Positions 1 through 64,000 of a stretch of DNA of 64,000 bases are shown here, one piece after another. How positions within the stretch are numbered: the first letter of the stretch is position 1; every line of letters begins with the position of its first letter. The position numbers and the translations under genes were made by a program. The notes beneath the pieces are model-generated. The model was not told the origin of the DNA. It was given only the letters and a program-made list of their open reading frames with translations, and searched no databases. This DNA is from Flavobacteriaceae bacterium (lineage in GTDB: Bacteria; Bacteroidota; Bacteroidia; Flavobacteriales; Flavobacteriaceae), in NCBI GenBank assembly GCA_013001285.1, contig JABDMU010000031.1:1-64000 (forward strand), written 5' to 3'.

Positions 1-60
1 ATACCAATTAATAAACAGACTAGAAAATAGGTTTTCATTTTTGAAATCATAGAGAATGGA

Positions 61-678
61 TTAATAAGGTAATGCTTCATAGGTTTGTCCCTGAATAAGG
101 CTAAAAGGATTAGCTGAAGTATTACTAAAAGTTATTGGATATGACATATAAGGTGCTTCAAAACCACCTCTTGAGGCTACAAAATGCAAATGTGGATATC
201 CAGCTTCACCTGAAGCACCACTATACCCAATAGGATCGCCTTTTTCTACAAATTGTCCTTGTTCTACTATTGAACCATTATTTGTTAGGTGGTGGTATTG
301 CAAAAAATAACCATCTTCATCACGCAAGACTACAATGTTATTTGGTAATTCATAATCGAGGCCAGATTCTTCCACAAACATGATAGTTCCCTTCCTGGAG
401 GCGGTAACCAAGGTGCCAACATTCATGTTAATGTCAATGGCAAATTGATCGGGCAACCCTTCTATATGCGGTGTTCCGCTACAATGACTCAAACCAATCG
501 AATAACTTTGACCTACGGGATAGGGCAGAACATGTTTTGAAGTTTCCCAATTTGGATAAGCAGCACCTTCACAACCATTAGCTATTTGATTTCCTCCAAC
601 ATTATCACTTACAAAACCATCTTTTTTTGTGCAAGACCATATGGTCATTAAGATCATTATTAAAAATATCTTTTTCAT
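61..678 (-). CDS. M23 (LytM-like) peptidase-family lipoprotein
   Basis: Predicted cell-envelope lipoprotein of 205 aa with a zinc metallopeptidase M23 fold, the family that cuts peptidoglycan cross-links or serves as a non-catalytic scaffold. The N-terminus is a lipoprotein signal ending at Cys16. The M23 core spans about residues 70-170: His71, Asp82 in 'FAIDIN', the 'YHHL' strand and the diagnostic His163-Leu-His165. The usual His four residues before the Asp is Gln78, so His71 would have to act as ligand, as in the 'QYAxDF' subgroup. Its start lies 3 nt beyond the stop of the upstream gene at 682-1974, so the two are probably co-transcribed. Whether it is catalytically active is uncertain. 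Confidence 0.85.
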   Translation of the reverse strand: MKKIFLIMILMTIWSCTKKDGFVSDNVGGNQIANGCEGAAYPNWETSKHVLPYPVGQSYSIGLSHCSGTPHIEGLPDQFAIDINMNVGTLVTASRKGTIMFVEESGLDYELPNNIVVLRDEDGYFLQYHHLTNNGSIVEQGQFVEKGDPIGYSGASGEAGYPHLHFVASRGGFEAPYMSYPITFSNTSANPFSLIQGQTYEALPY

Positions 679-681
679 AGT

Positions 682-1974
682 TTACTTGGTATAATTGAAT
701 TTCATGACGTCAACAGATCCATCATCATTATGCATATCGACATACACGTTCATTTCATTTGCACTGATTTTTTCGAAAACCATACCTTCAAATACAACCT
801 TATTTGGAGTGATCTCCTTCAGTGGGAAATCGACGGTTTCGTCTTTAGTTTCCCATCCTTTTAGGTCGTTATTGAAATGTTTAAGTTGCAATATAAGGGT
901 GTTATTAACTTCTCGAATGATCTCGATTTCATAAAATACCACTTCACCATCTTTGATCAGTTTAAAAGTAGCCATCATACTACCACCACTAGGTTTACTC
1001 CAGTTTTCTTCTACATTGCCTCCAAAAGCCTTGCCCTTCCAATTCCCCGCTATCCAAGCTATATGTTCTAATTTAGGCTCTAAGGGCTTATTAGGGTCTA
1101 CTTCTTCAATAGGTCCGCCTTCGCCAACCACTGCAAGTTTCGTACCTGAGGAATTCACAGCCAAACGCGTGATGTTCGAGATATTATAATTTTCTAACGA
1201 TGCCACTTCAATCCAATCGTAGTCAACTCCTGGCTTATATTTGTACAAGACACCTTCATGCCCCATTAATATGTTGCCATCTGGAGTCCAGCACATATCT
1301 TCAGATTTTCCTAAGGTGCCCATTATTCCTTTTGTCTGTCCAGAAATTGGATTAACAGATTTGATCTCCCAAGCATTATCATCCTCCTTCGAAATATAAC
1401 TAACCAGTTCAGTATTTGGAATTTTATGTAGCGATCTGCCTATCATTTTCTGGAGTTTATAACTTTTTTGCTCCTTTAAATAAGTTGCATACAAAGAGAG
1501 TCCGCCATCTTCCAATACAGACGACATCAAGATGTCGTTCTTGTACCACACATGATAACCAATGATGATATCATCAATGAGCACCATTGATTCACCATTT
1601 GATAAATTGTATTTATATAGTTTCTGATCACCATTTTTCTCTAATCGAATGGCAGAAACTGCATTTTCATTAGGAATTTTTAAAGGAGAGTATTCACTTC
1701 CTTCAGTATAATTGATCCAAATTTTGGAGTCGTATTTAAGATTATATCGAGCGATATCTGTTTGCCCTTTGCGTGTAGAAGCAAATAAAATGGTATGATC
1801 ATCTAAAAACGAAGGTTGATTGTCATAACCTTCATTCTGACTTATATTTTTAAAATTTGAAAGTTCAAAATCTGAAGTCGTGGTATTTAGGTCAAATAGA
1901 AATACTTCAGTATTAGGCTGTGCATACCCAATTATTCCTGTGAAAAGGATAATATATAGACTGCGTTTTGACAT
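682..1974 (-). CDS. Secreted beta-propeller protein with C-terminal DUF6265 domain
   Basis: 430 aa. Residues 1-19 form a Sec signal peptide ending 'GYAQ'. Residues about 25-285 show repeated short beta-strand blocks of the TolB/PD40 (WD40-like) type, for example 'DNQPSFLDDHTILFASTRKG'. Residues about 303-428 match the DUF6265 lipocalin-like pattern ('WIAGNWKGK', 'GGSMMATFKLIKDGEVVFYE'). Substrate and role are unknown. It is the first gene of a two-gene unit with the M23 lipoprotein. The N-terminal propeller joined to DUF6265 is an unusual pairing. The domain calls are family recognition from sequence; I infer a periplasmic location. Confidence 0.8.
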   Translation of the reverse strand: MSKRSLYIILFTGIIGYAQPNTEVFLFDLNTTTSDFELSNFKNISQNEGYDNQPSFLDDHTILFASTRKGQTDIARYNLKYDSKIWINYTEGSEYSPLKIPNENAVSAIRLEKNGDQKLYKYNLSNGESMVLIDDIIIGYHVWYKNDILMSSVLEDGGLSLYATYLKEQKSYKLQKMIGRSLHKIPNTELVSYISKEDDNAWEIKSVNPISGQTKGIMGTLGKSEDMCWTPDGNILMGHEGVLYKYKPGVDYDWIEVASLENYNISNITRLAVNSSGTKLAVVGEGGPIEEVDPNKPLEPKLEHIAWIAGNWKGKAFGGNVEENWSKPSGGSMMATFKLIKDGEVVFYEIEIIREVNNTLILQLKHFNNDLKGWETKDETVDFPLKEITPNKVVFEGMVFEKISANEMNVYVDMHNDDGSVDVMKFNYTK

Positions 1975-2248
1975 AGGAAACTGTATTTAGTTATAAAGAT
2001 AAGGAATCAATATCAGTTCTTTTTAATATCAGATTCAATTGCCCTAAAACAAGCGCTATAATTTTATAAAACTTATCATTTTAAGAACTTAAGTATTTAA
2101 ATAAAACCGCGTTCCTTATCGATTATTATGACAAAAGGGAACCATTGAACGAAAATTCATACTGTTCATGGAGCTCTAAATATTATTAAAAGTGAATTTG
2201 TAGACATTAGCGCTACCCTTTTATCTATTATAATAAAACTTAACCTCT

Positions 2249-4924
2249 ATGAAAACAACTACCCTCTTTTTGAGACTAGGCCTTGCGCTGAGTTTTTGTT
2301 TTTCAAATTTTACATATTTACATGCAGCTAACAATGGCAATGAGCCAGTGTTGACTGATGCTTCTAAGTTACCTTCATCTGCTGATTTCGATGGTGTGGA
2401 TGATTACGTCAGTAGAAATCCTTTTTTGGGAGGTAAATCTAACGTTACCGTGATGACTTGGATTAAATTAGATGGCAGTTTTAATGGTGGAGATGTCATC
2501 GGACAAGCTAATTTCAGATTATTTATCGATGCGAACAATAGATTAAAAGCATATATTAAAACTGATGATATTGACGGCATCAATAGTCTGCAAACTCCAG
2601 AAGAAAATGCGCCGGAATTAACAACTGAAAAATGGAACCATATTGCATTAAGCTATAATGGATCTAGAGGAGAAATTATCATGTACCTCAATGGTAAAGT
2701 TGTATGGTGTAATAACGGACTCTCAGGTGGTAAACTCAATAGCTTACCGGAGTGGAATTCAAATCATGATTTTGAAATAGGAAGAAATTCTGAAAATGAT
2801 AATAATTACTTCGAAGGCGATATTTACGAATGTCGTGTTTACAATAAGACCTTATCTGAATCTCAAATTGGACAGCAAATTTTTCAGGAAATTGAAAATA
2901 ACAATGGTGCCGTTAGGGGTACTGTAATTCCGAAGGATATAGATGACTTGCAGTGGAGCGATTTAGAATTATATTATAAAATGGATGCGGTTAGTGCTGG
3001 AATGACCACTGACTATTCAAATAGTGGGATTGATGGTGCTTTGTTCAATATGACCACAGTTCAAGATAGAACGGCTCCTATGCCTTATATTACGGTGAGT
3101 AGTGGTGGTGGAAACGATAAATGGACCCATAAAAACAATTGGTTGCATGGTGATGTTTGGAATGTTATGAATGAACATTCTGATTATGCAATTATTGTGG
3201 TCTCACGCGATTTGACTACAAGTGTAAATCACAAAACTGCCGGGCTAATTATTGAAAGTGGAAACACATTAGAAGTAACAGACGATTCTGGTATATATAA
3301 TTCCTGGTATTTAAAACTCGATGGTGTCCTTGATTTACAAGGGGAATCACAATTGATTCAAACAGAGCTTAGTGAACTAGATCCTGCATCTTCTGGCAGA
3401 TTAGAACGTGATCAACAAGGTACAGCAGATCAGTACACCTATAATTATTGGTCATCTCCAGTAAGTAAATTGAACGCTACCATAAATAATATTGGTTATA
3501 CTGCGAAAGATGTGCTCTTTGATGGTACTCAAAAAGTCAATTTTTTAACAACAGGGTATGACGGAATGAATACAAATCCAGTAAGTATTGCCGATTATTG
3601 GATTTGGAAATTTGCTAATAAATTAGATGATGATTATTCGTCTTGGCAACATGTTCGAAGTACAGGAACTATAGAAGCAGGAGAGGGCTTTACAATGAAA
3701 GGCCCAGGCTCTGGTTCAATTTCAGAAGAACAAAACTATGTATTTGTCGGAAAACCAAATAATGGCAATATAAATTTAACAATCAATGGGGGCAATGATT
3801 ATTTAGTCGGTAATCCTTATCCATCTGCAATTGATGCACATCAATTTATACTAGACAATGCTCCATTAAATAATGGCGACGGTGCAACAACCGGAACTTT
3901 ATATTTTTGGGAGCATTGGGGTGGTGGATCTCACAATTTGACAGATTATCTGGGAGGTTATGCCATTTATAACTTATCAGGTGGAACTCCAGCAGCTTCT
4001 TTCGGTACAAATGATGCTAATTTAGGTACAGGAGGAAAGCCTACCAAGAGACCAGGACGATATATCCCAGTGAGTCAAGGTTTCTTTGTTGTCGGACAAA
4101 CCGATGGCACTATTAATTTCAATAATAGCCAACGTGTCTTTCAAAAAGAAGCTGTGAGTTCCGTATTTATGGAAGCTAATCCTGAAAATGGAGAAAACTT
4201 TATACCTGGACGAAATTTTGATGATGGATCTGAAACTAGTGAAGATACAAGACCAAAATTAAGAATCGGATTAAACTCCATCAATGAAATTCACAGACAG
4301 TTATTAGTTACTGTTGATCCCAATGCGACAGAAGGTGCTGACTGGGGTTATGATGGCGTTTTATATGAAACTCAAATGGATGACATGTATTGGATGATAG
4401 ATAATGAAAAATACGTGATCCAAGGCACAAATAACATCAATGGTCAAACCGTACTCCCTCTAGGAATCCATACTCAGAATGATGGGCTTAACAGCATAAT
4501 GATCGATGAACTTGAACAGGTTGATGAAACTCTCGATATATATATTCATGACAAAGCATTGAACATTTATCATGACCTTAGAATAAGTGAATATACTGTG
4601 TTTTTAACAGCCGGTTCTTATTTAGATCGTTTTGAGATCACCTTTGGAGAACAGGAAACTTTAGGGAATTCAGAAAATGAACTTGAACTTTTTGATGTTC
4701 ATTATTCTAATAAAATCGAAAGTATTGTGATCACAAATCCAACCAACAAAAAAATTGATGGTCTGTCAATGATCAATATCTTAGGTCAATCGGTTTTCTC
4801 ATCCATCAACATTGAAGAAAAAAATTATTCAGAATATAGGGTGTCTGGACTTAGTACTGGAACGTATATAATTAAAGTCAAAACACCACAAGGAACCATC
4901 TCAAAGAAGGTTCTTGTAAAGTAA
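2249..4924 (+). CDS. LamG-domain T9SS-secreted surface protein
   Basis: 891 aa, secreted. A signal peptide of about 26 residues ends near 'LHAA'. A laminin-G/concanavalin-like domain covers about residues 43-205 ('FDGVDDYVSR', 'NHIALSYNG', 'MYLNGKVV', 'FEGDIYECRVYNKTLS'). A long central region has no domain I can name; it contains 'YWSSPVSKL' and 'YLVGNPYPSAIDA' motifs that recur in Bacteroidota surface proteins. The last roughly 75 residues are a type A T9SS sorting domain ('GLSMINILGQSVF', 'LSTGTYIIKVKT', 'KKVLVK'). It is transcribed alone and ends at a strong hairpin. The LamG domain suggests glycan binding; the ligand is unknown. Confidence 0.9.
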   Translation: MKTTTLFLRLGLALSFCFSNFTYLHAANNGNEPVLTDASKLPSSADFDGVDDYVSRNPFLGGKSNVTVMTWIKLDGSFNGGDVIGQANFRLFIDANNRLKAYIKTDDIDGINSLQTPEENAPELTTEKWNHIALSYNGSRGEIIMYLNGKVVWCNNGLSGGKLNSLPEWNSNHDFEIGRNSENDNNYFEGDIYECRVYNKTLSESQIGQQIFQEIENNNGAVRGTVIPKDIDDLQWSDLELYYKMDAVSAGMTTDYSNSGIDGALFNMTTVQDRTAPMPYITVSSGGGNDKWTHKNNWLHGDVWNVMNEHSDYAIIVVSRDLTTSVNHKTAGLIIESGNTLEVTDDSGIYNSWYLKLDGVLDLQGESQLIQTELSELDPASSGRLERDQQGTADQYTYNYWSSPVSKLNATINNIGYTAKDVLFDGTQKVNFLTTGYDGMNTNPVSIADYWIWKFANKLDDDYSSWQHVRSTGTIEAGEGFTMKGPGSGSISEEQNYVFVGKPNNGNINLTINGGNDYLVGNPYPSAIDAHQFILDNAPLNNGDGATTGTLYFWEHWGGGSHNLTDYLGGYAIYNLSGGTPAASFGTNDANLGTGGKPTKRPGRYIPVSQGFFVVGQTDGTINFNNSQRVFQKEAVSSVFMEANPENGENFIPGRNFDDGSETSEDTRPKLRIGLNSINEIHRQLLVTVDPNATEGADWGYDGVLYETQMDDMYWMIDNEKYVIQGTNNINGQTVLPLGIHTQNDGLNSIMIDELEQVDETLDIYIHDKALNIYHDLRISEYTVFLTAGSYLDRFEITFGEQETLGNSENELELFDVHYSNKIESIVITNPTNKKIDGLSMINILGQSVFSSINIEEKNYSEYRVSGLSTGTYIIKVKTPQGTISKKVLVK

Positions 4925-4951
4925 ACTTAAAGGGGTCGTTAAGTTTTATTA

Positions 4952-4985
4952 AAAAAGCCATTTTCTTAATTGAAAATGGCTTTTT
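4952..4985. terminator. Bidirectional rho-independent terminator
   Basis: Perfect 14-bp stem, AAAAAGCCATTTTC at 4952-4965 and its complement at 4972-4985, with a 6-nt loop and A/T tracts on both sides. It lies between the convergent LamG gene (ends 4924) and fadE (ends 5010) and can serve both. Confidence 0.9.
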
Positions 4986-5009
4986 GTTTCCACTAAACTT
5001 CTTATACTG

Positions 5010-6812
5010 TTAGAAGCAATATTTATTTTCAGCCTTAACTTTTTCGGCGATGACCTTTCTGAGATCAACGATATCTGGATAATTCACATATTTTGTAAAT
5101 CGTTTAAGTCCCATAAGCATCATACGTTGTTCATCACCTTCGGCAAATGAGATAATGGCTTCTTTACCATTCTTTTCAACGATCTCTACAGCATGATACA
5201 GATATAATTTTGCCATGGCAATCTGGCCTTCTTGAGCATCTTCTCCAAATCGTTTCGCGTTTTTTTCAGCTCTTAATACTGCAGATTCGGCTAAATAGAT
5301 CTCTATAAGAATATCACTTGCAGCAATTAACAATTGCTGATGTTCTTCCAACTGTGGACCATATTTTTGAACTGCTGCACCAGCAACCATTAAAAACACC
5401 TTTTTCAATTTAGCGATCATGGTTTTCTCTTCTGAGAATAATTCAGAAAAATCTGGAGTATCAAATGAAGGAATGCCCATAAGTTCTTCCTGGACTTTCA
5501 TGGCCGGACCAAGAAGGTCGACATGACCTTTCATAGCCTTTTTTACCAACATGCCAACGGAGAGCATTCGGTTAATTTCGTTAGTGCCTTCATAGATACG
5601 CGCAATTCTTGCATCACGCCAAGCGGCTTCCATGGGTGTCTCTTCCGAGAAGCCCATTCCACCAAAAATTTGGATACCTTCGTCGGCACAATTCTGAACA
5701 TCTTCAGAAACAGCAACCTTTAAAATAGAACATTCAATAGCATATTCTTCAACACCTTTTAATTCTGCTTCTTGGTGCGAATTACCCGAAGCTTGTCTCA
5801 AGGCAATCCGATCTTCAATATTTTTAGCAGCGCGATAACTCGCCGATTCACCAGCATATAGGCTTGTTGCCATTTCGGCAATTTTAACCTTGATTGCACC
5901 AAAATCAGAAATACGAGTCTTAAACTGTTTTCTTTCATTAGCATACTGAACACCAAGTGTTGTAATACGTCTTTGAGAATCTAAACAGGCAGCGGCCAAT
6001 TTAATTCGGCCAACATTTAAGGCATTCATTGCAATTTTGAATCCGTTACCACGTTCAGAGAGCATATTTTCAACCGGTACAACAGTATCATTAAAGAATA
6101 CCTGTCGTGTTGAAGAGGCTCGGATACCCAGTTTATGTTCTTCTTCACCTAAAGTGATGCCATTCTCAGGGTTATTTTCAACGATAAATCCTGTGATATT
6201 CTTATCATCCTCGATTCTAGCAAAAACTATAAATAACTTGCAAAATCCAGCGTTTGAGATCCACATTTTTTGTCCATTGATCTTATAGCTTTTTCCATCC
6301 TCTGAAAGTACAGCAGTCGTTTTGCCAGAATTGGCATCACTTCCTGCACCCGGCTCAGTGAGACAGTAGGCTCCAAACCATTCTCCTGTAGCTAATTTCG
6401 GAACATACTTTAATTTTTGTTCTTCAGTACCATAAAGGGTTATCGGCATGGTACCAATTCCAGTGTGTGCACCAAAAGCTGTACTAAATGATCCCGTACC
6501 GCTTGATATATATTCACATACGATCATTGTAGAAACAAAACCCATTCCTAATCCACCGTATTCCTCAGGTACTGCCACACCTAAGAAGCCCATTTCTCCA
6601 GCTTTGGTCATGACTTCTTCAGTTAAAGCGAAGTCTTTTGCTTCAAAGCGATCACGTTTCGCAATGATCTCACGGTCGTTGAATTCAATCACCGAGTCAC
6701 GCATCATTTGTTGTTCTTCATCAAAATCTTCAGGCGTGAATACATCCTCACAATTCGATTCTTTTACTAGGAATTGACCACCTCGTAAAATGTCTTTTTC
6801 AATTGTTTCCAT
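5010..6812 (-). CDS. fadE: Acyl-CoA dehydrogenase (FadE type)
   Basis: FAD-dependent acyl-CoA dehydrogenase, first oxidation step of beta-oxidation. At 600 aa it is longer than the roughly 380-aa short-chain type and matches the roughly 600-aa Bacillus FadE size. N-terminal helical domain about 30-145; beta domain with 'YCLTEPGAGSDA' (about 149-160) and 'WISNAG'; C-terminal helical domain with 'QIFGGMGFSEETPMEAAWRDARI'; catalytic-base motif 'YEGTNEINR' near 410, then a roughly 170-residue extension. It is the last gene of the MarR-fadN-fadA-fadE unit, 22 nt after fadA, and ends at the 4952-4985 terminator. Electrons probably pass to ETF, which is not encoded in this window. Confidence 0.93.
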   Translation of the reverse strand: METIEKDILRGGQFLVKESNCEDVFTPEDFDEEQQMMRDSVIEFNDREIIAKRDRFEAKDFALTEEVMTKAGEMGFLGVAVPEEYGGLGMGFVSTMIVCEYISSGTGSFSTAFGAHTGIGTMPITLYGTEEQKLKYVPKLATGEWFGAYCLTEPGAGSDANSGKTTAVLSEDGKSYKINGQKMWISNAGFCKLFIVFARIEDDKNITGFIVENNPENGITLGEEEHKLGIRASSTRQVFFNDTVVPVENMLSERGNGFKIAMNALNVGRIKLAAACLDSQRRITTLGVQYANERKQFKTRISDFGAIKVKIAEMATSLYAGESASYRAAKNIEDRIALRQASGNSHQEAELKGVEEYAIECSILKVAVSEDVQNCADEGIQIFGGMGFSEETPMEAAWRDARIARIYEGTNEINRMLSVGMLVKKAMKGHVDLLGPAMKVQEELMGIPSFDTPDFSELFSEEKTMIAKLKKVFLMVAGAAVQKYGPQLEEHQQLLIAASDILIEIYLAESAVLRAEKNAKRFGEDAQEGQIAMAKLYLYHAVEIVEKNGKEAIISFAEGDEQRMMLMGLKRFTKYVNYPDIVDLRKVIAEKVKAENKYCF

Positions 6813-6834
6813 TATATATTGTATTATTTTTTTA

Positions 6835-8025
6835 TTAGTTTAAAAATTCAAATATTCCAGCGGCACCTTGACCAGTACCCACACACATGGTTACCATACC
6901 ATATTTTCCTTTCATATTTTGTTTTCGCATTTCATCAAATAATTGCACCGACAATTTAGCACCTGTGCATCCTAATGGATGACCTAAAGCAATTGCGCCA
7001 CCATTGACATTTACGATATTTGAATCAAGATCCAATTCTCTAATCACGGCTAATGACTGGGATGCGAAGGCCTCGTTCAATTCGATTAATGAAATATCAT
7101 CTTGTTTTAAATCGGCCTGCTTAAGTACCTTTGGAACAGCTGCAACTGGGCCAATCCCCATAATACGTGGTTCTACTCCTGCCGCAGCATAATTGACCAG
7201 TCTTGCAATTGGTTCTAAATTGAGTTCTTTTACAAGGTCTTCACTCATCACCAAAACAAATGCTGCGCCATCACTCATTTGTGAAGAGTTTCCAGCAGTT
7301 ACACTTCCTCCTGCCGCAAAAACAGGTCTTAATTTAGCTAAAGCTTCCAGGCTGGTACCTTTTCTTGGGCCTTCATCCTTGGTCACTGTATATGAGCGTT
7401 TTGCTTTTTTACCGTTTTCGTCAACGTAAGTTTGGTCAACTGTAATAGGAACAATTTGATCTTGAAATCTGTCTTCAGCTTGGGCGCGAAGAGCTTTCAT
7501 ATGAGAATGGTAGGCGAATTCATCTTGATCTTCCCTTGAAACATTGAATTCATTAGCTACGGCTTCGGCTGTATTTCCCATACCCCAATAGTAGTCTTCA
7601 TGTCCAGAACTAATGACATCATAATTAAGATCGGTTTTGTAACCTGTCATAGGTACCGCACTCATACTTTCGGCACCACCTGCTATGATGCAGTCGGCCA
7701 TTCCTGCTTGAATTTTGGCAGTAGCAATTCCAATTGTTTCAATACCTGAAGAACAAAATCTGTTGACCGTTACACCAGGAACATCAACGATATCTAATCC
7801 CATTAAAGAAATCAATCGGGCCATATTCAGACCTTGTGATCCTTCTGGCATGGCGTTTCCTACGATCACATCATCAATACGAGTTTTTTCAAGCTGAGGT
7901 AATTCCTTCATCATGTGTGCTATGGTCTCCGCAGCCAATTCATCTGTTCTTTTGAATCGGAAAACCCCTTTTGGTGCTTTTCCTACTGCAGTTCTATATG
8001 CTTTTACTATATATGCTGTTTTCAT
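6835..8025 (-). CDS. fadA: Acetyl-CoA C-acyltransferase (3-ketoacyl-CoA thiolase)
   Basis: Thiolase of 396 aa, the usual length, that cleaves 3-ketoacyl-CoA to acetyl-CoA and a shortened acyl-CoA. The acyl-accepting Cys91 lies in 'NRFCSSGIETI'; the C-terminal 'GGAIALGHPLGCTG' carries the catalytic His, and 'MCVGTGQGAAG' carries the second Cys. It starts 3 nt after the fadN stop, which implies translational coupling. In the fad operon it follows fadN and precedes fadE, the same order as Bacillus fadN-fadA-fadE. Confidence 0.95.
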   Translation of the reverse strand: MKTAYIVKAYRTAVGKAPKGVFRFKRTDELAAETIAHMMKELPQLEKTRIDDVIVGNAMPEGSQGLNMARLISLMGLDIVDVPGVTVNRFCSSGIETIGIATAKIQAGMADCIIAGGAESMSAVPMTGYKTDLNYDVISSGHEDYYWGMGNTAEAVANEFNVSREDQDEFAYHSHMKALRAQAEDRFQDQIVPITVDQTYVDENGKKAKRSYTVTKDEGPRKGTSLEALAKLRPVFAAGGSVTAGNSSQMSDGAAFVLVMSEDLVKELNLEPIARLVNYAAAGVEPRIMGIGPVAAVPKVLKQADLKQDDISLIELNEAFASQSLAVIRELDLDSNIVNVNGGAIALGHPLGCTGAKLSVQLFDEMRKQNMKGKYGMVTMCVGTGQGAAGIFEFLN

Positions 8026-8028
8026 TGT

Positions 8029-10437
8029 TTAGTTTCTTAAAGGTTTACCAGTTTTTAACATGTGTTGAATGCGTTCTAAAGTTTTGCGTTCGGTACATAA
8101 ACTAAGGAAAGCTTCTCTTTCCAGGTCTAGTAGGTACTGCTCGGAAACCAAGGTAGGTTCTGAGAGATCACCACCAGCCATGACATAGGCAAGTTTATTC
8201 GCTATTTTATGATCATGTGCACTGATATAGTTGCTGTCTTCCATAGCGTCTGTTCCAACTAAGAACATGCCTAGAGCTTGTTTTCCTAGGACTTTAATAT
8301 CCTTTCGCTTAACTGGCTTAGTATAGCCCTGTTCTGCCATAAGCTTCGCATGTGACTTCGCTATTCCAATTTGTCTGTCTTTATTGACAACCACGATATC
8401 TTTACCTTTTTGTAGTACACCAAGATCAAAGGCTTCGTATGCAGATGTCGCTACTTTGGCCATTCCAATAGTTAAGAAATATTCTTGTAGAACATTCAAT
8501 TCAATATCATTTTTCTTAAAAGTATCTGCCGCTCTCAATGCCATTTCTTTAGAACCGCCACCACCAGGTATAACGCCAACACCAAATTCAACTAATCCGA
8601 TATAAGTTTCGGCTGCTGCAACAACCTTGTCAGCATGCATTGATAATTCACAACCACCACCTAAAGTCATACCGTGAGGTGCTGATACCGTAGGAATTGA
8701 TGAATAGCGCATACGCATCATACTATCTTGAAAATATTTGATAGCCATATTGAGTTCGTCATATTCTTGCTCAACAGCCATCATAAAGATCATTCCTATG
8801 TTGGCACCAACCGAGAAATTCGCAGCTTGGTTACCTACAACTAAACCGTCAAAATCCTTTTCCGCAATATCGATGGCTTTATTAAGTCCTGTTAAGACAT
8901 CGCCGCCGATTGTGTTCATTTTAGATTGAAACTCGACATTAAGGATGCCATCGCCAAGATCTTCAACAACAACGCCAGAATTTTTGTAAACCTCATTCGA
9001 TTTTCTAATGTTATCTAGGATAATAAAGGCATCTTGACCTGGTATTTTTTCCTGAGATTTCTTTGGAATGTCATAAGCGTATGTAGATCCGTCCTTTACC
9101 GAGTAAAAACCAGAACTCCCACTTGATAACATCTCGCTCACCCAGGTTGCTGGTGCTAAACCTTCGGCTTTCATCATTTTTATTCCCTCTTCAACACCTA
9201 TTGCATCCCAAATTTGGAAAGGTCCGTGTTCCCAGCCAAAACCGGCCTTCATGGCATCATCTATTTTATAAAGCTCGTCGGTAATTTCAGGAATACGATG
9301 AGACACATAAGCAAATAAAGAAGAAAGGGTTTTTCTATAAAATTCACCAGCTTTATCTTTTCCAGCAACAAGCACTTTAAATCGGTCGGCTACCTTATCG
9401 ATGGTTTTGGTCAATTCAAGAGTTGCAAACTTGGCTTTTTGAGCTGAACGATATTCAAGCGTATTTAGATCTAGTGATAGGATCTCTTTTTTGCCATCGC
9501 TTGACACGTTTTTCTTATAAAATCCTTGACCCGTCTTACTTCCCAGCCATTTATTTTCAACCATGGTATTAATAAAGTCTGGTAATTTGAAGAGTTCAAG
9601 ACGTTCATCATCCTTACAATTCTCTGCAATGCCATTAGCGACATGAACAAGTGTGTCTAATCCAACAACATCAACAGTTCTGAAGGTTGCAGACTTAGGT
9701 CTTCCTATTACTGGGCCTGATAGTTTATCGACCTCTTCAATGGTAAGATCCATTTCTTTCACTGCATGAAAAAGACTCATGATACTGAAGATCCCGATGC
9801 GGTTACCAATAAAGGCAGGTGTATCTTTTGCCACAACTGAGGTTTTTCCTAAGAACTTCTCGCCATAAATATTAAGAAATTCCAGTACTTCTTTTGAGGT
9901 TTTAGGTCCTGGAATAATCTCGAACAGTTTTAAATAGCGCGCAGGATTAAAAAAGTGGGTGCCGCAAAAATGCTTCTGAAAGTCTTCACTTCGGCCTTCA
10001 CTCATGAATTTGATTGGAATACCTGACGTATTTGACGTGATCAAGGTTCCGGGAGTTCGGTGCTTTTCTAAATTCTCGAAAACCATTTTCTTAATATCGA
10101 GTCGTTCAACAACAACTTCAATGATCCAGTCTACATCTTTCACTTTTGAAATATCATCCTCGAGGTTGCCAGTAGAAATTCGACTGGCAAATTTTTGATG
10201 GTAAATAGGCGAGGGTTTTGATTTTAAAGCTGCATTAAGAGAGTCATTGACCAATCGGTTTCTAACTACCTTATCTTCTAAGCTAAGTCCCTTAGCTTTT
10301 TCCTTGTCATTAAGTTCTCGTGGCACGATATCCAGTAAGAGGACATCTACACCAATATTAGCAAAATGGCAAGCAATACCGCTTCCCATGATCCCAGAAC
10401 CAATGACGGCTATTTTGTTTATTCTACGTTTACTCAT
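8029..10437 (-). CDS. fadN: 3-hydroxyacyl-CoA dehydrogenase / enoyl-CoA hydratase fusion
   Basis: Bifunctional beta-oxidation enzyme of 802 aa. The order is dehydrogenase first, hydratase second, as in Bacillus FadN and opposite to E. coli FadB. NAD-binding loop 'GSGIMGSG' at 13-20; hydroxyacyl-CoA dehydrogenase signature 'HFFNPARYLKLFEIIPGPKT'; second dehydrogenase C-domain around 390-450. The crotonase domain occupies about 490-690, with 'GMTLGGGCELSMHAD' and 'GLVEFGVGVIPGGGG', so both general acid/base Glu positions are kept. It starts 2 nt after the MarR stop and is followed 3 nt later by fadA. Confidence 0.93.
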   Translation of the reverse strand: MSKRRINKIAVIGSGIMGSGIACHFANIGVDVLLLDIVPRELNDKEKAKGLSLEDKVVRNRLVNDSLNAALKSKPSPIYHQKFASRISTGNLEDDISKVKDVDWIIEVVVERLDIKKMVFENLEKHRTPGTLITSNTSGIPIKFMSEGRSEDFQKHFCGTHFFNPARYLKLFEIIPGPKTSKEVLEFLNIYGEKFLGKTSVVAKDTPAFIGNRIGIFSIMSLFHAVKEMDLTIEEVDKLSGPVIGRPKSATFRTVDVVGLDTLVHVANGIAENCKDDERLELFKLPDFINTMVENKWLGSKTGQGFYKKNVSSDGKKEILSLDLNTLEYRSAQKAKFATLELTKTIDKVADRFKVLVAGKDKAGEFYRKTLSSLFAYVSHRIPEITDELYKIDDAMKAGFGWEHGPFQIWDAIGVEEGIKMMKAEGLAPATWVSEMLSSGSSGFYSVKDGSTYAYDIPKKSQEKIPGQDAFIILDNIRKSNEVYKNSGVVVEDLGDGILNVEFQSKMNTIGGDVLTGLNKAIDIAEKDFDGLVVGNQAANFSVGANIGMIFMMAVEQEYDELNMAIKYFQDSMMRMRYSSIPTVSAPHGMTLGGGCELSMHADKVVAAAETYIGLVEFGVGVIPGGGGSKEMALRAADTFKKNDIELNVLQEYFLTIGMAKVATSAYEAFDLGVLQKGKDIVVVNKDRQIGIAKSHAKLMAEQGYTKPVKRKDIKVLGKQALGMFLVGTDAMEDSNYISAHDHKIANKLAYVMAGGDLSEPTLVSEQYLLDLEREAFLSLCTERKTLERIQHMLKTGKPLRN

Positions 10438-10439
10438 TA

Positions 10440-10895
10440 TTATTTATTAATGCGTTCCTTTTGGTTGTATATTTTTTTATTTGAGATAAGCTCATTGATA
10501 ACTTCTGCTACTTCATAAAAATGTTCTAATTGTTCTTCAGAAACCTCTTTACGAACAGTTTCATTAAATCGAAGCACGCGCTCACGTGAATATTCTCTTT
10601 TTTCACGTCCAAATGGCGTGAGATGAATCAGAACACCTCTTCCATCGTCAGGGTTTGGTTTTCGTTCAATCAATCCGCGTTCTTCCATGCTCTTAAGAAT
10701 TCGTGAAAGACTGGTTGCTTCCATTCCCATTTTAGGTCCTAAAGAAGTAGATGGTGTTCCATTATCTTTATCAATATTTAGAAGTGCAAAGCCAGTAGCC
10801 ATTGTACTCTCAAATTTTGAGGCTTCTTCATTATACATTTTTTGTACAGCGAGCCATGTAGTTCGGAGCACGTAATCTATGGTTTTATCTTTCAT
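10440..10895 (-). CDS. MarR-family transcriptional regulator of the fad operon
   Basis: 151 aa, typical for MarR. The winged helix-turn-helix is at about 55-110: 'TSLGPKMGMEATSLSRILKSMEERGLIERKPNPDDGRGVLIHLT', where the Asp-Gly-Arg in the wing is the MarR hallmark. It is first in the operon, 2 nt ahead of fadN. A perfect 12+12 bp inverted repeat sits 29 nt upstream of its start codon, touching the -7 promoter element. I infer autoregulation and repression of beta-oxidation, relieved by an acyl-CoA or fatty acid ligand; the ligand is not visible in the sequence. Confidence 0.9.
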   Translation of the reverse strand: MKDKTIDYVLRTTWLAVQKMYNEEASKFESTMATGFALLNIDKDNGTPSTSLGPKMGMEATSLSRILKSMEERGLIERKPNPDDGRGVLIHLTPFGREKREYSRERVLRFNETVRKEVSEEQLEHFYEVAEVINELISNKKIYNQKERINK

Positions 10896-10911
10896 ACCTA
10901 ATTATAGATCT

Positions 10912-10919
10912 CAAAGATA
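10912..10919 (-). promoter_or_regulatory. -7 promoter element of the MarR-fad operon
   Basis: On the minus strand this reads TATCTTTG, an exact match to the Bacteroidota -7 consensus TAnnTTTG, 17 nt upstream of the MarR start codon. No TTG is present at 17-23 nt spacing, so the -33 element is weak or absent. Confidence 0.65.
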
Positions 10920-10923
10920 CAAA

Positions 10924-10949
10924 AATTTATTATGCGTGCATAATAAATT
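10924..10949. promoter_or_regulatory. Palindromic operator, probably bound by the adjacent MarR protein
   Basis: Perfect inverted repeat AATTTATTATGC - GT - GCATAATAAATT, 12 bp per arm with a 2-nt centre. It lies 4 bp upstream of the -7 element, between where -33 and -7 contacts would fall, so a bound dimer would block RNA polymerase. Its position before a marR gene makes the MarR protein the likely ligand. Confidence 0.75.
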
Positions 10950-10998
10950 ATCAAAATTCCGTTAAGCTATTATTGAAAAAATGGAAGGGATGATGTTT

Positions 10999-12774
10999 TT
11001 AAGAAGTATAGATCTTATTATAAAGCTCTTTATAGATCTGTTTGATGATGTCACGCTTCATTTTCATAGTTGGGGTGAGATGTCCGCTATCAATACTCCA
11101 GACCTCAGGAGTGAGTTCGAAGCGTTTGATCTGTTCCCATTTCCCAAATTTCTCATTACAATCATTTACTTCACGCTGAATACGTTTTATGATAATTTCG
11201 GAAGAAGCGATCTCTGCATCTGTAGTGCCCACTTTTTTCTCTTTGCGTTCAATCCAATCTCTGATAAACTCAAAATTTGGTTGAATAATAGCTGCAGGCA
11301 TTTTCTCACCTTCACCAACAACCATAACCTGTTCAATGAAACGAGATTGTTTCAATTGGTTTTCGAGAAGTGTTGGGATGACATATTTTCCGCCGGAAGT
11401 TTTGAACATTTCTTTTTTTCGTCCGGTGATCTTTAAAAATCCATCAGCGTCGATCTCTCCTTTATCACCTGTATGAAAGTATTCGCCAGTCATGACGCTT
11501 TTGGTTTTTTCTTCATCTTTGAAATAACCCAACATGACGTTTGGTCCTTTGATAAGGATCTCACCATCTTCGGCAATTTTAACTTCAACATTATCGATTA
11601 CTCGACCTACAGTTCCAATTTTAAAACCACCATTACGCTGATCATTTACTGAAGTCACAGGTGACGTTTCTGTAAGTCCGTAGCCTTCCATAATCGGCAT
11701 TTCTGCAGCAGCGAATACACGCGCTAAACGTGCTTGTAAAGGTGCACTGCCAGAAACCATAAGTTCAAGATTACCGCCAAGACCAGCTTTCCATTTACTA
11801 AAAATGAGTTTTCTTGCAAGTCCTAACTTTTTCTCGTACCACCATCCGTTTGCACCATATGGTTCATACTTCAAACCTAGTTTAATAGCCCAATAGAACA
11901 GTATTTTCTTGATTCCTGAGAGGTCTGCGCCTTTAGCATAGATCTTGTCATATACTTTTTCATATAATCTTGGTACAGCGGTCATGACATGCGGCTGAAC
12001 CTCCTTTAGATTATCACTGATGGTTTCTATAGATTCAGCAAAATGTATCTCTACACCACAATACTGATATAAATATAGGATCATGCGCTCGAAAACATGA
12101 CATACTGGAAGAAAACTCAATGCTTTTGCTTTGCCATAATTTAGTGGTACCCGCTTTTCACTATCGATCACATTGGAAACCAAATTATGATGAGACAGCA
12201 TCACCCCTTTAGGCTTTCCAGTTGTTCCAGAAGTATAAATAAGTGTAGCAAGATCTGATGGTTTAACCTGGGACTTACGTTGTTCAACGTCATTCTGATT
12301 GGATTCGTCTTCACCTAATTTTAAAACGTCTTTCCAACTTTTTTCACCTTGAATATCTTCAAAAGTATAGATGTTTTTAAGCTGAGTATTTTGCTTTATG
12401 GCATTCAACTTTTCTAGAATTCCAGTATCTGAAACAAAACAATATGTAGATTCTGAATGATTAAGAATATACTCATAGTCTTCCTTGCATATGGTTGGAT
12501 ATATTGGCACATTTTGGGCACCAATTTGTAGGATGCCGATATCGACTACATTCCATTCAGTTCTATTCGTTGTAGAAATAACAGCAACTTTATCACCAGG
12601 TTGAACACCCAGTCTGAGAAGTCCGCGACTTATCGCATTCGCCTTATTAATGTAGGTTTTTGTCGAAATTGATTTCCATTCTCCATTATATTTGGTCGTA
12701 AATGCCTTATCAAGATTATATTTTTCAAGTTGATAATAGGGGAAGTCAAAAATTCGAGTAATAGCTACAGGCAT
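10999..12774 (-). CDS. fadD: Long-chain fatty acid-CoA ligase (AMP-dependent synthetase)
   Basis: Activates fatty acids to acyl-CoA with ATP, feeding the beta-oxidation operon downstream. The P-loop-like motif 'YTSGTTGKPKGVMLSH', the 'MEGYGLTETSP' core, 'YFHTGDKGEID' and 'LKITGRKKEMFKTSGGKYV' are all present. The reading frame is open to a TTG at 12798; I chose the ATG at 12774, giving 591 aa beginning 'MPVAITRIF', because this is the usual N-terminus of bacterial long-chain synthetases. It lies upstream of the MarR promoter on the same strand, with 103 nt between them and no obvious terminator, so read-through into the fad operon is possible. Confidence 0.9.
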   Translation of the reverse strand: MPVAITRIFDFPYYQLEKYNLDKAFTTKYNGEWKSISTKTYINKANAISRGLLRLGVQPGDKVAVISTTNRTEWNVVDIGILQIGAQNVPIYPTICKEDYEYILNHSESTYCFVSDTGILEKLNAIKQNTQLKNIYTFEDIQGEKSWKDVLKLGEDESNQNDVEQRKSQVKPSDLATLIYTSGTTGKPKGVMLSHHNLVSNVIDSEKRVPLNYGKAKALSFLPVCHVFERMILYLYQYCGVEIHFAESIETISDNLKEVQPHVMTAVPRLYEKVYDKIYAKGADLSGIKKILFYWAIKLGLKYEPYGANGWWYEKKLGLARKLIFSKWKAGLGGNLELMVSGSAPLQARLARVFAAAEMPIMEGYGLTETSPVTSVNDQRNGGFKIGTVGRVIDNVEVKIAEDGEILIKGPNVMLGYFKDEEKTKSVMTGEYFHTGDKGEIDADGFLKITGRKKEMFKTSGGKYVIPTLLENQLKQSRFIEQVMVVGEGEKMPAAIIQPNFEFIRDWIERKEKKVGTTDAEIASSEIIIKRIQREVNDCNEKFGKWEQIKRFELTPEVWSIDSGHLTPTMKMKRDIIKQIYKELYNKIYTS

Positions 12775-12861
12775 TTCATTGTTTTTAGGATTCTGCAAAT
12801 TATAAAATAAAACAGCATAAACAAACTAAGCCAATTCGTGAAATAGATTCTAGAGGCAACT

Positions 12862-15237
12862 TTATTGTTTTATGATCTTAAATGTTCGAGATTTTCCAGC
12901 CGATTTAATGTTCAATAGGTACATGCCGCTAGCATATTTTGAGTAATCTAATTGCATGGAACCTTGCACAAGTGACCGATTTAAAATCAATTGCCCTTGG
13001 ATATTTCGAATTTCGATATCGTAATCCTGAAGGGAACTTTGAATGTTCAAAATATTTTCAGTTGGATTTGGAAAGATCTTGAAGTTATTGATAATAAAGT
13101 CTTCAATACCGAGATTGTTTTCAAGGATATTGATCTTTAGGTCATCGAAATAAAAACCGTCTTCTTCCACAACTCCATCAGATACAATTCTAAATCGGAT
13201 TAAAATGGATTGGTCAATATAATCACTGAGCTCAATAGTTTCTAATACCCAATCATTTTGTACACCATCATAAACAGGTTCGTTGTTTGCGCCATTCTGA
13301 TTAGGGACACCGGTGTTGGTATACTTTCCACATTGGGGTATCCAACTGGAGCCATTATTAGTAGAAACTTCAATTTGGACATAATCAAAATTGTTTTCTA
13401 TATTCCATTTGGCCTGGAAGGTGAGGTTAGCATCAATTAAACCGGTCAGGTCAATAGCATTTAACAAAGTAATGGCACTGTTTTCATTACTTGAATAATT
13501 GGAATTAGGAGAATCGGTAATTGAGGTTGAGGCTGACACAAAATCTTCAGATGTTGTAAACCACCCGGAAGTCGACCAATTTGAAGTGTCATTACCAAGG
13601 TCATCTAAGGCAATTGTTGGTTGACCAAATACTTTTGATACCATAACAGATTTATCGAAAACACCGTTATTGATGATCAGTTCATATTCAATTTGCTCAC
13701 CAGTGCTGATGTTATTATTTAAATTAATGGTAATCGCGCTAGATATTTCTTCGGCATAATTAAGGTTATTATGAGTATTTGGAGCACCAACAGACACGAT
13801 ATTGGTTGAAATAGGATTGACACTAACCGTAAAATTTGCTGGATCTGCTAACCCTAATCTTTTAATAGTATATGCTGCCGAAGCCGTGGTTGATGTGATG
13901 AAGGTTGGTGTATTATCATTAAGCGTTGCAAAATTGTTAACCATATTAGCCGCAGTTAAATTTAAATACATCATGTCTTTACATAGATTTTCAATTTGAT
14001 TTGAAGCCGGCCAAAAGCTGTTGCCAACTTCAGTAGTCATAGCAAATATCTTAGAATGAGTTCCAACCGTTCCATACATAAAATCATCACTATCTCCAGA
14101 AAATGGAAAATCACGTAAGGCATTATAGCCATTTCTTGAAACGAGTTCACCAGTTAAACTTTGATATAGCGCTTCATCAGGAGTAGCTACATCAGCATAG
14201 CCAAAAGGAAAATAAAGTAATTGGCCGAAACTGTGATTATTTAAAGCAATGACAAAATTATGTTGTTCTACGAACCATTTTACAGCTTGGTTTTCAATTT
14301 CAGAAAAGGGAGCATTACCACGATAGATTTCAGAGTTGGTATTGCCAGATGAACCAGGACCTCCCCATGATCCGTTATTGGCATCGCCATTGATGTGATA
14401 ATTATAATTTCTGTTATTATCAACCCCATGGCCGTTGTATCTATTCTTTCTCCAAAAGCCACCACCATTGGGATCGATTTTCTCGTTGTAGAGATAACCG
14501 TCGGGATTAACCACTGGAATAAAATAAAGTTCAGTATTATCTACAATACTTTGAACCTCTGGATCTGTGGCGTAATTCTCCAATAAATACCACATATAAA
14601 AGACAAGTTGAGATAAAGTTGACGGTTCACGAGCATGGTGAATTGAAGTATATAATATTTGAGCTTCTCCTTCGGCATTACTATTTGGATTGTCACTGAT
14701 TTTCACCCATTTTATACCGTTACCACCAATAGGAGGTGAGGTAGAATTATCAGCTTGTCCCTCGGTTAAAAACGTGCTGATGTTAGCCTTTGTTGTGATT
14801 AGATTTGGATACAGACTGGCCATTTCATCCAATTCATCTAAAAGCTCTTGATAGGTCAAATAACCGCCCATTGTTCCCAATTGGAAATTTGACGGTGTAT
14901 TGTAGGTTTCATTACCAGTTAAACAGGAAGGATTTCGAGTTGAACCAAGTGGATGTCTATTTTCTTCAAGAAATTTTGCCTTAAGATCGTAAATAAGGAT
15001 CTCTACAGAATAACCAGCAGTTCTAGCACGTTCTAGCTCAGATTGCGAAAATTCAGAAATGATAAAATGTCCTGGTTTATGAACACCATGATCAATAGGA
15101 ATATCTAATTCACTTAATTGAATAAGGTCTGATATCCCGGTGTAACTAATTTTAGCTCGTTGATATAGTTCCTGAATTTCCTGAGCAAATGAAAAATAAC
15201 ATAGTAAAATAAAAAGTAGAGTAAGTATCTTTTTCAT
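12862..15237 (-). CDS. Secreted M14 zinc carboxypeptidase with T9SS sorting domain
   Basis: Extracellular metallocarboxypeptidase. The frame is open to a TTG at 15243; the ATG at 15237 gives 'MKKILTLLFILLCYFSFAQ', a clean signal peptide, and 791 aa. M14 domain about 125-430: zinc motif 'HHAREPS' (HxxE), 'NPDGYLYNE', 'RKNRYNGHGVDNNRNY', third ligand His in 'LNNHSFG', catalytic Glu in 'TTEVGNSF'. A jelly-roll/MAM-like region follows (about 560-705, 'DYVQIEVSTNNGSSW', 'DGFYFDDLKI'). The final 75 residues are a type A sorting domain ending 'SRTFKIIKQ'. Probably degrades external peptides for nutrition. Confidence 0.93.
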   Translation of the reverse strand: MKKILTLLFILLCYFSFAQEIQELYQRAKISYTGISDLIQLSELDIPIDHGVHKPGHFIISEFSQSELERARTAGYSVEILIYDLKAKFLEENRHPLGSTRNPSCLTGNETYNTPSNFQLGTMGGYLTYQELLDELDEMASLYPNLITTKANISTFLTEGQADNSTSPPIGGNGIKWVKISDNPNSNAEGEAQILYTSIHHAREPSTLSQLVFYMWYLLENYATDPEVQSIVDNTELYFIPVVNPDGYLYNEKIDPNGGGFWRKNRYNGHGVDNNRNYNYHINGDANNGSWGGPGSSGNTNSEIYRGNAPFSEIENQAVKWFVEQHNFVIALNNHSFGQLLYFPFGYADVATPDEALYQSLTGELVSRNGYNALRDFPFSGDSDDFMYGTVGTHSKIFAMTTEVGNSFWPASNQIENLCKDMMYLNLTAANMVNNFATLNDNTPTFITSTTASAAYTIKRLGLADPANFTVSVNPISTNIVSVGAPNTHNNLNYAEEISSAITINLNNNISTGEQIEYELIINNGVFDKSVMVSKVFGQPTIALDDLGNDTSNWSTSGWFTTSEDFVSASTSITDSPNSNYSSNENSAITLLNAIDLTGLIDANLTFQAKWNIENNFDYVQIEVSTNNGSSWIPQCGKYTNTGVPNQNGANNEPVYDGVQNDWVLETIELSDYIDQSILIRFRIVSDGVVEEDGFYFDDLKINILENNLGIEDFIINNFKIFPNPTENILNIQSSLQDYDIEIRNIQGQLILNRSLVQGSMQLDYSKYASGMYLLNIKSAGKSRTFKIIKQ

Positions 15238-15304
15238 CAACAAAATTTTGATGTTAAAGATAACAATTTTCTTGCGTTCTAATGCGAATGATCCTTTAGC
15301 GCTC

Positions 15305-16039
15305 TTAGTTCCTGTTGTCTAATAAGAACTTAGCAAATCCTTTACCGTTAATATCTGAATATTTCGAATCGATATTTTTCTCTACCGTCATATTGTCAAT
15401 ATTGAAATCGCCATTGACTTCAACATATTTTATATCCAGAGTATCTTCAAAAGTTGCATTATTAAAGGAAACACCCTCTTTGAATTTCGTATACTTAAAT
15501 ATCGCCAATTCTTCAAAGTTAGTATCTGCAAAGCTTACATTTTCGTCAAAAGTAGCATACTTAAAGGTTGTTTTACCATGAAATTTTGAGCCTTTAAAAT
15601 TGGCTGATTGTTCAAAATCTGAATATTTAAACATGGCGTTTTCTTTGAACGTACATCCTTTAAATGTGACATCATTTTCAAAATGTGCGATAAAGGTATA
15701 CTCGCTTTCTTCATCATGATAATAGGCATATACATTATTTTCGAAAACACAATTTACAAATGAGATTTTCACTTCTATTTGTTCTTCAACTGCATTGCTT
15801 CCTCCATTTTTGTACCATCGTTTTTTGGCTGGAAGTTCAGATATTTTTTCATTCATGAAGGTCATATCAAGATCTCCAATAATGGTAACATTCTCATAGG
15901 AAATGGATTTTCCAGATTTGATATCTTGAGCGATATCTGAAGCGTTTACGGTTTTTTGGGCAATACTATGCGTTGTGAACAGGAACGTGATTAAAAGAGC
16001 GAATACTCCCGATCGTCTGACAAATGGGTTGGTTTTCAT
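15305..16039 (-). CDS. Exported pentapeptide-repeat-like protein
   Basis: 244 aa with a signal peptide of about 27 residues ('FALLITFLFTTHSIAQ'). From about residue 85 there is a regular series of 'F.n..F' blocks: 'CVFENNVYAYY', 'DVTFKGCTFKENAMFKYSDFEQSANFKGSKFHGKT', 'NVSFADTNFEELAIFKYTKF'. These are spaced as in pentapeptide beta-helices, with phenylalanine at the inward positions. No catalytic residues are visible. A periplasmic right-handed beta-helix is inferred; function unknown. It stands alone between the M14 peptidase and purL. Confidence 0.75.
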   Translation of the reverse strand: MKTNPFVRRSGVFALLITFLFTTHSIAQKTVNASDIAQDIKSGKSISYENVTIIGDLDMTFMNEKISELPAKKRWYKNGGSNAVEEQIEVKISFVNCVFENNVYAYYHDEESEYTFIAHFENDVTFKGCTFKENAMFKYSDFEQSANFKGSKFHGKTTFKYATFDENVSFADTNFEELAIFKYTKFKEGVSFNNATFEDTLDIKYVEVNGDFNIDNMTVEKNIDSKYSDINGKGFAKFLLDNRN

Positions 16040-16125
16040 AATGGTCGTTTTTTTTAGTGTGATTATATAAAAGACAAGCTAAATTTGGGAATGTTACAGT
16101 TAAACTGAAATATAATTATAATCTT

Positions 16126-19100
16126 TTAATAATTATCAATCCAAAGTCTAGCATTAACAAAAGCTTCTAACCATGGTGAAACTTTATCTTGACGACCATC
16201 AGGATAATGCGCCCAATTCCATTGGAAGGTTGAACGCTCAATATGAGGCATTGTCACCAAATGCCTGCCAGTTGCATCGCACATCATGGCCGTATTGTAG
16301 TCAGAACCATTAGGACTAGATGGATAAGAATCATAACCATATTTTGCAACAAGATGATAACGATCTTCAGCATACGGCAGATTGAATTTACCTTCACCAT
16401 TACTGATCCAAACACCTAAAGTAGTGCCTGCAAGGCTGGAAAGCATCACCGAATTATTCTCTTGAATTTTAACCGAAGTGAACGCGCTTTCATGTTTTTT
16501 TGAATCGTTATAGGTCATTTTTCCATGAACATCGTGATCTGGATTGATTAGATCTAATTCCATCCATAGTTGACACCCATTGCAAATGCCTATCGATAAG
16601 GTGTCTTTACGCTCAAAAAATTTCTTCAAGGCCAAGTTAGCCTTCGGATTGTAGAGAAATGCACCTGCCCATCCTTTGGCCGATCCTAGAACATCACTAT
16701 TGCTAAAGCCTCCAACGGCACCAATGAATTTAATATCGTCAAGCGTTTCACGACCAGAAATAAGATCGGTCATATGAACATCTTTTACGTCAAATCCTGC
16801 CAAGTACATGGCATTGGCCAATTCACGTTCACTGTTACTGCCTTTTTCTCTGAGCACTGCGGCTTTAGGACGAGGCTTTGAAGTATCTATCTTTGGAAGT
16901 TTTCCATCGAACTGAGATGGAAATTTAAAACGTAAGGGCTGCGATTTATAATTTCTGAATCTCTCCTGAGCGAGATCATTGGCAGTTTGCTTTTCATCTA
17001 ACAAAACTGAAGTCTTGTACCAAACGTCTCGCAAACGAGATATGGTCATCGTAAAAACTTCATTGTTATTAATCACGCCTAAAACATCTGAATTTGTTAC
17101 CGATCCAATTTTAAAGAACTCTAGGTTGGCTTTATTCATTGCGGTTTCGAAACTTGAATCTTCAGCTTGAATGACCAGTCCTGCATTTTCTGAAAACAGA
17201 AGTTTCAGAGCATCTTTTTCACCTAATTCAGAAAGATCGATCTCAGCACCAATATCAACACTCGCAAAACATAGCTCTAATAAAGTTGTGATCAACCCGC
17301 CAGAGGCAACATCATGACCTGCAGTAATTTTCTCATCAATAATCAAGTTCTGAATTGTATTGAAAACTGATTTAACATAGTCAGAATTGGTGACATTTGG
17401 CGTTTGTGATCCAATTGAATTTCTAACCTGTGCAAATGAACTTCCTCCTAATTTATAGTTATCTTGAGAGATATTGATATAATAAATTGACCCTCCATTT
17501 GCTTTAAAAACGGGCTCAACAACTTTGGTGATATTCTTGCAATGTGCTGCAGCCGAAATAACGACGGTTCCTGGCGAGATCACATCTTCATCGGCATATT
17601 TTTGTTTCATCGATAAGGAGTCCTTTCCTGTTGGAACGTTTATGCCAAGTTCAATAGCGTACTCTGAAACAGCTTGTACTGCCTTATATAATCTTGCATC
17701 CTCACCTTCATTTTTACAGGGCCACATCCAGTTTGCAGATAGCGAAATGCTTTTGAGTCCGTCATGCAATGGTGCCCAAATGATATTTGTCAAAGCTTCA
17801 GTTATACTATTGCGGCTTCCAGCTATAGGATCAACTAATCCAGAGATCGGTGAATGTCCGATTGAGGTTGCAATGCCGTATTTTCCATTAAAATCTAAGG
17901 CCATGACACCACAATTATTTAGCGGTAGTTGAAGTGGTCCTGCGCATTGTTGCTTTGCAACTAGGCCTCCAACACAACGGTCTACTTTATTGGTGAGCCA
18001 GTCTTTACAAGCAACGGCCTCTAACTGTAGGACTTGATCTAGATAATCATAAAAATCCGTGTTGTTATAGTTTGGGTCTCTATATTTTGTAGAAACAGTA
18101 TGATCATTCATTACAGTCTTTGGAGAACTTCCGAACATATCTTCCAATGCCAGATCCATTGGTGAATTTCCTGAGTTTTTTGATGTGAAGGAAAATCTAT
18201 GGTCACCTGTAACTGCACCAACTTTATACATTGGAGCACGCTCTCTTTCAGCTATTTTTTGAAGGTAATTGGTATGCTCTTTGGCAATGACCAACCCCAT
18301 ACGTTCTTGAGATTCATTGCCGATAATTTCTTTATTAGAAAGCGTTGGATCGCCAACTGGTAATGCATCTAACTGTATTTGTCCTCCAGTTTCTTCAACA
18401 AGTTCTGAAAGACAATTTAAATGTCCTCCAGCCCCATGGTCATGTATGGAAACAATAAAATTTTCTTCACTTTCAACCATCCCGCGAATGGCGTTTGCAG
18501 CACGCTTTTGCATTTCTGGATTTGAACGTTGTACAGCATTCAACTCAATTCCGCTTGCAAATTCACCGGTATCTGCCGAAGAAACCGCTGCGCCTCCCAT
18601 ACCAATGCGGTAATTATCGCCACCAAGAATGACAATATCATCACCTTTTTTAGGTGTTCCCTTTTTTGCTTGCTTTTCTTTGCCATATCCAATGCCACCA
18701 GCCTGCATGATCACCTTGTCATAGCCAAGTTTCCGGTCATTTTCTTCATGCTCAAAGGTGAGTACAGAACCACAAATAAGTGGCTGCCCAAACTTATTAC
18801 CAAAATCGGATGCTCCATTACTGGCTTTAATTAAGATGTCCATAGGCTTTTGATATAACCAAGGGCGTTCTGGCATCGCATTTTCCCACGGACGCTCCTG
18901 TTCAAGCCTTGAATAAGAGGTCATATACACTGCAGTTCCAGCTAGTGGAAGACTTCCTTTACCACCAGCTAATCTATCTCTTATCTCACCACCAGAACCT
19001 GTAGCTGCACCATTGAAGGGCTCAACTGTTGTTGGAAAATTATGGGTTTCAGCTTTTAATGAGATCACCGAATTGAAAGTTGTCTTGGTATAGAAATCAG

Positions 19101-19788
19101 GAATGTCTGCGCGTTTTGGTGCAAATTGCTCCACTTTAGGGCCTTTTATAAATGCCACATTATCTTTATATGCCGAAACAATTGTATTCGGATTTTGCTT
19201 CGAAGTTTCTTTGATCAATTTAAATAATGACATCTGTTTTTCAACCCCATCAATAATGAAGGTGCCATTGAAGATTTTATGCCGACAATGCTCTGAGTTA
19301 ACTTGTGAAAATCCGAAAACTTCCGAATCGGTGAGTGGACGACCAATTTTTTTTGAGACGGATTCAAGGTACGACACTTCTTCATCGCTTAAGGCTAATC
19401 CTTCTTGCTGATTGTAGGCAGCTATATCCGAAATATCTAAAATCGGTTCGGGTTGGATATCAATTTGAAATATGTATTGATCAAGCCCTTTATATTTCTG
19501 AGAAATCATAGGATCGAATTCAGAAAAGTCGGGATTAACAGCTTCGAACTCTTCAATTCTTATGATCCCTTTTATTCCCATGTTTTGGGTTATTTCAACA
19601 GCGTTTGTACTCCAAGGTGTGATCATGGCTGCTCTTGGACCAACAAAAAAAGCATCGAGTGATGCTTGTTCTATCTTTGGTTCATTTCCAAAAAGCCATG
19701 TTAATTTTGAATTGGTTTCTTCTGCTAATTCTTCTGCTGTTTGAACAGCATAAACTGTGCTGTTTACGTTTCCAAAGAAATGGATCAT
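16126..19788 (-). CDS. purL: Phosphoribosylformylglycinamidine synthase (single-chain PurL)
   Basis: Fourth step of de novo purine synthesis: FGAR + glutamine + ATP to FGAM. At 1220 aa this is the large single-polypeptide form (PurS-like, PurL and glutaminase regions fused). Signatures include 'SEHCRHKIFNGTF', 'KAETHNFPTTVEPFNGAATGSGGEIRDR', 'SIHDHGAGG', 'VDRCVGGLVAKQQCAGPLQ', and the glutaminase nucleophile in 'GICNGCQLWMEL', with 'MPHIERSTFQWNWAHYP' near the C-terminus. It is transcribed alone; an exact TAAATTTG -7 element lies upstream at 19811-19818. Confidence 0.97.
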   Translation of the reverse strand: MIHFFGNVNSTVYAVQTAEELAEETNSKLTWLFGNEPKIEQASLDAFFVGPRAAMITPWSTNAVEITQNMGIKGIIRIEEFEAVNPDFSEFDPMISQKYKGLDQYIFQIDIQPEPILDISDIAAYNQQEGLALSDEEVSYLESVSKKIGRPLTDSEVFGFSQVNSEHCRHKIFNGTFIIDGVEKQMSLFKLIKETSKQNPNTIVSAYKDNVAFIKGPKVEQFAPKRADIPDFYTKTTFNSVISLKAETHNFPTTVEPFNGAATGSGGEIRDRLAGGKGSLPLAGTAVYMTSYSRLEQERPWENAMPERPWLYQKPMDILIKASNGASDFGNKFGQPLICGSVLTFEHEENDRKLGYDKVIMQAGGIGYGKEKQAKKGTPKKGDDIVILGGDNYRIGMGGAAVSSADTGEFASGIELNAVQRSNPEMQKRAANAIRGMVESEENFIVSIHDHGAGGHLNCLSELVEETGGQIQLDALPVGDPTLSNKEIIGNESQERMGLVIAKEHTNYLQKIAERERAPMYKVGAVTGDHRFSFTSKNSGNSPMDLALEDMFGSSPKTVMNDHTVSTKYRDPNYNNTDFYDYLDQVLQLEAVACKDWLTNKVDRCVGGLVAKQQCAGPLQLPLNNCGVMALDFNGKYGIATSIGHSPISGLVDPIAGSRNSITEALTNIIWAPLHDGLKSISLSANWMWPCKNEGEDARLYKAVQAVSEYAIELGINVPTGKDSLSMKQKYADEDVISPGTVVISAAAHCKNITKVVEPVFKANGGSIYYINISQDNYKLGGSSFAQVRNSIGSQTPNVTNSDYVKSVFNTIQNLIIDEKITAGHDVASGGLITTLLELCFASVDIGAEIDLSELGEKDALKLLFSENAGLVIQAEDSSFETAMNKANLEFFKIGSVTNSDVLGVINNNEVFTMTISRLRDVWYKTSVLLDEKQTANDLAQERFRNYKSQPLRFKFPSQFDGKLPKIDTSKPRPKAAVLREKGSNSERELANAMYLAGFDVKDVHMTDLISGRETLDDIKFIGAVGGFSNSDVLGSAKGWAGAFLYNPKANLALKKFFERKDTLSIGICNGCQLWMELDLINPDHDVHGKMTYNDSKKHESAFTSVKIQENNSVMLSSLAGTTLGVWISNGEGKFNLPYAEDRYHLVAKYGYDSYPSSPNGSDYNTAMMCDATGRHLVTMPHIERSTFQWNWAHYPDGRQDKVSPWLEAFVNARLWIDNY

Positions 19789-19810
19789 TTAGTTTCAAAT
19801 TTTAAAAGAA

Positions 19811-19818
19811 CAAATTTA
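19811..19818 (-). promoter_or_regulatory. -7 promoter element of purL
   Basis: Minus strand TAAATTTG, an exact TAnnTTTG match, 22 nt upstream of the purL start codon. No clear TTG partner is seen at the expected distance. Confidence 0.5.
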
Positions 19819-19887
19819 GGTCATTTGCTAGTATTTATTTAAAAAAATACAAGGATATTTCAGGAGTTATTCACGATGTTTTAAACA

Positions 19888-19913
19888 TAAAAAAAAGCGA
19901 CCAAATGGTCGCT
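19888..19913 (-). terminator. Rho-independent terminator of the endonuclease gene
   Basis: 8-bp stem AGCGACCA (19896-19903) / TGGTCGCT (19906-19913), 2-nt loop. On the minus strand it is followed by a run of T, 12 nt past the stop codon of the gene ending at 19926. Confidence 0.88.
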
Positions 19914-19925
19914 CTTCATTTTTTC

Positions 19926-21785
19926 TTATTGGCGAATTAATTTCTTTGTTACAATCCTATTCCGCATTTTAATTTGCATTAAGTAGATGCCTTTTTCTAA
20001 ACTAGTGACAACAAGATAAGATGCATTTGGATACACAATATCCGTTATCACCGGTTTGCCTAAAATATCATAGATTTTGATCTCGGCCTGTTCGGAAATT
20101 GAAAACATCAACGTATTTCCTTTCACTGGATTTGGATAAAATTTTACCTTAGATGGACTCAAAGACTCGGTTCCAAGTGTTTGATTGTGGGTGCCAAGAT
20201 CATCACATGTGTCAGAAGTAAATGTCATCCATTCAGAAGGCGAATACGAGGTATTCGGATTAACAACTTCAGGTCGTCTAACAAGCGTCGTATTTTGTGC
20301 ATATATCTGAGTGTCTCCCAAGGTGCCTAATGCGTCAATTATGATATCGTTTTTAAACAATCCTAGTGCATCATTACCATTAAAACTTGTGATGGCATTA
20401 TTAAGATCATCATATTCTGCGCTACAAACCGTCGCGCCTCCATTAGCAACAACATAAACATCACCATCCAAAATTTCAGCATTAACTGGGAAACTGTACG
20501 TTGTTTGCCAACTGGCATTGCCGTTTGCACTTAATTTGATGGTATGTGAAGCTAAATTCACTGTGGCTCCCGTAAAATTGGCGATCTCTAAAATTTTATT
20601 ATTTGAAGTGCCTTCAATATATTCTGAAAAGAAAAGGTCAGTGGTTGATCCACCACCACCGGTTGTTGTTTCACAAGATGTATTGCTGACTGTAGAAATG
20701 TTATTTGCAGCATCTCTAGCATATACGGTAAAGCAATAGTTGGTATTGCCAACGAGCCCAAAGGCAGTGAATGAGGTAGCCACCGAATTGAAAGTGTTTA
20801 CACCATCTACGTAAATATCATATGAGGTCACTCCAACATTATCAGTTGAGGCATCCCAGCTAAGGTCTATTGTACTCGCAGATGGATTTGAAGCTAATAA
20901 ATTTGTTGGTGCCGAAGGCGCTTCCGTATCACTAGACGGATTCCAAATAGCATTAGCATAATCTGGAACATCGATAAAAGGGTTTCTATTATTTTGATAG
21001 GTAAATGCTGCATTGTTTCGGTCGATCTCACGTTGAGAAACAGGATCTGAATTATGCCAATCTAATAGTAAACTCACAAACCAGGTATCATAATATTGAT
21101 CACTGGTGCCATTTAAGGGATTATTTGTTGTTGTTGGACTATCCCATCCGGTATCATTCCAATTATCTTCATAGCGTACCGCAAAATATAGCATCATTCT
21201 TGCCACGTCACCTTTGAATTCATCGATAGGTTCAAAAACATTTCCTGTATAACCATAGTTGTTACCACCACCACGTCTTGAGCCATTGCTATAAGTGTCG
21301 TCAACCGAGGTTACAACACCAAAAGGAAGATTTCCCCTTCCGTTATTTACAAAACCATCAGTTGGGATGACATGATGAATATCTGATCGCATAGGTTCCT
21401 GTTCACTATAAAACCCTTGCGGAAAAATATGTTCTCTATTATAACAGGTGCCTTCAGCAGCAGTATTTCCACATTGATTAACACCATGATTATAATTGTA
21501 AGCATCTACAGTTGCAGGCCTTTCAGAATAGATATCTAAAACAGTTCCGTCATTTTCATAATAGCTATCCGAATCTGTAGCAACGTAACCAGTAAACAAG
21601 TTATCATAACCTTGATTCGTATGCAGATATTCAGTGGTTAACCCGTCATTTGAATCGTTTATGATCTCTTTTAATTGTGTTTTTAGGGTAAATCCAGAAG
21701 AAGTAGCCGAGTCGTAATAACCAGCAGGAGGTTGTGAGTAACATAAACTAGATATCAGTAAGATTAGGATGTAGATTTTCTTCAT
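19926..21785 (-). CDS. Secreted endonuclease I with Fn3, lamin-tail and T9SS sorting domains
   Basis: Extracellular nuclease, 619 aa. Signal peptide 'MKKIYILILLISSLCYS'. Endonuclease_1 domain about 60-275: 'YNREHIFPQGF', 'MRSDIHHVIPTDGFVNNGRGNLPFG', 'FKGDVARMMLYFAVRYED'. Fibronectin type III about 290-375 ('APSAPTNLLASNPSASTIDLSWDAST'). Lamin-tail domain about 383-520 ('LFFSEYIEGTSNNKILEIANFTG'). The type A sorting domain is the last roughly 75 residues ('VKFYPNPVKGN', 'EKGIYLMQIKM'). It starts 8 nt after the rsmB-like stop, so it can be co-transcribed with it although the roles are unrelated. Probably digests environmental DNA for phosphate or bases. Confidence 0.93.
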   Translation of the reverse strand: MKKIYILILLISSLCYSQPPAGYYDSATSSGFTLKTQLKEIINDSNDGLTTEYLHTNQGYDNLFTGYVATDSDSYYENDGTVLDIYSERPATVDAYNYNHGVNQCGNTAAEGTCYNREHIFPQGFYSEQEPMRSDIHHVIPTDGFVNNGRGNLPFGVVTSVDDTYSNGSRRGGGNNYGYTGNVFEPIDEFKGDVARMMLYFAVRYEDNWNDTGWDSPTTTNNPLNGTSDQYYDTWFVSLLLDWHNSDPVSQREIDRNNAAFTYQNNRNPFIDVPDYANAIWNPSSDTEAPSAPTNLLASNPSASTIDLSWDASTDNVGVTSYDIYVDGVNTFNSVATSFTAFGLVGNTNYCFTVYARDAANNISTVSNTSCETTTGGGGSTTDLFFSEYIEGTSNNKILEIANFTGATVNLASHTIKLSANGNASWQTTYSFPVNAEILDGDVYVVANGGATVCSAEYDDLNNAITSFNGNDALGLFKNDIIIDALGTLGDTQIYAQNTTLVRRPEVVNPNTSYSPSEWMTFTSDTCDDLGTHNQTLGTESLSPSKVKFYPNPVKGNTLMFSISEQAEIKIYDILGKPVITDIVYPNASYLVVTSLEKGIYLMQIKMRNRIVTKKLIRQ

Positions 21786-21793
21786 ATCATTTC

Positions 21794-23005
21794 TTATTTT
21801 CTCTCTAATAATGCCATATAAAAACCATCGAAACCGGATTTATGAGCAAAAATATTTTTTTGTTTTACAAAGGTAAACTCTTTTCCGAAATCTGAATTTA
21901 AAAAGTTTTTTACTTGATCTTCGTTTTCCGAAGGTAAAACTGAGCACGTAGCGTAGACCAACTTCCCACCTGGTTTAACCATTTTAGAATAGCTTTGAAG
22001 TATCTCTTTCTGAACCTCTCTAATAGTGTCAATAAATTCAGGTTCCAATTTCCATTTTGCATCTGGATTTCTTCGCAGTACACCCAGGCCTGAACATGGT
22101 GCATCAATTAGGACACGATCGGCCTTATTGTGTAATTTTTTAATGGGCTTAGTCGAATCGATCACCTTCATTTCAATATTATGGGCACCATTGCGTCGGG
22201 CTCTTATTTTCAATTTTTTGAGCTTACTCTCATAGATATCCATGGCAATGATCTGTCCTTTATTTTCCATGAGTGCTGCAAGATGAAGTGTTTTTCCGCC
22301 AGCACCTGCACAAGTATCAACAACTTTCATACCTGGCTTAACATCTAAAAATTCAGCCACCAATTGAGAAGAAGCATCTTGTACTTCAAAAAAACCTTTT
22401 TTAAAAGCTTCTGTTTGAAATACATTAGCACGTTCTCTTAATTTTAATGCCGAAGCATGATTATTAACGAATTCAGTTTCAATATTGACAGCTTCTAATT
22501 CTTTTTGTAGCTCCTTTTTGTTGATCTTAAGTGTATTGGTCCTTAAAATAACATCGGCTTGCTGATTTTGCGCGGCGATCTCTTTCGTCCAAAGATCGTC
22601 ACCAAGTTCTTGAGAGCCAATGTCGTCAATCCAATCAGGGATCGATTCTCTGAATTTTCTAATTTTTGATAATTCATCAAATCGTCCTTTGATCTTTCTT
22701 GTTGGTGTACTTGTAAAGTATTTCCAATCGGGTAGTTTAATTCCCTTTAAAGTGGCCCATACAGCAAATATTCGCCATAAATTATCACGGTCAAAAGGGT
22801 CCTTGACATCAGCGATTTCAGCATAGAGACGTTTGTATCTCACGATGCTATAAACTGTTTCTGCAATAAATCCGCGATCGCGGCTGCCCCAGCGTTTATC
22901 GCGTTTTAAAAGTTTCTGTATGACCTTATCGGCATATTCACCTTCATTGAAAATGAGATGCAATCCGTCAATGACAGCAAAACAAAGATTTTTATGTAAG
23001 CGCAT
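21794..23005 (-). CDS. rsmB: RsmB/NOL1-family RNA m5C methyltransferase
   Basis: SAM-dependent cytosine-C5 RNA methyltransferase, 403 aa. SAM site 'VVDTCAGAGGKTLHLAAL'; motif IV 'VLIDAPCSGLGVLRRNPDAKW'; motif VI 'LVYATCSVLPSEN' with the catalytic Cys. The N-terminal roughly 130 residues are helical but differ from the NusB-like part of E. coli RsmB, so the exact rRNA target (C967 or another) is not certain. Promoter motif TACCTTTG at 23025-23032. It is followed closely by the endonuclease gene. Confidence 0.88.
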   Translation of the reverse strand: MRLHKNLCFAVIDGLHLIFNEGEYADKVIQKLLKRDKRWGSRDRGFIAETVYSIVRYKRLYAEIADVKDPFDRDNLWRIFAVWATLKGIKLPDWKYFTSTPTRKIKGRFDELSKIRKFRESIPDWIDDIGSQELGDDLWTKEIAAQNQQADVILRTNTLKINKKELQKELEAVNIETEFVNNHASALKLRERANVFQTEAFKKGFFEVQDASSQLVAEFLDVKPGMKVVDTCAGAGGKTLHLAALMENKGQIIAMDIYESKLKKLKIRARRNGAHNIEMKVIDSTKPIKKLHNKADRVLIDAPCSGLGVLRRNPDAKWKLEPEFIDTIREVQKEILQSYSKMVKPGGKLVYATCSVLPSENEDQVKNFLNSDFGKEFTFVKQKNIFAHKSGFDGFYMALLERK

Positions 23006-23024
23006 TTATTTTTTAATGAGGGTG

Positions 23025-23032
23025 CAAAGGTA
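23025..23032 (-). promoter_or_regulatory. -7 promoter element of the rsmB-like gene
   Basis: Minus strand TACCTTTG, an exact TAnnTTTG match, 19 nt upstream of the start codon. Confidence 0.55.
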
Positions 23033-23068
23033 CGTTTAAATAATTATTTTTAGTGAAAATTTGATCAA

Positions 23069-24160
23069 ATGCTAAGACCACTATTGTATCTCATATGTTC
23101 GATATTATTTTGTAATGCTCCAGGTTCAAGTATTAAGACCCGAAATATTAATTCTGTCAGTATTGAAACTATTGTACAAGATTCCACTTTAAATGTTAGA
23201 GCTATTGAAATTGTACAACTCACTGATCGCGATAATGCATGTATATTTTTAACATCAGATGGTAGGTTTGGTTCCATATTTTCCAGTGCTTTTGTTTCGT
23301 CTTTTGACGATTCAGAATTTGGCATCCATATGGTTGATCTTAAGACTGATTCAATCCGTCCAAATTTTCGGGCCTTGGCAGCAAGTTATAATAATGGCTT
23401 CGGAATCACCATTGGTTCGCCAGCATTGATCTATAAATTAGACGCCGATCTAGAAAAGAATAAAATTGTTTATCGCGACAACCATCCGAAGGCTTTTTAT
23501 GATGCCATGGCCTTTTGGAATAAAAATGAAGGCCTGGCCATTGGCGACCCAACAGATGGCTGTATGAGTATTTTAATCACACGTGACGCTGGCGAAAATT
23601 GGGAAAAGCTGCCCTGTGATAAACTTCCAAAGGCAATTGATGGTGAAGCCGCCTTTGCGGCTAGCGATACCAATATTGCCATAGTGGGTGATCATACTTG
23701 GGTAGCAACAGGAGGGAAGGTGAGTAGAATATTGTTTTCGGCAGATAAAGGACATTCCTGGACGGTTTATGAGACACCCATTGTACAAGGTAAGGAAACA
23801 ACTGGCATGTATTCTATCGACTTTTATGATGACTTATATGGCTTCGCGATAGGAGGCGATTATACCAATCCAGATGACAATATGGCGAATAAAATTAGAA
23901 CCGAAGATGGTGGAAAAACGTGGACAATTGTAGGTGCAGGTAAAGACCCTGGATATAGGAGTTGTATTCAATATGTTCCTAATGGTCACGGACAGGAATT
24001 GGTTGCTGTGGGTTTCAAGGGTATTGATTATAGCAGGGATGGTGGAAAACGTTGGAAACACCTGAGCGATGAAGGCTTTTACACTATTCGGTTTTTAAAT
24101 GACAGTATAGCTTATGCCGCTGGTAAAGGAAAGGTAAGTAAATTGCTATTTAGAGAATAA
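23069..24160 (+). CDS. Exported YCF48/BNR-type beta-propeller protein
   Basis: 363 aa, with an N-terminal hydrophobic signal that could include a lipobox-like Cys ('YLICSILFCNA'). Repeated 'S/TxDxGxxW' Asp-box turns are visible: 'ITRDAGENW', 'FSADKGHSW', 'TEDGGKTW', 'YSRDGGKRW'. These are the hallmark of BNR/YCF48 six- to seven-bladed propellers. The family includes photosystem assembly factors, but Bacteroidota members (sometimes labelled oxidoreductase) have no proven role. Ends at a hairpin shared with the convergent Spy-like gene. Confidence 0.82.
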   Translation: MLRPLLYLICSILFCNAPGSSIKTRNINSVSIETIVQDSTLNVRAIEIVQLTDRDNACIFLTSDGRFGSIFSSAFVSSFDDSEFGIHMVDLKTDSIRPNFRALAASYNNGFGITIGSPALIYKLDADLEKNKIVYRDNHPKAFYDAMAFWNKNEGLAIGDPTDGCMSILITRDAGENWEKLPCDKLPKAIDGEAAFAASDTNIAIVGDHTWVATGGKVSRILFSADKGHSWTVYETPIVQGKETTGMYSIDFYDDLYGFAIGGDYTNPDDNMANKIRTEDGGKTWTIVGAGKDPGYRSCIQYVPNGHGQELVAVGFKGIDYSRDGGKRWKHLSDEGFYTIRFLNDSIAYAAGKGKVSKLLFRE

Positions 24161-24161
24161 A

Positions 24162-24183
24162 AAAAGAGGCACATGGCCTCTTT
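24162..24183. terminator. Bidirectional terminator
   Basis: Stem AAAGAGGC (24163-24170) / GCCTCTTT (24176-24183) with a 5-nt loop, between the convergent propeller gene (ends 24160) and Spy-like gene (ends 24186). The plus-strand T run is short and the A tract on the other side is longer. Confidence 0.75.
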
Positions 24184-24185
24184 AA

Positions 24186-24665
24186 TTATGGTAAGTTTCT
24201 ATTATTGCGATTGTCACGTGCTTGTTGCATTTTCTTCTTCCGCTCTTGTAGAATTTCCATCAAGCGCCTGTTAAAGGCATCTTCTGATACTTTTAATTGT
24301 ATGATCTTTTGCGGTGGAATAACGTTTGATAGATCTTCTACAAGTTGATTCTTTGCTTCATGCATACGATTTTCAACCGACATGAATTGATCTAATAAAC
24401 GTTGGGCTTCTTCTTTAGACAAATTACCTTTTCGCATGGCTTGACGAACCTCTTTGAGGTCATTTTTGCGCATCTCATCGATCTTGTCTTCATAAGCATT
24501 ATAAATAGGCCAAAATTGTTGCGCTTCCTTTGAAGTAAGATCAAGGCGTTCTGTAATAAAGGCTACCTTTTGAGCTTTGATGCGTTCATTCATTTGCCTG
24601 TCATTTTGAGACCAAGCTGAAAAGCACATCAATAGCATTATAATAGGGATAATTATTTTTTTCAT
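24186..24665 (-). CDS. Periplasmic Spy/CpxP-like helical protein, third gene of the ECF cassette
   Basis: 159 aa from the ATG at 24665 ('MKKIIIPIIMLLMCFSAWSQ', a clean signal peptide); an in-frame start 21 nt further upstream would overlap the previous gene. The mature part is almost wholly alpha-helical and highly charged, with the 'LTxxEAxxFWPIYNxYExK' block (about 45-65) and 'RRLMEILQERKKK' tail seen in Bacteroidota proteins labelled sensor of ECF-type sigma factor and in Spy/CpxP chaperone-like proteins. It follows the putative anti-sigma gene by 10 nt. I infer an envelope sensor or chaperone feeding that sigma system. Confidence 0.8.
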   Translation of the reverse strand: MKKIIIPIIMLLMCFSAWSQNDRQMNERIKAQKVAFITERLDLTSKEAQQFWPIYNAYEDKIDEMRKNDLKEVRQAMRKGNLSKEEAQRLLDQFMSVENRMHEAKNQLVEDLSNVIPPQKIIQLKVSEDAFNRRLMEILQERKKKMQQARDNRNNRNLP

Positions 24666-24675
24666 TACTTTTTTT

Positions 24676-25185
24676 TTATTGTTCAATGATATGTTCTAAA
24701 TCTATGTTTTCTATGATGTAATCTTCTAATGCCTCATCACCAAAAGCTTCGCCCATAATTTCTGAATTAACCTCAGATAATTCATCTTCTGTTAATAATG
24801 CGGCTAACTCATAAGAACTTATATTTTGCTCTAAGATATAATCTTCAACCAATTCATAATCAAGATCATTTAAACTTTGCTCATCCTGATTTATAAAAAT
24901 ACTGAACATCAATACTAAGGCCGCAGCAATTCCGGAAACGTACAATAGTTTTCGTTTAGAGAATAATGATATGACCTTGACGTCCTTATTATCGGTATTT
25001 AATTTTTCGAATACTCTATCTTCAAAGGTTTCAAAGTAGTCCTCAGGCATATCAAATCCCGGCACATCAATTTGAGTCTTTATTGACTCGGTGTTGACGC
25101 GTTCCAAAATAAGGGCATCAAGATTTTCAAAATACCCTTTCGGGGCTTTAAAACCTGGATCTTTTATATGTTTTAGTTTACTCAT
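24676..25185 (-). CDS. Putative membrane anti-sigma factor
   Basis: 169 aa with one transmembrane helix at about 78-98 ('LLYVSGIAAALVLMFSIFI'). The cytoplasmic N-terminus holds two copies of 'PGFxxPxxYFE' at residues 10-20 and 42-52, exactly 32 residues apart, each followed by an amphipathic helix ending R/K-V/L. A single copy of this motif is common at the start of small Bacteroidota anti-sigma proteins. The C-terminal periplasmic part is strongly acidic. Located between the ECF sigma factor and the Spy-like gene. The anti-sigma role is inferred from context and topology. Confidence 0.75.
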   Translation of the reverse strand: MSKLKHIKDPGFKAPKGYFENLDALILERVNTESIKTQIDVPGFDMPEDYFETFEDRVFEKLNTDNKDVKVISLFSKRKLLYVSGIAAALVLMFSIFINQDEQSLNDLDYELVEDYILEQNISSYELAALLTEDELSEVNSEIMGEAFGDEALEDYIIENIDLEHIIEQ

Positions 25186-25217
25186 CGTACTGTTAGACTC
25201 AATTTACAATAAATGGT

Positions 25218-25760
25218 TTAATCTTGGGTTAAATAGGATTCTATTTTTTTTACTGCCAGATGATACGATGCCTTTAAGGCTCCTTCACTTGTTTCAAGTA
25301 TATCTGACATATCTTTATATTTTATATCATCAAAGTATTTCATATTAAATACCAGTTGTTGCTTTTGCGGTAATGTCGCTATTGCTTTCTGTAATTGCAA
25401 TTGGATTTCACTTCCCTCAAAATACACATCAGATTGTAAATTATTTACGGCTCTAGTATTGATCTCTTCACTGGTAATCTGAAAACGTTTTGCATTTTGA
25501 TTGATTAGGGTAATGGCTTCGTTGGTGGCAATACGGTACATCCAAGAAAACAATTTACTATTGCCCTTGAACTTATCAATGCTTTTGTACACTTTAATAA
25601 ATGTATTTTGTAGCGCATCATCGGCATCATCATGCGATTTTACGATTTTACGGATATGCCAATAAAGACGTTCCTTATAGAGACTCATTAATTCTCTAAA
25701 AGCGCGATCTCTTGATTTGGGAGATTTTAGATCTGCAACTAATTGATCTTCTTGGTTCAC
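25218..25760 (-). CDS. ECF-family RNA polymerase sigma factor
   Basis: 180 aa. Sigma region 2 at about 22-90 ('LMSLYKERLYWHIRKIVKSHDDADDALQNTFIKVYKSIDKFKGNSKLFSWMYRIATNEAI') and region 4 at about 122-172 ('LPQKQQLVFNMKYFDDIKYKDMSDILETSEGALKASYHLAVKKIE'). The longest consistent N-terminus begins at a GTG (25758-25760); no in-frame ATG lies near it. First gene of a three-gene cassette with anti-sigma and Spy-like genes 32 and 10 nt apart. Probably responds to envelope stress. Confidence 0.92.
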   Translation of the reverse strand: MNQEDQLVADLKSPKSRDRAFRELMSLYKERLYWHIRKIVKSHDDADDALQNTFIKVYKSIDKFKGNSKLFSWMYRIATNEAITLINQNAKRFQITSEEINTRAVNNLQSDVYFEGSEIQLQLQKAIATLPQKQQLVFNMKYFDDIKYKDMSDILETSEGALKASYHLAVKKIESYLTQD

Positions 25761-25925
25761 GTAAATAGTGGTTTTACCCTTAGACGGGTTAAATTAATAA
25801 AAGTTTAATTCACTGGTGAAAATAATTCGATTTTTTTATTATTACCTAAAAAGTTGTAAATCAATGATTTGTCTTAAAAAACATCGATAAACGGTAATAA
25901 AAATACGATAAAATGCATTTTTTTC

Positions 25926-26047
25926 TTGGTGGATTTCTTTTTTTGTCATAGTTTTACATCACTTAACCGACTAATTGTTACCATTTCCCCAAATGTGGTA
26001 ATATATGGTGAAAGAGATGGAAGAGATTCTATCTCTTTCTTTTTTTA
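25926..26047 (+). ncRNA. Candidate intergenic small RNA with promoter and intrinsic terminator
   Basis: On the plus strand a TTG (25926-25928) is followed after 20 nt by TAGTTTTA (25949-25956), one mismatch from TAnnTTTG. About 50-80 nt downstream comes a 9-bp hairpin GAAAGAGAT / ATCTCTTTC (26010-26018 / 26031-26039) followed by eight T. A second imperfect hairpin surrounds 'CCATTTCCCCAAATGTGG' near 25980-26000. No plus-strand gene lies here: both neighbours are on the minus strand. The predicted transcript is about 85 nt with no ORF. This is inference from signals only. Confidence 0.35.
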
Positions 26048-27871
26048 TTGAATGGTTTGCATTTCAACAAGGTTTTTATAAACCCCATTTTTGGCAATGA
26101 GTTCATCATGCTTGCCTTGTTCTACGATTTCACCTTTATGCATAACGATGATTTTATCAGCATTTTTAATGGTTGATAATCGGTGTGCGATGACCACAGA
26201 AGTTCGATTTTTCATCATGTTTTCCAGAGCAACCTGAACCAAGCGTTCACTTTCGGTGTCTAATGCCGAAGTTGCTTCATCCAGGATCATGATCGGTGGA
26301 TTTTTTATAACAGCCCTTGCTATACTGAGCCGTTGCTTTTGTCCGCCAGATAATTTATTACCGGAATCTCCAATATTGGTTTCAATGCCTGATGGAAGTT
26401 CTTTTACAAATTCCCAAGCATTTGCAATCTTTAATGCTTCAATGACGTCTTCATCTGAAGCATTTTGCCGTCCTAATAGAATGTTATTTTTTATGGTATC
26501 ATTAAATAATATAGAATCCTGAGTCACCAGCCCTAATAATCCACGTAACGATCGCTTCGTCATATCCTGTATATTAATACCATCTATTGATATAGCTCCT
26601 TCAGACACATCGTAGAATCGCGTTAATAGATTCGCAATGGTCGATTTACCACTTCCAGACTGTCCAACCAATGCAACGGTTTCTCCTTTTGAGATGTTCA
26701 TGGAAAAGCCTTTTAAAACGAGATCCTCCTCATATTTAAAGTTGATATTTTCAATGGCAATGCTCGAGTTAAAATCAGATTTTTCAACCGCAGCTTCTTT
26801 ATCATCTAAAGCCGACGTGGTATCTAGTACTTCTAGAACACGATCGGCAGCAGCATTTCCAGCTTTTACCTTATAGCTTGCCTTTGATATGGCTTTTGCT
26901 GGAGTTAATATTTGATAAGCTAATGCCATATACCCAATAAAAGCACCTCCGGAGAGGGTCTTTTCGACTAAAACCATGGAGCCGCCATACCATAGCAATG
27001 CTGCGATGGTAACAATACCTAAAAATTCGCTTGCCGGTGAGGCCAGATTTTGACGATTCATGAGTTTATTCGAGAAATTGAAAAATCGATTGGTAGATTC
27101 TTGAAATTTTGAATTGAATTTTTCTTCTGCATTAAATCCTTTTATCACTTTTAGGCCACCAAGGGTTTCTTCCAAAGTCGATAAAAACACGCCTTGTTCT
27201 TTTTGTACTCGAGTGGATTTCTTTTTTAAGCTTTTGCCAATTCTAGATATGATCAATCCCGCGACCGGAATAAAAATAAAGACAAAAATGGTAAGCTTTA
27301 CTGAGATCAGAAACATGGCGACAATGGCAAATAGAATGGTCAATGGTTCTTTAACGATCAATTCAAGAACAGCTAATAGCGAATTTTTTACTTCGTCAAC
27401 ATCACCTGAGATCCTTGCGATGATATCGCCTTTTTTCTTTTCAGAATAGAAGGCAATAGGCAGGCTTGTGACCTTTTTATAAATCGCATTGCGAAGATCT
27501 TTCAGTACACCATTTCTTAAAAAGGTAATAAAATATAAGGCCAGGTAATTAAACAGGTTTTTTAGCAGAAATAAACTGATGATCACGACGATCATATAAA
27601 GTAACGCCCGCTGAGCACCATGTGCTTCAGTGGTTGAAGTAATAATATAATTTATTGAATCACCCACGTAGGACTTGATCTCGCTTAGTCCGGAATATAT
27701 AGGTTTTGTAGTAATTTTTTTTCCTTCGCCAAAAAGCACATTGATCATAGGCATAAGAGATACCATAGCCAAAGTACTGAACAGGGCATAAAAAACATTA
27801 CAAATAATGTTAAGGATGCCATAACGCTTATATGGAATAATAAATCGGGAAAGTTTTTTTAAATATTCCAT
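26045..27871 (-). CDS. MsbA-like ABC exporter (permease fused to ATPase)
   Basis: 608 aa, a half-transporter that works as a homodimer. Six transmembrane helices in residues 1-325; nucleotide-binding domain about 360-600 with Walker A 'GQSGSGKST', Q-loop 'GLVTQDSILF', signature 'LSGGQKQR', Walker B 'IMILDEATSALD' and the H-loop 'IAHRLST'. The family exports lipid A (MsbA), lipids or drugs; the substrate cannot be fixed from sequence, but lipid export is plausible because this is the main single-gene type in Bacteroidota. Its ATG directly abuts the stop of the phosphohexomutase gene (TAAATG), so translation is coupled. Confidence 0.9.
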   Translation of the reverse strand: MEYLKKLSRFIIPYKRYGILNIICNVFYALFSTLAMVSLMPMINVLFGEGKKITTKPIYSGLSEIKSYVGDSINYIITSTTEAHGAQRALLYMIVVIISLFLLKNLFNYLALYFITFLRNGVLKDLRNAIYKKVTSLPIAFYSEKKKGDIIARISGDVDEVKNSLLAVLELIVKEPLTILFAIVAMFLISVKLTIFVFIFIPVAGLIISRIGKSLKKKSTRVQKEQGVFLSTLEETLGGLKVIKGFNAEEKFNSKFQESTNRFFNFSNKLMNRQNLASPASEFLGIVTIAALLWYGGSMVLVEKTLSGGAFIGYMALAYQILTPAKAISKASYKVKAGNAAADRVLEVLDTTSALDDKEAAVEKSDFNSSIAIENINFKYEEDLVLKGFSMNISKGETVALVGQSGSGKSTIANLLTRFYDVSEGAISIDGINIQDMTKRSLRGLLGLVTQDSILFNDTIKNNILLGRQNASDEDVIEALKIANAWEFVKELPSGIETNIGDSGNKLSGGQKQRLSIARAVIKNPPIMILDEATSALDTESERLVQVALENMMKNRTSVVIAHRLSTIKNADKIIVMHKGEIVEQGKHDELIAKNGVYKNLVEMQTIQ

Positions 27872-29602
27872 TTAGATGAGCTTCATATCTTTTAAGATGT
27901 CATCTATTCTATTTTCAAGTTGCATCTGTGTTGCCTCAAAATCTTCAAAGCGTTCAAGCTGAGTTCTTACGCTTACATAAAATTTAATTTTAGGTTCTGT
28001 ACCACTTGGTCTCAAGGCGATTTTACTACCATCTTCAGTATAATAGATCAACACATTTGATTTAGGAATAGCGATTGTTTCTTTTTCCCCCGAAAGGGTA
28101 TTGTATGCAATAGATTGTTGATAATCTTCTATCCGAACTACTTTCGCATTATTCACAAATTCAAGCGGATTTTCCCGTGCATCGATCATCATTTGTTTGA
28201 TCTCCTCGGCACCTTCGATGCCTTTTTTGGTCATTGAAATAAGCCGTTCTTTATAAAACCCATATTTAAGGTATAAGCCTATGAGTTCGTTGTACATAGA
28301 ACTGCCTTTTGCCTTGGCTTGAGCAGCGATTTCACAAGCTAAAAGGGCAGATGTCACAGCATCTTTATCCCGAACAAAATCGCCTACCATAAATCCGAAA
28401 CTTTCTTCACCGCCACCAATAAAATCAAGATCAGGAAAATCTTTTATCATTTTAGCAATCCATTTAAATCCTGTCAATCCAATTTTACATTCAACATTAA
28501 ATGCATTTGCTAATTCAAATAGCATTGGTGTTGATACAATAGTGGACCCAATAAACTCTTTGCCTTTTATTTTCTGTGCTTTTTGCCATTGCTCAAGTAA
28601 AAAATGGGTCATTAATACCATGGTTTGATTCCCATTAAGTATAAGCATTTCACCATGTAGATCTTTAACAGCAATACCTACACGATCACTATCCGGATCA
28701 GTACCAATAACGATGTCAGCATCAACTGTTCTTGCAAGATCCAGTGCCATTTTTAAAGCTTCAGGCTCTTCAGGATTAGGCGATTCTACAGTTGGAAAAT
28801 CTCCATCGGGCTCAGCTTGTTCTTCAACGATATGAACCTTTGAATATCCTGCTCTTTTTAATGTCTCTGGAATTATTGTGATTGACGTACCATGCAAAGA
28901 TGTAAATACTATATCGAGATTGTCTTTAGCGGTTGCGGATGTATCAAAACTTCCGTTGGCAACAGAAGCATCGATGAATTCATTGTCCATGGCTTCGCCT
29001 ATGATATGAATCAGGTTTTCATTTGCATTAAAGTTAATTTGACTATAATCTAAGGCATTGATCTGAGCAACAATTTCGGCATCCTGCGGTGGTACTAATT
29101 GACCACCATCTTGCCAATACACCTTATATCCATTGTATTCTGGTGGATTATGAGAAGCGGTTAAAACGATACCACAATGACAATCTAAGGATTTAAGCGC
29201 ATAGGAAAGCTCAGGTGTTGGCCTGAGATCTTCAAACAGATACACTTCAATTTGGTTTGCTGAAAAGACATCGGCTACGACTCTAGCAAACGACTTACTA
29301 TTATGCCTACAATCATATGCGATGGCAACTTTATGAGGCTCATTTGGAAATACTTTTTTTAGATAGTCACTAAGACCTTGGGTATTTTTACCTAAAGTGT
29401 ATTTGTTAATCCTATTAGAACCAACACCCATAACACCTCTCATACCACCAGTTCCGAATTCTAAATTCTTATAAAAACTCTCCTTGAGAAGTTTAGGATC
29501 AAAGGCTATCAAGTCCTTGATCTTTTGTTGTGTTTCTTCATCAAAAGTCGGGGTTAACCAAGAATTAGCGGCCTCCAAAATTTGAGGTTCGATATATATC
29601 AT
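27872..29602 (-). CDS. Phosphoglucomutase/phosphomannomutase
   Basis: Alpha-D-phosphohexomutase, 576 aa, interconverting hexose-1-P and hexose-6-P for glycogen, nucleotide sugar and polysaccharide synthesis. Phosphoserine loop '[17 protein letters not shown]'; metal loop '[13 protein letters not shown]'; sugar loop 'GGEESFGF'; phosphate-binding '[15 protein letters not shown]' near the C-terminus. The length fits the PgcA-type group. It is upstream of the MsbA-like gene with zero spacing. An exact -7 element TACTTTTG lies at 29621-29628. Confidence 0.94.
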
Positions 29603-29620
29603 GTAAATTTACTTTAATTA

Positions 29621-29628
29621 CAAAAGTA
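29621..29628 (-). promoter_or_regulatory. -7 promoter element of the phosphohexomutase operon
   Basis: Minus strand TACTTTTG, an exact TAnnTTTG match, 18 nt before the start codon; no clear -33 TTG. Confidence 0.5.
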
Positions 29629-29712
29629 AGTATTTGTTAATATTTTTGTTGATGCGTTTGGAATATTTTAATAAATCATTCCAATACGCATTTTTTTGCC
29701 TAGGAAAAAGAA

Positions 29713-32346
29713 ATGAAAACTGCACTAAAAATTGCCATAGCATTCATATTGGTGACCTCTCCCATTTACGGACAAAGGGAGGCTTCAAATTGGTATTTTG
29801 GCAGTAAGGCTGGTTTAGATTTTAACTCTGGTACTCCCGTACCTTTATTGAACGGACAATTAGACACAGTTGAGGGTTGCGAAACCTTTTCGGATAGCGA
29901 TGGTAATTTATTGTTTTATACTGACGGAAAGATGGTATGGAATCGGAACCATCAATTAATGCCGAATGGGGATAACCTGTTGGGAAGCTTTTCAAGTTCG
30001 CAATCGGCCTTAATTATTCCGAAAATTGACGACGAAACTATTTTTTATATCATCACTGCTGATGTTGTTCAAGCTTATGAAAATGGGGTAGCTGATGGTA
30101 ATGGTCTCAACTATTCAGTTGTTGATATAACTTTAGAAGGGGGTTTAGGCGATGTGACTGAAAAAAATATCAACCTACTCACGCAAGGATCTGAAAAGAT
30201 CACTGCTGTCAGTGCTTTTGATGGTACAGGATATTGGCTGGTTACTCATCGCAACAGTAACTTTTATGCATTTAAGATAGGTGCCAATGGTGTGAATACT
30301 ACTCCGGTTATAACCACACTCGGACCAAACATATCTCATTTCGATAATATAAGAGGTAGTATTAAATCATCACCAAATGGTTCGCAAATTGCCATTGCTC
30401 ATACCATTTTCGAACCGCTTTATAACGGCTATGTTTATCTCTATGATTTTGACACATCAACGGGAATACTAAGCAATGAACTTCTGATTGCTGAAGGTTA
30501 CGTGTTTTATGGGGTTGAGTTTTCATCGAATTCAACAAAATTATATGCAAGTGGAAAAGCCGTTGATGAACTCACAAATTCTACCACTGACATCAAAATA
30601 TTTCAATATGATCTTACGGTTCCAAATATTCCCGATTCTGAGTTTCTGATATTCGATTTTCCTAATTTGTTTTTAAGCGATCTCGCAGGAAGTTTACAAA
30701 TTGGTATTGATAAAAAGATATATCATTCAATTCCAAATACCATGCTCTCTGTTATAAGAACGCCTAATTTGGCCGGATTAGATAGTGATTTTCGTTCGTT
30801 TGATGTTGATTTAGGCGGGCGTTCCACAAAATTTGGATTGCCTCCTTTTATTCAATCGTTTTTTGAAAGTGTTGTTCGTATTGAGAACTTTTGTATTGAC
30901 AGTGACACTGAATTTTTCCTTGAGACAGATGCGGTGATCGATGCTGTGGCCTGGAATTTTGGAGATCCTAATAGCGGTGCAAATAATACCAGCAGTTTAT
31001 TAAATCCGACACATACATTTTCTACTACCGGCGTTTTTACCGTTACACTTGAAGTCGAATTTGCCAATAGACCGCCAAAAACATTTGTGGAATTCATTGA
31101 AATTAGCGAAACACCGGATGCCGCTGCGAATGTCACCTTGATTCAATGTGATGTTGATGGGCTTGATGATGGGATTAGTCTTTTTAATTTGATGGAAGCT
31201 CAGCAACTTTTTGATTTTGGCAATAGCGATCTTACAGCAAATTATTTTCTGAATGTTACTGATGCACAAAACAATGAAAATGCGTTGCCGGAAATAGGCT
31301 ATCAAAATATAGTTAATGATCAAATCATTTATGCGCGTGTTTTTGAAAACGCCGAATGCTATGTGATCACAGAAGTGACGCTCCATGTTGAGCCTATTTC
31401 GGATCTCGGGACCTATGATACGCTTGATATTTGTTCTCCGGTTATTTCCTTGGCCACACTTATCGAATACCAACAAATTTATGATCAACTTTTATCAGCC
31501 TTTCCTGATACGACCATTACATTATTCAGAACCGAAGAAAATGCCTTGCTCGAGTTAGAACCGGTTATAGAAGATATTTATATCGGAATTACCTCTCCTT
31601 TGGAAATGTATTTCAGAATAGAATCAGAAAATGCATGTAACTTCATAGGCAAGGTAGATCTCAACGTTATGGCGACCCCTGAAGTAGAGAACCAAACTCA
31701 GCTCTTTTGTCCAGGAGGATCCAATATATTGGATGCCGGAGCGGGATTTAATAGTTATTTATGGTCGACTGGCGAAATCACTCAAACTATAATAGTTGAG
31801 GATCCAGGATCTTATTGGGTAGAAGTATCCAACGCTGCGAATTGTATAAGCACAATTTCTGTGAACGTCATCAATTCGGAGGACATAGAAATAACAAATG
31901 TGATTGTTAATGATTTTCAAACTATTAATACTGTTGAAGTTTTGATCTCGGATTCTGATGGCTTTATAGAATATTCCTTAGATGGAGAAAATTACTTTAC
32001 TTCGAATAGATTCAGATCGGTACAGCCTGGACTTTACGATGTTTATGTTAGAAAGGATAATTGCAGTGTTGTTACTGAGACTATTTTGGTAGGTGGATTT
32101 CCAAACTTTTTTACGCCAAACGGTGATGGCATAAATGATACCTGGCAAATGAAAAGACCCGAATTCTTTGAAAATGCCGTAATAGAAATCTATGATCGTT
32201 ATGGAAAATTGGTCAAAACAATGACTACTACAAGTGAAGGTTGGAATGGTTTATTTAATGGTCAGATGATGACTCCAGACGACTATTGGTTCGTTATTAA
32301 ATTTAGCGATCGATTTGTTCACGGACATTTTACACTAAAACTTTAG
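29713..32346 (+). CDS. PKD-containing surface protein with type B (gliding-associated) T9SS sorting domain
   Basis: 877 aa. Signal peptide 'ALKIAIAFILVTSPIYG'. Residues about 25-370 form a propeller-like region opening 'NWYFGSKAGLDFN' and including 'FSDSDGNLLFYTDG', a head common among gliding-associated proteins. A PKD domain lies at about 395-465 ('VAWNFGDPNSG', 'THTFSTTGVFTVTLEV'). After several beta-rich repeats, residues about 795-877 are the type B sorting domain ('FFTPNGDGINDTW', 'IEIYDRYGKLVKTM', 'GWNGLFNGQMMTPDDYWF'). Surface exposed or released; ligand unknown. Its stop overlaps the convergent glycosyltransferase stop by 4 nt. Confidence 0.92.
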   Translation: MKTALKIAIAFILVTSPIYGQREASNWYFGSKAGLDFNSGTPVPLLNGQLDTVEGCETFSDSDGNLLFYTDGKMVWNRNHQLMPNGDNLLGSFSSSQSALIIPKIDDETIFYIITADVVQAYENGVADGNGLNYSVVDITLEGGLGDVTEKNINLLTQGSEKITAVSAFDGTGYWLVTHRNSNFYAFKIGANGVNTTPVITTLGPNISHFDNIRGSIKSSPNGSQIAIAHTIFEPLYNGYVYLYDFDTSTGILSNELLIAEGYVFYGVEFSSNSTKLYASGKAVDELTNSTTDIKIFQYDLTVPNIPDSEFLIFDFPNLFLSDLAGSLQIGIDKKIYHSIPNTMLSVIRTPNLAGLDSDFRSFDVDLGGRSTKFGLPPFIQSFFESVVRIENFCIDSDTEFFLETDAVIDAVAWNFGDPNSGANNTSSLLNPTHTFSTTGVFTVTLEVEFANRPPKTFVEFIEISETPDAAANVTLIQCDVDGLDDGISLFNLMEAQQLFDFGNSDLTANYFLNVTDAQNNENALPEIGYQNIVNDQIIYARVFENAECYVITEVTLHVEPISDLGTYDTLDICSPVISLATLIEYQQIYDQLLSAFPDTTITLFRTEENALLELEPVIEDIYIGITSPLEMYFRIESENACNFIGKVDLNVMATPEVENQTQLFCPGGSNILDAGAGFNSYLWSTGEITQTIIVEDPGSYWVEVSNAANCISTISVNVINSEDIEITNVIVNDFQTINTVEVLISDSDGFIEYSLDGENYFTSNRFRSVQPGLYDVYVRKDNCSVVTETILVGGFPNFFTPNGDGINDTWQMKRPEFFENAVIEIYDRYGKLVKTMTTTSEGWNGLFNGQMMTPDDYWFVIKFSDRFVHGHFTLKL

Positions 32347-33290
32347 AGATTTTTCTTTTCTTCAATAGAATAACGTTCTTTTTCACGTTGAGATCTCAGT
32401 ATCATTTCTCCTAAAAACCCAGCTACAAAAAATTGCGTACCAATGATCATGGTCACCATGGCAATAAAAAATTGAGGTCTATCGGTTAATAATCGCCCAG
32501 CAGGGTTTAAAAATAATTTATCGATCCCCAAATAAATCGAGAATCCAACACCTATCAAAAACATGAGTGCACCAAGCGCTCCAAAGAAATGCATAGGTCG
32601 CTTTCCAAATTTAGAAATGAACCAAATCGTGATCAAATCTAAAAACCCGTTTATAAATCTTTCCATACCAAATTTTGTTTTACCATATTTTCTTGCTTGA
32701 TGTTGCACCACTTTTTCGCCAATTTTCGAAAATCCTTCGTTTTTGGCGAGTACTGGTATATAACGATGCATTTCGCCGTGAACATCTATTGTTTTAATGA
32801 CATTATTCTTGTAGGCTTTAAGTCCACAATTAAAGTCGTGTAATTTTAGTCCAGAGGTTTTACGGGCTGCCCAATTGAATAATTTAGAAGGTATATTTTT
32901 TGAGATTACCGAATCGTAACGCTTCTTCTTCCAGCCTGAGACAAGATCATAATCATCTTGCATCACCATACCATAAAGTTCAGGAATCTCCTCGGGGCTA
33001 TCTTGAAGGTCAGCATCCATAGTAATAACGACCTCACCTGAAGCTTCCAGAAACCCGGCGTGTAAGGCCTGTGATTTTCCGAAATTGGCCATGAATTTTA
33101 TGCCTTTAACTTCAGAATACTTTTCAGCTAATTGCTCAATAGTGTCCCAGGAGTTATCAGTAGAGCCGTCATCCACAAAGATGACTTCATATGAAAAATG
33201 ATTGGACTGCATAACATCTGCAATCCAATCATTCAATTCTGTTAAAGACTCTTGTTCGTTAAGTAGTGGTATGACTACTGATATGTTCAT
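32343..33290 (-). CDS. GT2 glycosyltransferase, polyprenyl-phosphate type
   Basis: 315 aa. GT-A domain about 1-225 with 'VVIPLLNEQESL', 'VIFVDDGSTDNSWD', the metal-binding 'DADLQDSPEEIPEL' and 'HDFNCGLKAYKN'. Two C-terminal transmembrane helices are at about 228-252 and 268-295. This is the DPM1/GtrB/ArnC architecture, which transfers a sugar to undecaprenyl phosphate at the membrane. Sugar and pathway are unknown. It follows the DUF4199 gene by 3 nt, so the two are probably one transcript. Confidence 0.9.
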   Translation of the reverse strand: MNISVVIPLLNEQESLTELNDWIADVMQSNHFSYEVIFVDDGSTDNSWDTIEQLAEKYSEVKGIKFMANFGKSQALHAGFLEASGEVVITMDADLQDSPEEIPELYGMVMQDDYDLVSGWKKKRYDSVISKNIPSKLFNWAARKTSGLKLHDFNCGLKAYKNNVIKTIDVHGEMHRYIPVLAKNEGFSKIGEKVVQHQARKYGKTKFGMERFINGFLDLITIWFISKFGKRPMHFFGALGALMFLIGVGFSIYLGIDKLFLNPAGRLLTDRPQFFIAMVTMIIGTQFFVAGFLGEMILRSQREKERYSIEEKKNL

Positions 33291-33293
33291 TCA

Positions 33294-33824
33294 CTAGGCT
33301 TTGTCAGGATCATTCCTTTTCATAATGGCGGCAATAATAAGCCCTAAGATACTAAAGAGAATGATGTAAAAACCAAGACCTTTAGCGATATTTCCAATAG
33401 AATAGTCATTTTGGTCCTCCATTGCATCCACCGTTTCCGCAATAGCTTCGGCAGGTACACCCCATCGTTCCATACCGGTAATGGTATTTTCTATCGTGAT
33501 CTTTTTCAATTCTACTGCCGCTTCAGGATCTATTATGTTGAACAAAACAAATGATACTACAGTGCTGATAAGTATACCAATAACCACTGTAATGAAATAA
33601 CTTGTAAAGGCTTCCTTGAAAGAAATAAAACCATTAAGAAGTCCTTTTGCTTTCGCTACAGAAATAATCCCTAAAACGAGCATGATGATCAATAGTGTAA
33701 TTCCGTACCACATATTAGCTAATAAGCCAATGTTTACCGCATAAGGAATAGCTGTTCCTATAGCAAGAATTACACCTAAATAAAGGCCATAGTTAATGGC
33801 ACTTGATTTTACATTTTTTTCCAT
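33294..33824 (-). CDS. DUF4199 membrane protein
   Basis: 176 aa with four predicted transmembrane helices (about 12-30, 37-55, 75-97 and 150-170) and a loop containing 'DPEAAVELKKITIENTITGMERWGVPAE'. The helix 1 'YGLYLGVILA' and 'FISFKEAFTSYFI' patterns identify the Bacteroidota family DUF4199, whose function is unknown. Upstream of and nearly abutting the GT2 gene. An exact TATATTTG element lies at 33863-33870 on this strand, back-to-back with the rpmE2 promoter. Confidence 0.85.
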   Translation of the reverse strand: MEKNVKSSAINYGLYLGVILAIGTAIPYAVNIGLLANMWYGITLLIIMLVLGIISVAKAKGLLNGFISFKEAFTSYFITVVIGILISTVVSFVLFNIIDPEAAVELKKITIENTITGMERWGVPAEAIAETVDAMEDQNDYSIGNIAKGLGFYIILFSILGLIIAAIMKRNDPDKA

Positions 33825-33862
33825 AAATATATTTTTTCAGTTGATTTACGTTAGTTAGTAAA

Positions 33863-33870
33863 CAAATATA
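33863..33870 (-). promoter_or_regulatory. -7 promoter element of the DUF4199-GT2 unit
   Basis: Minus strand TATATTTG, an exact consensus match, 38 nt upstream of the start codon. Confidence 0.55.
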
Positions 33871-33915
33871 CTAAATCGTTACATTGTAAACAGAATAAAA
33901 AAATAAATTAAAATA

Positions 33916-33945
33916 TTGCCTTTTTATAAAAAATGATTAAATTTG
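33916..33945 (+). promoter_or_regulatory. Promoter of rpmE2
   Basis: TTG (33916-33918), 19-nt spacer, TAAATTTG (33938-33945): a full match to the Bacteroidota primary-sigma promoter. The expected start point is near 33951, giving a leader of about 23 nt. Confidence 0.75.
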
Positions 33946-33973
33946 CAGCTCGAAAAATGAAATGATTTAAGTC

Positions 33974-34225
33974 ATGCAAAAAGATATACATCCAGAAAAT
34001 TACAGATTAGTTGCATTTAAAGACATGTCTAACGACGATATCTTTATTACTAAGTCAACGGCTGATTCAAGTGAGACCATAGATGTTGATGGTGTTGAGT
34101 ACCCTTTGATAAAAATGGAAATCTCTAGAACATCTCATCCGTACTATACTGGTAAGTCTAAATTGGTAGATACAGCAGGTAGAATTGATAAGTTCAAAAA
34201 CAAGTATTCTAAATTTAAAAAATAA
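33974..34225 (+). CDS. rpmE2: 50S ribosomal protein L31 type B
   Basis: 83 aa. 'MQKDIHPENYRLVAFKDMSN', 'GVEYPLIKMEISRTSHPYYTGKSKLVDTAGRIDKFKNKYSKF' is the L31 signature. No cysteine is present, so it is the zinc-independent B form, which in many bacteria replaces the zinc-binding A form under zinc limitation. Whether an A form exists elsewhere cannot be told. Strong consensus promoter upstream, intrinsic terminator downstream. Confidence 0.97.
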   Translation: MQKDIHPENYRLVAFKDMSNDDIFITKSTADSSETIDVDGVEYPLIKMEISRTSHPYYTGKSKLVDTAGRIDKFKNKYSKFKK

Positions 34226-34247
34226 TTTAGATAAAATATATTTGACC

Positions 34248-34277
34248 AAAGCCTTTCACTAATTGAAAGGCTTTTTT
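34248..34277 (+). terminator. Rho-independent terminator of rpmE2
   Basis: 11-bp stem AAAGCCTTTCA (34248-34258) / TGAAAGGCTTT (34264-34274), 5-nt loop, T-rich tail, 22 nt after the rpmE2 stop. Confidence 0.9.
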
Positions 34278-34298
34278 ATTTTTACCAAAAGCAAGGTC

Positions 34299-35474
34299 AT
34301 GAATTATATCCTTTTCGATGGTCCGCATCGCAATCATCTGTTACCATTTACATACACACGACCTGTAGCTGATATTCGAATTGGTATACTGACCATTAGA
34401 GAAAAATGGGAACGCTATTTAGGATATACCATTACTTCCCTTACCGAAGATTATCTCTCTGAAAAATTTCCTATGGTGGAATTTGAAGACAACATCATGA
34501 TAAATGCTTCCTATTTGCCCAATTTTGAGATAGCCGAACTTATAAAAGGACTATCTGAGAATCAAGCCATTTTTAAAGGTGAAGATGTGATCGCGTTTTA
34601 CACAAAGGAAACTCAGGACGATATTGATTTTTCTAGCTATGAGTCTATCGAATATGAAGCAGATATTCTTAAGATAGAGCGTACATGGGATATTTTTTCG
34701 CAAAATGGAGAGGCCTTAAAGGATGATTTTGAATTGATAACCTCAGGAAGAAAATCACAACCTATTCCTGCAAATATCAATGTTATAAAGGCCCAAGATA
34801 TTTTTATTGAAGAAGGTGCTGCTATGAACTTTGTCACCTTGAATGCAACCAATGGACCTATTTATATTGGAAAGAATACAGAGATCATGGAAGGCTCTAT
34901 AATTAGAGGTCCGTTTTCATTAAACGAAGGGAGTACAGTAAAAATGGGGGCTAAAATTTATGGCCCAACTACTATTGGTCCCTTTAGCAAGGTGGGAGGT
35001 GAAGTCAATAATTCAGTGTTCTTCGGATATTCAAATAAAGGCCATGATGGCTTCCTCGGAAATTCTGTTATTGGCGAGTGGTGTAATCTGGGCGCCGATA
35101 CGAACAATTCTAATTTAAAGAATAATTATGCTGAAGTTAGGCTATGGGATTATGAAACCGAAGGGTTTGCTAAAACTGGTTTACAGTTTTGCGGATTGAT
35201 GATGGGAGATCATAGTAAATGCGGCATCAATACCATGTTCAACACAGGAACCGTAGTTGGTGTAAGTGCGAATATTTTTGGAAGTGGCTTTCCTAGGAAT
35301 TTTATCCCAAGTTTCAGTTGGGGCGGAAAAGCTGGTTTTTCAACATATCTCACAAAAAAAGCATTTGAAGTGGCTAATGTTGTCATGGCAAGGCGAACTA
35401 TTGAATTCACCGAGAAAGATGCTACCATTCTTGAACATGTATTCGAAGAAACAAAACGTTTTCGAAGAAATTAA
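34299..35474 (+). CDS. GlmU-family putative sugar nucleotidyltransferase
   Basis: 391 aa from the ATG at 34299; the frame is open further up to a TTG inside the rpmE2 terminator stem, which cannot be the start. N-terminal part about 1-190: 'YILFDGPHRNHLLPFTYTRPVADIRIGIL' is the Bacteroidota GlmU-like nucleotidyltransferase opening, lacking the classical 'LAAGxGTRM' loop. C-terminal left-handed beta-helix of hexapeptide repeats about 195-345 ('GPIYIGKNTEIMEGSIIRGPFSL', 'GVSANIFGSGFPRNFIPSFSWGG'). Probable transferase acting on a sugar phosphate for envelope polysaccharide; activity not certain. A small membrane protein gene follows 25 nt later. Confidence 0.85.
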   Translation: MNYILFDGPHRNHLLPFTYTRPVADIRIGILTIREKWERYLGYTITSLTEDYLSEKFPMVEFEDNIMINASYLPNFEIAELIKGLSENQAIFKGEDVIAFYTKETQDDIDFSSYESIEYEADILKIERTWDIFSQNGEALKDDFELITSGRKSQPIPANINVIKAQDIFIEEGAAMNFVTLNATNGPIYIGKNTEIMEGSIIRGPFSLNEGSTVKMGAKIYGPTTIGPFSKVGGEVNNSVFFGYSNKGHDGFLGNSVIGEWCNLGADTNNSNLKNNYAEVRLWDYETEGFAKTGLQFCGLMMGDHSKCGINTMFNTGTVVGVSANIFGSGFPRNFIPSFSWGGKAGFSTYLTKKAFEVANVVMARRTIEFTEKDATILEHVFEETKRFRRN

Positions 35475-35499
35475 TAGCAACAAAACCTACTTTTGACAT

Positions 35500-35844
35500 A
35501 TGCTCGGTTTATTACTCATATTTTTTATCGGAAAGTACTTTTATGAATTGGCACAAGACTATTACAAACAGCGATGGTTATATGCAATTTTAGGAGTCGT
35601 TGTGTATTATGCTGCTGGTGCTGTATTTGGAATTATATTGGGTGTTGCCGATGTTTTTCTTGGCCTTGGAATAGATTGGGAGAATTCTTTTGGATGGAAC
35701 CTCGTAGGAATCCCAATTGGCATTGCTGCCGATTATGGGTTTTATATCCTTTTAAAACGAAAATGGGAAAGAGAAGTTGTTGTTCCAAAAGATGAGATCA
35801 TGGATATTGGTAAGCCCACAGATGATCTTGATCCTCCTTCTTAA
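35500..35844 (+). CDS. Small hypothetical membrane protein
   Basis: 114 aa, no family I recognise. Hydrophobic segments at about 1-11, 27-52 and 68-84 suggest two to three transmembrane helices, with a charged tail 'KRKWEREVVVPKDEIMDIGKPTDDLDPPS'. Same strand and 25 nt downstream of the GlmU-like gene, so likely co-transcribed. Its stop overlaps that of the convergent peptide-binding protein by 4 nt. Codon use looks normal. Confidence 0.75.
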   Translation: MLGLLLIFFIGKYFYELAQDYYKQRWLYAILGVVVYYAAGAVFGIILGVADVFLGLGIDWENSFGWNLVGIPIGIAADYGFYILLKRKWEREVVVPKDEIMDIGKPTDDLDPPS

Positions 35845-37433
35845 TTTTTTTGCACTCTTTTAAGGTCCAACAAATTAACAGGATTAATCCCCAATCCAGA
35901 AACATTTTTTCGTGTAAATCTAACTACTTCATCATAGAACATTGGCACAATAGGAGCTTTGGCCATAACTAAGGAATCCATTTTTGTATATATGATCTCC
36001 CTTTCCTTTGAATTGGTTTGTGTAAACGCTTGTTCATAGAGGCTGTCAAATTTTTCATTATTAAAATGTGTATAATTAGGACCATTCGGAGCAAAATTCC
36101 GACTATAATAAAGCGATAAGTAATTTTCAGCATCGGGATAATCAGCGATCCAACTTGCACGAAACATATCTAGTTTTCCATTCGCCTTAGAATCTTTTAA
36201 GCTTGAGGCTGGAATAACATCGACATCTACGATCAGTCCAGTTTTTTGGAGCTCCCTTTGAATGTATTCACAAAAGCTAAGATAATTACTTGTGGTTGTT
36301 AATACGAGTTTGGGTTCTTGATCACCAGTTTCTTGAATGTATTGATCAACTAATTGTTTGGCCAGTTCGGGTTTATATGAATATCCAATAGATTCGGAAT
36401 AACCAGGTAATCCTTTTGGGATAAAACCCCCAGAGGCTGGAATGCCAATGCCATTGCGCAAATAGGTCATCATTTTTTTTCGATCAAAGCCATGGTTAAC
36501 CGCTTTTCTAATAAGTTCCGATCGTATTTCAGGGACCTCACTGTCCATATAAAAAGCGAGATACTCTGTATTTAAATAGGGACCTCTTATCATATTCACC
36601 TCGCCTTGATAAAGCGCTCTTAAATGGCCGTCGGCTGTAAGTATTTCATCTTTATAGGAGGCGTCTAACCCTGAGACGAAATCGATGTTGCCTTGAGCAA
36701 ATTGGAGAAATTCACTTTGTTTATCCGGAAGAAACGTAACCGCAACAGCTTCAAGATAAGGTAAGTCGTTTTGATGCTCATCTTTTTCGAAATAGGCATG
36801 ATTTTTTCGAAATACCAGTTTGATATTTTCTTCCCAGCGCTTGAACTTAAATGGACCAGTTCCAATGGGATTTGATCGAAAATCTGAGCCATAATACTCA
36901 ACGATCTCGCGAGGAACAACCGAACAATATTTCATTCCCAGTAAACCAAGAAATGCGGGAAATGCTTGTTTTAACTCAATGAGAAAAACAGAATCATTTA
37001 CGGCTTTAAAACGTTTGACTTTGTTTAAGACCCAACTGCCTGGAGATGCCAGATTTTTATCAGTTAATCGATTTAAACTGTATTCAAAATCATAGGCAGA
37101 AACCGTTCTTGTTGAGTCTTTGCCAAATAAGTCATGCTTATGAAAATAAACATCAGATCGTAAAGTAAATTCATAAGTCTGTGCATCCTCAGATATTCGC
37201 CAATGTTTTGCAATACAAGGTTGGACATTTAAGTTATCATCCATTTGAACAAGGCCATTGAATAATTGATTTGTAGCCCAAATGTCTGCAAGATCTTTGG
37301 AAAACGCTGGATCTAAGGATCCTATGTTTTTATGTTCATTATATCTAAATACAGATTTTTCTGTAGTTTTTTTAGAATTACAATTTAAAAGTAATAGAAG
37401 CAGAAAAGGAAAAAAAAACTTTGGGAAAGGCAT
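35841..37433 (-). CDS. Peptide/nickel-type ABC substrate-binding lipoprotein (SBP family 5)
   Basis: 530 aa. Lipoprotein signal 'FPFLLLLLLNC' (Cys18). Family 5 features: 'GSLDPAFSKDLADIWATNQLFNGLVQMDDNLNVQPCIAKHW', 'YEFTLRSDVYFHKHD', 'NPIGTGPFKFKRWE', 'RKAVNHGFDRKKMM', 'DMFRASWIADYPDAENYLSLYYS'. These bind di- or oligopeptides and deliver them to Dpp/Opp permeases. No permease or ATPase gene adjoins it, so it is an orphan here. Transcribed alone, divergent from the small T9SS protein gene. Confidence 0.9.
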   Translation of the reverse strand: MPFPKFFFPFLLLLLLNCNSKKTTEKSVFRYNEHKNIGSLDPAFSKDLADIWATNQLFNGLVQMDDNLNVQPCIAKHWRISEDAQTYEFTLRSDVYFHKHDLFGKDSTRTVSAYDFEYSLNRLTDKNLASPGSWVLNKVKRFKAVNDSVFLIELKQAFPAFLGLLGMKYCSVVPREIVEYYGSDFRSNPIGTGPFKFKRWEENIKLVFRKNHAYFEKDEHQNDLPYLEAVAVTFLPDKQSEFLQFAQGNIDFVSGLDASYKDEILTADGHLRALYQGEVNMIRGPYLNTEYLAFYMDSEVPEIRSELIRKAVNHGFDRKKMMTYLRNGIGIPASGGFIPKGLPGYSESIGYSYKPELAKQLVDQYIQETGDQEPKLVLTTTSNYLSFCEYIQRELQKTGLIVDVDVIPASSLKDSKANGKLDMFRASWIADYPDAENYLSLYYSRNFAPNGPNYTHFNNEKFDSLYEQAFTQTNSKEREIIYTKMDSLVMAKAPIVPMFYDEVVRFTRKNVSGLGINPVNLLDLKRVQKN

Positions 37434-37494
37434 TTATGCTTTTAATTTGTGTAATTTTAAGTAATATAATAATTAATCCTAACTATATCTTCGT

Positions 37495-38307
37495 ATGAAA
37501 AAAAAATACTTCTTATTTTTTGTTAGTGTACTTTTGGCTTGCAATTTGTTTGGGCAGACTACAATTACGCATTCAAATACCGAAACCATAACCCCTGTAA
37601 ATACAGTAGCATGTCCAACTGAACCTACACAATATTTAAGAGCATTTGATCTTACGAATGAATTTGGCATTTCAACCGATTTTGAGATCATCGAAGTTGA
37701 GTTTGGTGTTGAGGTCTCAGAAACTACTGCTATCACCATGAATTTATATACCTCAGATAGTGTTAACCCTACAACGGCAACATTAACAAATATCTATACT
37801 GCTGCCGTTCCTGTTGGGATTGCAGAAGAAGGAACCGTTGTTTCTCATGTTTTAACCGCACCTGTTACAGTTCCATCTACAGCTATTATTGTTTTTGAAT
37901 TAGCAGAGGCAGTTGATGGTATTGTCTTTAGAATTGGGTCAAATATAGATGGACAGACCGCTCCGTCATGGTTGAGTTCTCCAACATGCGGTGCTGGAAC
38001 TGTTGACAGTTTTGGATTTACAAATCACTATGTAATTAATGTCATTGGAAATGAGATTCTAGGTGTTGATGAATTCAGCTTGAATACAATGTCTTTATAC
38101 CCTAATCCAACCTCAGATAAGATCACCATTGATATTCATGAGTCAGCAGAAGTAAAATCATTGGAGTTGTATAGTATTACCGGTCAATTAATAAATGCTA
38201 ATGTGCCTAGAGGTGTTTTAGACATGTCTAACTTGAACACTGGTATTTACTTCTTAAAAATGATTACAGCAAAAGGAATTACAACAAAGCGCATTACAAA
38301 GAAATAG
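37495..38307 (+). CDS. Small T9SS-secreted protein of unknown function
   Basis: 270 aa. Signal peptide 'KKYFLFFVSVLLACNLFGQ'. Residues about 20-185 form a Thr/Val-rich beta domain with two Cys ('NTVACPTEPTQYLRAFDLTNEFGI', 'SSPTCGAGTVDSFGF') that may form a disulphide. Residues about 195-270 are a type A sorting domain ('LSLYPNPTSDKITI'-like start, 'LELYSITGQLI', 'LNTGIYFLKMITAKGITTKRI'). Monocistronic, ended by a strong terminator. Role unknown. Confidence 0.88.
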   Translation: MKKKYFLFFVSVLLACNLFGQTTITHSNTETITPVNTVACPTEPTQYLRAFDLTNEFGISTDFEIIEVEFGVEVSETTAITMNLYTSDSVNPTTATLTNIYTAAVPVGIAEEGTVVSHVLTAPVTVPSTAIIVFELAEAVDGIVFRIGSNIDGQTAPSWLSSPTCGAGTVDSFGFTNHYVINVIGNEILGVDEFSLNTMSLYPNPTSDKITIDIHESAEVKSLELYSITGQLINANVPRGVLDMSNLNTGIYFLKMITAKGITTKRITKK

Positions 38308-38330
38308 ATCGCTTACAAATTAGAATTTTG

Positions 38331-38363
38331 AAAAGAGCATTTTTAGTTAAAATGCTCTTTTTT
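38331..38363 (+). terminator. Rho-independent terminator
   Basis: Perfect 13-bp stem AAAAGAGCATTTT (38331-38343) / AAAATGCTCTTTT (38349-38361), 5-nt loop, T tail, 23 nt after the T9SS gene stop. Confidence 0.92.
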
Positions 38364-38365
38364 AT

Positions 38366-38373
38366 TACCTTTG
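38366..38373 (+). promoter_or_regulatory. -7 promoter element of mtaB
   Basis: TACCTTTG, an exact TAnnTTTG match, directly after the upstream terminator and 19 nt before the mtaB ATG. Confidence 0.55.
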
Positions 38374-38392
38374 CACGCTTTATGTGTTGAAA

Positions 38393-39736
38393 ATGGATAC
38401 TAGAAAAAAAGTCGCATTTTATACTTTGGGTTGTAAGCTGAATTTTTCAGAGACATCTACTATAGCCCGCTCTTTTGAAGATGAAGGCTTTACTCGTGTC
38501 GATTTTTCTCATGCTGCAGATATATATGTGATCAATACCTGCTCAGTTACAGAAAATGCTGATAAACGTTTTAAAACTATTGTCAAACAAGCTCAAAAGT
38601 CTAATGCTGACGCCTTCATCATTGCCGTAGGTTGTTATGCACAATTACAACCCGAGGCGCTTGCAGATGTGAATGGTGTTGATTTGGTTTTAGGGGCAAC
38701 CGAAAAATTTAAGATCACTGATTATCTGAATGATTTGAGTAAGAATGATCGTGGAGAAGTACATTCCTGTGAAATATCAGATGCAGATTTCTATGTTGGA
38801 AGCTATTCTATTGGAGATCGAACTCGTGCTTTTTTAAAAGTTCAGGATGGCTGTGATTATAAATGCACTTACTGCACAATTCCATTGGCTCGTGGTATTT
38901 CTAGAAGTGACACTTTAAACAACGTTTTGCAAAATGCCAAAGAAATTTCGGCACAAGGTATTAAGGAAATTGTATTAACTGGAGTCAATATAGGCGATTA
39001 TGGAAAAGGCGAATTCGGGAACAAAAAACACGAGCATACATTTTTAGAACTTGTTGAAGCTTTAGATAAGGTGGAAGGTGTGGAGCGTGTTAGAATTTCT
39101 TCGATTGAACCTAATTTATTGAAGAATGAGACTATAAATTTTGTCGCGAACAGCGCATCTTTCGTTCCTCATTTTCATATTCCCTTACAAAGTGGAAGCA
39201 ATGTCTTGTTAAAATTAATGCGTCGTAGATACATGAAAGAACTTTATGTTGAACGCGTAAACGAGATAAAACTGAAAATGCCTCATGCTTGCATAGGCGT
39301 TGATGTTATTGTTGGTTTCCCTGGTGAGACTGACGAACATTTTCTTGAGACCTATAATTTTTTAAATGCATTGGATATTTCTTATTTACATGTCTTTACC
39401 TATTCGGAAAGACCGAATACAATAGCTGCTGAAATGGAGCATGTTGTTCCTAAAAATATACGATCTAAACGCAGTAAAATGCTGCGAGGCTTGTCGGTGA
39501 AAAAACGACGAGCGTTTTATGAAAGCCAGCTGGGAACAATTCGAACGGTCCTCTTTGAATCCGAAAATAAAGCAGGCTATATTCACGGATTCACAGAAAA
39601 TTATATAAAAGTAAAAATGCCTTGGAACCCAGAACTGATCAATACTTTACATCAAGTTCGGTTAACTGAAATTGATACTGATGGTTTGGTGAGGTTCGAT
39701 TTTGTGCCGGCCTATGAAGCATCTGTTGCTTTCTAA
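38393..39736 (+). CDS. mtaB: tRNA t6A37 methylthiotransferase MtaB
   Basis: Radical-SAM enzyme adding a methylthio group to t6A37 of tRNA. I chose ATG 38393 (447 aa); a GTG lies 9 nt upstream in frame. N-terminal cluster cysteines in 'YTLGCKLNFSE', 'INTCSVTENADK' and 'AVGCYAQ'; radical-SAM CxxxCxxC in 'VQDGCDYKCTYCTIPLARG'; 'LTGVNIGDYG', 'VRISSIEPN', 'HFHIPLQSGSNVLLKLMRRRY'; TRAM-like C-terminus. MtaB rather than MiaB is favoured by the 'TLGCKLN' opening and 'GVNIGDYG'. Ends at a terminator shared with the convergent acetyltransferase. Confidence 0.93.
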   Translation: MDTRKKVAFYTLGCKLNFSETSTIARSFEDEGFTRVDFSHAADIYVINTCSVTENADKRFKTIVKQAQKSNADAFIIAVGCYAQLQPEALADVNGVDLVLGATEKFKITDYLNDLSKNDRGEVHSCEISDADFYVGSYSIGDRTRAFLKVQDGCDYKCTYCTIPLARGISRSDTLNNVLQNAKEISAQGIKEIVLTGVNIGDYGKGEFGNKKHEHTFLELVEALDKVEGVERVRISSIEPNLLKNETINFVANSASFVPHFHIPLQSGSNVLLKLMRRRYMKELYVERVNEIKLKMPHACIGVDVIVGFPGETDEHFLETYNFLNALDISYLHVFTYSERPNTIAAEMEHVVPKNIRSKRSKMLRGLSVKKRRAFYESQLGTIRTVLFESENKAGYIHGFTENYIKVKMPWNPELINTLHQVRLTEIDTDGLVRFDFVPAYEASVAF

Positions 39737-39789
39737 AAGAAGGAAAAGCATTTTTAATATTTTAGTGCTCCAACAAAATAATAAATTAA

Positions 39790-39813
39790 AAAAGCGACCC
39801 GGAGGTCGCTTTT
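39790..39813. terminator. Bidirectional terminator
   Basis: 10-bp stem AAAAGCGACC (39790-39799) / GGTCGCTTTT (39804-39813), 4-nt loop, between convergent mtaB and the small acetyltransferase gene. Confidence 0.85.
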
Positions 39814-39814
39814 A

Positions 39815-40111
39815 TTATATTCTTAAACCAACTGGCAGCATACTTTTATACCGTCGGTTTTTTCTAATGAATTTCGCTATAGGTGGACTTGTTGGTACCA
39901 CACTGATATTGCGCTCTTGAATATTTTCCATCACTAATTTTAAAAAATCTTCAACAAATTCATCTGATTTAACATCGTCAGGTACAATTAACTTTGTTAA
40001 AAAGATTTTTCGTTCTTGTAAGGAGTATTCAATTTTGGCAAGTTGATCATCAACTTTTAATTCAAACTGGCGTAGAAATTCATTGTCAATAAGTTCTGCT
40101 GCATCAATCAT
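39815..40111 (-). CDS. Small GCN5-related N-acetyltransferase (NATD1/YidJ type)
   Basis: 98 aa, the usual size of this minimal GNAT family (PF14542). 'IDNEFLRQFELKVDDQLAKIEYSLQERKIFLTKLIVPDD' followed by a helix and 'ISVVPTSPPIAKFIRKNRRYKSMLPVGLRI' matches the family layout: a mixed sheet and a short CoA-binding end. The classical Q/RxxGxG/A loop is not evident, so activity is uncertain. Divergent from the hydrolase gene; a -7 element TAAATTTG lies at 40166-40173. Confidence 0.7.
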   Translation of the reverse strand: MIDAAELIDNEFLRQFELKVDDQLAKIEYSLQERKIFLTKLIVPDDVKSDEFVEDFLKLVMENIQERNISVVPTSPPIAKFIRKNRRYKSMLPVGLRI

Positions 40112-40152
40112 AATTAGTCTGTTTTATACAATGGAGAACAATCTATTTTGCA

Positions 40153-40173
40153 TAGATTTGTGGTACAAATTTA
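40153..40173. promoter_or_regulatory. Divergent overlapping promoters
   Basis: Plus strand TAGATTTG at 40153-40160 faces the hydrolase gene; minus strand TAAATTTG at 40166-40173 faces the acetyltransferase gene. Both match TAnnTTTG exactly and lie 5 bp apart, so polymerases on the two promoters would compete. Confidence 0.5.
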
Positions 40174-40219
40174 CAAAAAAAAACGCAATATACCATAGAT
40201 AAAGACACCTTAATTGCTT

Positions 40220-40882
40220 ATGAACCAAGAGTTAATTCACGTCTATTTTATGCCTGGGATGGCTGCAAGTTCATCCATATTTGAATATATAAAATTACCG
40301 GAATCTCAATATAAAATTCACTTGCTCGATTGGATATTGCCAACAAAGGATGAATCTATTGTGTCTTATGCCGAACGCATGTCTGAAAAAATAGAACATT
40401 CGAATAGTGTTTTATTAGGCGTGAGCTTCGGAGGTATATTGGTTCAGGAAATGAGCAAGTTTCTCAAATTGAAGAAGTTGATCATTGTTTCAAGTGTAAA
40501 AAGCCACGCAGAACTCCCTAAGAGAATGAAAATTCTTAGAGCGACACGAGCCTATCATTTGATTCCAACACGACTGGCGAAAAATGTAGATGCTTTGGCC
40601 AAATACGCTTTTGGTAAAACCATTACACGTCGTATTGAGCTCTATAAGAAATACCTCTCTATGAACAATAAACAGTATCTGGATTGGGCCATAAAGGAGA
40701 TGATATGCTGGCAGAAAACAGAGATTGAACATGAAGTCATTCACATTCATGGTGATAAGGATGCCGTATTCCCCATATCTCATATCAAAAACTGCATTAT
40801 TGTTAAAAATGGAACTCATATCATGATCATCAACAAATACAAATGGTTTAATGAGAACCTGCCATCACTGATAATGCGTTAA
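40220..40882 (+). CDS. Alpha/beta hydrolase
   Basis: 220 aa from ATG 40220 (a TTG lies 6 nt upstream). The fold is read from 'VYFMPGMAAS' (oxyanion region), nucleophile elbow 'LGVSFGG' with Ser69, acid 'HGDKDAVFP' and base His in 'NGTHIMIIN'. Compact, with a helical lid around 100-160 ('RATRAYHLIPTRLAKNVDALAKYAFG'). The substrate is unknown; a small-molecule ester or thioester is plausible. The next gene, a lytic transglycosylase on the same strand, begins 59 nt later. Confidence 0.85.
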   Translation: MNQELIHVYFMPGMAASSSIFEYIKLPESQYKIHLLDWILPTKDESIVSYAERMSEKIEHSNSVLLGVSFGGILVQEMSKFLKLKKLIIVSSVKSHAELPKRMKILRATRAYHLIPTRLAKNVDALAKYAFGKTITRRIELYKKYLSMNNKQYLDWAIKEMICWQKTEIEHEVIHIHGDKDAVFPISHIKNCIIVKNGTHIMIINKYKWFNENLPSLIMR

Positions 40883-40941
40883 ATATTCCTGCTTTATTGT
40901 ATTTTTTATTAAATTTAGAGCCTATTAAACTTTTAAAAATT

Positions 40942-41868
40942 ATGAAGACAATTAAAACCCTCTTGGCTATTGTCGGATTATTAAGTTTATCTGGGCTGTT
41001 AATATTTGCAGTTCAAGATGCTCCAAGTGATGACAATTTAGAAAAGAAGATCATAAACGATTATAATGTTTATGCCCTTAATGTGCCGGCAAATCTAGAT
41101 TTCGCTGGTGAAGCACTACCGCTTGATAATCCTGATATTTTAGAACGTATGGACCGCGAATTATTGGTCAATACCTATTGGCAATCTAACGGATTGCTCA
41201 TGTTCAAGCGTGCAAACAAGTATTTTCCTATTATCGAGCCCATCTTAGAAGAGTATGGAGTTCCTGAAGATTTTAAATATCTGGCCGTTATTGAAAGTGG
41301 ACTGCAGAATGTAACATCACCTGCGGGTGCCAAGGGCTTCTGGCAAATCATGAAAGCAACAGGACGTGAAAACGGTCTGGAGATCAACAATAATGTAGAC
41401 GAACGCTATAATTTAGAATTGGCCACCAAAGTTGCCTGTCAATACCTTTTAAAGGCTAAAGAACGTTTCGGTTCATGGACCCTAGCTGCAGCCTCTTATA
41501 ATGCTGGTGTGGCTGGCGTGTCAAGACGATTAAACGATCAAGGTGTCAATACCTATTATGACCTTCTTCTAGGTGAAGAAACAGGGCGCTATATTTTTAG
41601 AATTGTGGCCTTAAAAGAAATCTTGGGTAATCCGGAGCAATACGGATTTAATTTTAGACATAAAGATCTATATTCAGGTGTACCAACTTATAAAGTTGAA
41701 GTAGATACGGCAGTGACCGACTTCGTTCAATTTGCAAAAAAGTTTGGTATTAATTATAAAATATTGAAGCTTCATAATCCTTGGCTGCGTGAAAAGCACT
41801 TAAATAATAACTCACGAAAGCCCTATTTAATTGATATTCCTAAGGAGGGTTATTATTCAAATCCTTAG
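40942..41868 (+). CDS. Lytic transglycosylase (SLT/MltD-like)
   Basis: 308 aa from ATG 40942 ('MKTIKTLLAIVGLLSLSGLLIFAVQ', signal peptide); the open frame extends further upstream only through a non-signal stretch. SLT domain about 95-240 with catalytic Glu118 in 'YLAVIESGLQ', 'SPAGAKGFWQIMKATG', 'AAASYNAGVAGV'. The C-terminal 'DTAVTDFVQFAKKFGINYKILKLHNPWL' is LysM-like. It cleaves peptidoglycan glycan strands in the periplasm. The cardiolipin synthase ATG follows 1 nt after its stop, so the two are coupled. Confidence 0.92.
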   Translation: MKTIKTLLAIVGLLSLSGLLIFAVQDAPSDDNLEKKIINDYNVYALNVPANLDFAGEALPLDNPDILERMDRELLVNTYWQSNGLLMFKRANKYFPIIEPILEEYGVPEDFKYLAVIESGLQNVTSPAGAKGFWQIMKATGRENGLEINNNVDERYNLELATKVACQYLLKAKERFGSWTLAAASYNAGVAGVSRRLNDQGVNTYYDLLLGEETGRYIFRIVALKEILGNPEQYGFNFRHKDLYSGVPTYKVEVDTAVTDFVQFAKKFGINYKILKLHNPWLREKHLNNNSRKPYLIDIPKEGYYSNP

Positions 41869-41869
41869 A

Positions 41870-43321
41870 ATGGATTTTCTAAAAGATAATTTTTGGACCA
41901 TTCTAATTGTTTTAAACTATATCATTGCGATATCAGCAGCGTTTACTATTCTGCTTAAGAATATCAACCCAACAAAGACCCTATCTTATCTTTTAATATT
42001 AGCTGTTTTTCCGTTTTTAGGCTTGATCGTTTATTATTTTTTCGGGCAAGAGTATCGAAAAAATAAAATATTTAGCAGGAAAAATATTCATAATCAAAGT
42101 GTCATTAAAAAAGTTCAAGAATCCCTTGAATTAGACAGTTATGAATTAGAGAAATTTGATGAATTGCTTGATGAAAAATCAAAGCTTATCAAGCTTCTTC
42201 ACAATAATGAGAAATCAAAGCTAACCATTAATAACAAAGTTGATCTCCTAAAAAATGGAGAAGAAAAATTTAAATTTTTGTTAGCTGATTTAAAGGAAGC
42301 CAAAGAACATATACATCTAGAATATTATATATTAAAAGATGATAAAATTGGATCAAAGATCATTAACATATTATGTCAAAAGGCAGAAGAAGGTTTGTCC
42401 GTGCGACTATCATTTGATGATGTAGGAAGTAAAATTTCTTCAAAAGCGAAACAAAAACTAAAAAAAAGTGGGGTTTCGTTTTTCGCATTTATGCCTGTAA
42501 AATTTCCAAAATTTACTGGTAAAATGAATTATAGAAACCATCGAAAAATTGCTGTAATTGATGGTAGAATTGGATATGTTGGTGGCATAAATATTTCGGA
42601 TACCTATATAAATTATGATGACTCAAAGAATTATTGGAGAGATATACATTTAAGAATTGAAGGTAATGCCGTAAGCTCGCTTCAAATTTTATTTTTAACA
42701 ACATGGAATTTCGTTTCCAATAATACAATTGACATCAACCCTAAACTATTTCCTAAGATTATCACAAAAAGTGATGTTCCTGTTCAAATTGCGGCTAGTG
42801 GACCAGATACAGACTGGGCAAACATAATGGAGTCCATTTTTTCCGCAATCACTAATGCAGAGGACTATATCTACATAACAAGCCCATATTTTATCCCAAA
42901 TGATGAAATTATTCTTGCTTTAGTAGTTGCTGCAAGGTCAGATATTGATGTTAAGATCATTATCCCAAAAGATTCAGATTCATGGACAGCACAATATGCC
43001 ACAAATTCATATATAGAAGGACTTTTAGAAGCAAATGTTGGTATCTATAGGTATGAAAAAGGGTTTATTCATTCTAAAACGATGGTTGTGGATGACGTTT
43101 TTAGTTCTGTTGGAACTGCTAATATGGATTACAGAAGTTTTAACATTAATTTTGAAGTTAATGCGTTGATCTATCATAAACCAACAGCACAAGCATTAAA
43201 AGAAATTGTTGAACTAGATTTAGAGCACTGTGAAGAAGTTAATTACGAGGATTGGATGAATAGACCCAATATTGATAAATTAAAAGAATCCTTTTGCCGA
43301 CTATGGGCACCTTTGCTTTAA
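41870..43321 (+). CDS. cls: Cardiolipin synthase (phospholipase D family)
   Basis: 483 aa from ATG 41870, 1 nt after the previous stop. Two N-terminal transmembrane helices (about 9-28 and 38-57, 'FPFLGLIVYYFFGQEYRKN'). Two PLD/HKD catalytic motifs: 'HRKIAVIDGRIGYVGG' from residue 224 and 'HSKTMVVDDVFSSVGTAN' from residue 401. It condenses two phosphatidylglycerols into cardiolipin at the inner membrane. The gene looks more A/T-rich by eye than its neighbours. No terminator is evident downstream. Confidence 0.93.
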   Translation: MDFLKDNFWTILIVLNYIIAISAAFTILLKNINPTKTLSYLLILAVFPFLGLIVYYFFGQEYRKNKIFSRKNIHNQSVIKKVQESLELDSYELEKFDELLDEKSKLIKLLHNNEKSKLTINNKVDLLKNGEEKFKFLLADLKEAKEHIHLEYYILKDDKIGSKIINILCQKAEEGLSVRLSFDDVGSKISSKAKQKLKKSGVSFFAFMPVKFPKFTGKMNYRNHRKIAVIDGRIGYVGGINISDTYINYDDSKNYWRDIHLRIEGNAVSSLQILFLTTWNFVSNNTIDINPKLFPKIITKSDVPVQIAASGPDTDWANIMESIFSAITNAEDYIYITSPYFIPNDEIILALVVAARSDIDVKIIIPKDSDSWTAQYATNSYIEGLLEANVGIYRYEKGFIHSKTMVVDDVFSSVGTANMDYRSFNINFEVNALIYHKPTAQALKEIVELDLEHCEEVNYEDWMNRPNIDKLKESFCRLWAPLL

Positions 43322-43438
43322 ATGGCTCTAGCCAACTTATAAAAAAGCAGTTGGCCATATAGAACGAGATGAGCGAAAAACTTGCAAGAAATTTACTATG
43401 TGCTATAAAAACATGAGAAATCAAACATGAATCATGCG

Positions 43439-44011
43439 TTATCTCCGTTTTGAAGGACGATGCTGTCTATGACCTCCAAAATGCTGATTTGGAATAGAAG
43501 CTTTCTTCATTTGTTGCTTCATCATTTTAATCTGATCGGCCAACATACCACGTTTATCTAATTTTTGAGCTTCAGATAATAATTTGTTCGCCTCTTGTTT
43601 TCTTCTTTTACTGAAGGCAATTCCAGCCAAATTCAACTTAACCATAGCAACATCATGATCCATTGACAAACCGAAGTTTAATGCGGTTTTAAAGTATTTT
43701 TCAGCTTCATTCATATTTGTTTGGGATACCATAATGCCTTTGAGGTAATTGTAATATCCTTGTTGTTTTTTGGTGAGCGCTGAAGCTGGATTATTGATTT
43801 TATCAAGCCATTTGTTAGCCCCTGGAAAATCCTGTTTACGCAATCTTAGAAAGGCCAAAAGAATAAATTCATTCTTAAAGTATAAGAACACAAAAATTGA
43901 AGAAAGCAATATGAACATGATGCCGTTACCAATATAGCCCTCCGTAAACTGATATACAGCATAAGCAATGATCAATAATGCTATGACTAATTTTATATTT
44001 TTGTTGTACAT
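43439..44011 (-). CDS. Membrane-anchored TPR-like protein
   Basis: 190 aa from ATG 44011 ('MYNKNIKLVIALLIIAYAVYQF'); the frame upstream extends through the promoter. Two transmembrane helices at about 7-25 and 29-47, then a helical domain about 50-165 with TPR-like pairs ('KKQQGYYNYLKGIMVSQTNMNEAEKYFKTALNFGL', 'AMVKLNLAGIAFSKRRKQEANKLLSEAQKL'). The tail is basic ('GGHRQHRPSKRR'). Probably a scaffold; function unknown. A -7 element TACCTTTG precedes it, divergent from rpmH. Confidence 0.75.
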   Translation of the reverse strand: MYNKNIKLVIALLIIAYAVYQFTEGYIGNGIMFILLSSIFVFLYFKNEFILLAFLRLRKQDFPGANKWLDKINNPASALTKKQQGYYNYLKGIMVSQTNMNEAEKYFKTALNFGLSMDHDVAMVKLNLAGIAFSKRRKQEANKLLSEAQKLDKRGMLADQIKMMKQQMKKASIPNQHFGGHRQHRPSKRR

Positions 44012-44035
44012 TTTTCCACTTTGAAATTGAGAATG

Positions 44036-44069
44036 CAAAGGTAGTAAAAACAATTATAAATAATTTCAA
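44036..44069 (-). promoter_or_regulatory. Promoter of the TPR-like gene
   Basis: Minus strand TTG (44067-44069), 23-nt spacer, TACCTTTG (44036-44043), 24 nt before the ATG at 44011. The spacer is at the long end of the accepted range. Confidence 0.5.
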
Positions 44070-44077
44070 TTTTAGGT

Positions 44078-44107
44078 TTGTGAAATAAAAAAGCCTTTGT
44101 ATATTTG
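44078..44107 (+). promoter_or_regulatory. Promoter of rpmH
   Basis: TTG (44078-44080), 19-nt spacer, TATATTTG (44100-44107). Full consensus match, giving an untranslated leader of about 60 nt before the rpmH ATG. The leader contains GGGGTAGCC...GGGTC segments. Confidence 0.75.
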
Positions 44108-44175
44108 CGCCACCTTTTTGGGGTAGCCTCATAGGGTCTTATAAATAGAAATTACGATATTAAAGATACAGTATA

Positions 44176-44334
44176 ATGAAAAGAACGTTTCAACCATCGA
44201 AAAGAAAGAGAAGAAACAAACACGGTTTTAGAGAGAGAATGGCTTCTGTAAGTGGAAGAAAGGTCCTGGCACGTCGTCGTGCTAAGGGTAGAAAGAAAAT
44301 CTCTGTATCTTCTGAATTAAGACATAAAAAATAA
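44176..44334 (+). CDS. rpmH: 50S ribosomal protein L34
   Basis: 52 aa, strongly basic: opens '[18 protein letters not shown]', then '[29 protein letters not shown]'. This is the complete L34 signature. In many bacteria rpmH is beside dnaA/rnpA; here neither is present, so this is not an origin region. Consensus promoter upstream, terminator downstream. Confidence 0.97.
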
Positions 44335-44357
44335 TGATTAACAATTGTTAATATATA

Positions 44358-44388
44358 AAAGGTGTTACTGGTCGTAACGCCTTTTTTT
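44358..44388 (+). terminator. Rho-independent terminator of rpmH
   Basis: Stem AAAGGTGTTAC / GTAACGCCTTT (one G-U pair), 5-nt loop, seven-T tail, 24 nt after the rpmH stop. Confidence 0.88.
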
Positions 44389-44441
44389 GTATCCCAATGT
44401 TAACTATTTTTGAAAAATTTTAAAGAAACGACACAAAAAAA

Positions 44442-47294
44442 ATGCCTAAACGTAAAGATCTAAAATCTATTCTACTTATCGGTTCCGGACCTATCATCAT
44501 TGGTCAAGCCTGCGAATTTGACTATTCTGGTTCTCAAGCCCTTCGTTCATTACGAGAAGATGGAATAGAAACCATTCTTATCAATTCAAACCCAGCAACC
44601 ATCATGACCGATCCGTCAATGGCCGATCATGTGTATTTGTTGCCACTTAATACAAAGTCCTTAATTCAAATCTTAAAAGAACATCCCCAAATAGATGCCG
44701 TTCTACCCACTATGGGAGGTCAAACTGCTCTGAATTTATGTATAGAGGCCGACGAGAAAGGCATATGGGAGGATTTTGGTGTTGAAATCATTGGAGTTGA
44801 TATTGATGCGATAAATATTACTGAAGATCGCGAAAAGTTTAGAGAGTTGATGCTTGACATAGGTATTCCTATGGCACCACAAGCCACAGCAACGTCCTAT
44901 TTAAAAGGAAAAGAAATTGCTCAGGAATTCGGATTTCCATTAGTAATTAGAGCTTCATTTACCCTAGGAGGAGCAGGAGCCTCCTTTGTTCATAAAGAAG
45001 AAGATTTTGATGAATTATTGACTCGCGGATTAGAAGTTTCTCCTATTCATGAAGTTATGATCGATAAGGCTTTAATAGGTTGGAAAGAATTTGAATTGGA
45101 GCTGCTACGTGACGCTAACGATAATGTAGTCATCATTTGCTCAATAGAAAATATGGACCCTATGGGGATTCATACGGGGGATTCGATCACAGTGGCACCT
45201 GCCATGACGCTTAGTGATAAAACCTATCAGAAAATGCGTGACATGGCTATTCATATGATGCGCAGTATAGGTGATTTTGCTGGCGGATGTAATGTCCAGT
45301 TTGCTGTAAGCCCAGATGAAAAAGAAGAGATCATCGCCATTGAGATCAATCCTAGAGTTTCGAGATCTTCGGCCTTAGCAAGTAAAGCAACAGGATATCC
45401 TATTGCAAAAATTGCTGCCAAACTTGCTATTGGCTATAATTTAGATGAGTTAGATAATCAGATCACCAAATCAACATCAGCATTGTTTGAACCAACACTT
45501 GATTATGTGATCGTGAAGATCCCACGTTGGAACTTCGATAAATTTGAAGGGAGTGATCGTACTCTCGGACTTCAAATGAAATCGGTAGGCGAAGTTATGG
45601 GTATAGGGCGTTCCTTTCAAGAAGCCTTGCACAAAGCCACCCAGTCTTTAGAGATCAAACGTAACGGACTAGGAGCAGATGGCAAAGGATATAAGGACTA
45701 TGACCAGATCGTTGAAAAATTAACTTATGCATCATGGGATCGGGTTTTTGCTATCTATGATGCGATTCAAATGGGCTTTTCGCTAAGTCGAATTCATGAG
45801 ATCACTAAAATTGATATGTGGTTTTTGAAGCAGTATGAAGAGCTTTATCATTTGGAAAAGGAGATTTCTAAATTTGATATTGATACCATTGAGCGTGAAT
45901 TATTGTTAGAGGCAAAGCAAAAAGGGTATGGTGACAGGCAGATAGCACATATGTTAGGTTGTTTAGAAAGTCAGGTGTATAAAAAGCGTGAGGACATGAA
46001 TATCAAACGTGTGTACAAGCTTGTGGATACCTGTGCTGCCGAATTTAAAGCACAAACCCCTTATTACTATTCTACTTTTGAGAGTGAAGTTGAATTGCCT
46101 GACGGAAAACGTTTTTCTGATAATGAGAGCGTCGTTTCCGATAGAAAAAAAATCGTTGTATTGGGTTCAGGACCAAATAGAATTGGTCAAGGTATCGAAT
46201 TTGATTACTGCTGTGTTCATGGCGTTTTAGCAGCTTCGGAATGTGGATACGAAACCATCATGATCAATTGTAACCCTGAAACTGTTTCAACCGATTTCGA
46301 TATTGCTGATAAATTATATTTTGAACCTGTTTTTTGGGAACACATCTATGATATCATCAGACATGAAAAGCCTGAAGGTGTTATTGTTCAGCTAGGAGGA
46401 CAAACAGCCTTAAAACTTGCAGAAAAATTAGATCGCTATGGCATCAAAGTGATGGGGACTAGTTTTAAATCCTTGGATCTAGCTGAAGACAGAGGTTCTT
46501 TTTCAACCCTGCTAAAAGAAAACAACATTCCTTATCCAGAATTCGATATCGCAACAACGGCGGAGGAAGCCTTGGCAGTAGCCGATAAACTGAACTTTCC
46601 GATTTTGGTAAGACCTTCCTATGTTCTTGGTGGACAAGGCATGAAGATCGTCATTAATAAAAAAGAATTAGAAGAGCATGTCGTTGATCTACTTCGAAAA
46701 ATTCCGAATAATAAATTGTTATTAGATCATTATCTTGATGGAGCGATTGAGGCAGAAGCTGATGCCATTTGTGATGGTGAAGATGTTTATATCATCGGAA
46801 TAATGGAACATATTGAACCATGCGGCATTCATTCTGGCGATAGTAATGCCACATTACCACCATTCAATCTGGGAGACCTGGTCATGGAACAAATAAAAGA
46901 TCATACTGTTAAAATTGCCAAGGCGTTGAATACAGTTGGATTGATCAATATTCAGTTTGCTATTAAGGATGATATGGTGTATATAATAGAAGCCAATCCA
47001 AGAGCCTCTAGAACAGTTCCTTTTATAGCGAAAGCCTATGGAGAACCTTATGTTAATTATGCAACAAAAGTGATGCTGGGAGAGAAAAAGATTTCCGATT
47101 TTAAATTCAATCCGAAATTAAATGGCTATGCGATCAAACAACCTGTATTTTCGTTTAATAAGTTCCCGAATGTCAATAAAAAATTAGGACCGGAAATGAA
47201 AAGTACAGGAGAAAGCATACTTTTTATTGATAGTTTGAAGGACGATGAATTTTATGACCTTTATTCAAGGCGTAAAATGTATTTAAGCAAATAA
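44442..47294 (+). CDS. carB: Carbamoyl-phosphate synthase large subunit, short form
   Basis: Makes carbamoyl phosphate for arginine and pyrimidines. 950 aa against about 1070 in E. coli. Both synthetase halves are present: 'LIGSGPIIIGQACEFDYSGSQALRSL' and ATP-grasp 1 (about 128-320), oligomerisation region (about 405-545), then 'VLGSGPNRIGQGIEFDYCCVHG' and ATP-grasp 2 (about 670-860). It stops shortly after 'GESILFIDSLKDDEFYDLYSRRKMYLSK', so the C-terminal MGS-like allosteric domain (UMP/ornithine site) is missing. No frameshift is visible and the end is clean. carA is not in the window. Confidence 0.95.
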   Translation: MPKRKDLKSILLIGSGPIIIGQACEFDYSGSQALRSLREDGIETILINSNPATIMTDPSMADHVYLLPLNTKSLIQILKEHPQIDAVLPTMGGQTALNLCIEADEKGIWEDFGVEIIGVDIDAINITEDREKFRELMLDIGIPMAPQATATSYLKGKEIAQEFGFPLVIRASFTLGGAGASFVHKEEDFDELLTRGLEVSPIHEVMIDKALIGWKEFELELLRDANDNVVIICSIENMDPMGIHTGDSITVAPAMTLSDKTYQKMRDMAIHMMRSIGDFAGGCNVQFAVSPDEKEEIIAIEINPRVSRSSALASKATGYPIAKIAAKLAIGYNLDELDNQITKSTSALFEPTLDYVIVKIPRWNFDKFEGSDRTLGLQMKSVGEVMGIGRSFQEALHKATQSLEIKRNGLGADGKGYKDYDQIVEKLTYASWDRVFAIYDAIQMGFSLSRIHEITKIDMWFLKQYEELYHLEKEISKFDIDTIERELLLEAKQKGYGDRQIAHMLGCLESQVYKKREDMNIKRVYKLVDTCAAEFKAQTPYYYSTFESEVELPDGKRFSDNESVVSDRKKIVVLGSGPNRIGQGIEFDYCCVHGVLAASECGYETIMINCNPETVSTDFDIADKLYFEPVFWEHIYDIIRHEKPEGVIVQLGGQTALKLAEKLDRYGIKVMGTSFKSLDLAEDRGSFSTLLKENNIPYPEFDIATTAEEALAVADKLNFPILVRPSYVLGGQGMKIVINKKELEEHVVDLLRKIPNNKLLLDHYLDGAIEAEADAICDGEDVYIIGIMEHIEPCGIHSGDSNATLPPFNLGDLVMEQIKDHTVKIAKALNTVGLINIQFAIKDDMVYIIEANPRASRTVPFIAKAYGEPYVNYATKVMLGEKKISDFKFNPKLNGYAIKQPVFSFNKFPNVNKKLGPEMKSTGESILFIDSLKDDEFYDLYSRRKMYLSK

Positions 47295-47361
47295 TCTAAA
47301 TTCTTGTAGGCCTTAACACGTTAAAAATTATTATTTTAGCTATTGAAAACTCAAAAAGACT

Positions 47362-48222
47362 ATGAAACAAAAATTACTTTTATTATTTATAAGTTGCCTA
47401 TTTTCAACAGTTGCCATAGCGCAATTGGGAACTTTTACAGATGATTTTCAAACAGATACTTCAACCATGAATTGGTTTGAAAGTGGAGCTTCACCAAATC
47501 CGCCTACATATGCGGTAGATGATGGTCCATCAGGAATTGGAGATCACTATATGACAAATGTAGCGTCAGGAACTGGAGGCCCTGGAGGACGTATGGTTGT
47601 TCGTAATGTTACGCAATGGACAGGAGATTATACCTCGGCTGGAGTGCTTTCAATTAAATTTGATGCACGAGCTATTTCTAGTGATCTGGATTTTAGAGTT
47701 GCCATGAATGGTGCAGGAGGCACAATTAGTTCAACAAATTTTGTTACTGTAACAGTGGGCAGTGGTTGGCAGCAAGTAATTATCTCAGTTGTGGCTGCCG
47801 ATATGATTGAGGTCACCTCCAATGCGGGATCTGGATTTGATAAAGTTGCAACATTAGCAGATGTTAATGAATTGAGAATACTAAGTAGTCCAACGCCTGC
47901 TTATGCTGGAGAAATAATTAGTGCGACCATGGATCTTGATAATATAAGTGCGGGAACTACGCTGGGTATAGACCAGTTTAGTATTGTAAATGATTTCAAA
48001 ATATCACCTAATCCTAGTACTTCCGAATTAAATATTCAATTGTCTGAGGTAAATGATGATTTGAAGGTTGAAGTTTTTGATATACTCGGAAAGCGCATTT
48101 TATTTAAGGATATAAGTCAGGTAAATACACGAATTAATGTTTCAGGATGGGAGAGTGGTGTTTATTTGGTCAAAGTATCTAACGATGGTTCAACACAAAC
48201 AAAACGCTTTATTAAACAGTAA
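47362..48222 (+). CDS. Small T9SS-secreted protein, carbohydrate-binding-like
   Basis: 286 aa. Signal peptide 'KQKLLLLFISCLFSTVAIAQ'. Residues about 22-195 form one beta-sandwich of the kind seen in carbohydrate-binding or choice-of-anchor domains ('FTDDFQTDTSTMNWFESG', 'GPGGRMVVRNVTQWTGDYTSAGVLSIKFDARA', 'VNELRILSSP', 'ATMDLDNISAG'). Type A sorting domain about 208-286 ('FKISPNPSTSELNIQLSE', 'VEVFDILGKRILF', 'GWESGVYLVKVSNDG'). Function unknown. Ends at a hairpin shared with DUF3307. Confidence 0.87.
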   Translation: MKQKLLLLFISCLFSTVAIAQLGTFTDDFQTDTSTMNWFESGASPNPPTYAVDDGPSGIGDHYMTNVASGTGGPGGRMVVRNVTQWTGDYTSAGVLSIKFDARAISSDLDFRVAMNGAGGTISSTNFVTVTVGSGWQQVIISVVAADMIEVTSNAGSGFDKVATLADVNELRILSSPTPAYAGEIISATMDLDNISAGTTLGIDQFSIVNDFKISPNPSTSELNIQLSEVNDDLKVEVFDILGKRILFKDISQVNTRINVSGWESGVYLVKVSNDGSTQTKRFIKQ

Positions 48223-48242
48223 TAGAGCTTTTAATACAAAAT

Positions 48243-48272
48243 AAGCCACTAATGAAAGTTAGTGGTTTTTTT
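48243..48272. terminator. Terminator between T9SS gene and DUF3307 gene
   Basis: Stem CCACTAA (48246-48252) / TTAGTGG (48259-48265), extendable through A-T pairs, with a seven-T tail on the plus strand. The tail runs up to the DUF3307 stop codon. Confidence 0.82.
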
Positions 48273-48978
48273 ATGCGACGAAATAGGTGAATAACAGTGC
48301 CACAATAATTGCAATGCCGAAGCTTATCAATGTACCAATAAGAATATACTCTGTAAGTTTTCGATGTTTTGATTCCTTGAGGTCTCCAAAACGAAATACC
48401 GATTTTGCTGTAATGAGAAACCCAACGGCTTCCCAATGTCCAACCACAATAAAAATAAAAACAAGTATTCGCTCAAGAATACCAATATAGGATCCTGCAT
48501 CTTTTAGGGAAGCATTGTCTTTTGTAAGCGCTTCAATATCCCATTTTGAAAATATGATCTTCATTATTATTGATGCAGGCCGTGTTAAAAATATAAGGCA
48601 AACTATGAGTAGTAGGGTATCGGGTTGGGACAAAACATCAAGGTCTATTGTGGCATCGGTAAAAAAGTAATAGGCAAACACAATTGACAACAGATGAAAG
48701 ATCTGATCTAGAACGAAAATAAGTCGCTTATTCTTTTCTGTTTGAATACTCAATTTAATAGCATCAATAATGAAATGAGAGGTACCAATAAATACGATCA
48801 ATGGCCAATAGGAAAGATCCCAAACCAGTATGAATAGCAAAACAAAGTGAATGGCAATATGCAGATATAATTGCGGAGAGCGCAATTTTTTAGTTTCATT
48901 TTGCCTTACTGATGCTTTGGTCTGTAGGAAAAAATCACCAATAATATGTGCAAGTAAAAGCTTTAAAAACAGAGTCAT
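48271..48978 (-). CDS. DUF3307 membrane protein, partner of SatD
   Basis: 235 aa, about six transmembrane helices. The N-terminal 'LLLAHIIGDFFLQTKASVRQNETKK' and 'HIAIHFVLLF', 'FIGTSHFIIDAIKL', 'FVLDQIFHLLSI' carry the conserved His/Asp-in-membrane pattern of DUF3307 (H-x-x-G-D-F, S-H-F-x-I-D, L-D-Q-x-x-H). Those polar residues inside helices hint at a metal or transport/enzymatic site; no function is established. Its ATG overlaps the satD stop (ATGA, 4 nt), so the pair is translated together. Confidence 0.85.
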   Translation of the reverse strand: MTLFLKLLLAHIIGDFFLQTKASVRQNETKKLRSPQLYLHIAIHFVLLFILVWDLSYWPLIVFIGTSHFIIDAIKLSIQTEKNKRLIFVLDQIFHLLSIVFAYYFFTDATIDLDVLSQPDTLLLIVCLIFLTRPASIIMKIIFSKWDIEALTKDNASLKDAGSYIGILERILVFIFIVVGHWEAVGFLITAKSVFRFGDLKESKHRKLTEYILIGTLISFGIAIIVALLFTYFVA

Positions 48979-49586
48979 AACTTTTTAATTAGTTGTTGGT
49001 ACATCTCATTTAACTCTAAAATACTATCAAGTTGTGCGCGTTTTTGTCTCTTACTAACCGCATTTTGATTGATATCTAACATTGATCCCAGATCCTTTTG
49101 CAACGCATTTGGGTGCTCTAATGACAATTTAACGACTTCAGCTGAGTTTGGCGTCCAGGTGTCCATGACCATTAAAGCAAATTTAAAGTACAAATTTAAT
49201 TGCGCATTTAGGTTCTGGTCAGGTGTTTTAATTTTCAAATTGAGTTTGTCTTTTTTCAAGGATTCCAGGGTTTCACCTGAAAATTGAAAAGCTTCTCCGT
49301 TTGATTCAACTAAAGATGCCCCTTCAAATGACTTCTCACCAAGACCTAAGGCCAATCTAACATCCAATCCTTTTGTCATTTTAATCACAGATTTTATATA
49401 AACCACAGTAAAGAATCCTTTTGTATTGTCCTGAAGTTCTAACTGGAAGCTATCGCCTCTGTAGATCTCCCATAAGTTGTCATTGGGTTGTACAAACCGA
49501 AGCGCCTTTTTTAAAGGTTTGAGCCAGATCTCCTGGTTCTCAATCGATCTTGATTTTATGATATCTCCGGTAAGTACTGTGACCAT
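48975..49586 (-). CDS. SatD-family protein: cyclase-like N-domain plus C-terminal HTH
   Basis: 203 aa. The opening 'VLTGDIIKSRSI' is typical of SatD (PF16264). Residues 1-112 also follow the class III nucleotide cyclase outline: Asp8 in 'GDI', Asp45 in 'YRGDSFQLEL', 'LDVRLALGLGE' (74-84), and 'GEAFQFSGETLESLK' (97-111), like 'GDAVNLAARLE' of cyclases. Residues about 160-190 ('ALQKDLGSMLDINQNAVSKRQKRAQL') form a helix-turn-helix. First gene of a two-gene unit with DUF3307 and directly behind four 28-bp-spaced repeats. I infer a DNA-binding regulator, possibly nucleotide-responsive; the cyclase likeness is my reading, not established knowledge. Confidence 0.8.
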   Translation of the reverse strand: MVTVLTGDIIKSRSIENQEIWLKPLKKALRFVQPNDNLWEIYRGDSFQLELQDNTKGFFTVVYIKSVIKMTKGLDVRLALGLGEKSFEGASLVESNGEAFQFSGETLESLKKDKLNLKIKTPDQNLNAQLNLYFKFALMVMDTWTPNSAEVVKLSLEHPNALQKDLGSMLDINQNAVSKRQKRAQLDSILELNEMYQQLIKKL

Positions 49587-49615
49587 AATACGTTATAGAT
49601 TGTCAAATGATAAGT

Positions 49616-49646
49616 CAAATATATTCTTTAAAAAGGGAATAAACAA
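49616..49646 (-). promoter_or_regulatory. Promoter of satD-DUF3307
   Basis: Minus strand TTG (49644-49646), 20-nt spacer, TATATTTG (49616-49623): a full consensus match about 30 nt before the satD ATG. The first repeat of the operator array (49621-49640) fills the spacer, so a protein bound there would exclude RNA polymerase. Confidence 0.7.
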
Positions 49647-49724
49647 ATATATTCCATAAAAAAAGAATAATTAATAATATTCCATAAAAAGGGAATATAT
49701 GTATATATTCTATAAAAAGAGACT
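49621..49724. repeat. Four tandem 20-bp operator-like repeats at exact 28-bp period
   Basis: Copies at 49621-49640, 49649-49668, 49677-49696 and 49705-49724, each separated by an 8-bp unconserved spacer. Consensus ATATTCCATAAAAAGGGAAT; copy 3 matches perfectly, copies 1, 2 and 4 differ at two to four positions. Within a unit, ATTCC and GGAAT form an inverted repeat. The array fills nearly the whole gap between rmuC (ends 49742) and satD, and overlaps the satD promoter. Confidence 0.85.
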
Positions 49725-49741
49725 ATTCAGAAAAATGAGGA

Positions 49742-51064
49742 TCAGTTTTCTGATTCTTGGGCACGACTAACAATATTATCAGGAAGGGCTTTTTTAGCTT
49801 TTGCGCCCATTTTTTTAAGTTTTTCAACACTGGTGATCAAATTGCCTTTGCCTTCCACCAATTTGTTCATAGCAGAGGAATAATCAGATTTTGCAGCATC
49901 AATTTTCTTACCTACTCCTGTGAGATCCTTTACCAGGCCTTCAAATTTATCGTACAAGGCTCCAGCCTGACGTGCTATTTCAATAGCGTTGCGCTGTTGT
50001 TTTTCATTATTCCACATGGTATCAATGGTTCGTAAAGTCGCCAATAAGGTGGAGGGTGTTACAATAACAATATTCTTTTCGAAAGCTTTGTTATAAAGCA
50101 CATTATCTTCATTAATAGCAACAGCAAAGGCTGGTTCAATAGGTATGAACATCAAAACGAAATCAGGAGATTCAATATCATAAAGATCTTGATAGTTTTT
50201 TTCAGAGAGTTGATCGACGTGCTTACTTATAGAATTTACATGTGCTTTTAAATAGCTCTCTCTACTATCATCGTCGGCATTTACATAACGCTCATAATCG
50301 GTTAAGGATACCTTCGAGTCAATGATCATTCGCTTATTGTCAGGCAAGTGTAAGACTACATCAGGAAGGACTCGTGTACCATCGTCAAGCTTAAAACTTT
50401 GTTGAACAAAATATTCTCTGTCTTTTTCTAATCCAGATTTTTCAAGAACGCGTTCAAGAACAAGTTCGCCCCAATTACCTTGCATTTTACTGTCACCCTT
50501 TAAGGCTTTGGTTAAATTGGTAGCCTCTTTGGTCATTTGTAAGTTAAGGTCTTTTAATCCCAATAACTGCTCCTTCAAGGCCGAATGCATACTGATGCTC
50601 TCCTTCTGAGTATCCTCAACCTTTTTTTCAAAGGTCTGTATCTTTTCTTGTAAAGGATTTAAGATCAGTTTAAGTTGTTCTTTATTCTGTTCCGAAAATT
50701 TTGTCGATTTTTCTGCGAATATCTTATTTGCGAGCAATTCAAAATCCTTCCGTAATTGTTCCTGTTGAAGCTTTAGTTCTTCGTCACGTTTTAGATTTTG
50801 TTGTTGCAGGTTCTCGTATTCCGAATTTTTTCTGGTGAGTTCTGTATTTAAAAAATCTTTCTCACGCCTGATCTCTTCGCGTTCTTGTTCAGTTTTCTCT
50901 ATAGTTGATCTTAATTCATCTATAGATTGTATCAAATTGTTCTGACGCTCATGCATCGCGCTTTTATCGCTTTTCTCTTTTAAACGAGAAAAAAGCATGC
51001 CTAAATAGGCGCCAATGGCAGCCGAAATTAGAATGGCTAAAATTAAAATGAGATTGTCGTTCAT
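49742..51064 (-). CDS. rmuC: DNA recombination protein RmuC
   Basis: 440 aa. N-terminal transmembrane helix (about 4-24), a long coiled coil (about 28-165, rich in E/K/Q heptads such as 'RSTIEKTEQEREEIRREKDF'), then the RmuC nuclease-like core: 'GNWGELVLERVLEKSGLEKDREY', 'LPDVVLHLPDNKRMIIDSKVSLTDYERY', 'LMFIPIEPAFAVAI', 'VTPSTLLATLRTIDTMWNNEKQQRNA'. It is predicted to limit inversions at short repeats. Monocistronic; the satD operator array begins 18 bp beyond its stop. Confidence 0.95.
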   Translation of the reverse strand: MNDNLILILAILISAAIGAYLGMLFSRLKEKSDKSAMHERQNNLIQSIDELRSTIEKTEQEREEIRREKDFLNTELTRKNSEYENLQQQNLKRDEELKLQQEQLRKDFELLANKIFAEKSTKFSEQNKEQLKLILNPLQEKIQTFEKKVEDTQKESISMHSALKEQLLGLKDLNLQMTKEATNLTKALKGDSKMQGNWGELVLERVLEKSGLEKDREYFVQQSFKLDDGTRVLPDVVLHLPDNKRMIIDSKVSLTDYERYVNADDDSRESYLKAHVNSISKHVDQLSEKNYQDLYDIESPDFVLMFIPIEPAFAVAINEDNVLYNKAFEKNIVIVTPSTLLATLRTIDTMWNNEKQQRNAIEIARQAGALYDKFEGLVKDLTGVGKKIDAAKSDYSSAMNKLVEGKGNLITSVEKLKKMGAKAKKALPDNIVSRAQESEN

Positions 51065-51125
51065 TCAGAATTTGATGTTTCTCAAATATACACTTATCGA
51101 TAGGTTTTCCAAAGTAAAAAAGACC

Positions 51126-51920
51126 TTACTTATTAACGCGAAATGCCTTTGTTTCAGGATCAAAAACAATAAGATCTTTAGGGAAAAGTCTGCTAAAATG
51201 ACCTTGAGCAATATGACCCTCAGGGGTGTCTAAAAGCGATTGCTCTTTAGTCATTATTATCATTTTATCACACAATTGAATGGCGAGATCGATTTCATGA
51301 GACGAAAATAAAATGGTCTTACCAGTTTCTTTCGAAAGTGTTCGGAGAAGGGTCAGAATTTGAGCTTTGTGATACATATCTAAATGTGTTGTAGGCTCAT
51401 CAAGGATTATCAGATCGGTATCTTGAGCCAAAGCTCTTGCAATCATGACCTTTTGAAGTTGACCGTCACTTAATTCAAAGCATTTTTTATTGATAAAACC
51501 GTCAATTTGTGTTCGACTAATGGCTTCATCAATTTTTTCTAAATCCTCACTGTTTAAATTCCCAAACCAATTTGTGTACGGCTGTCTTCCTAGGGCAATA
51601 ACCTCATAAGCTGAGAGATTTTTTGATGCGATAGATTCGGTTAAGACAACACTAAGAGCCATGGCCAATGCATTGAGATCAAAATCCTCCAAATTGGTTT
51701 CATTGATCACTATTTTTCCATCAAGCTTTGGTTGAACTTTCGTTAGCGTTCGTAAAAGCGTAGATTTTCCGATACCGTTGGCACCTACCAATCCAATGAG
51801 TTCGCCTTCATAAAATTCAAGATCTATTTGCTCACCAATTAAAATAGTGCCAGATTTATTTTGATAACCAATCTTCAGATCAATTGTTTTTAGTACGATA
51901 TTTGGTTTTATTTCTACCAT
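51126..51920 (-). CDS. ABC transporter ATPase for iron-siderophore/haem/cobalamin uptake
   Basis: 264 aa from ATG 51920, which overlaps the permease stop by one base (TAATG), so coupled. Walker A 'GANGIGKSTLLRTL', Q-loop region 'SVVLTESIASKNLSAYEVIALGRQPYTNWFG', signature 'LSDGQLQKVMIARAL', Walker B 'LIILDEPTTHLD', H-loop 'ILFSSHEIDLA'. FhuC/BtuD type. Last gene of the SBP-permease-ATPase operon. Confidence 0.93.
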   Translation of the reverse strand: MVEIKPNIVLKTIDLKIGYQNKSGTILIGEQIDLEFYEGELIGLVGANGIGKSTLLRTLTKVQPKLDGKIVINETNLEDFDLNALAMALSVVLTESIASKNLSAYEVIALGRQPYTNWFGNLNSEDLEKIDEAISRTQIDGFINKKCFELSDGQLQKVMIARALAQDTDLIILDEPTTHLDMYHKAQILTLLRTLSKETGKTILFSSHEIDLAIQLCDKMIIMTKEQSLLDTPEGHIAQGHFSRLFPKDLIVFDPETKAFRVNK

Positions 51921-52951
51921 TAAAATATCATTTTTCGTTTTCTTACAAGGAGCCAAATAACAATTGGTGCACCGAAGAGAGAGGTGATGGCATTAATGGG
52001 TAAAGTGTAATCACTCATTGGGATCTGTGCGATGCTATCACAGATGAGCATGACCATGGCACCTATCAAAAAAATCGCAGGGAGCAGGATCTTATGATTA
52101 GAGGTACTAAAGATCTGTCTCGCAATATGAGGAATGGCTAATCCAATAAAAGCTATTGGTCCGGCAAATGCCGTAATAGTTCCTGCTAGGAGGCTTGTTG
52201 CAATAATAATGATCATTCGGCTTTGTTTCAGATTCAATCCAAGACTTTTCGCATAATTTTCACCTAATAAAAGTGTGTTTAATGCCTTAATAGAAACGAT
52301 ACTTAAAAAGAGTCCGAAAATGTATATCAGAAATAGTATTAAGACTTCTGACCAGGATAGATTTCCCAAACTACCAAAGCCCCAGAAAATATATTGTTGA
52401 AGCTGTTCGGCACTTGCAAAATAAGACAAGACGCTTACTAAGGCTGCGGTTATACTTGCGAACATTAAACCGATGATCAAAATGGCCATGGTGTCTCTCA
52501 CTTTAGAAGATACGGTTATCACCACAAGAAGAACAATAAAGCTACCAAGACTGGAGGCGATGATCAAACTCCATTTTGAAACTAATAATGCAGCAAATGT
52601 GGCTCCAAAAAAAGTGGCTCCCATAATAACAAGTGCGACACCTAGACTGGCTCCGGAACTTATTCCAAGCACGAAAGGTCCAGCCAGAGGGTTTCTAAAT
52701 AGTGTTTGCATCAATAATCCAGAAATGCCTAATCCTGAACCAACAATGATTGCCGTTATGGCCTTAGGTAGTCGATAATCCTGAATGATATATTGCCAGG
52801 ATTCATTTTCGATGGTTCCGCCAAATAAACTTCTGAAAACAAATTTTAAAGGCACCGAAACAGAACCTAAGCTAAGATTTGCAATGAGACAAAACACAAG
52901 CAATATGGCGAGGATGATGAACGGACCAGTATTTTTTGAAAGATTGATCAA
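51920..52951 (-). CDS. FecCD/BtuC-family ABC permease
   Basis: 343 aa, about ten transmembrane helices with family signatures 'DYRLPKAITAIIVGSGLGISGLLMQTLFRNPLAGPFVLGISSGASLGVAL', 'FAGPIAFIGLAIPHIAR', 'LPINAITSLFGAPIVIWLLVRKRK'. It forms a homodimeric channel. The only plausible start is TTG at 52951, immediately after the TAG of the binding-protein gene; no in-frame ATG precedes the first helix. Cargo is an iron chelate, haem or cobalamin. Confidence 0.93.
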   Translation of the reverse strand: MINLSKNTGPFIILAILLVFCLIANLSLGSVSVPLKFVFRSLFGGTIENESWQYIIQDYRLPKAITAIIVGSGLGISGLLMQTLFRNPLAGPFVLGISSGASLGVALVIMGATFFGATFAALLVSKWSLIIASSLGSFIVLLVVITVSSKVRDTMAILIIGLMFASITAALVSVLSYFASAEQLQQYIFWGFGSLGNLSWSEVLILFLIYIFGLFLSIVSIKALNTLLLGENYAKSLGLNLKQSRMIIIIATSLLAGTITAFAGPIAFIGLAIPHIARQIFSTSNHKILLPAIFLIGAMVMLICDSIAQIPMSDYTLPINAITSLFGAPIVIWLLVRKRKMIF

Positions 52952-54091
52952 CTATTGTAAGGGTTTAAAGAAAAAAGGTTCATAGTCCTGTAGTAGATCA
53001 GGATGACAGATCTTAATGATATCTTTTAATACAAGATCAGGACGGGCTATGCCAAGTTCATAATATAAAACGCCGCCAGTTGGTCCAGTTGTATTTGAAA
53101 AGGTATACACTTTTTTATTTTTAAAGGCTTCAAATTTCGAGTAATGCGAATTGGCTTTTTCAAGTTGCTCCAGACTAGAATAATAGGATGGACTCAACCA
53201 GATATCAGCATCTTTCGCTTTTTCAAAGACTGTTTCAAAACTTAAGGCCAAACTTCCTTTCCCAGCAGTGTCCTTCCATAAATAATTAATGTTAGCATCT
53301 AATAAAAATTGTGCTTCAGGACTCGTTCCGTTAGGCAGATACCATATGTCTTTATGCATAGCACCACTCAAAACGCTTGGGCTACGTTTTGCTCGTAAGG
53401 CAATTTCTTTTGCCTTCAAATAATCTTGTTCAATTTTATTAAAAATTGAGTCGGCTTCTTTTTCTTTATTGAACAAAACGCCAAAAAATTTGATCCATTC
53501 AGCTTTAGCTAATGCAGAAGACTCTACCCAGTCGCCGTTATAAATAACAGGAATCCCAGCTTTTTTTATATTCTCAAAGGTTTTGTTAGTACCATCTACG
53601 CCAAATCCAATCACAAGATCCGGTTTTAATTCAAGCAACACTTCAGTATTGATCCCTTCATTTTTCCCTAATTCACGCACATGACCAGCATCAATACGTT
53701 TGCGAGTTTGTTCTGACGAAATATAATCACAGCCAGGAAAACCTACCAAAGTTGAAGTTACCCCCAATAATTCGAGCGCGGGAACATGCGTTGTTGACGT
53801 GACGACGAGTGACTTAATATCCATTGGGATCACTCCAGCATGGTCTTCGTGACCAATAGATGAAGCTAATTCGTCAGTAGGTGATTGAATATAAGAAAAA
53901 GTGGCATCTGAATTAGGCCAAGGATTTTTTACTTCAATGATTTTGAAATCTTCTTTTTGAACTACTGAAAAACCAGTAGCATATTTAAGTACGATTGATT
54001 TTGCATCAATTGTATTACCGTCAACTTGAGCCTGATCATTTTTACAACCAAAAGTTGCTATAAAGCATATTAGGATGATGAGTTTCTTCAA
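52952..54091 (-). CDS. BtuF/FhuD-like ABC substrate-binding lipoprotein
   Basis: 379 aa. Lipoprotein signal 'LIILICFIATFGC'. The periplasmic binding fold of the helical-backbone class is shown by 'SLVVTSTTHVPALELLGVTSTLVGFPG', 'LLELKPDLVIGFGV', 'IPVIYNGDWVESSALAKAEWIKFFGVLF', 'DADIWLSP'. The start codon is TTG (54089-54091); no in-frame ATG is near, and the signal peptide begins right there. First gene of the uptake operon; -7 element TATTTTTG at 54111-54118. No cobalamin riboswitch fits the 73-nt leader space. Confidence 0.9.
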   Translation of the reverse strand: MKKLIILICFIATFGCKNDQAQVDGNTIDAKSIVLKYATGFSVVQKEDFKIIEVKNPWPNSDATFSYIQSPTDELASSIGHEDHAGVIPMDIKSLVVTSTTHVPALELLGVTSTLVGFPGCDYISSEQTRKRIDAGHVRELGKNEGINTEVLLELKPDLVIGFGVDGTNKTFENIKKAGIPVIYNGDWVESSALAKAEWIKFFGVLFNKEKEADSIFNKIEQDYLKAKEIALRAKRSPSVLSGAMHKDIWYLPNGTSPEAQFLLDANINYLWKDTAGKGSLALSFETVFEKAKDADIWLSPSYYSSLEQLEKANSHYSKFEAFKNKKVYTFSNTTGPTGGVLYYELGIARPDLVLKDIIKICHPDLLQDYEPFFFKPLQ

Positions 54092-54110
54092 GGGTAGATC
54101 ATTTTAACTT

Positions 54111-54118
54111 CAAAAATA
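54111..54118 (-). promoter_or_regulatory. -7 promoter element of the ABC uptake operon
   Basis: Minus strand TATTTTTG, an exact TAnnTTTG match, 19 nt before the TTG start. A TTG (54135-54137) lies 16 nt further upstream, slightly too close for an ideal -33. Confidence 0.5.
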
Positions 54119-54134
54119 AGATTATTTAAGATTA

Positions 54135-54159
54135 CAAAAAAACCGCCTTTCAGCGGTTT
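54135..54159 (-). terminator. Rho-independent terminator of the S41 protease gene
   Basis: Stem AAACCGC (54140-54146) / GCGGTTT (54153-54159), 6-nt loop, followed on the minus strand by a run of seven T; begins 5 nt after the S41 stop codon. Confidence 0.85.
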
Positions 54160-54164
54160 AGTTA

Positions 54165-55637
54165 TTAGTTTTGTAAATCATTTCTTAGGTTATCTGGAAA
54201 GCTCTTTTCAATATACATGTAATTCGCAAACGGGACAAAATCATTACTGTCGCCTACTAAGATCTCTGGTTGAATAGGGACCATATGAATTCGTCCAACA
54301 CCTGAAATATCGTCAAGTGCAGCTTGTAGAAGGGGTTCGTTTTGATCTCCAATAACACCTAGATTTGAAATATCTTCTTCAAGAGTAATATCAGGAACTA
54401 GACCATTATCATAATCGGTGAAACCCACTGAGTTCAGCGATTTAAGGACTAATGGCTGCATGGCATAGGTATGATTAGGATTGGCATTATCGCGACCAAA
54501 ATTAGGCGAATCATACAGTGTTACGGATGCCTGATATTTTCCTGTCGTGGTAGTTCCTATCTGGATCACATCGATATACGGATTCAAACAATTTATTACC
54601 AATTCACTTGCTGAAGCTGAACTACCCGTTGTAAGGATATAAACAGTATTTAAATTCAAGCTATTCAAGGGTGAACCGTCATCATTATTTGTAAAACGGT
54701 TAATCAAAGATTCAGGATTTTGATTAAAAAAGGCTTCTTGTAATTCACTATTCCATTGTTCTGTACTGTAGACTTCTCCAGTAAATTGACCAGTGATCAT
54801 GCTGGATAATAAAATAGATGAATTCACAGAGCCGCCTGGATTATATCGTAAATCAAGCACTAAATGCTGAACATTATTGCCTAAGAAATCACCAAATGCG
54901 GCATTTAATTGGCTATCAAAATCTGCAGTGAACCCATTATACATAAGATACCCAACGTTTTCACCATTCACATCAATAATTTCAGAATGAAAGAGCGGGT
55001 TTTTGGTATAAGGGGCTTTAGTAAGTGAAATACTCTCGGATCCAGGGATAATACTATCATCATCTGTCTGGGGTGTTCCGTTGTTATCATAGGTGGCTAA
55101 ATCAATACTGTAGGTGTCATTTGCCAAAAGCGTACTGAAGTTAGATTCTGTTAAAGGAGTTCCATCAATTCCATAGAAAACATCACCGCGCTGAATTCCT
55201 TGGGATTCGGCGCTTGTATTTGGAAGAACATAGCGCACATAGCCGTAAACATCAGTACTACTTCCAGGAACAAAGCGCAAACCAAATTCCATACCATTGC
55301 TCTTGCTAACACCATCAAATAATTGCTCTAAAGCAATATAATCGTCAACGATCCAGCTGTATTTATCAACCGTTGTTCTATTATAGATTAAGCTTTCGAA
55401 TATGGACTCAGGATTGGGAAAAGAATTCAGGTAATCTGAATATTCCTGGTCTGATGAAAAGCGATCATTTGCCAGATCTGGAATATTATCTTTATAGAGA
55501 TAAACAGCGTTCATGCCTTTCCAAACAAAATCGTTGATCTCACTTGCAAAAATACCGTTATCATCTCGATCTTCAAAGCAACTTGTTAGCATCCCAACAA
55601 GCACAAATAAAAGGATTACCTTAGTGTAAATTTTCAT
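54165..55637 (-). CDS. S41 C-terminal-processing-type protease lipoprotein with PDZ domain
   Basis: 490 aa from ATG 55637 ('MKIYTKVILLFVLVGMLTSC', lipoprotein signal). An S41 N-terminal helical part (about 25-110) is followed by a PDZ-like region (about 115-200, 'RYVLPNTSAESQGIQRGDVFYGIDGTPL') and the S41 core (about 220-430): 'VGYLMYNGFTADF', 'LVLDLRYNPGGSVNSSILLSSMI', nucleophile region 'TGSSASASELVINCL', and the Lys of 'TTTGKYQASVTLYD'. Catalytic residues appear intact. Anchored in the envelope, it processes or degrades exported proteins. Divergent from the second ECF sigma cassette. Confidence 0.9.
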   Translation of the reverse strand: MKIYTKVILLFVLVGMLTSCFEDRDDNGIFASEINDFVWKGMNAVYLYKDNIPDLANDRFSSDQEYSDYLNSFPNPESIFESLIYNRTTVDKYSWIVDDYIALEQLFDGVSKSNGMEFGLRFVPGSSTDVYGYVRYVLPNTSAESQGIQRGDVFYGIDGTPLTESNFSTLLANDTYSIDLATYDNNGTPQTDDDSIIPGSESISLTKAPYTKNPLFHSEIIDVNGENVGYLMYNGFTADFDSQLNAAFGDFLGNNVQHLVLDLRYNPGGSVNSSILLSSMITGQFTGEVYSTEQWNSELQEAFFNQNPESLINRFTNNDDGSPLNSLNLNTVYILTTGSSASASELVINCLNPYIDVIQIGTTTTGKYQASVTLYDSPNFGRDNANPNHTYAMQPLVLKSLNSVGFTDYDNGLVPDITLEEDISNLGVIGDQNEPLLQAALDDISGVGRIHMVPIQPEILVGDSNDFVPFANYMYIEKSFPDNLRNDLQN

Positions 55638-55773
55638 AGCGTGTAGTTTTTCTTTCAAACTCTAAAATTAGGGACATTATTGCGAAATAAAAATTATTTT
55701 AATGCTGATGTAACAAAAATGTATATGTTTCGTCGTAATATCAAGCAGCAGAAGTTTTAACCAACCAAACAAA

Positions 55774-56283
55774 ATGACACAGGACGAGTTCTTAGATGTA
55801 GTAATGCCTTTTAAAGATAAGGTATTTAGATTGGCAAAACGTTTGCTGGTTTCACATGAAGAAGCTGAAGATGCAACGCAGGAGATTTTGTTAAAGCTGT
55901 GGAAAAATAGGGCGCAAATGCAGAACTATAGAAATGTTGAAGCTTTTGCAATGACGATGACAAAGAACTTTAGTTTAGATAAATTAAAGTCGAAGCATGC
56001 ACAGAATTTGAAAATAGTGCACAGTAATTATCAAGATAAGAATGCGTCGTTACAGAAACAAGTTGAATTAAGAGATAGTGTAGATTGGGTTTCAAAGATC
56101 ATTGAAGAATTGCCAGAACAACAAAAAATAATATTGCAATTAAGAGATGTTGAGCAATACGAATTTAGTGAAATAGCAGAGATGCTAGAAATGAACGAGA
56201 CAGCCATAAGAGTGGCTTTATCAAGAGCAAGAAAAACAATAAGAGAAAAACTAACTAAAACACATAATTATGGTGTTAGATGA
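55774..56283 (+). CDS. ECF-family RNA polymerase sigma factor (DUF4252 cassette)
   Basis: 169 aa. Region 2 about 8-75 ('VMPFKDKVFRLAKRLLVSHEEAEDATQEILLKLWKNRAQM', 'AFAMTMTKNFSLDKLKS') and region 4 about 108-160 ('LPEQQKIILQLRDVEQYEFSEIAEMLEMNETAIRVALSRARKTIREKL'). First of four co-directional genes; the next gene overlaps it by 14 nt. Together with its anti-sigma and two DUF4252 proteins it forms a compact, probably self-regulated cassette. Confidence 0.93.
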   Translation: MTQDEFLDVVMPFKDKVFRLAKRLLVSHEEAEDATQEILLKLWKNRAQMQNYRNVEAFAMTMTKNFSLDKLKSKHAQNLKIVHSNYQDKNASLQKQVELRDSVDWVSKIIEELPEQQKIILQLRDVEQYEFSEIAEMLEMNETAIRVALSRARKTIREKLTKTHNYGVR

Positions 56284-56767
56284 AATAAAAATATTACTTG
56301 AGAAGTATGATAACGGGGAAACTACGCTTCTGGAAGAGCAGCAGTTAAAAGACTATTTTTCGCAAGAAACTGTAGCGCCAGAACTGGAAGTGTATCAACC
56401 ATTGTTCGCCTATTTTTCACAATCCCAAAAAGAGCAGTTTACAAAAGACGTTCCATTAAAACCTGAGAAAACATTCACAATGTACAAATGGATTTCAGTC
56501 GCAGCAATAGCCGTTCTCATGTTTGGGATTACCATCTTTAATCCGTTTGAACGTGCAGAACGCACTTATGCTCAATTAACTGAGCAGGAAAAAATGGATT
56601 ATGATAATGCAATGTTAGCTTTTAATCTGTTGTCCTCAAATTTTAAAAAAGGCACAGATAATATGAGTGCTATGACTAAGGTCTCTGAAAAATTAAATGA
56701 AGGCCAAAGAAAATTAGCATTGCTTAGCGAGTTCGACAATGCAACCGATAGAGTTTTTAAATATTAA
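56270..56767 (+). CDS. Putative membrane anti-sigma factor
   Basis: 165 aa. Cytoplasmic N-terminus about 1-75 with 'LLEKYDNGETTLLEEQQLKDYFSQE', a motif of Bacteroidota anti-sigma proteins; one transmembrane helix about 76-92 ('WISVAAIAVLMFGITIF'); short helical periplasmic tail. It overlaps the sigma gene by 14 nt, so the two products are translationally coupled. Role inferred from position, topology and motif. Confidence 0.8.
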   Translation: MVLDEIKILLEKYDNGETTLLEEQQLKDYFSQETVAPELEVYQPLFAYFSQSQKEQFTKDVPLKPEKTFTMYKWISVAAIAVLMFGITIFNPFERAERTYAQLTEQEKMDYDNAMLAFNLLSSNFKKGTDNMSAMTKVSEKLNEGQRKLALLSEFDNATDRVFKY

Positions 56768-56800
56768 TTAAAGAATAAACAAAAATTTAAACTAGAAAAC

Positions 56801-57373
56801 ATGAAAAAGTTAGTAGTAATAATAGCAATTTTAGTAGCACCAATTGCTGCTATGGCACAAGATAGTCTGTTTGATAAATATGAAGATAATGCTGAAGTAT
56901 CCTCAGTTGTATTTACTCAAAAAGTATTTAGAATGTTAGCCGAATTGAAAATTGAATTAGATGATCCAGACGCTAAAGAAGTGCTGGATATGGCGTCAAA
57001 TATCACAGGATTGAAGGTCTTAACCACAGGCGATCCAACTGTTTCGGCACAAATGAAAGCCGATGTTGAACGTTATTTAAAAACTTCAAAACTTGAAGAA
57101 TTAATGCGCGTAAAAGATGGAGATCAAACTGTGAAATTCTATGTTAGAGAAGGTAAAGATGATAACCATGTTAAAGAACTTTTGATGTTCGTAACCGGTT
57201 TGAAAGAGGTTATGAAAGATCAAGACATCACAATTAATGGTGAAAAACGTGAGTTGGAAACTGTATTGTTGTCATTAACTGGTGATATCGACTTAAGACA
57301 AGTGTCGAAATTGGCAAATAAAATGGACGTCCCAGGAGGTAAACATTTAGAGAAAGCCAAAGACAAAAATTAA
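56801..57373 (+). CDS. DUF4252 periplasmic protein
   Basis: 190 aa. Signal peptide 'KKLVVIIAILVAPIAAMAQ'. The mature body matches DUF4252: 'DSLFDKYEDNAEVSSVVFTQKVFRML', 'KVLTTGDPTVSAQMKADVERYL', 'ELMRVKDGDQTVKFYVREGKDDNHVKELLMFVTG', 'TVLLSLTGDIDLRQVSKLANKM'. Function unknown; consistently linked to ECF sigma cassettes in Bacteroidota, so a possible envelope-stress output or sensor. 33 nt after the anti-sigma gene, 8 nt before a second DUF4252 gene. Confidence 0.88.
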   Translation: MKKLVVIIAILVAPIAAMAQDSLFDKYEDNAEVSSVVFTQKVFRMLAELKIELDDPDAKEVLDMASNITGLKVLTTGDPTVSAQMKADVERYLKTSKLEELMRVKDGDQTVKFYVREGKDDNHVKELLMFVTGLKEVMKDQDITINGEKRELETVLLSLTGDIDLRQVSKLANKMDVPGGKHLEKAKDKN

Positions 57374-57381
57374 GAATTACT

Positions 57382-57927
57382 ATGTATCAATCAATCAAAA
57401 ATAGCGTAGTGGTCCTCTTTTTGGTTGCAGTTTTAACAAGTTGCAACCAAGGAGAGACATTACAAGGTTACTACGTCGCCAATCAGGAATCACCCAATTT
57501 TATATCTGTTGATGTTCCTTCCAGTTTTGTAAATGTAGAGAATATCGACCTTACTGAAGACCAGAAAGAGGCTTATGATTCGGTGGATAAGCTCAATATG
57601 CTTGGTTACACCCTTACGGAAGATAATGTTGAAGCCTTTAATGCTGAATTGATCAAGATCAAAACTATTTTGGCTGATGAGAAATATCAGGAGCTTATAC
57701 GTGGGGGCAATTCAAGGGATGGAAAATTTGTCGTAAAGTATATCGGAACGGATCATCTTATAGATGAATTGATCATTTTTGGAAGTGCTACAGAAAAAGG
57801 ATTCGCAATTATTCGAGTTTTAGGCGATGATATGAACCCTGCAAAGATCCTTAAGTTGGGAGATGTAATCAACCAAATGGAAACTGAAGAGAATAGCATC
57901 AAGGAGTTTATGGACTTCTTTCAATAA
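57382..57927 (+). CDS. DUF4252 lipoprotein
   Basis: 181 aa. Lipoprotein signal 'VVLFLVAVLTSC' (Cys21). Divergent DUF4252 body: 'YYVANQESPNFISVDVPSSFVNVE', 'LIKIKTILADEKYQELIRGGNSRDGKFVVKYIGTDHLIDELIIFGSATEKGFAIIRVLGDDMNPAKILKLGDVI'. It is a lipidated paralogue of the soluble DUF4252 protein just upstream, so the two may form a pair at the membrane. Last gene of the cassette, followed by a terminator. Confidence 0.86.
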   Translation: MYQSIKNSVVVLFLVAVLTSCNQGETLQGYYVANQESPNFISVDVPSSFVNVENIDLTEDQKEAYDSVDKLNMLGYTLTEDNVEAFNAELIKIKTILADEKYQELIRGGNSRDGKFVVKYIGTDHLIDELIIFGSATEKGFAIIRVLGDDMNPAKILKLGDVINQMETEENSIKEFMDFFQ

Positions 57928-57976
57928 AAGTTTAAAAGAATTCAATTGTTATAAAAATATTTGAATGTTAATGTAG

Positions 57977-58007
57977 AAAAAACCTATCTGTTAAGATGGG
58001 TTTTTTT
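57977..58007. terminator. Terminator between the DUF4252 cassette and the purB unit
   Basis: 13-bp stem AAAAAACCTATCT (57977-57989) / AGATGGGTTTTTT (57994-58006) with one G-U pair, 4-nt loop and plus-strand T tail. The stop codon of the small minus-strand gene lies in the loop, so the hairpin can serve both directions. Confidence 0.85.
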
Positions 58008-58176
58008 GTTCGTCATCCTTTTTAGATTGGGTGACCAAAATATTCAAAATAAGAAAGAAGAATCCGGCTATAAGCAAAACCATGATGACCAAGTTTTCAA
58101 GAATGTTCAGCAATCCGCAAACAAAGAAGAAAAGGACCAATACTGCCGAAGCGATTAAGGATAATTTGTCATTCAT
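57991..58176 (-). CDS. Small two-helix membrane protein coupled to purB
   Basis: 61 aa. Two transmembrane helices (about 7-28 and 31-50, 'SAVLVLFFFVCGLLNILENLVIMVLLIAGFFFLILNIL') and a charged tail 'TQSKKDDEQKNPS'. Its ATG overlaps the purB stop by one base (TAATG), and it ends at the shared terminator. That coupling is the main reason for believing it over the plus-strand frame across the same bases. No family recognised. Confidence 0.65.
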   Translation of the reverse strand: MNDKLSLIASAVLVLFFFVCGLLNILENLVIMVLLIAGFFFLILNILVTQSKKDDEQKNPS

Positions 58177-59519
58177 TAGATTCCAGTATAATTATGAGGA
58201 GTGATCGCGCGTAGTTCTTCTTTAACTGCTTCATCTATTTCAAGGGTATCAATAAACTGATGAATTGAAGTTTCAGTAATAGCCGAGTTTGTCCGAGTTA
58301 ATCCTTTTAATGCTTCATAGGGATTAGGATAAGCTTCGCGCCTTAAAATAGTTTGTATAGCTTCAGCAACAACAGCCCAATTATTATTGAGATCTTCTTG
58401 AAACTTCGCCGAGTTCAGCAGCAATTTGTCCAGTCCTTTTAAAGTGGATTTAAACCCAATGAGCGTATGGCCAAACGGCACACCAACATTTCTTAAAACG
58501 GTACTGTCTGTAAGGTCTCGTTGCAGTCTGGAAATAGGAAGTTTAGCAGATAAATGCTCAAAAATGGCATTGGCAAGACCAAGATTGCCTTCGCTGTTTT
58601 CAAAATCTATGGGATTGACCTTATGAGGCATGGCAGAACTTCCAACTTCCCCTTCCTTTATTTTCTGTTTGAAATAATCCATTGAGACATAGGTCCAGAT
58701 ATCACGATCCAGATCTATCAAGATTGTATTGATACGCTTCAGGCAATCAAATAAGGCCGCCATATGGTCGTAATGTTCAATTTGAGTTGTTGGAAACGAA
58801 TGTTGAAGCCCTAATTTTTCCTGTACAAATTCACTGCCAAATGCTTTCCAGTCAACATTTGGATAAGCTACTTTATGTGCATTAAAATTTCCTGTTGCAC
58901 CGCCAAACTTCGCCGCACTTGGAATGTCGTTTAATAAATTAAATTGTTCTTTTAGTCGTGTCACAAATACTTCAATTTCTTTTCCCAATCGAGTAGGTGA
59001 GGCAGGCTGACCGTGGGTTCTGGCTAACATTGAAATATCTTTCCAATCTTGAGCTAACTTTGAGAGCTTTTCCAAAACTAAAAAATACTGTGGCACGTAA
59101 ATGTCGTTCATGGCTTCCTTGATACTCAAAGGGATAGCCGTATTGTTGATATCCTGTGATGTTAATCCAAAATGTATGAATTCTTTATATGCCGAAAGCT
59201 CTAAAACATCGAATTGTTCTTTTATAAAATATTCTACTGCTTTTACATCGTGGTTTGTTATGCTTTCAATTTTTTTGATGGCCTTAGCATCTTTTTCGGA
59301 AAAAGACCGATATATATCCCGTAGCGATTCAAAAACTTTAGGGTCGACTTCAGATAATTGTGGCAAGGGCTGTTCACACAAGGCTATAAAGTATTCTATT
59401 TCAACAAGCACTCGATATTTAATAAGTGCCTCTTCGGAAAAATAACGAGATAATTCTTCTACTTTCCCTCTGTAGCGACCATCGATTGGTGAAATAGCAT
59501 TAAGACTTGATAGCGACAT
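58176..59519 (-). CDS. purB: Adenylosuccinate lyase
   Basis: Two steps of purine synthesis: SAICAR to AICAR, and adenylosuccinate to AMP. 447 aa from ATG 59519 ('MSLSSLNAISPIDGRYRG'); a 9-residue longer frame lacks support. 'TNHDVKAVEYFIKE', 'FIHFGLTSQDINNTA', 'ARTHGQPASPTRLGKE', 'GATGNFNAH' and the signature 'GSSAMPHKVNPIDFENSEGN', whose first Ser is catalytic, are all present. It resembles the E. coli-type ~450-residue group. Downstream the small membrane protein is coupled; upstream, 58 nt away, is a helical-repeat protein. Confidence 0.97.
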   Translation of the reverse strand: MSLSSLNAISPIDGRYRGKVEELSRYFSEEALIKYRVLVEIEYFIALCEQPLPQLSEVDPKVFESLRDIYRSFSEKDAKAIKKIESITNHDVKAVEYFIKEQFDVLELSAYKEFIHFGLTSQDINNTAIPLSIKEAMNDIYVPQYFLVLEKLSKLAQDWKDISMLARTHGQPASPTRLGKEIEVFVTRLKEQFNLLNDIPSAAKFGGATGNFNAHKVAYPNVDWKAFGSEFVQEKLGLQHSFPTTQIEHYDHMAALFDCLKRINTILIDLDRDIWTYVSMDYFKQKIKEGEVGSSAMPHKVNPIDFENSEGNLGLANAIFEHLSAKLPISRLQRDLTDSTVLRNVGVPFGHTLIGFKSTLKGLDKLLLNSAKFQEDLNNNWAVVAEAIQTILRREAYPNPYEALKGLTRTNSAITETSIHQFIDTLEIDEAVKEELRAITPHNYTGI

Positions 59520-59577
59520 AAAACAATAAATTTTAAGAAGGTTCAAAGATAACCATTTGAATAGTCTTTGCCGACTC

Positions 59578-60147
59578 TTAAGATTTGTTTTTTAATTTTT
59601 TTAAGAGACATCTGGCTCGTGCTTTGTAACCAGCACTTCCAGAATGATAATCACGTTCTAAGATCTGGGTCAATTCAGGATGGATCCAATCATAGGCTGT
59701 TCCCAATAGATATAATGAATTCATACAATAGGCTTTAGGAGCGATCTTTTGATCGGTGATCATATAGTCAAAACAAAGTTCGATGATGTGTTCCTTATGG
59801 GTTTCATTCAAATAGATCTTGGTTTTATTGTCATTTTTATGGTAATAAGCTTCCACCAAATATTCGCAGATCTTAGCAATTGGACGTACGGCAGGATCGA
59901 GATGTACCTTAGACATTTCAGATGTTATTCTATCTAAAAAAGGAAGTATGGTGTCAAGATCTTCTCGTGCAACAAACTCTAAGAGCCATGCCGCTCTACA
60001 CGAAGTTTTGTCGTCAACCATAAATAAAATATCGAGTACTTTTGGTAAGAGGGTATCGTCATTTATGACCAATTGTGCATATTTTTTTCTGTTTTCACGG
60101 GAGTGATTCACGTAGCCTAACTCTCGATATAAATTGTCTGTGTTCAT
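59578..60147 (-). CDS. Helical-repeat (HEAT-like) protein of unknown function
   Basis: 189 aa, alpha-helical throughout, soluble, no signal. Blocks such as 'LLPKVLDILFMVDDKTSCRAAWLLEFVAREDLDTILPFLDRIT' and 'EHIIELCFDYMITDQKIAPKAYCMNSLYLLG' suggest HEAT/armadillo-type helical pairs and a DNA-glycosylase-AlkD-like or scaffold fold. No active site is recognised. It directly precedes purB on the same strand (58-nt gap). It contains none of the lyase motifs, so any transfer of the purB name to it would be wrong. Confidence 0.75.
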   Translation of the reverse strand: MNTDNLYRELGYVNHSRENRKKYAQLVINDDTLLPKVLDILFMVDDKTSCRAAWLLEFVAREDLDTILPFLDRITSEMSKVHLDPAVRPIAKICEYLVEAYYHKNDNKTKIYLNETHKEHIIELCFDYMITDQKIAPKAYCMNSLYLLGTAYDWIHPELTQILERDYHSGSAGYKARARCLLKKLKNKS

Positions 60148-60188
60148 TAATATTTTTTAGTACTTTTAAGTCTTAAATTTAAAGAATA

Positions 60189-60662
60189 ATGAAGATTATT
60201 AAAAAAATATTGCTCCTCTTATTAGTAGCTTTTGTAATTGCTCAATTTTTCGGACCTGAAAAGAATGATGGTGATCTCGCTACTGTTACCCCTTTTTTAA
60301 ATGAAACCAATCCACCGGATAATGTTAAACAGATATTGAGAGAATCATGTTTCGATTGCCACAGCAATCATTCTCGTTATCCTTGGTATAATAATATCAC
60401 ACCTGTTAATTATTGGCTGGCAGATCATATAAAACATGGGAAAGACCATTTTAATATGTCTGAATGGACTGAAAATTCTATCAAAAGGAAAGATCATAAG
60501 TTTGAAGAGCTCATTGAAATGGTAGAGAAAAAAGATATGCCACTACCATCGTATACCTGGACACATACCGAAGCCAAACTGAGTGATGAGCAGATTGCGT
60601 CAATCATAGCTTGGGCCGAGAATGTACGGGTGAAATATAGTTTAGAGCCACGTCCACAATAG
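60189..60662 (+). CDS. Haem-binding (cytochrome c-like) periplasmic protein
   Basis: 157 aa. N-terminal membrane anchor/signal about 4-20 ('IKKILLLLLVAFVIAQFFG'). One c-type haem site 'ESCFDCHSNHSRYPWYNNITPVNYWLADHIKHGKDHFNMSEW' with CxxCH at about residues 54-58 and a likely axial ligand downstream. This is the haem-binding domain family PF14376. It probably carries electrons or senses redox state in the periplasm; partner unknown. The glycosyltransferase ATG follows 4 nt after its stop, though the functions look unrelated. Confidence 0.9.
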   Translation: MKIIKKILLLLLVAFVIAQFFGPEKNDGDLATVTPFLNETNPPDNVKQILRESCFDCHSNHSRYPWYNNITPVNYWLADHIKHGKDHFNMSEWTENSIKRKDHKFEELIEMVEKKDMPLPSYTWTHTEAKLSDEQIASIIAWAENVRVKYSLEPRPQ

Positions 60663-60666
60663 GCTC

Positions 60667-61896
60667 ATGATAAAAGTTTTGATCATAGGTGCTGTATGGC
60701 CAGAGCCAAGGAGTTCGGCGGCAGGAGGTCATATGATGCAACTAATATCATTATTTGATAAAACTAGTTATCAACTCACTTTTGCCAGTTCAAGCACAAC
60801 ATCAGAGAATGCAGTTGCTTTGTCAGACCATGGTATTGACGAAGTTGAGATTGAATTAAATGATTCAAGCTTTGATGATTTTATTCAAAACCTTGACCCT
60901 CAAGTGGTCATTTTTGATCGCTTCATATCGGAAGAACAATTTGGCTGGCGTGTTTTAGAAAAATGCCCTAAAGCACTAAGGGTGTTAAATACGGAAGATC
61001 TTCACGGACTCAGAAAAGCGCGCGAACTCGCTTTTAATAATGAAGAGGAAATAACAACAAAGCATCTGTTGAATGACATTTCAAAACGCGAGATCGCTAG
61101 TATTTTCAGGAGCGACCTGAGTTTGATTATTTCTGAATTTGAAATGGAACTCCTGTTATCCACATTTAAGGTCGAAAAAAATCTATTGTTCTATTTACCT
61201 TTTTTAGTTGACCATATCGATGAACCCAATATTGAAGATTTACCGACATTTGAGAAGCGTCTTCATTTTGTAACCATTGGAAATTTTCTTCATAAACCTA
61301 ATCTTGATGCAGTCTCTTTATTGAAACATGAGATCTGGCCGTTGATCCATAAGGCAATACCAAAGTCAGAAATGCATATTTATGGTGCTTATATGCCCGA
61401 AAAGCTAAAGCAATGGCATGACCCGAGATCTAACTTTTATATGAAGGGATTTGCGGAAAATGTTGACGATGTGATGCGAAATGCAAAAGTTTGTCTGGCG
61501 CCTTTGCGTTTTGGTGCTGGATTAAAAGGAAAACTAGTAGATGCCATGATTTCTGGAACACCGTGCGTAACAACTACAATAGGAGCAGAGGGTTTATCTG
61601 GAAATTTAGATATGAATGGAATCATAACAGATGATGTAAATGCTTTTGCCCGAATGGCTGTTGAATTGTATGAAAATCAAGAATTATGGAAAGAAAAACA
61701 GCGAAATGGCTTCAAAATCATAAATAAACGCTTTCAGAAACGAAACTTTCAGAATGACTTCATCTCAACAATGAACAGCTTGCTTAATAATATTGATGAC
61801 CATCGCACACAGAATGTTATTGGTACTCTTTTTCATCATCATAGTATGCAAAGCACAAAATATTTGAGCAAATGGATAGAGGAAAAAAATAAATAG
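60667..61896 (+). CDS. Group 1 glycosyltransferase (GT-B fold)
   Basis: 409 aa, soluble. N-domain opens 'KVLIIGAVWPEPRSSAAGGHMMQLISLF'; the C-domain nucleotide-sugar site is about 260-320: 'FYMKGFAENVDDVMRNAKVCLAPLRFGAGLKGKLVDAMISGTPCVTTTIGAEGL'. The Glu of the EX7E motif is replaced in part, so donor and mechanism are not certain. No other polysaccharide genes adjoin. A 3' His-rich stretch 'HHHSM' is curious but probably trivial. Confidence 0.88.
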   Translation: MIKVLIIGAVWPEPRSSAAGGHMMQLISLFDKTSYQLTFASSSTTSENAVALSDHGIDEVEIELNDSSFDDFIQNLDPQVVIFDRFISEEQFGWRVLEKCPKALRVLNTEDLHGLRKARELAFNNEEEITTKHLLNDISKREIASIFRSDLSLIISEFEMELLLSTFKVEKNLLFYLPFLVDHIDEPNIEDLPTFEKRLHFVTIGNFLHKPNLDAVSLLKHEIWPLIHKAIPKSEMHIYGAYMPEKLKQWHDPRSNFYMKGFAENVDDVMRNAKVCLAPLRFGAGLKGKLVDAMISGTPCVTTTIGAEGLSGNLDMNGIITDDVNAFARMAVELYENQELWKEKQRNGFKIINKRFQKRNFQNDFISTMNSLLNNIDDHRTQNVIGTLFHHHSMQSTKYLSKWIEEKNK

Positions 61897-61903
61897 AATT
61901 ATT

Positions 61904-61933
61904 TTGTTTATTTAAAAATGTAAAGTATATTTG
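61904..61933 (+). promoter_or_regulatory. Main promoter of the membrane protein-XRE unit
   Basis: TTG (61904-61906), 19-nt spacer, TATATTTG (61926-61933), a full consensus match. The -7 element lies inside the first 21-bp-spaced repeat, and the expected start point falls just before the second. Confidence 0.7.
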
Positions 61934-61978
61934 TCATATAGTAAAGAATACTAGTCATTATATAAAATATATTTGTCA
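61921..61978. repeat. Three tandem 16-bp repeats at exact 21-bp period
   Basis: Copies at 61921-61936, 61942-61957 and 61963-61978; consensus TAAAGTATATTTGTCA. Copy 2 differs at three positions and copy 3 at one. A 21-bp period puts all sites on the same DNA face, as for cooperative repressor binding. Copies 1 and 3 contain TATATTTG, a perfect -7 element. The probable ligand is the XRE protein encoded downstream. Confidence 0.8.
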
Positions 61979-61981
61979 ATT

Positions 61982-62431
61982 ATGAAAAAGAAATCAATTT
62001 CCGAATGTGAACGAGATCAGTTTAATAAACTTATTAAATTAAGACTTCCTAATGCCTTTAAAACAGTTGGATTGATCATTGCGGTCCTTGCATTTTTGTC
62101 TATGTTTGGACGAAAGCTATTGATTGAAGGCGATGCAGAATTGTATAAGAGCATATCAAGACAAGCCTTATTAATTGGCTTATTATTAATGTCAATTTCT
62201 AAGGATAAAATTGAGGACGAAATGACCTACAGCCTACGGATGCAGTCTTATGGCTTTGCCTTTATTTTGGGGGTGCTTTATGCTATGATGATGCCCTATG
62301 TCGATTATGGCGTTTCAAACGCATTAAAACCCGAAGGTGAAACACTCAAGAATCTTGGTGATTTTCAAATCTTGATCTTTATGCTCATGATCCAACTTAT
62401 GTTTTATCATACTTCAAAACGGATTGGATAA
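61982..62431 (+). CDS. Four-helix membrane protein paired with XRE regulator
   Basis: 149 aa from ATG 61982 (a TTG start 9 nt upstream would lie inside the third repeat). Hydrophobic segments about 24-42, 60-73, 87-106 and 126-142 suggest four transmembrane helices, with a charged N-terminus 'KKKSISECERDQFNKLIKLRL'. No family recognised; the layout resembles DUF2975-XRE pairs but the sequence does not clearly match. Its stop overlaps the XRE start (TAATG). Possibly the protein sensed by, or controlling, the regulator. Confidence 0.75.
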   Translation: MKKKSISECERDQFNKLIKLRLPNAFKTVGLIIAVLAFLSMFGRKLLIEGDAELYKSISRQALLIGLLLMSISKDKIEDEMTYSLRMQSYGFAFILGVLYAMMMPYVDYGVSNALKPEGETLKNLGDFQILIFMLMIQLMFYHTSKRIG

Positions 62432-62631
62432 TGCAGAACAAAATAAAAATAGAACGAGCAATTTTAGATCTAACACAAGATGATCTTGCCAAGAAAATTG
62501 GAGTTTCAAGGCAAACCATAAATTCCATTGAAGCCAACAGGTATGTACCCTCAACAGTCCTTGCTTTAAAGTTATCTGAGGTGTTTAATAAATCAGTCAA
62601 TGAATTTTTTAGCCTGTCAGAAGAAGACTAA
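62431..62631 (+). CDS. Small XRE/Cro-CI-family regulator (YozG-like)
   Basis: 66 aa, essentially a single helix-turn-helix: 'KIERAILDLTQDDLAKKIGVSRQTINSIEANRYVPSTVLALKLSEVFNKSVNEFF'. The DNA-reading helix is 'SRQTINSIE'. Translationally coupled to the membrane protein by a one-base overlap. It probably binds the three 21-bp-spaced repeats ahead of the unit and autoregulates. Ends 4 nt from the convergent sirtuin stop. Confidence 0.93.
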   Translation: MQNKIKIERAILDLTQDDLAKKIGVSRQTINSIEANRYVPSTVLALKLSEVFNKSVNEFFSLSEED

Positions 62632-62635
62632 TTCA

Positions 62636-63322
62636 CTATTTAATTGGATTGATATAAGTATTGATCACATGTTTTACACCCAGAGTAGCAGGTTTGGATA
62701 TCACCTTTATTTGGTAGTTACTTTCAATAGCTGGCTTCGGATCGATATAAAAAATCTTCGTTTCTGAACTCACATAATTCATTAAACTCGCAGCAGGATA
62801 AACCTGCATAGATGTACCAATAATTAGAAGAATATCGGCAGTTTCACAAATGGAAATTGCCTTAGGAATCATTGGAACAGCTTCACCAAACCAAACAATG
62901 TGAGGCCGCAATTGATAACCCTTTTGGCACTTATCACCAAGTAAGAGATCGCTTTTCCATTCTTTAACATCTAACTCATCGTAAGTACTTCTAACTTTAA
63001 ATAATTCGCCGTGCAAATGCAATACATTTTGACTCCCTGCACGCTCATGAAGATCATCAACATTTTGAGTTATAATTGAGACTTTATGAATTTGTTCAAG
63101 GTTTGCTAAAGCAAAATGAGCAGCATTTGGTTCTACCTTTAATAATTGTCTTCTCCGTTGGTTATAAAAATCAAATACCAATTCTGGATTTGCTCTGAAT
63201 CCCTGGGGGGAAGCCACTTCCATAACATCATGACCTTCCCAAAGGCCATCGGCATCTCTAAAAGTTTTAAGTCCGCTTTCGGCACTTATTCCAGCTCCCG
63301 TGAGTACAACTACATGTTTCAT
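62636..63322 (-). CDS. cobB: Sir2-family NAD-dependent protein deacylase, zinc-site deficient
   Basis: 228 aa. NAD site 'VLTGAGISAESGLKTFRDADGLW', 'TQNVDDLHERAG', catalytic His104 in 'HLHGELF', 'RPHIVWFGEAVP', 'GTSMQVYPAASL'. Tyr53-x-x-Arg56 ('FYNQRR') is the class III motif that binds succinyl/malonyl-lysine. The small zinc domain keeps only one Cys (Cys132): the first CxxC position is 'RSTY' and the second 'CQKG', so structural zinc is probably not bound. A likely promoter, TTG-N20-TATCTTTA, is at 63327-63357. Confidence 0.93.
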   Translation of the reverse strand: MKHVVVLTGAGISAESGLKTFRDADGLWEGHDVMEVASPQGFRANPELVFDFYNQRRRQLLKVEPNAAHFALANLEQIHKVSIITQNVDDLHERAGSQNVLHLHGELFKVRSTYDELDVKEWKSDLLLGDKCQKGYQLRPHIVWFGEAVPMIPKAISICETADILLIIGTSMQVYPAASLMNYVSSETKIFYIDPKPAIESNYQIKVISKPATLGVKHVINTYINPIK

Positions 63323-63326
63323 TGTT

Positions 63327-63357
63327 TAAAGATATTGAATCGATTAAGGCTTGTCAA
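63327..63357 (-). promoter_or_regulatory. Promoter of the sirtuin gene
   Basis: Minus strand TTG (63355-63357), 20-nt spacer, TATCTTTA (63327-63334), one mismatch from TAnnTTTG. The -7 element ends 4 nt before the ATG, so the mRNA would be leaderless or nearly so. Confidence 0.45.
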
Positions 63358-63405
63358 CTATTTTTTCTATTCTCTTTTTTATACATTGAATGACAATTTG
63401 GTTTT

Positions 63406-64000
63406 ATGATCGATATTGCACTTTTAGAACATCTTGAGTCTTATTTAACTGAAAAGCGACGGGCACGTTTTTATCAGGTCTTGTCGCAACGAACAAAACA
63501 TTTTACTGTGGCCATTGAAGATGTTTATCAGCTTCATAATACAAGTGCAGTTATTAGAAGTTGTGATGTTTTTGGAATACAAGACGTACACATTATTGAA
63601 GAGCGCAATAGTAAACGTATCGATAGGGAAATTGCGATGGGATCTCAAAAGTGGGTCGATTTACATAGATACCATAGCGCTGAGGATTGTTTAACCGAAT
63701 TACGAGCTCAAAATTATCAAATCGTAGCTACGACACCTCACAAAGATGATTGCCAACTTTCAGATTTTGACATTAGTAGAAAGTCTTGTTTTTTCTTTGG
63801 AAGGGAAACCGAAGGCCTTTCAGATCTGATATTAAATGAAGCTGACTGTTTTTTAAATATTCCTATGGTTGGTTTTACAGAAAGTCTGAATATTTCGGTT
63901 TCTGCGGCCATTATTTTACAAGAGCTTACTTCAAAATTAAAAAAGTCGGATGTATCCTGGCAACTCTCTGAAAACGAACAAATTGAAAAGCGTCTAGATT
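63406..64000 (+). CDS. TrmH/SpoU-family tRNA ribose methyltransferase, cut by window end
   Basis: Partial: 198 codons from ATG 63406, open to the last base with the 3' end missing. The opening 'MIDIALLEHLESYLTEKRRARFYQVLSQRTKHFTVAIEDVYQLHNTSAVIRSCDVFGI' carries motif 1 (N-x-x-x-x-x-R). Motif 2 is 'FFGRETEGLS' and motif 3 'LNIPMVGFTESLNISVSAAI'. These form the trefoil-knot SAM site. It most resembles TrmH, which methylates the 2'-O of G18 in tRNA; the exact target is uncertain. Divergent from the sirtuin gene. Confidence 0.93.
   Translation, partial: MIDIALLEHLESYLTEKRRARFYQVLSQRTKHFTVAIEDVYQLHNTSAVIRSCDVFGIQDVHIIEERNSKRIDREIAMGSQKWVDLHRYHSAEDCLTELRAQNYQIVATTPHKDDCQLSDFDISRKSCFFFGRETEGLSDLILNEADCFLNIPMVGFTESLNISVSAAIILQELTSKLKKSDVSWQLSENEQIEKRLD

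Follow-up and report, generated by a model that had tools for sequence, protein, structure and literature searches.

SatD has, to our knowledge, been annotated solely through its link to a streptococcal secretion and acid tolerance operon. The architecture that we describe for it here, a palm-type domain with a helix-turn-helix (HTH), also occurs in CdaR/PucR and in the mycobacterial cyclase-AAA-LuxR proteins, which differ from SatD in that the palms of the former are degenerate and the latter are large multidomain proteins. Toxin-antitoxin operons with multiple operators are likewise familiar, for example hipBA with its TATCC-N8-GGATA sites, and we know of no transcription factor with a cyclase- or GGDEF-like domain that is associated with a fixed-period array. 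Palm enzymes carry one metal-ligand acidic residue where strand 1 ends and another in the hairpin that joins strands 2 and 3 (PMC2904730). In the Panoptes system, a palm enzyme is paired with a toxic 2TM-beta effector, and the enzyme's nucleotide restrains the membrane toxin (PMC12657230).

We analysed SatD in a 64,000-nucleotide stretch of DNA from a Flavobacteriaceae bacterium, hereafter the window. Its satD gene (PF16264; 48975..49586, minus strand) starts with ATG and encodes 203 residues, which score 32.6 bits against a Pfam gathering cut-off of 29. Homologues were collected by a PF16264 search of related genomes and of the whole phylum and aligned (A1), and AlphaFold2 modelling of the window protein with this alignment gave a mean pLDDT of 97.8 and a pTM of 0.93. 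An earlier note had read the protein as a class III nucleotide cyclase domain fused to an HTH, a reading that depended on a beta-alpha-beta-beta-alpha-beta palm. Residues 1-120 (49227..49586, minus strand) indeed form such a palm in the model, as beta-alpha-beta-beta-alpha-beta-alpha-beta: strand 2-10, helix 19-32, strands 39-42 and 46-51, helix 54-69, strand 75-83, helix 98-113 and strand 117-120, followed by a helical C-terminus with the HTH. The motifs lie where the note had placed them, with Asp8 in GDI and Asp45 in YRGDSFQLEL 37 residues apart, VRLALGLGE at residues 76-84 and GEAFQFSGETLESLK at residues 97-111. Asp8 (codon 49563..49565, minus strand), the first predicted metal ligand, falls within strand 2-10, at the end of strand 1 of the palm, and Asp45 (codon 49452..49454, minus strand), the second, sits in the GD hairpin between strands 39-42 and 46-51, as is characteristic of the palm superfamily.

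Comparison of the model with known structures by Foldseek returned GGDEF proteins, class III cyclases, mCpol, Cas10/Cmr2 and GTP cyclohydrolase III as the best PDB matches. The same groups, together with a Y-family DNA polymerase, which is a palm enzyme too, were recovered by VIA-align with Z of 8.7-10.0 over about 101-135 residues; one further row aligned 160 residues with a poor rmsd. The kinship with GGDEF, cyclase and Cas10 palms that the earlier note had proposed to look for thus appears at the top of the structural ranking. It is also visible independently of structure: when an N-domain profile (A2) was searched by sequence alone against 177,635 distinct PDB sequences, its six best matches were class III cyclase chains (E 0.00096 to 0.048), and D8 and D45 align with the cyclase metal aspartates in the top matches shown. 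Additionally, hhalign of SatD against class III cyclases of related genomes, the other comparison suggested in that note, gave a probability of 95.6 and a score of 49, compared with scores of at most 7.5 for column-shuffled controls (n = 20). With class III cyclases (PF00211; Ma1120, Rv1900c, Rv1264) SatD shares the palm fold, the strand-1 Asp, the GD hairpin Asp and the order of motifs, as well as a VR-x-x-x-G strand and a G-x-A-F stretch resembling the GDAVN loop. It differs from them in its shorter domain, its direct fusion to an HTH and the loss of the substrate Lys and the transition-state Asn. Some homologues read nearer still to cyclases in sequence (for example DIRGFTKL in L073 and DIVAFTSLS in L205), and the variants in L205 and L208 (DIVAFTSLS/DIVSSTGLH, KGDYLECV), which look nearer to true class III cyclases, could be intermediates. 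The genome of the window contains two genes for proteins with a class III cyclase domain (PF00211; G000 C69 and C9), and GGDEF families are almost missing from related genomes.

Residue conservation was counted over 156 non-redundant homologues, which include Bacteroidota, Balneolaceae, Proteobacteria, Chloroflexi, Verrucomicrobia, Spirochaetes, Fusobacterium and haloarchaea; start codons were set by rule, and the loci share ancestry, so the counts do not equal numbers of independent events. D8, G44 and D45 are present in 156/156, even though some homologues share as little as 16-20% identity with the window protein, and the conservation of both aspartates on which the earlier reading depended is therefore complete. 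Nearly invariant are G97 (155/156), S12 (154/156), which we take to be the position of the cyclase Ser/Phe in D-I-x-G-[SF]-[ST], and Q48 (151/156), along with G83 and W144. SatD thus possesses the two metal aspartates of class III cyclases. The class III substrate Lys, which precedes the GD Asp by four residues, corresponds to position 41, which is I, V or L in nearly all of the 156 homologues, and the transition-state Asn corresponds to position 101, which is H, Y, V, I, T or Q among them rather than Asn. The transition-state Arg (position 104) is found in 95/156 and is Gly in the window protein. With GGDEF diguanylate cyclases, to which it has the best Foldseek E-values, SatD shares the palm fold and, in two thirds of the family, a GDE (E46 in 106/156); in contrast to the GG(D/E)EF signature, the first Gly is replaced by Leu or Arg in most SatDs, and the window protein reads RGDSF. 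Of the class III likeness first proposed, then, the fold, the metal Asp pair and the profile match stand, whereas the residues for substrate choice and the transition state are not conserved, which weakens a literal class III cyclase reading. Judged by its sequence and predicted structure, SatD falls within the palm superfamily and its metal site is intact, but it is neither a class III cyclase nor a GGDEF protein of the canonical kind, because its metal residues are invariant and the class III Lys and Asn are not kept.

The C-terminal region (residues 144-201; 48984..49157, minus strand) is modelled as helices 146-157, 163-170, 174-183 and 186-201. Two of these, 163-170 and 174-183, coincide with the HTH that had been assigned to residues 160-190, and Pfam gives a sub-threshold Sigma70_r4-like HTH match at residues 141-184 of the window protein; Sigma70_r4/HTH-like matches recur across the family. 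In a Fusobacterium SatD (L215:3001-3792), the palm and the HTH are separated by an insert several tens of residues long, and DUF3307 is still next downstream.

Directly upstream of satD we found an operator-like array of four direct repeats with a 28-bp period (49619..49738, minus strand). It consists of dyads of about 20 bp, TATTCC-N8-GGAATA or a variant, spaced exactly 28 bp apart: counted from satD, TATTCTTTAAAAAGGGAATA (49622..49641), TATTCCATAAAAAAAGAATA (49650..49669), TATTCCATAAAAAGGGAATA (49678..49697) and a degenerate TATTCTATAAAAAGAGACTA (49706..49725). A promoter-like element, TTG-N20-TATATTTG (49616..49646, minus strand), of the -33/-7 consensus type used in Bacteroidota, lies inside the array, so that occupancy would block transcription. 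To measure the period at other loci, we matched the 150 bp that precede the satD start codon against themselves at lags from 15 to 45 and kept the best lag. Of the loci from the searches of relatives and the phylum, 70/78 have a best lag of 28 or 29 bp, as do 73/84 further loci from many phyla, compared with 9/157 control stretches from the same loci. With proteins more than 80% identical removed, 136/156 non-redundant loci, haloarchaeal plasmids among them, have a lag of 28 or 29, against a chance expectation of 2 of 31 lags; about one in eight is without the signal. In the loci L197-L216, which were fetched for other reasons, 17 of 19 non-redundant ones, haloarchaeal loci included, are at 28 or 29, not all of them individually significant against shuffles. 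Arrays of this kind recur at most other loci with different sequences (ATATGC/GCATAT, ATCGG/CCGAT, GTTTCA/TGAAAC, AACCA/TGGTT and more), often with imperfect dyad arms, and the spacing is constant across lineages while the dyad sequence diverges. The arrays of the R-G-D clade are mainly at 28 bp (35 vs 13), and those of the L-G-D clade are mixed (36 at 28, 44 at 29).

In the 2.88-Mb genome, the array motif with three or fewer mismatches has five matches, four of which are the array itself. The sole other strong match lies inside a coding ORF, and a wider SatD regulon was rejected on this ground; a looser pattern is no commoner in the genome than its backward control. With the motif almost confined to the array, a local autoregulator is the economical reading, and the earlier proposal of a one-component regulator of its own operon gains support from the HTH, from the array over the promoter and from how rarely the motif occurs outside the array.

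We favour, at a probability of roughly 0.6, a model in which SatD is a Mg-nucleotide-gated one-component autoregulator that represses its own operon by assembling on the phased array. We infer that SatD binds the array and represses from it, that a nucleotide, bound or made, is its ligand, and that DUF3307 is the output of the regulation. Under this model, SatD subunits would bind the dyads of the 28- or 29-bp-period array over the satD promoter and neighbouring subunits would touch through their palm domains, which would make repression cooperative. In B-DNA, 28-29 bp make up about 2.7 turns, which places each dyad on a different face of the helix from the next. Even so, the fixed length of the step implies a rigid contact between neighbours; because palm relatives work as dimers, the palm is the obvious candidate for that contact. 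Whether the assembly forms would depend on a Mg-nucleotide that the palm binds and possibly turns over, and the assembly state would set how much of the co-transcribed DUF3307 is made. Such a unit would resemble hipBA-type operons in being an autoregulated two-gene unit with several dyads and N8 between their arms, and differs from them in fold, in partner and in a period that stays constant across domains of life while the sequence varies. A more speculative extension, which we regard as a long shot, is that SatD forms a nucleotide-dependent filament on the array, in which the 28-29 bp step brings the palms of neighbouring dimers into class III head-to-tail pairing. SatD would then have active sites only when assembled on the operator, and DUF3307 would be a membrane effector under the control of both the repression and the nucleotide product. 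Were this true, it would amount to a DNA-templated cyclase switch that is widespread in Bacteria as well as Archaea.

The DUF3307 gene (PF11750; 48271..48978, minus strand) encodes a membrane protein of 235 aa and overlaps satD by 4 nt (ATGA). Neighbourhoods were counted at 162 loci, of which 156 have at least 800 nt of room downstream, and in 152 of these 156 a same-strand DUF3307 gene follows satD, mostly with a 4-nt overlap. DUF3307 was not detected at L077, L133, L158 and L178, which have the room; the satD frame of L158 is wrongly called. The 80 named loci were retrieved with an alignment of one sub-clade (A3), whose best matches they are. Among related genomes, 30 of 60 carry DUF3307, 16 of them with a Pfam-recognised satD; in the other 14, satD lies directly upstream of DUF3307 and went unreported by the Pfam search, so that the idea of DUF3307 without SatD was rejected for these 30 genomes. 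About half of the related genomes accordingly have the pair, and the rest lack it. Many Bacteroidota SatDs missed by the PF16264 search (L197-L210) are easily found with a family-specific profile, and through such misses annotation undercounts the pair about two-fold in Bacteroidota. Segatella, Vibrio, Pseudomonas and haloarchaea have plasmid-borne copies of satD-DUF3307; where satD lies on plasmids of Sphingomonas and Natronosalvus, its partner is an un-named ORF, and in many operons of L029-L046 a short partner of about 105-115 aa, comprising the DUF3307 part only, replaces the 235-aa form. The DUF3307 model is all-helical (pLDDT 94) and has no Foldseek match to known structures below E 0.001 and VIA-align Z of at most 6.1. 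In the long form E169, R170, K192, R196, E210 and Y211 are invariant.

This partner raises a second reading, unlikely in our estimate but deserving weight, in which the two genes form a Panoptes- or Pycsar-like pair: SatD would be catalytically active, as a nucleotidyl cyclase or a dinucleotide synthase, DUF3307 would be a membrane effector controlled by the product of SatD, and the HTH would be only autoregulatory. Like mCpol/OptS of Panoptes, SatD is a small palm protein encoded beside a membrane protein in a two-gene unit, mCpol is among its structural matches, and the invariant metal aspartates, the frequent E46 (GDE), the plasmid-borne copies and the invariant charged residues E169, R170, K192, R196 and E210 of DUF3307 are all as expected of such a pair, but I, V or L at position 41 and the lack of Asn at position 101 speak against class III catalysis. 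The partner, moreover, is predicted to be all-helical and not 2TM-beta, and SatD has an HTH, whereas none is mentioned for mCpol (PMC12657230). A role in defence, to which we found no link, was rejected: PADLOC anti-phage HMMs matched neither SatD nor DUF3307, a search for SatD relatives in phages and viral contigs found none, and the window locus sits among housekeeping-type genes. In Streptococcus pyogenes, satD is accessory (178/249 genomes) yet essential in Tn-seq (PMC11323703), a combination that would suit an antitoxin-like gene; loss of repression would account for the essentiality equally well, and the finding fits either model. Whether or not the palm turns nucleotide over is what decides between the preferred sensor-repressor and a signal-producing enzyme.

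That the palm serves only for SatD-SatD contacts and binds no nucleotide, like the degenerate GGDEF-like domains of CdaR/PucR, we consider decidedly improbable. Many palm relatives are sensors or scaffolds, and the substrate and transition-state residues are not kept in SatD, but D8, G44 and D45 are invariant in Bacteria and Archaea alike, down to the most divergent homologues. Co-variation with the operator is similar for the recognition helix (partial correlation 0.26 given the palm) and for the palm (0.31 given the HTH) and so fails to single out the HTH; operator-HTH co-evolution was rejected as a signal inseparable from general relatedness. This want of HTH specificity would suit an array that serves a different factor or has a function of its own as a repeat, with SatD acting elsewhere, a reading made very improbable by a constant period directly upstream of satD at 136/156 non-redundant loci in two domains of life and by the near-absence of the motif from the rest of the genome.

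A partial literature search returned no earlier description of these features, which does not by itself prove novelty. The analysis suggests a possible reason for the essentiality, in transposon data from S. pyogenes, of a satD that is accessory there (PMC11323703). More broadly, it assigns SatD, whose metal site is intact and which is tied to one membrane protein, to the palm nucleotide-cyclase superfamily, and points to a putative operator whose geometry is kept across two domains of life despite its changed sequence. The function of SatD thereby becomes directly testable, with defined point mutants, a DNA probe and a partner.
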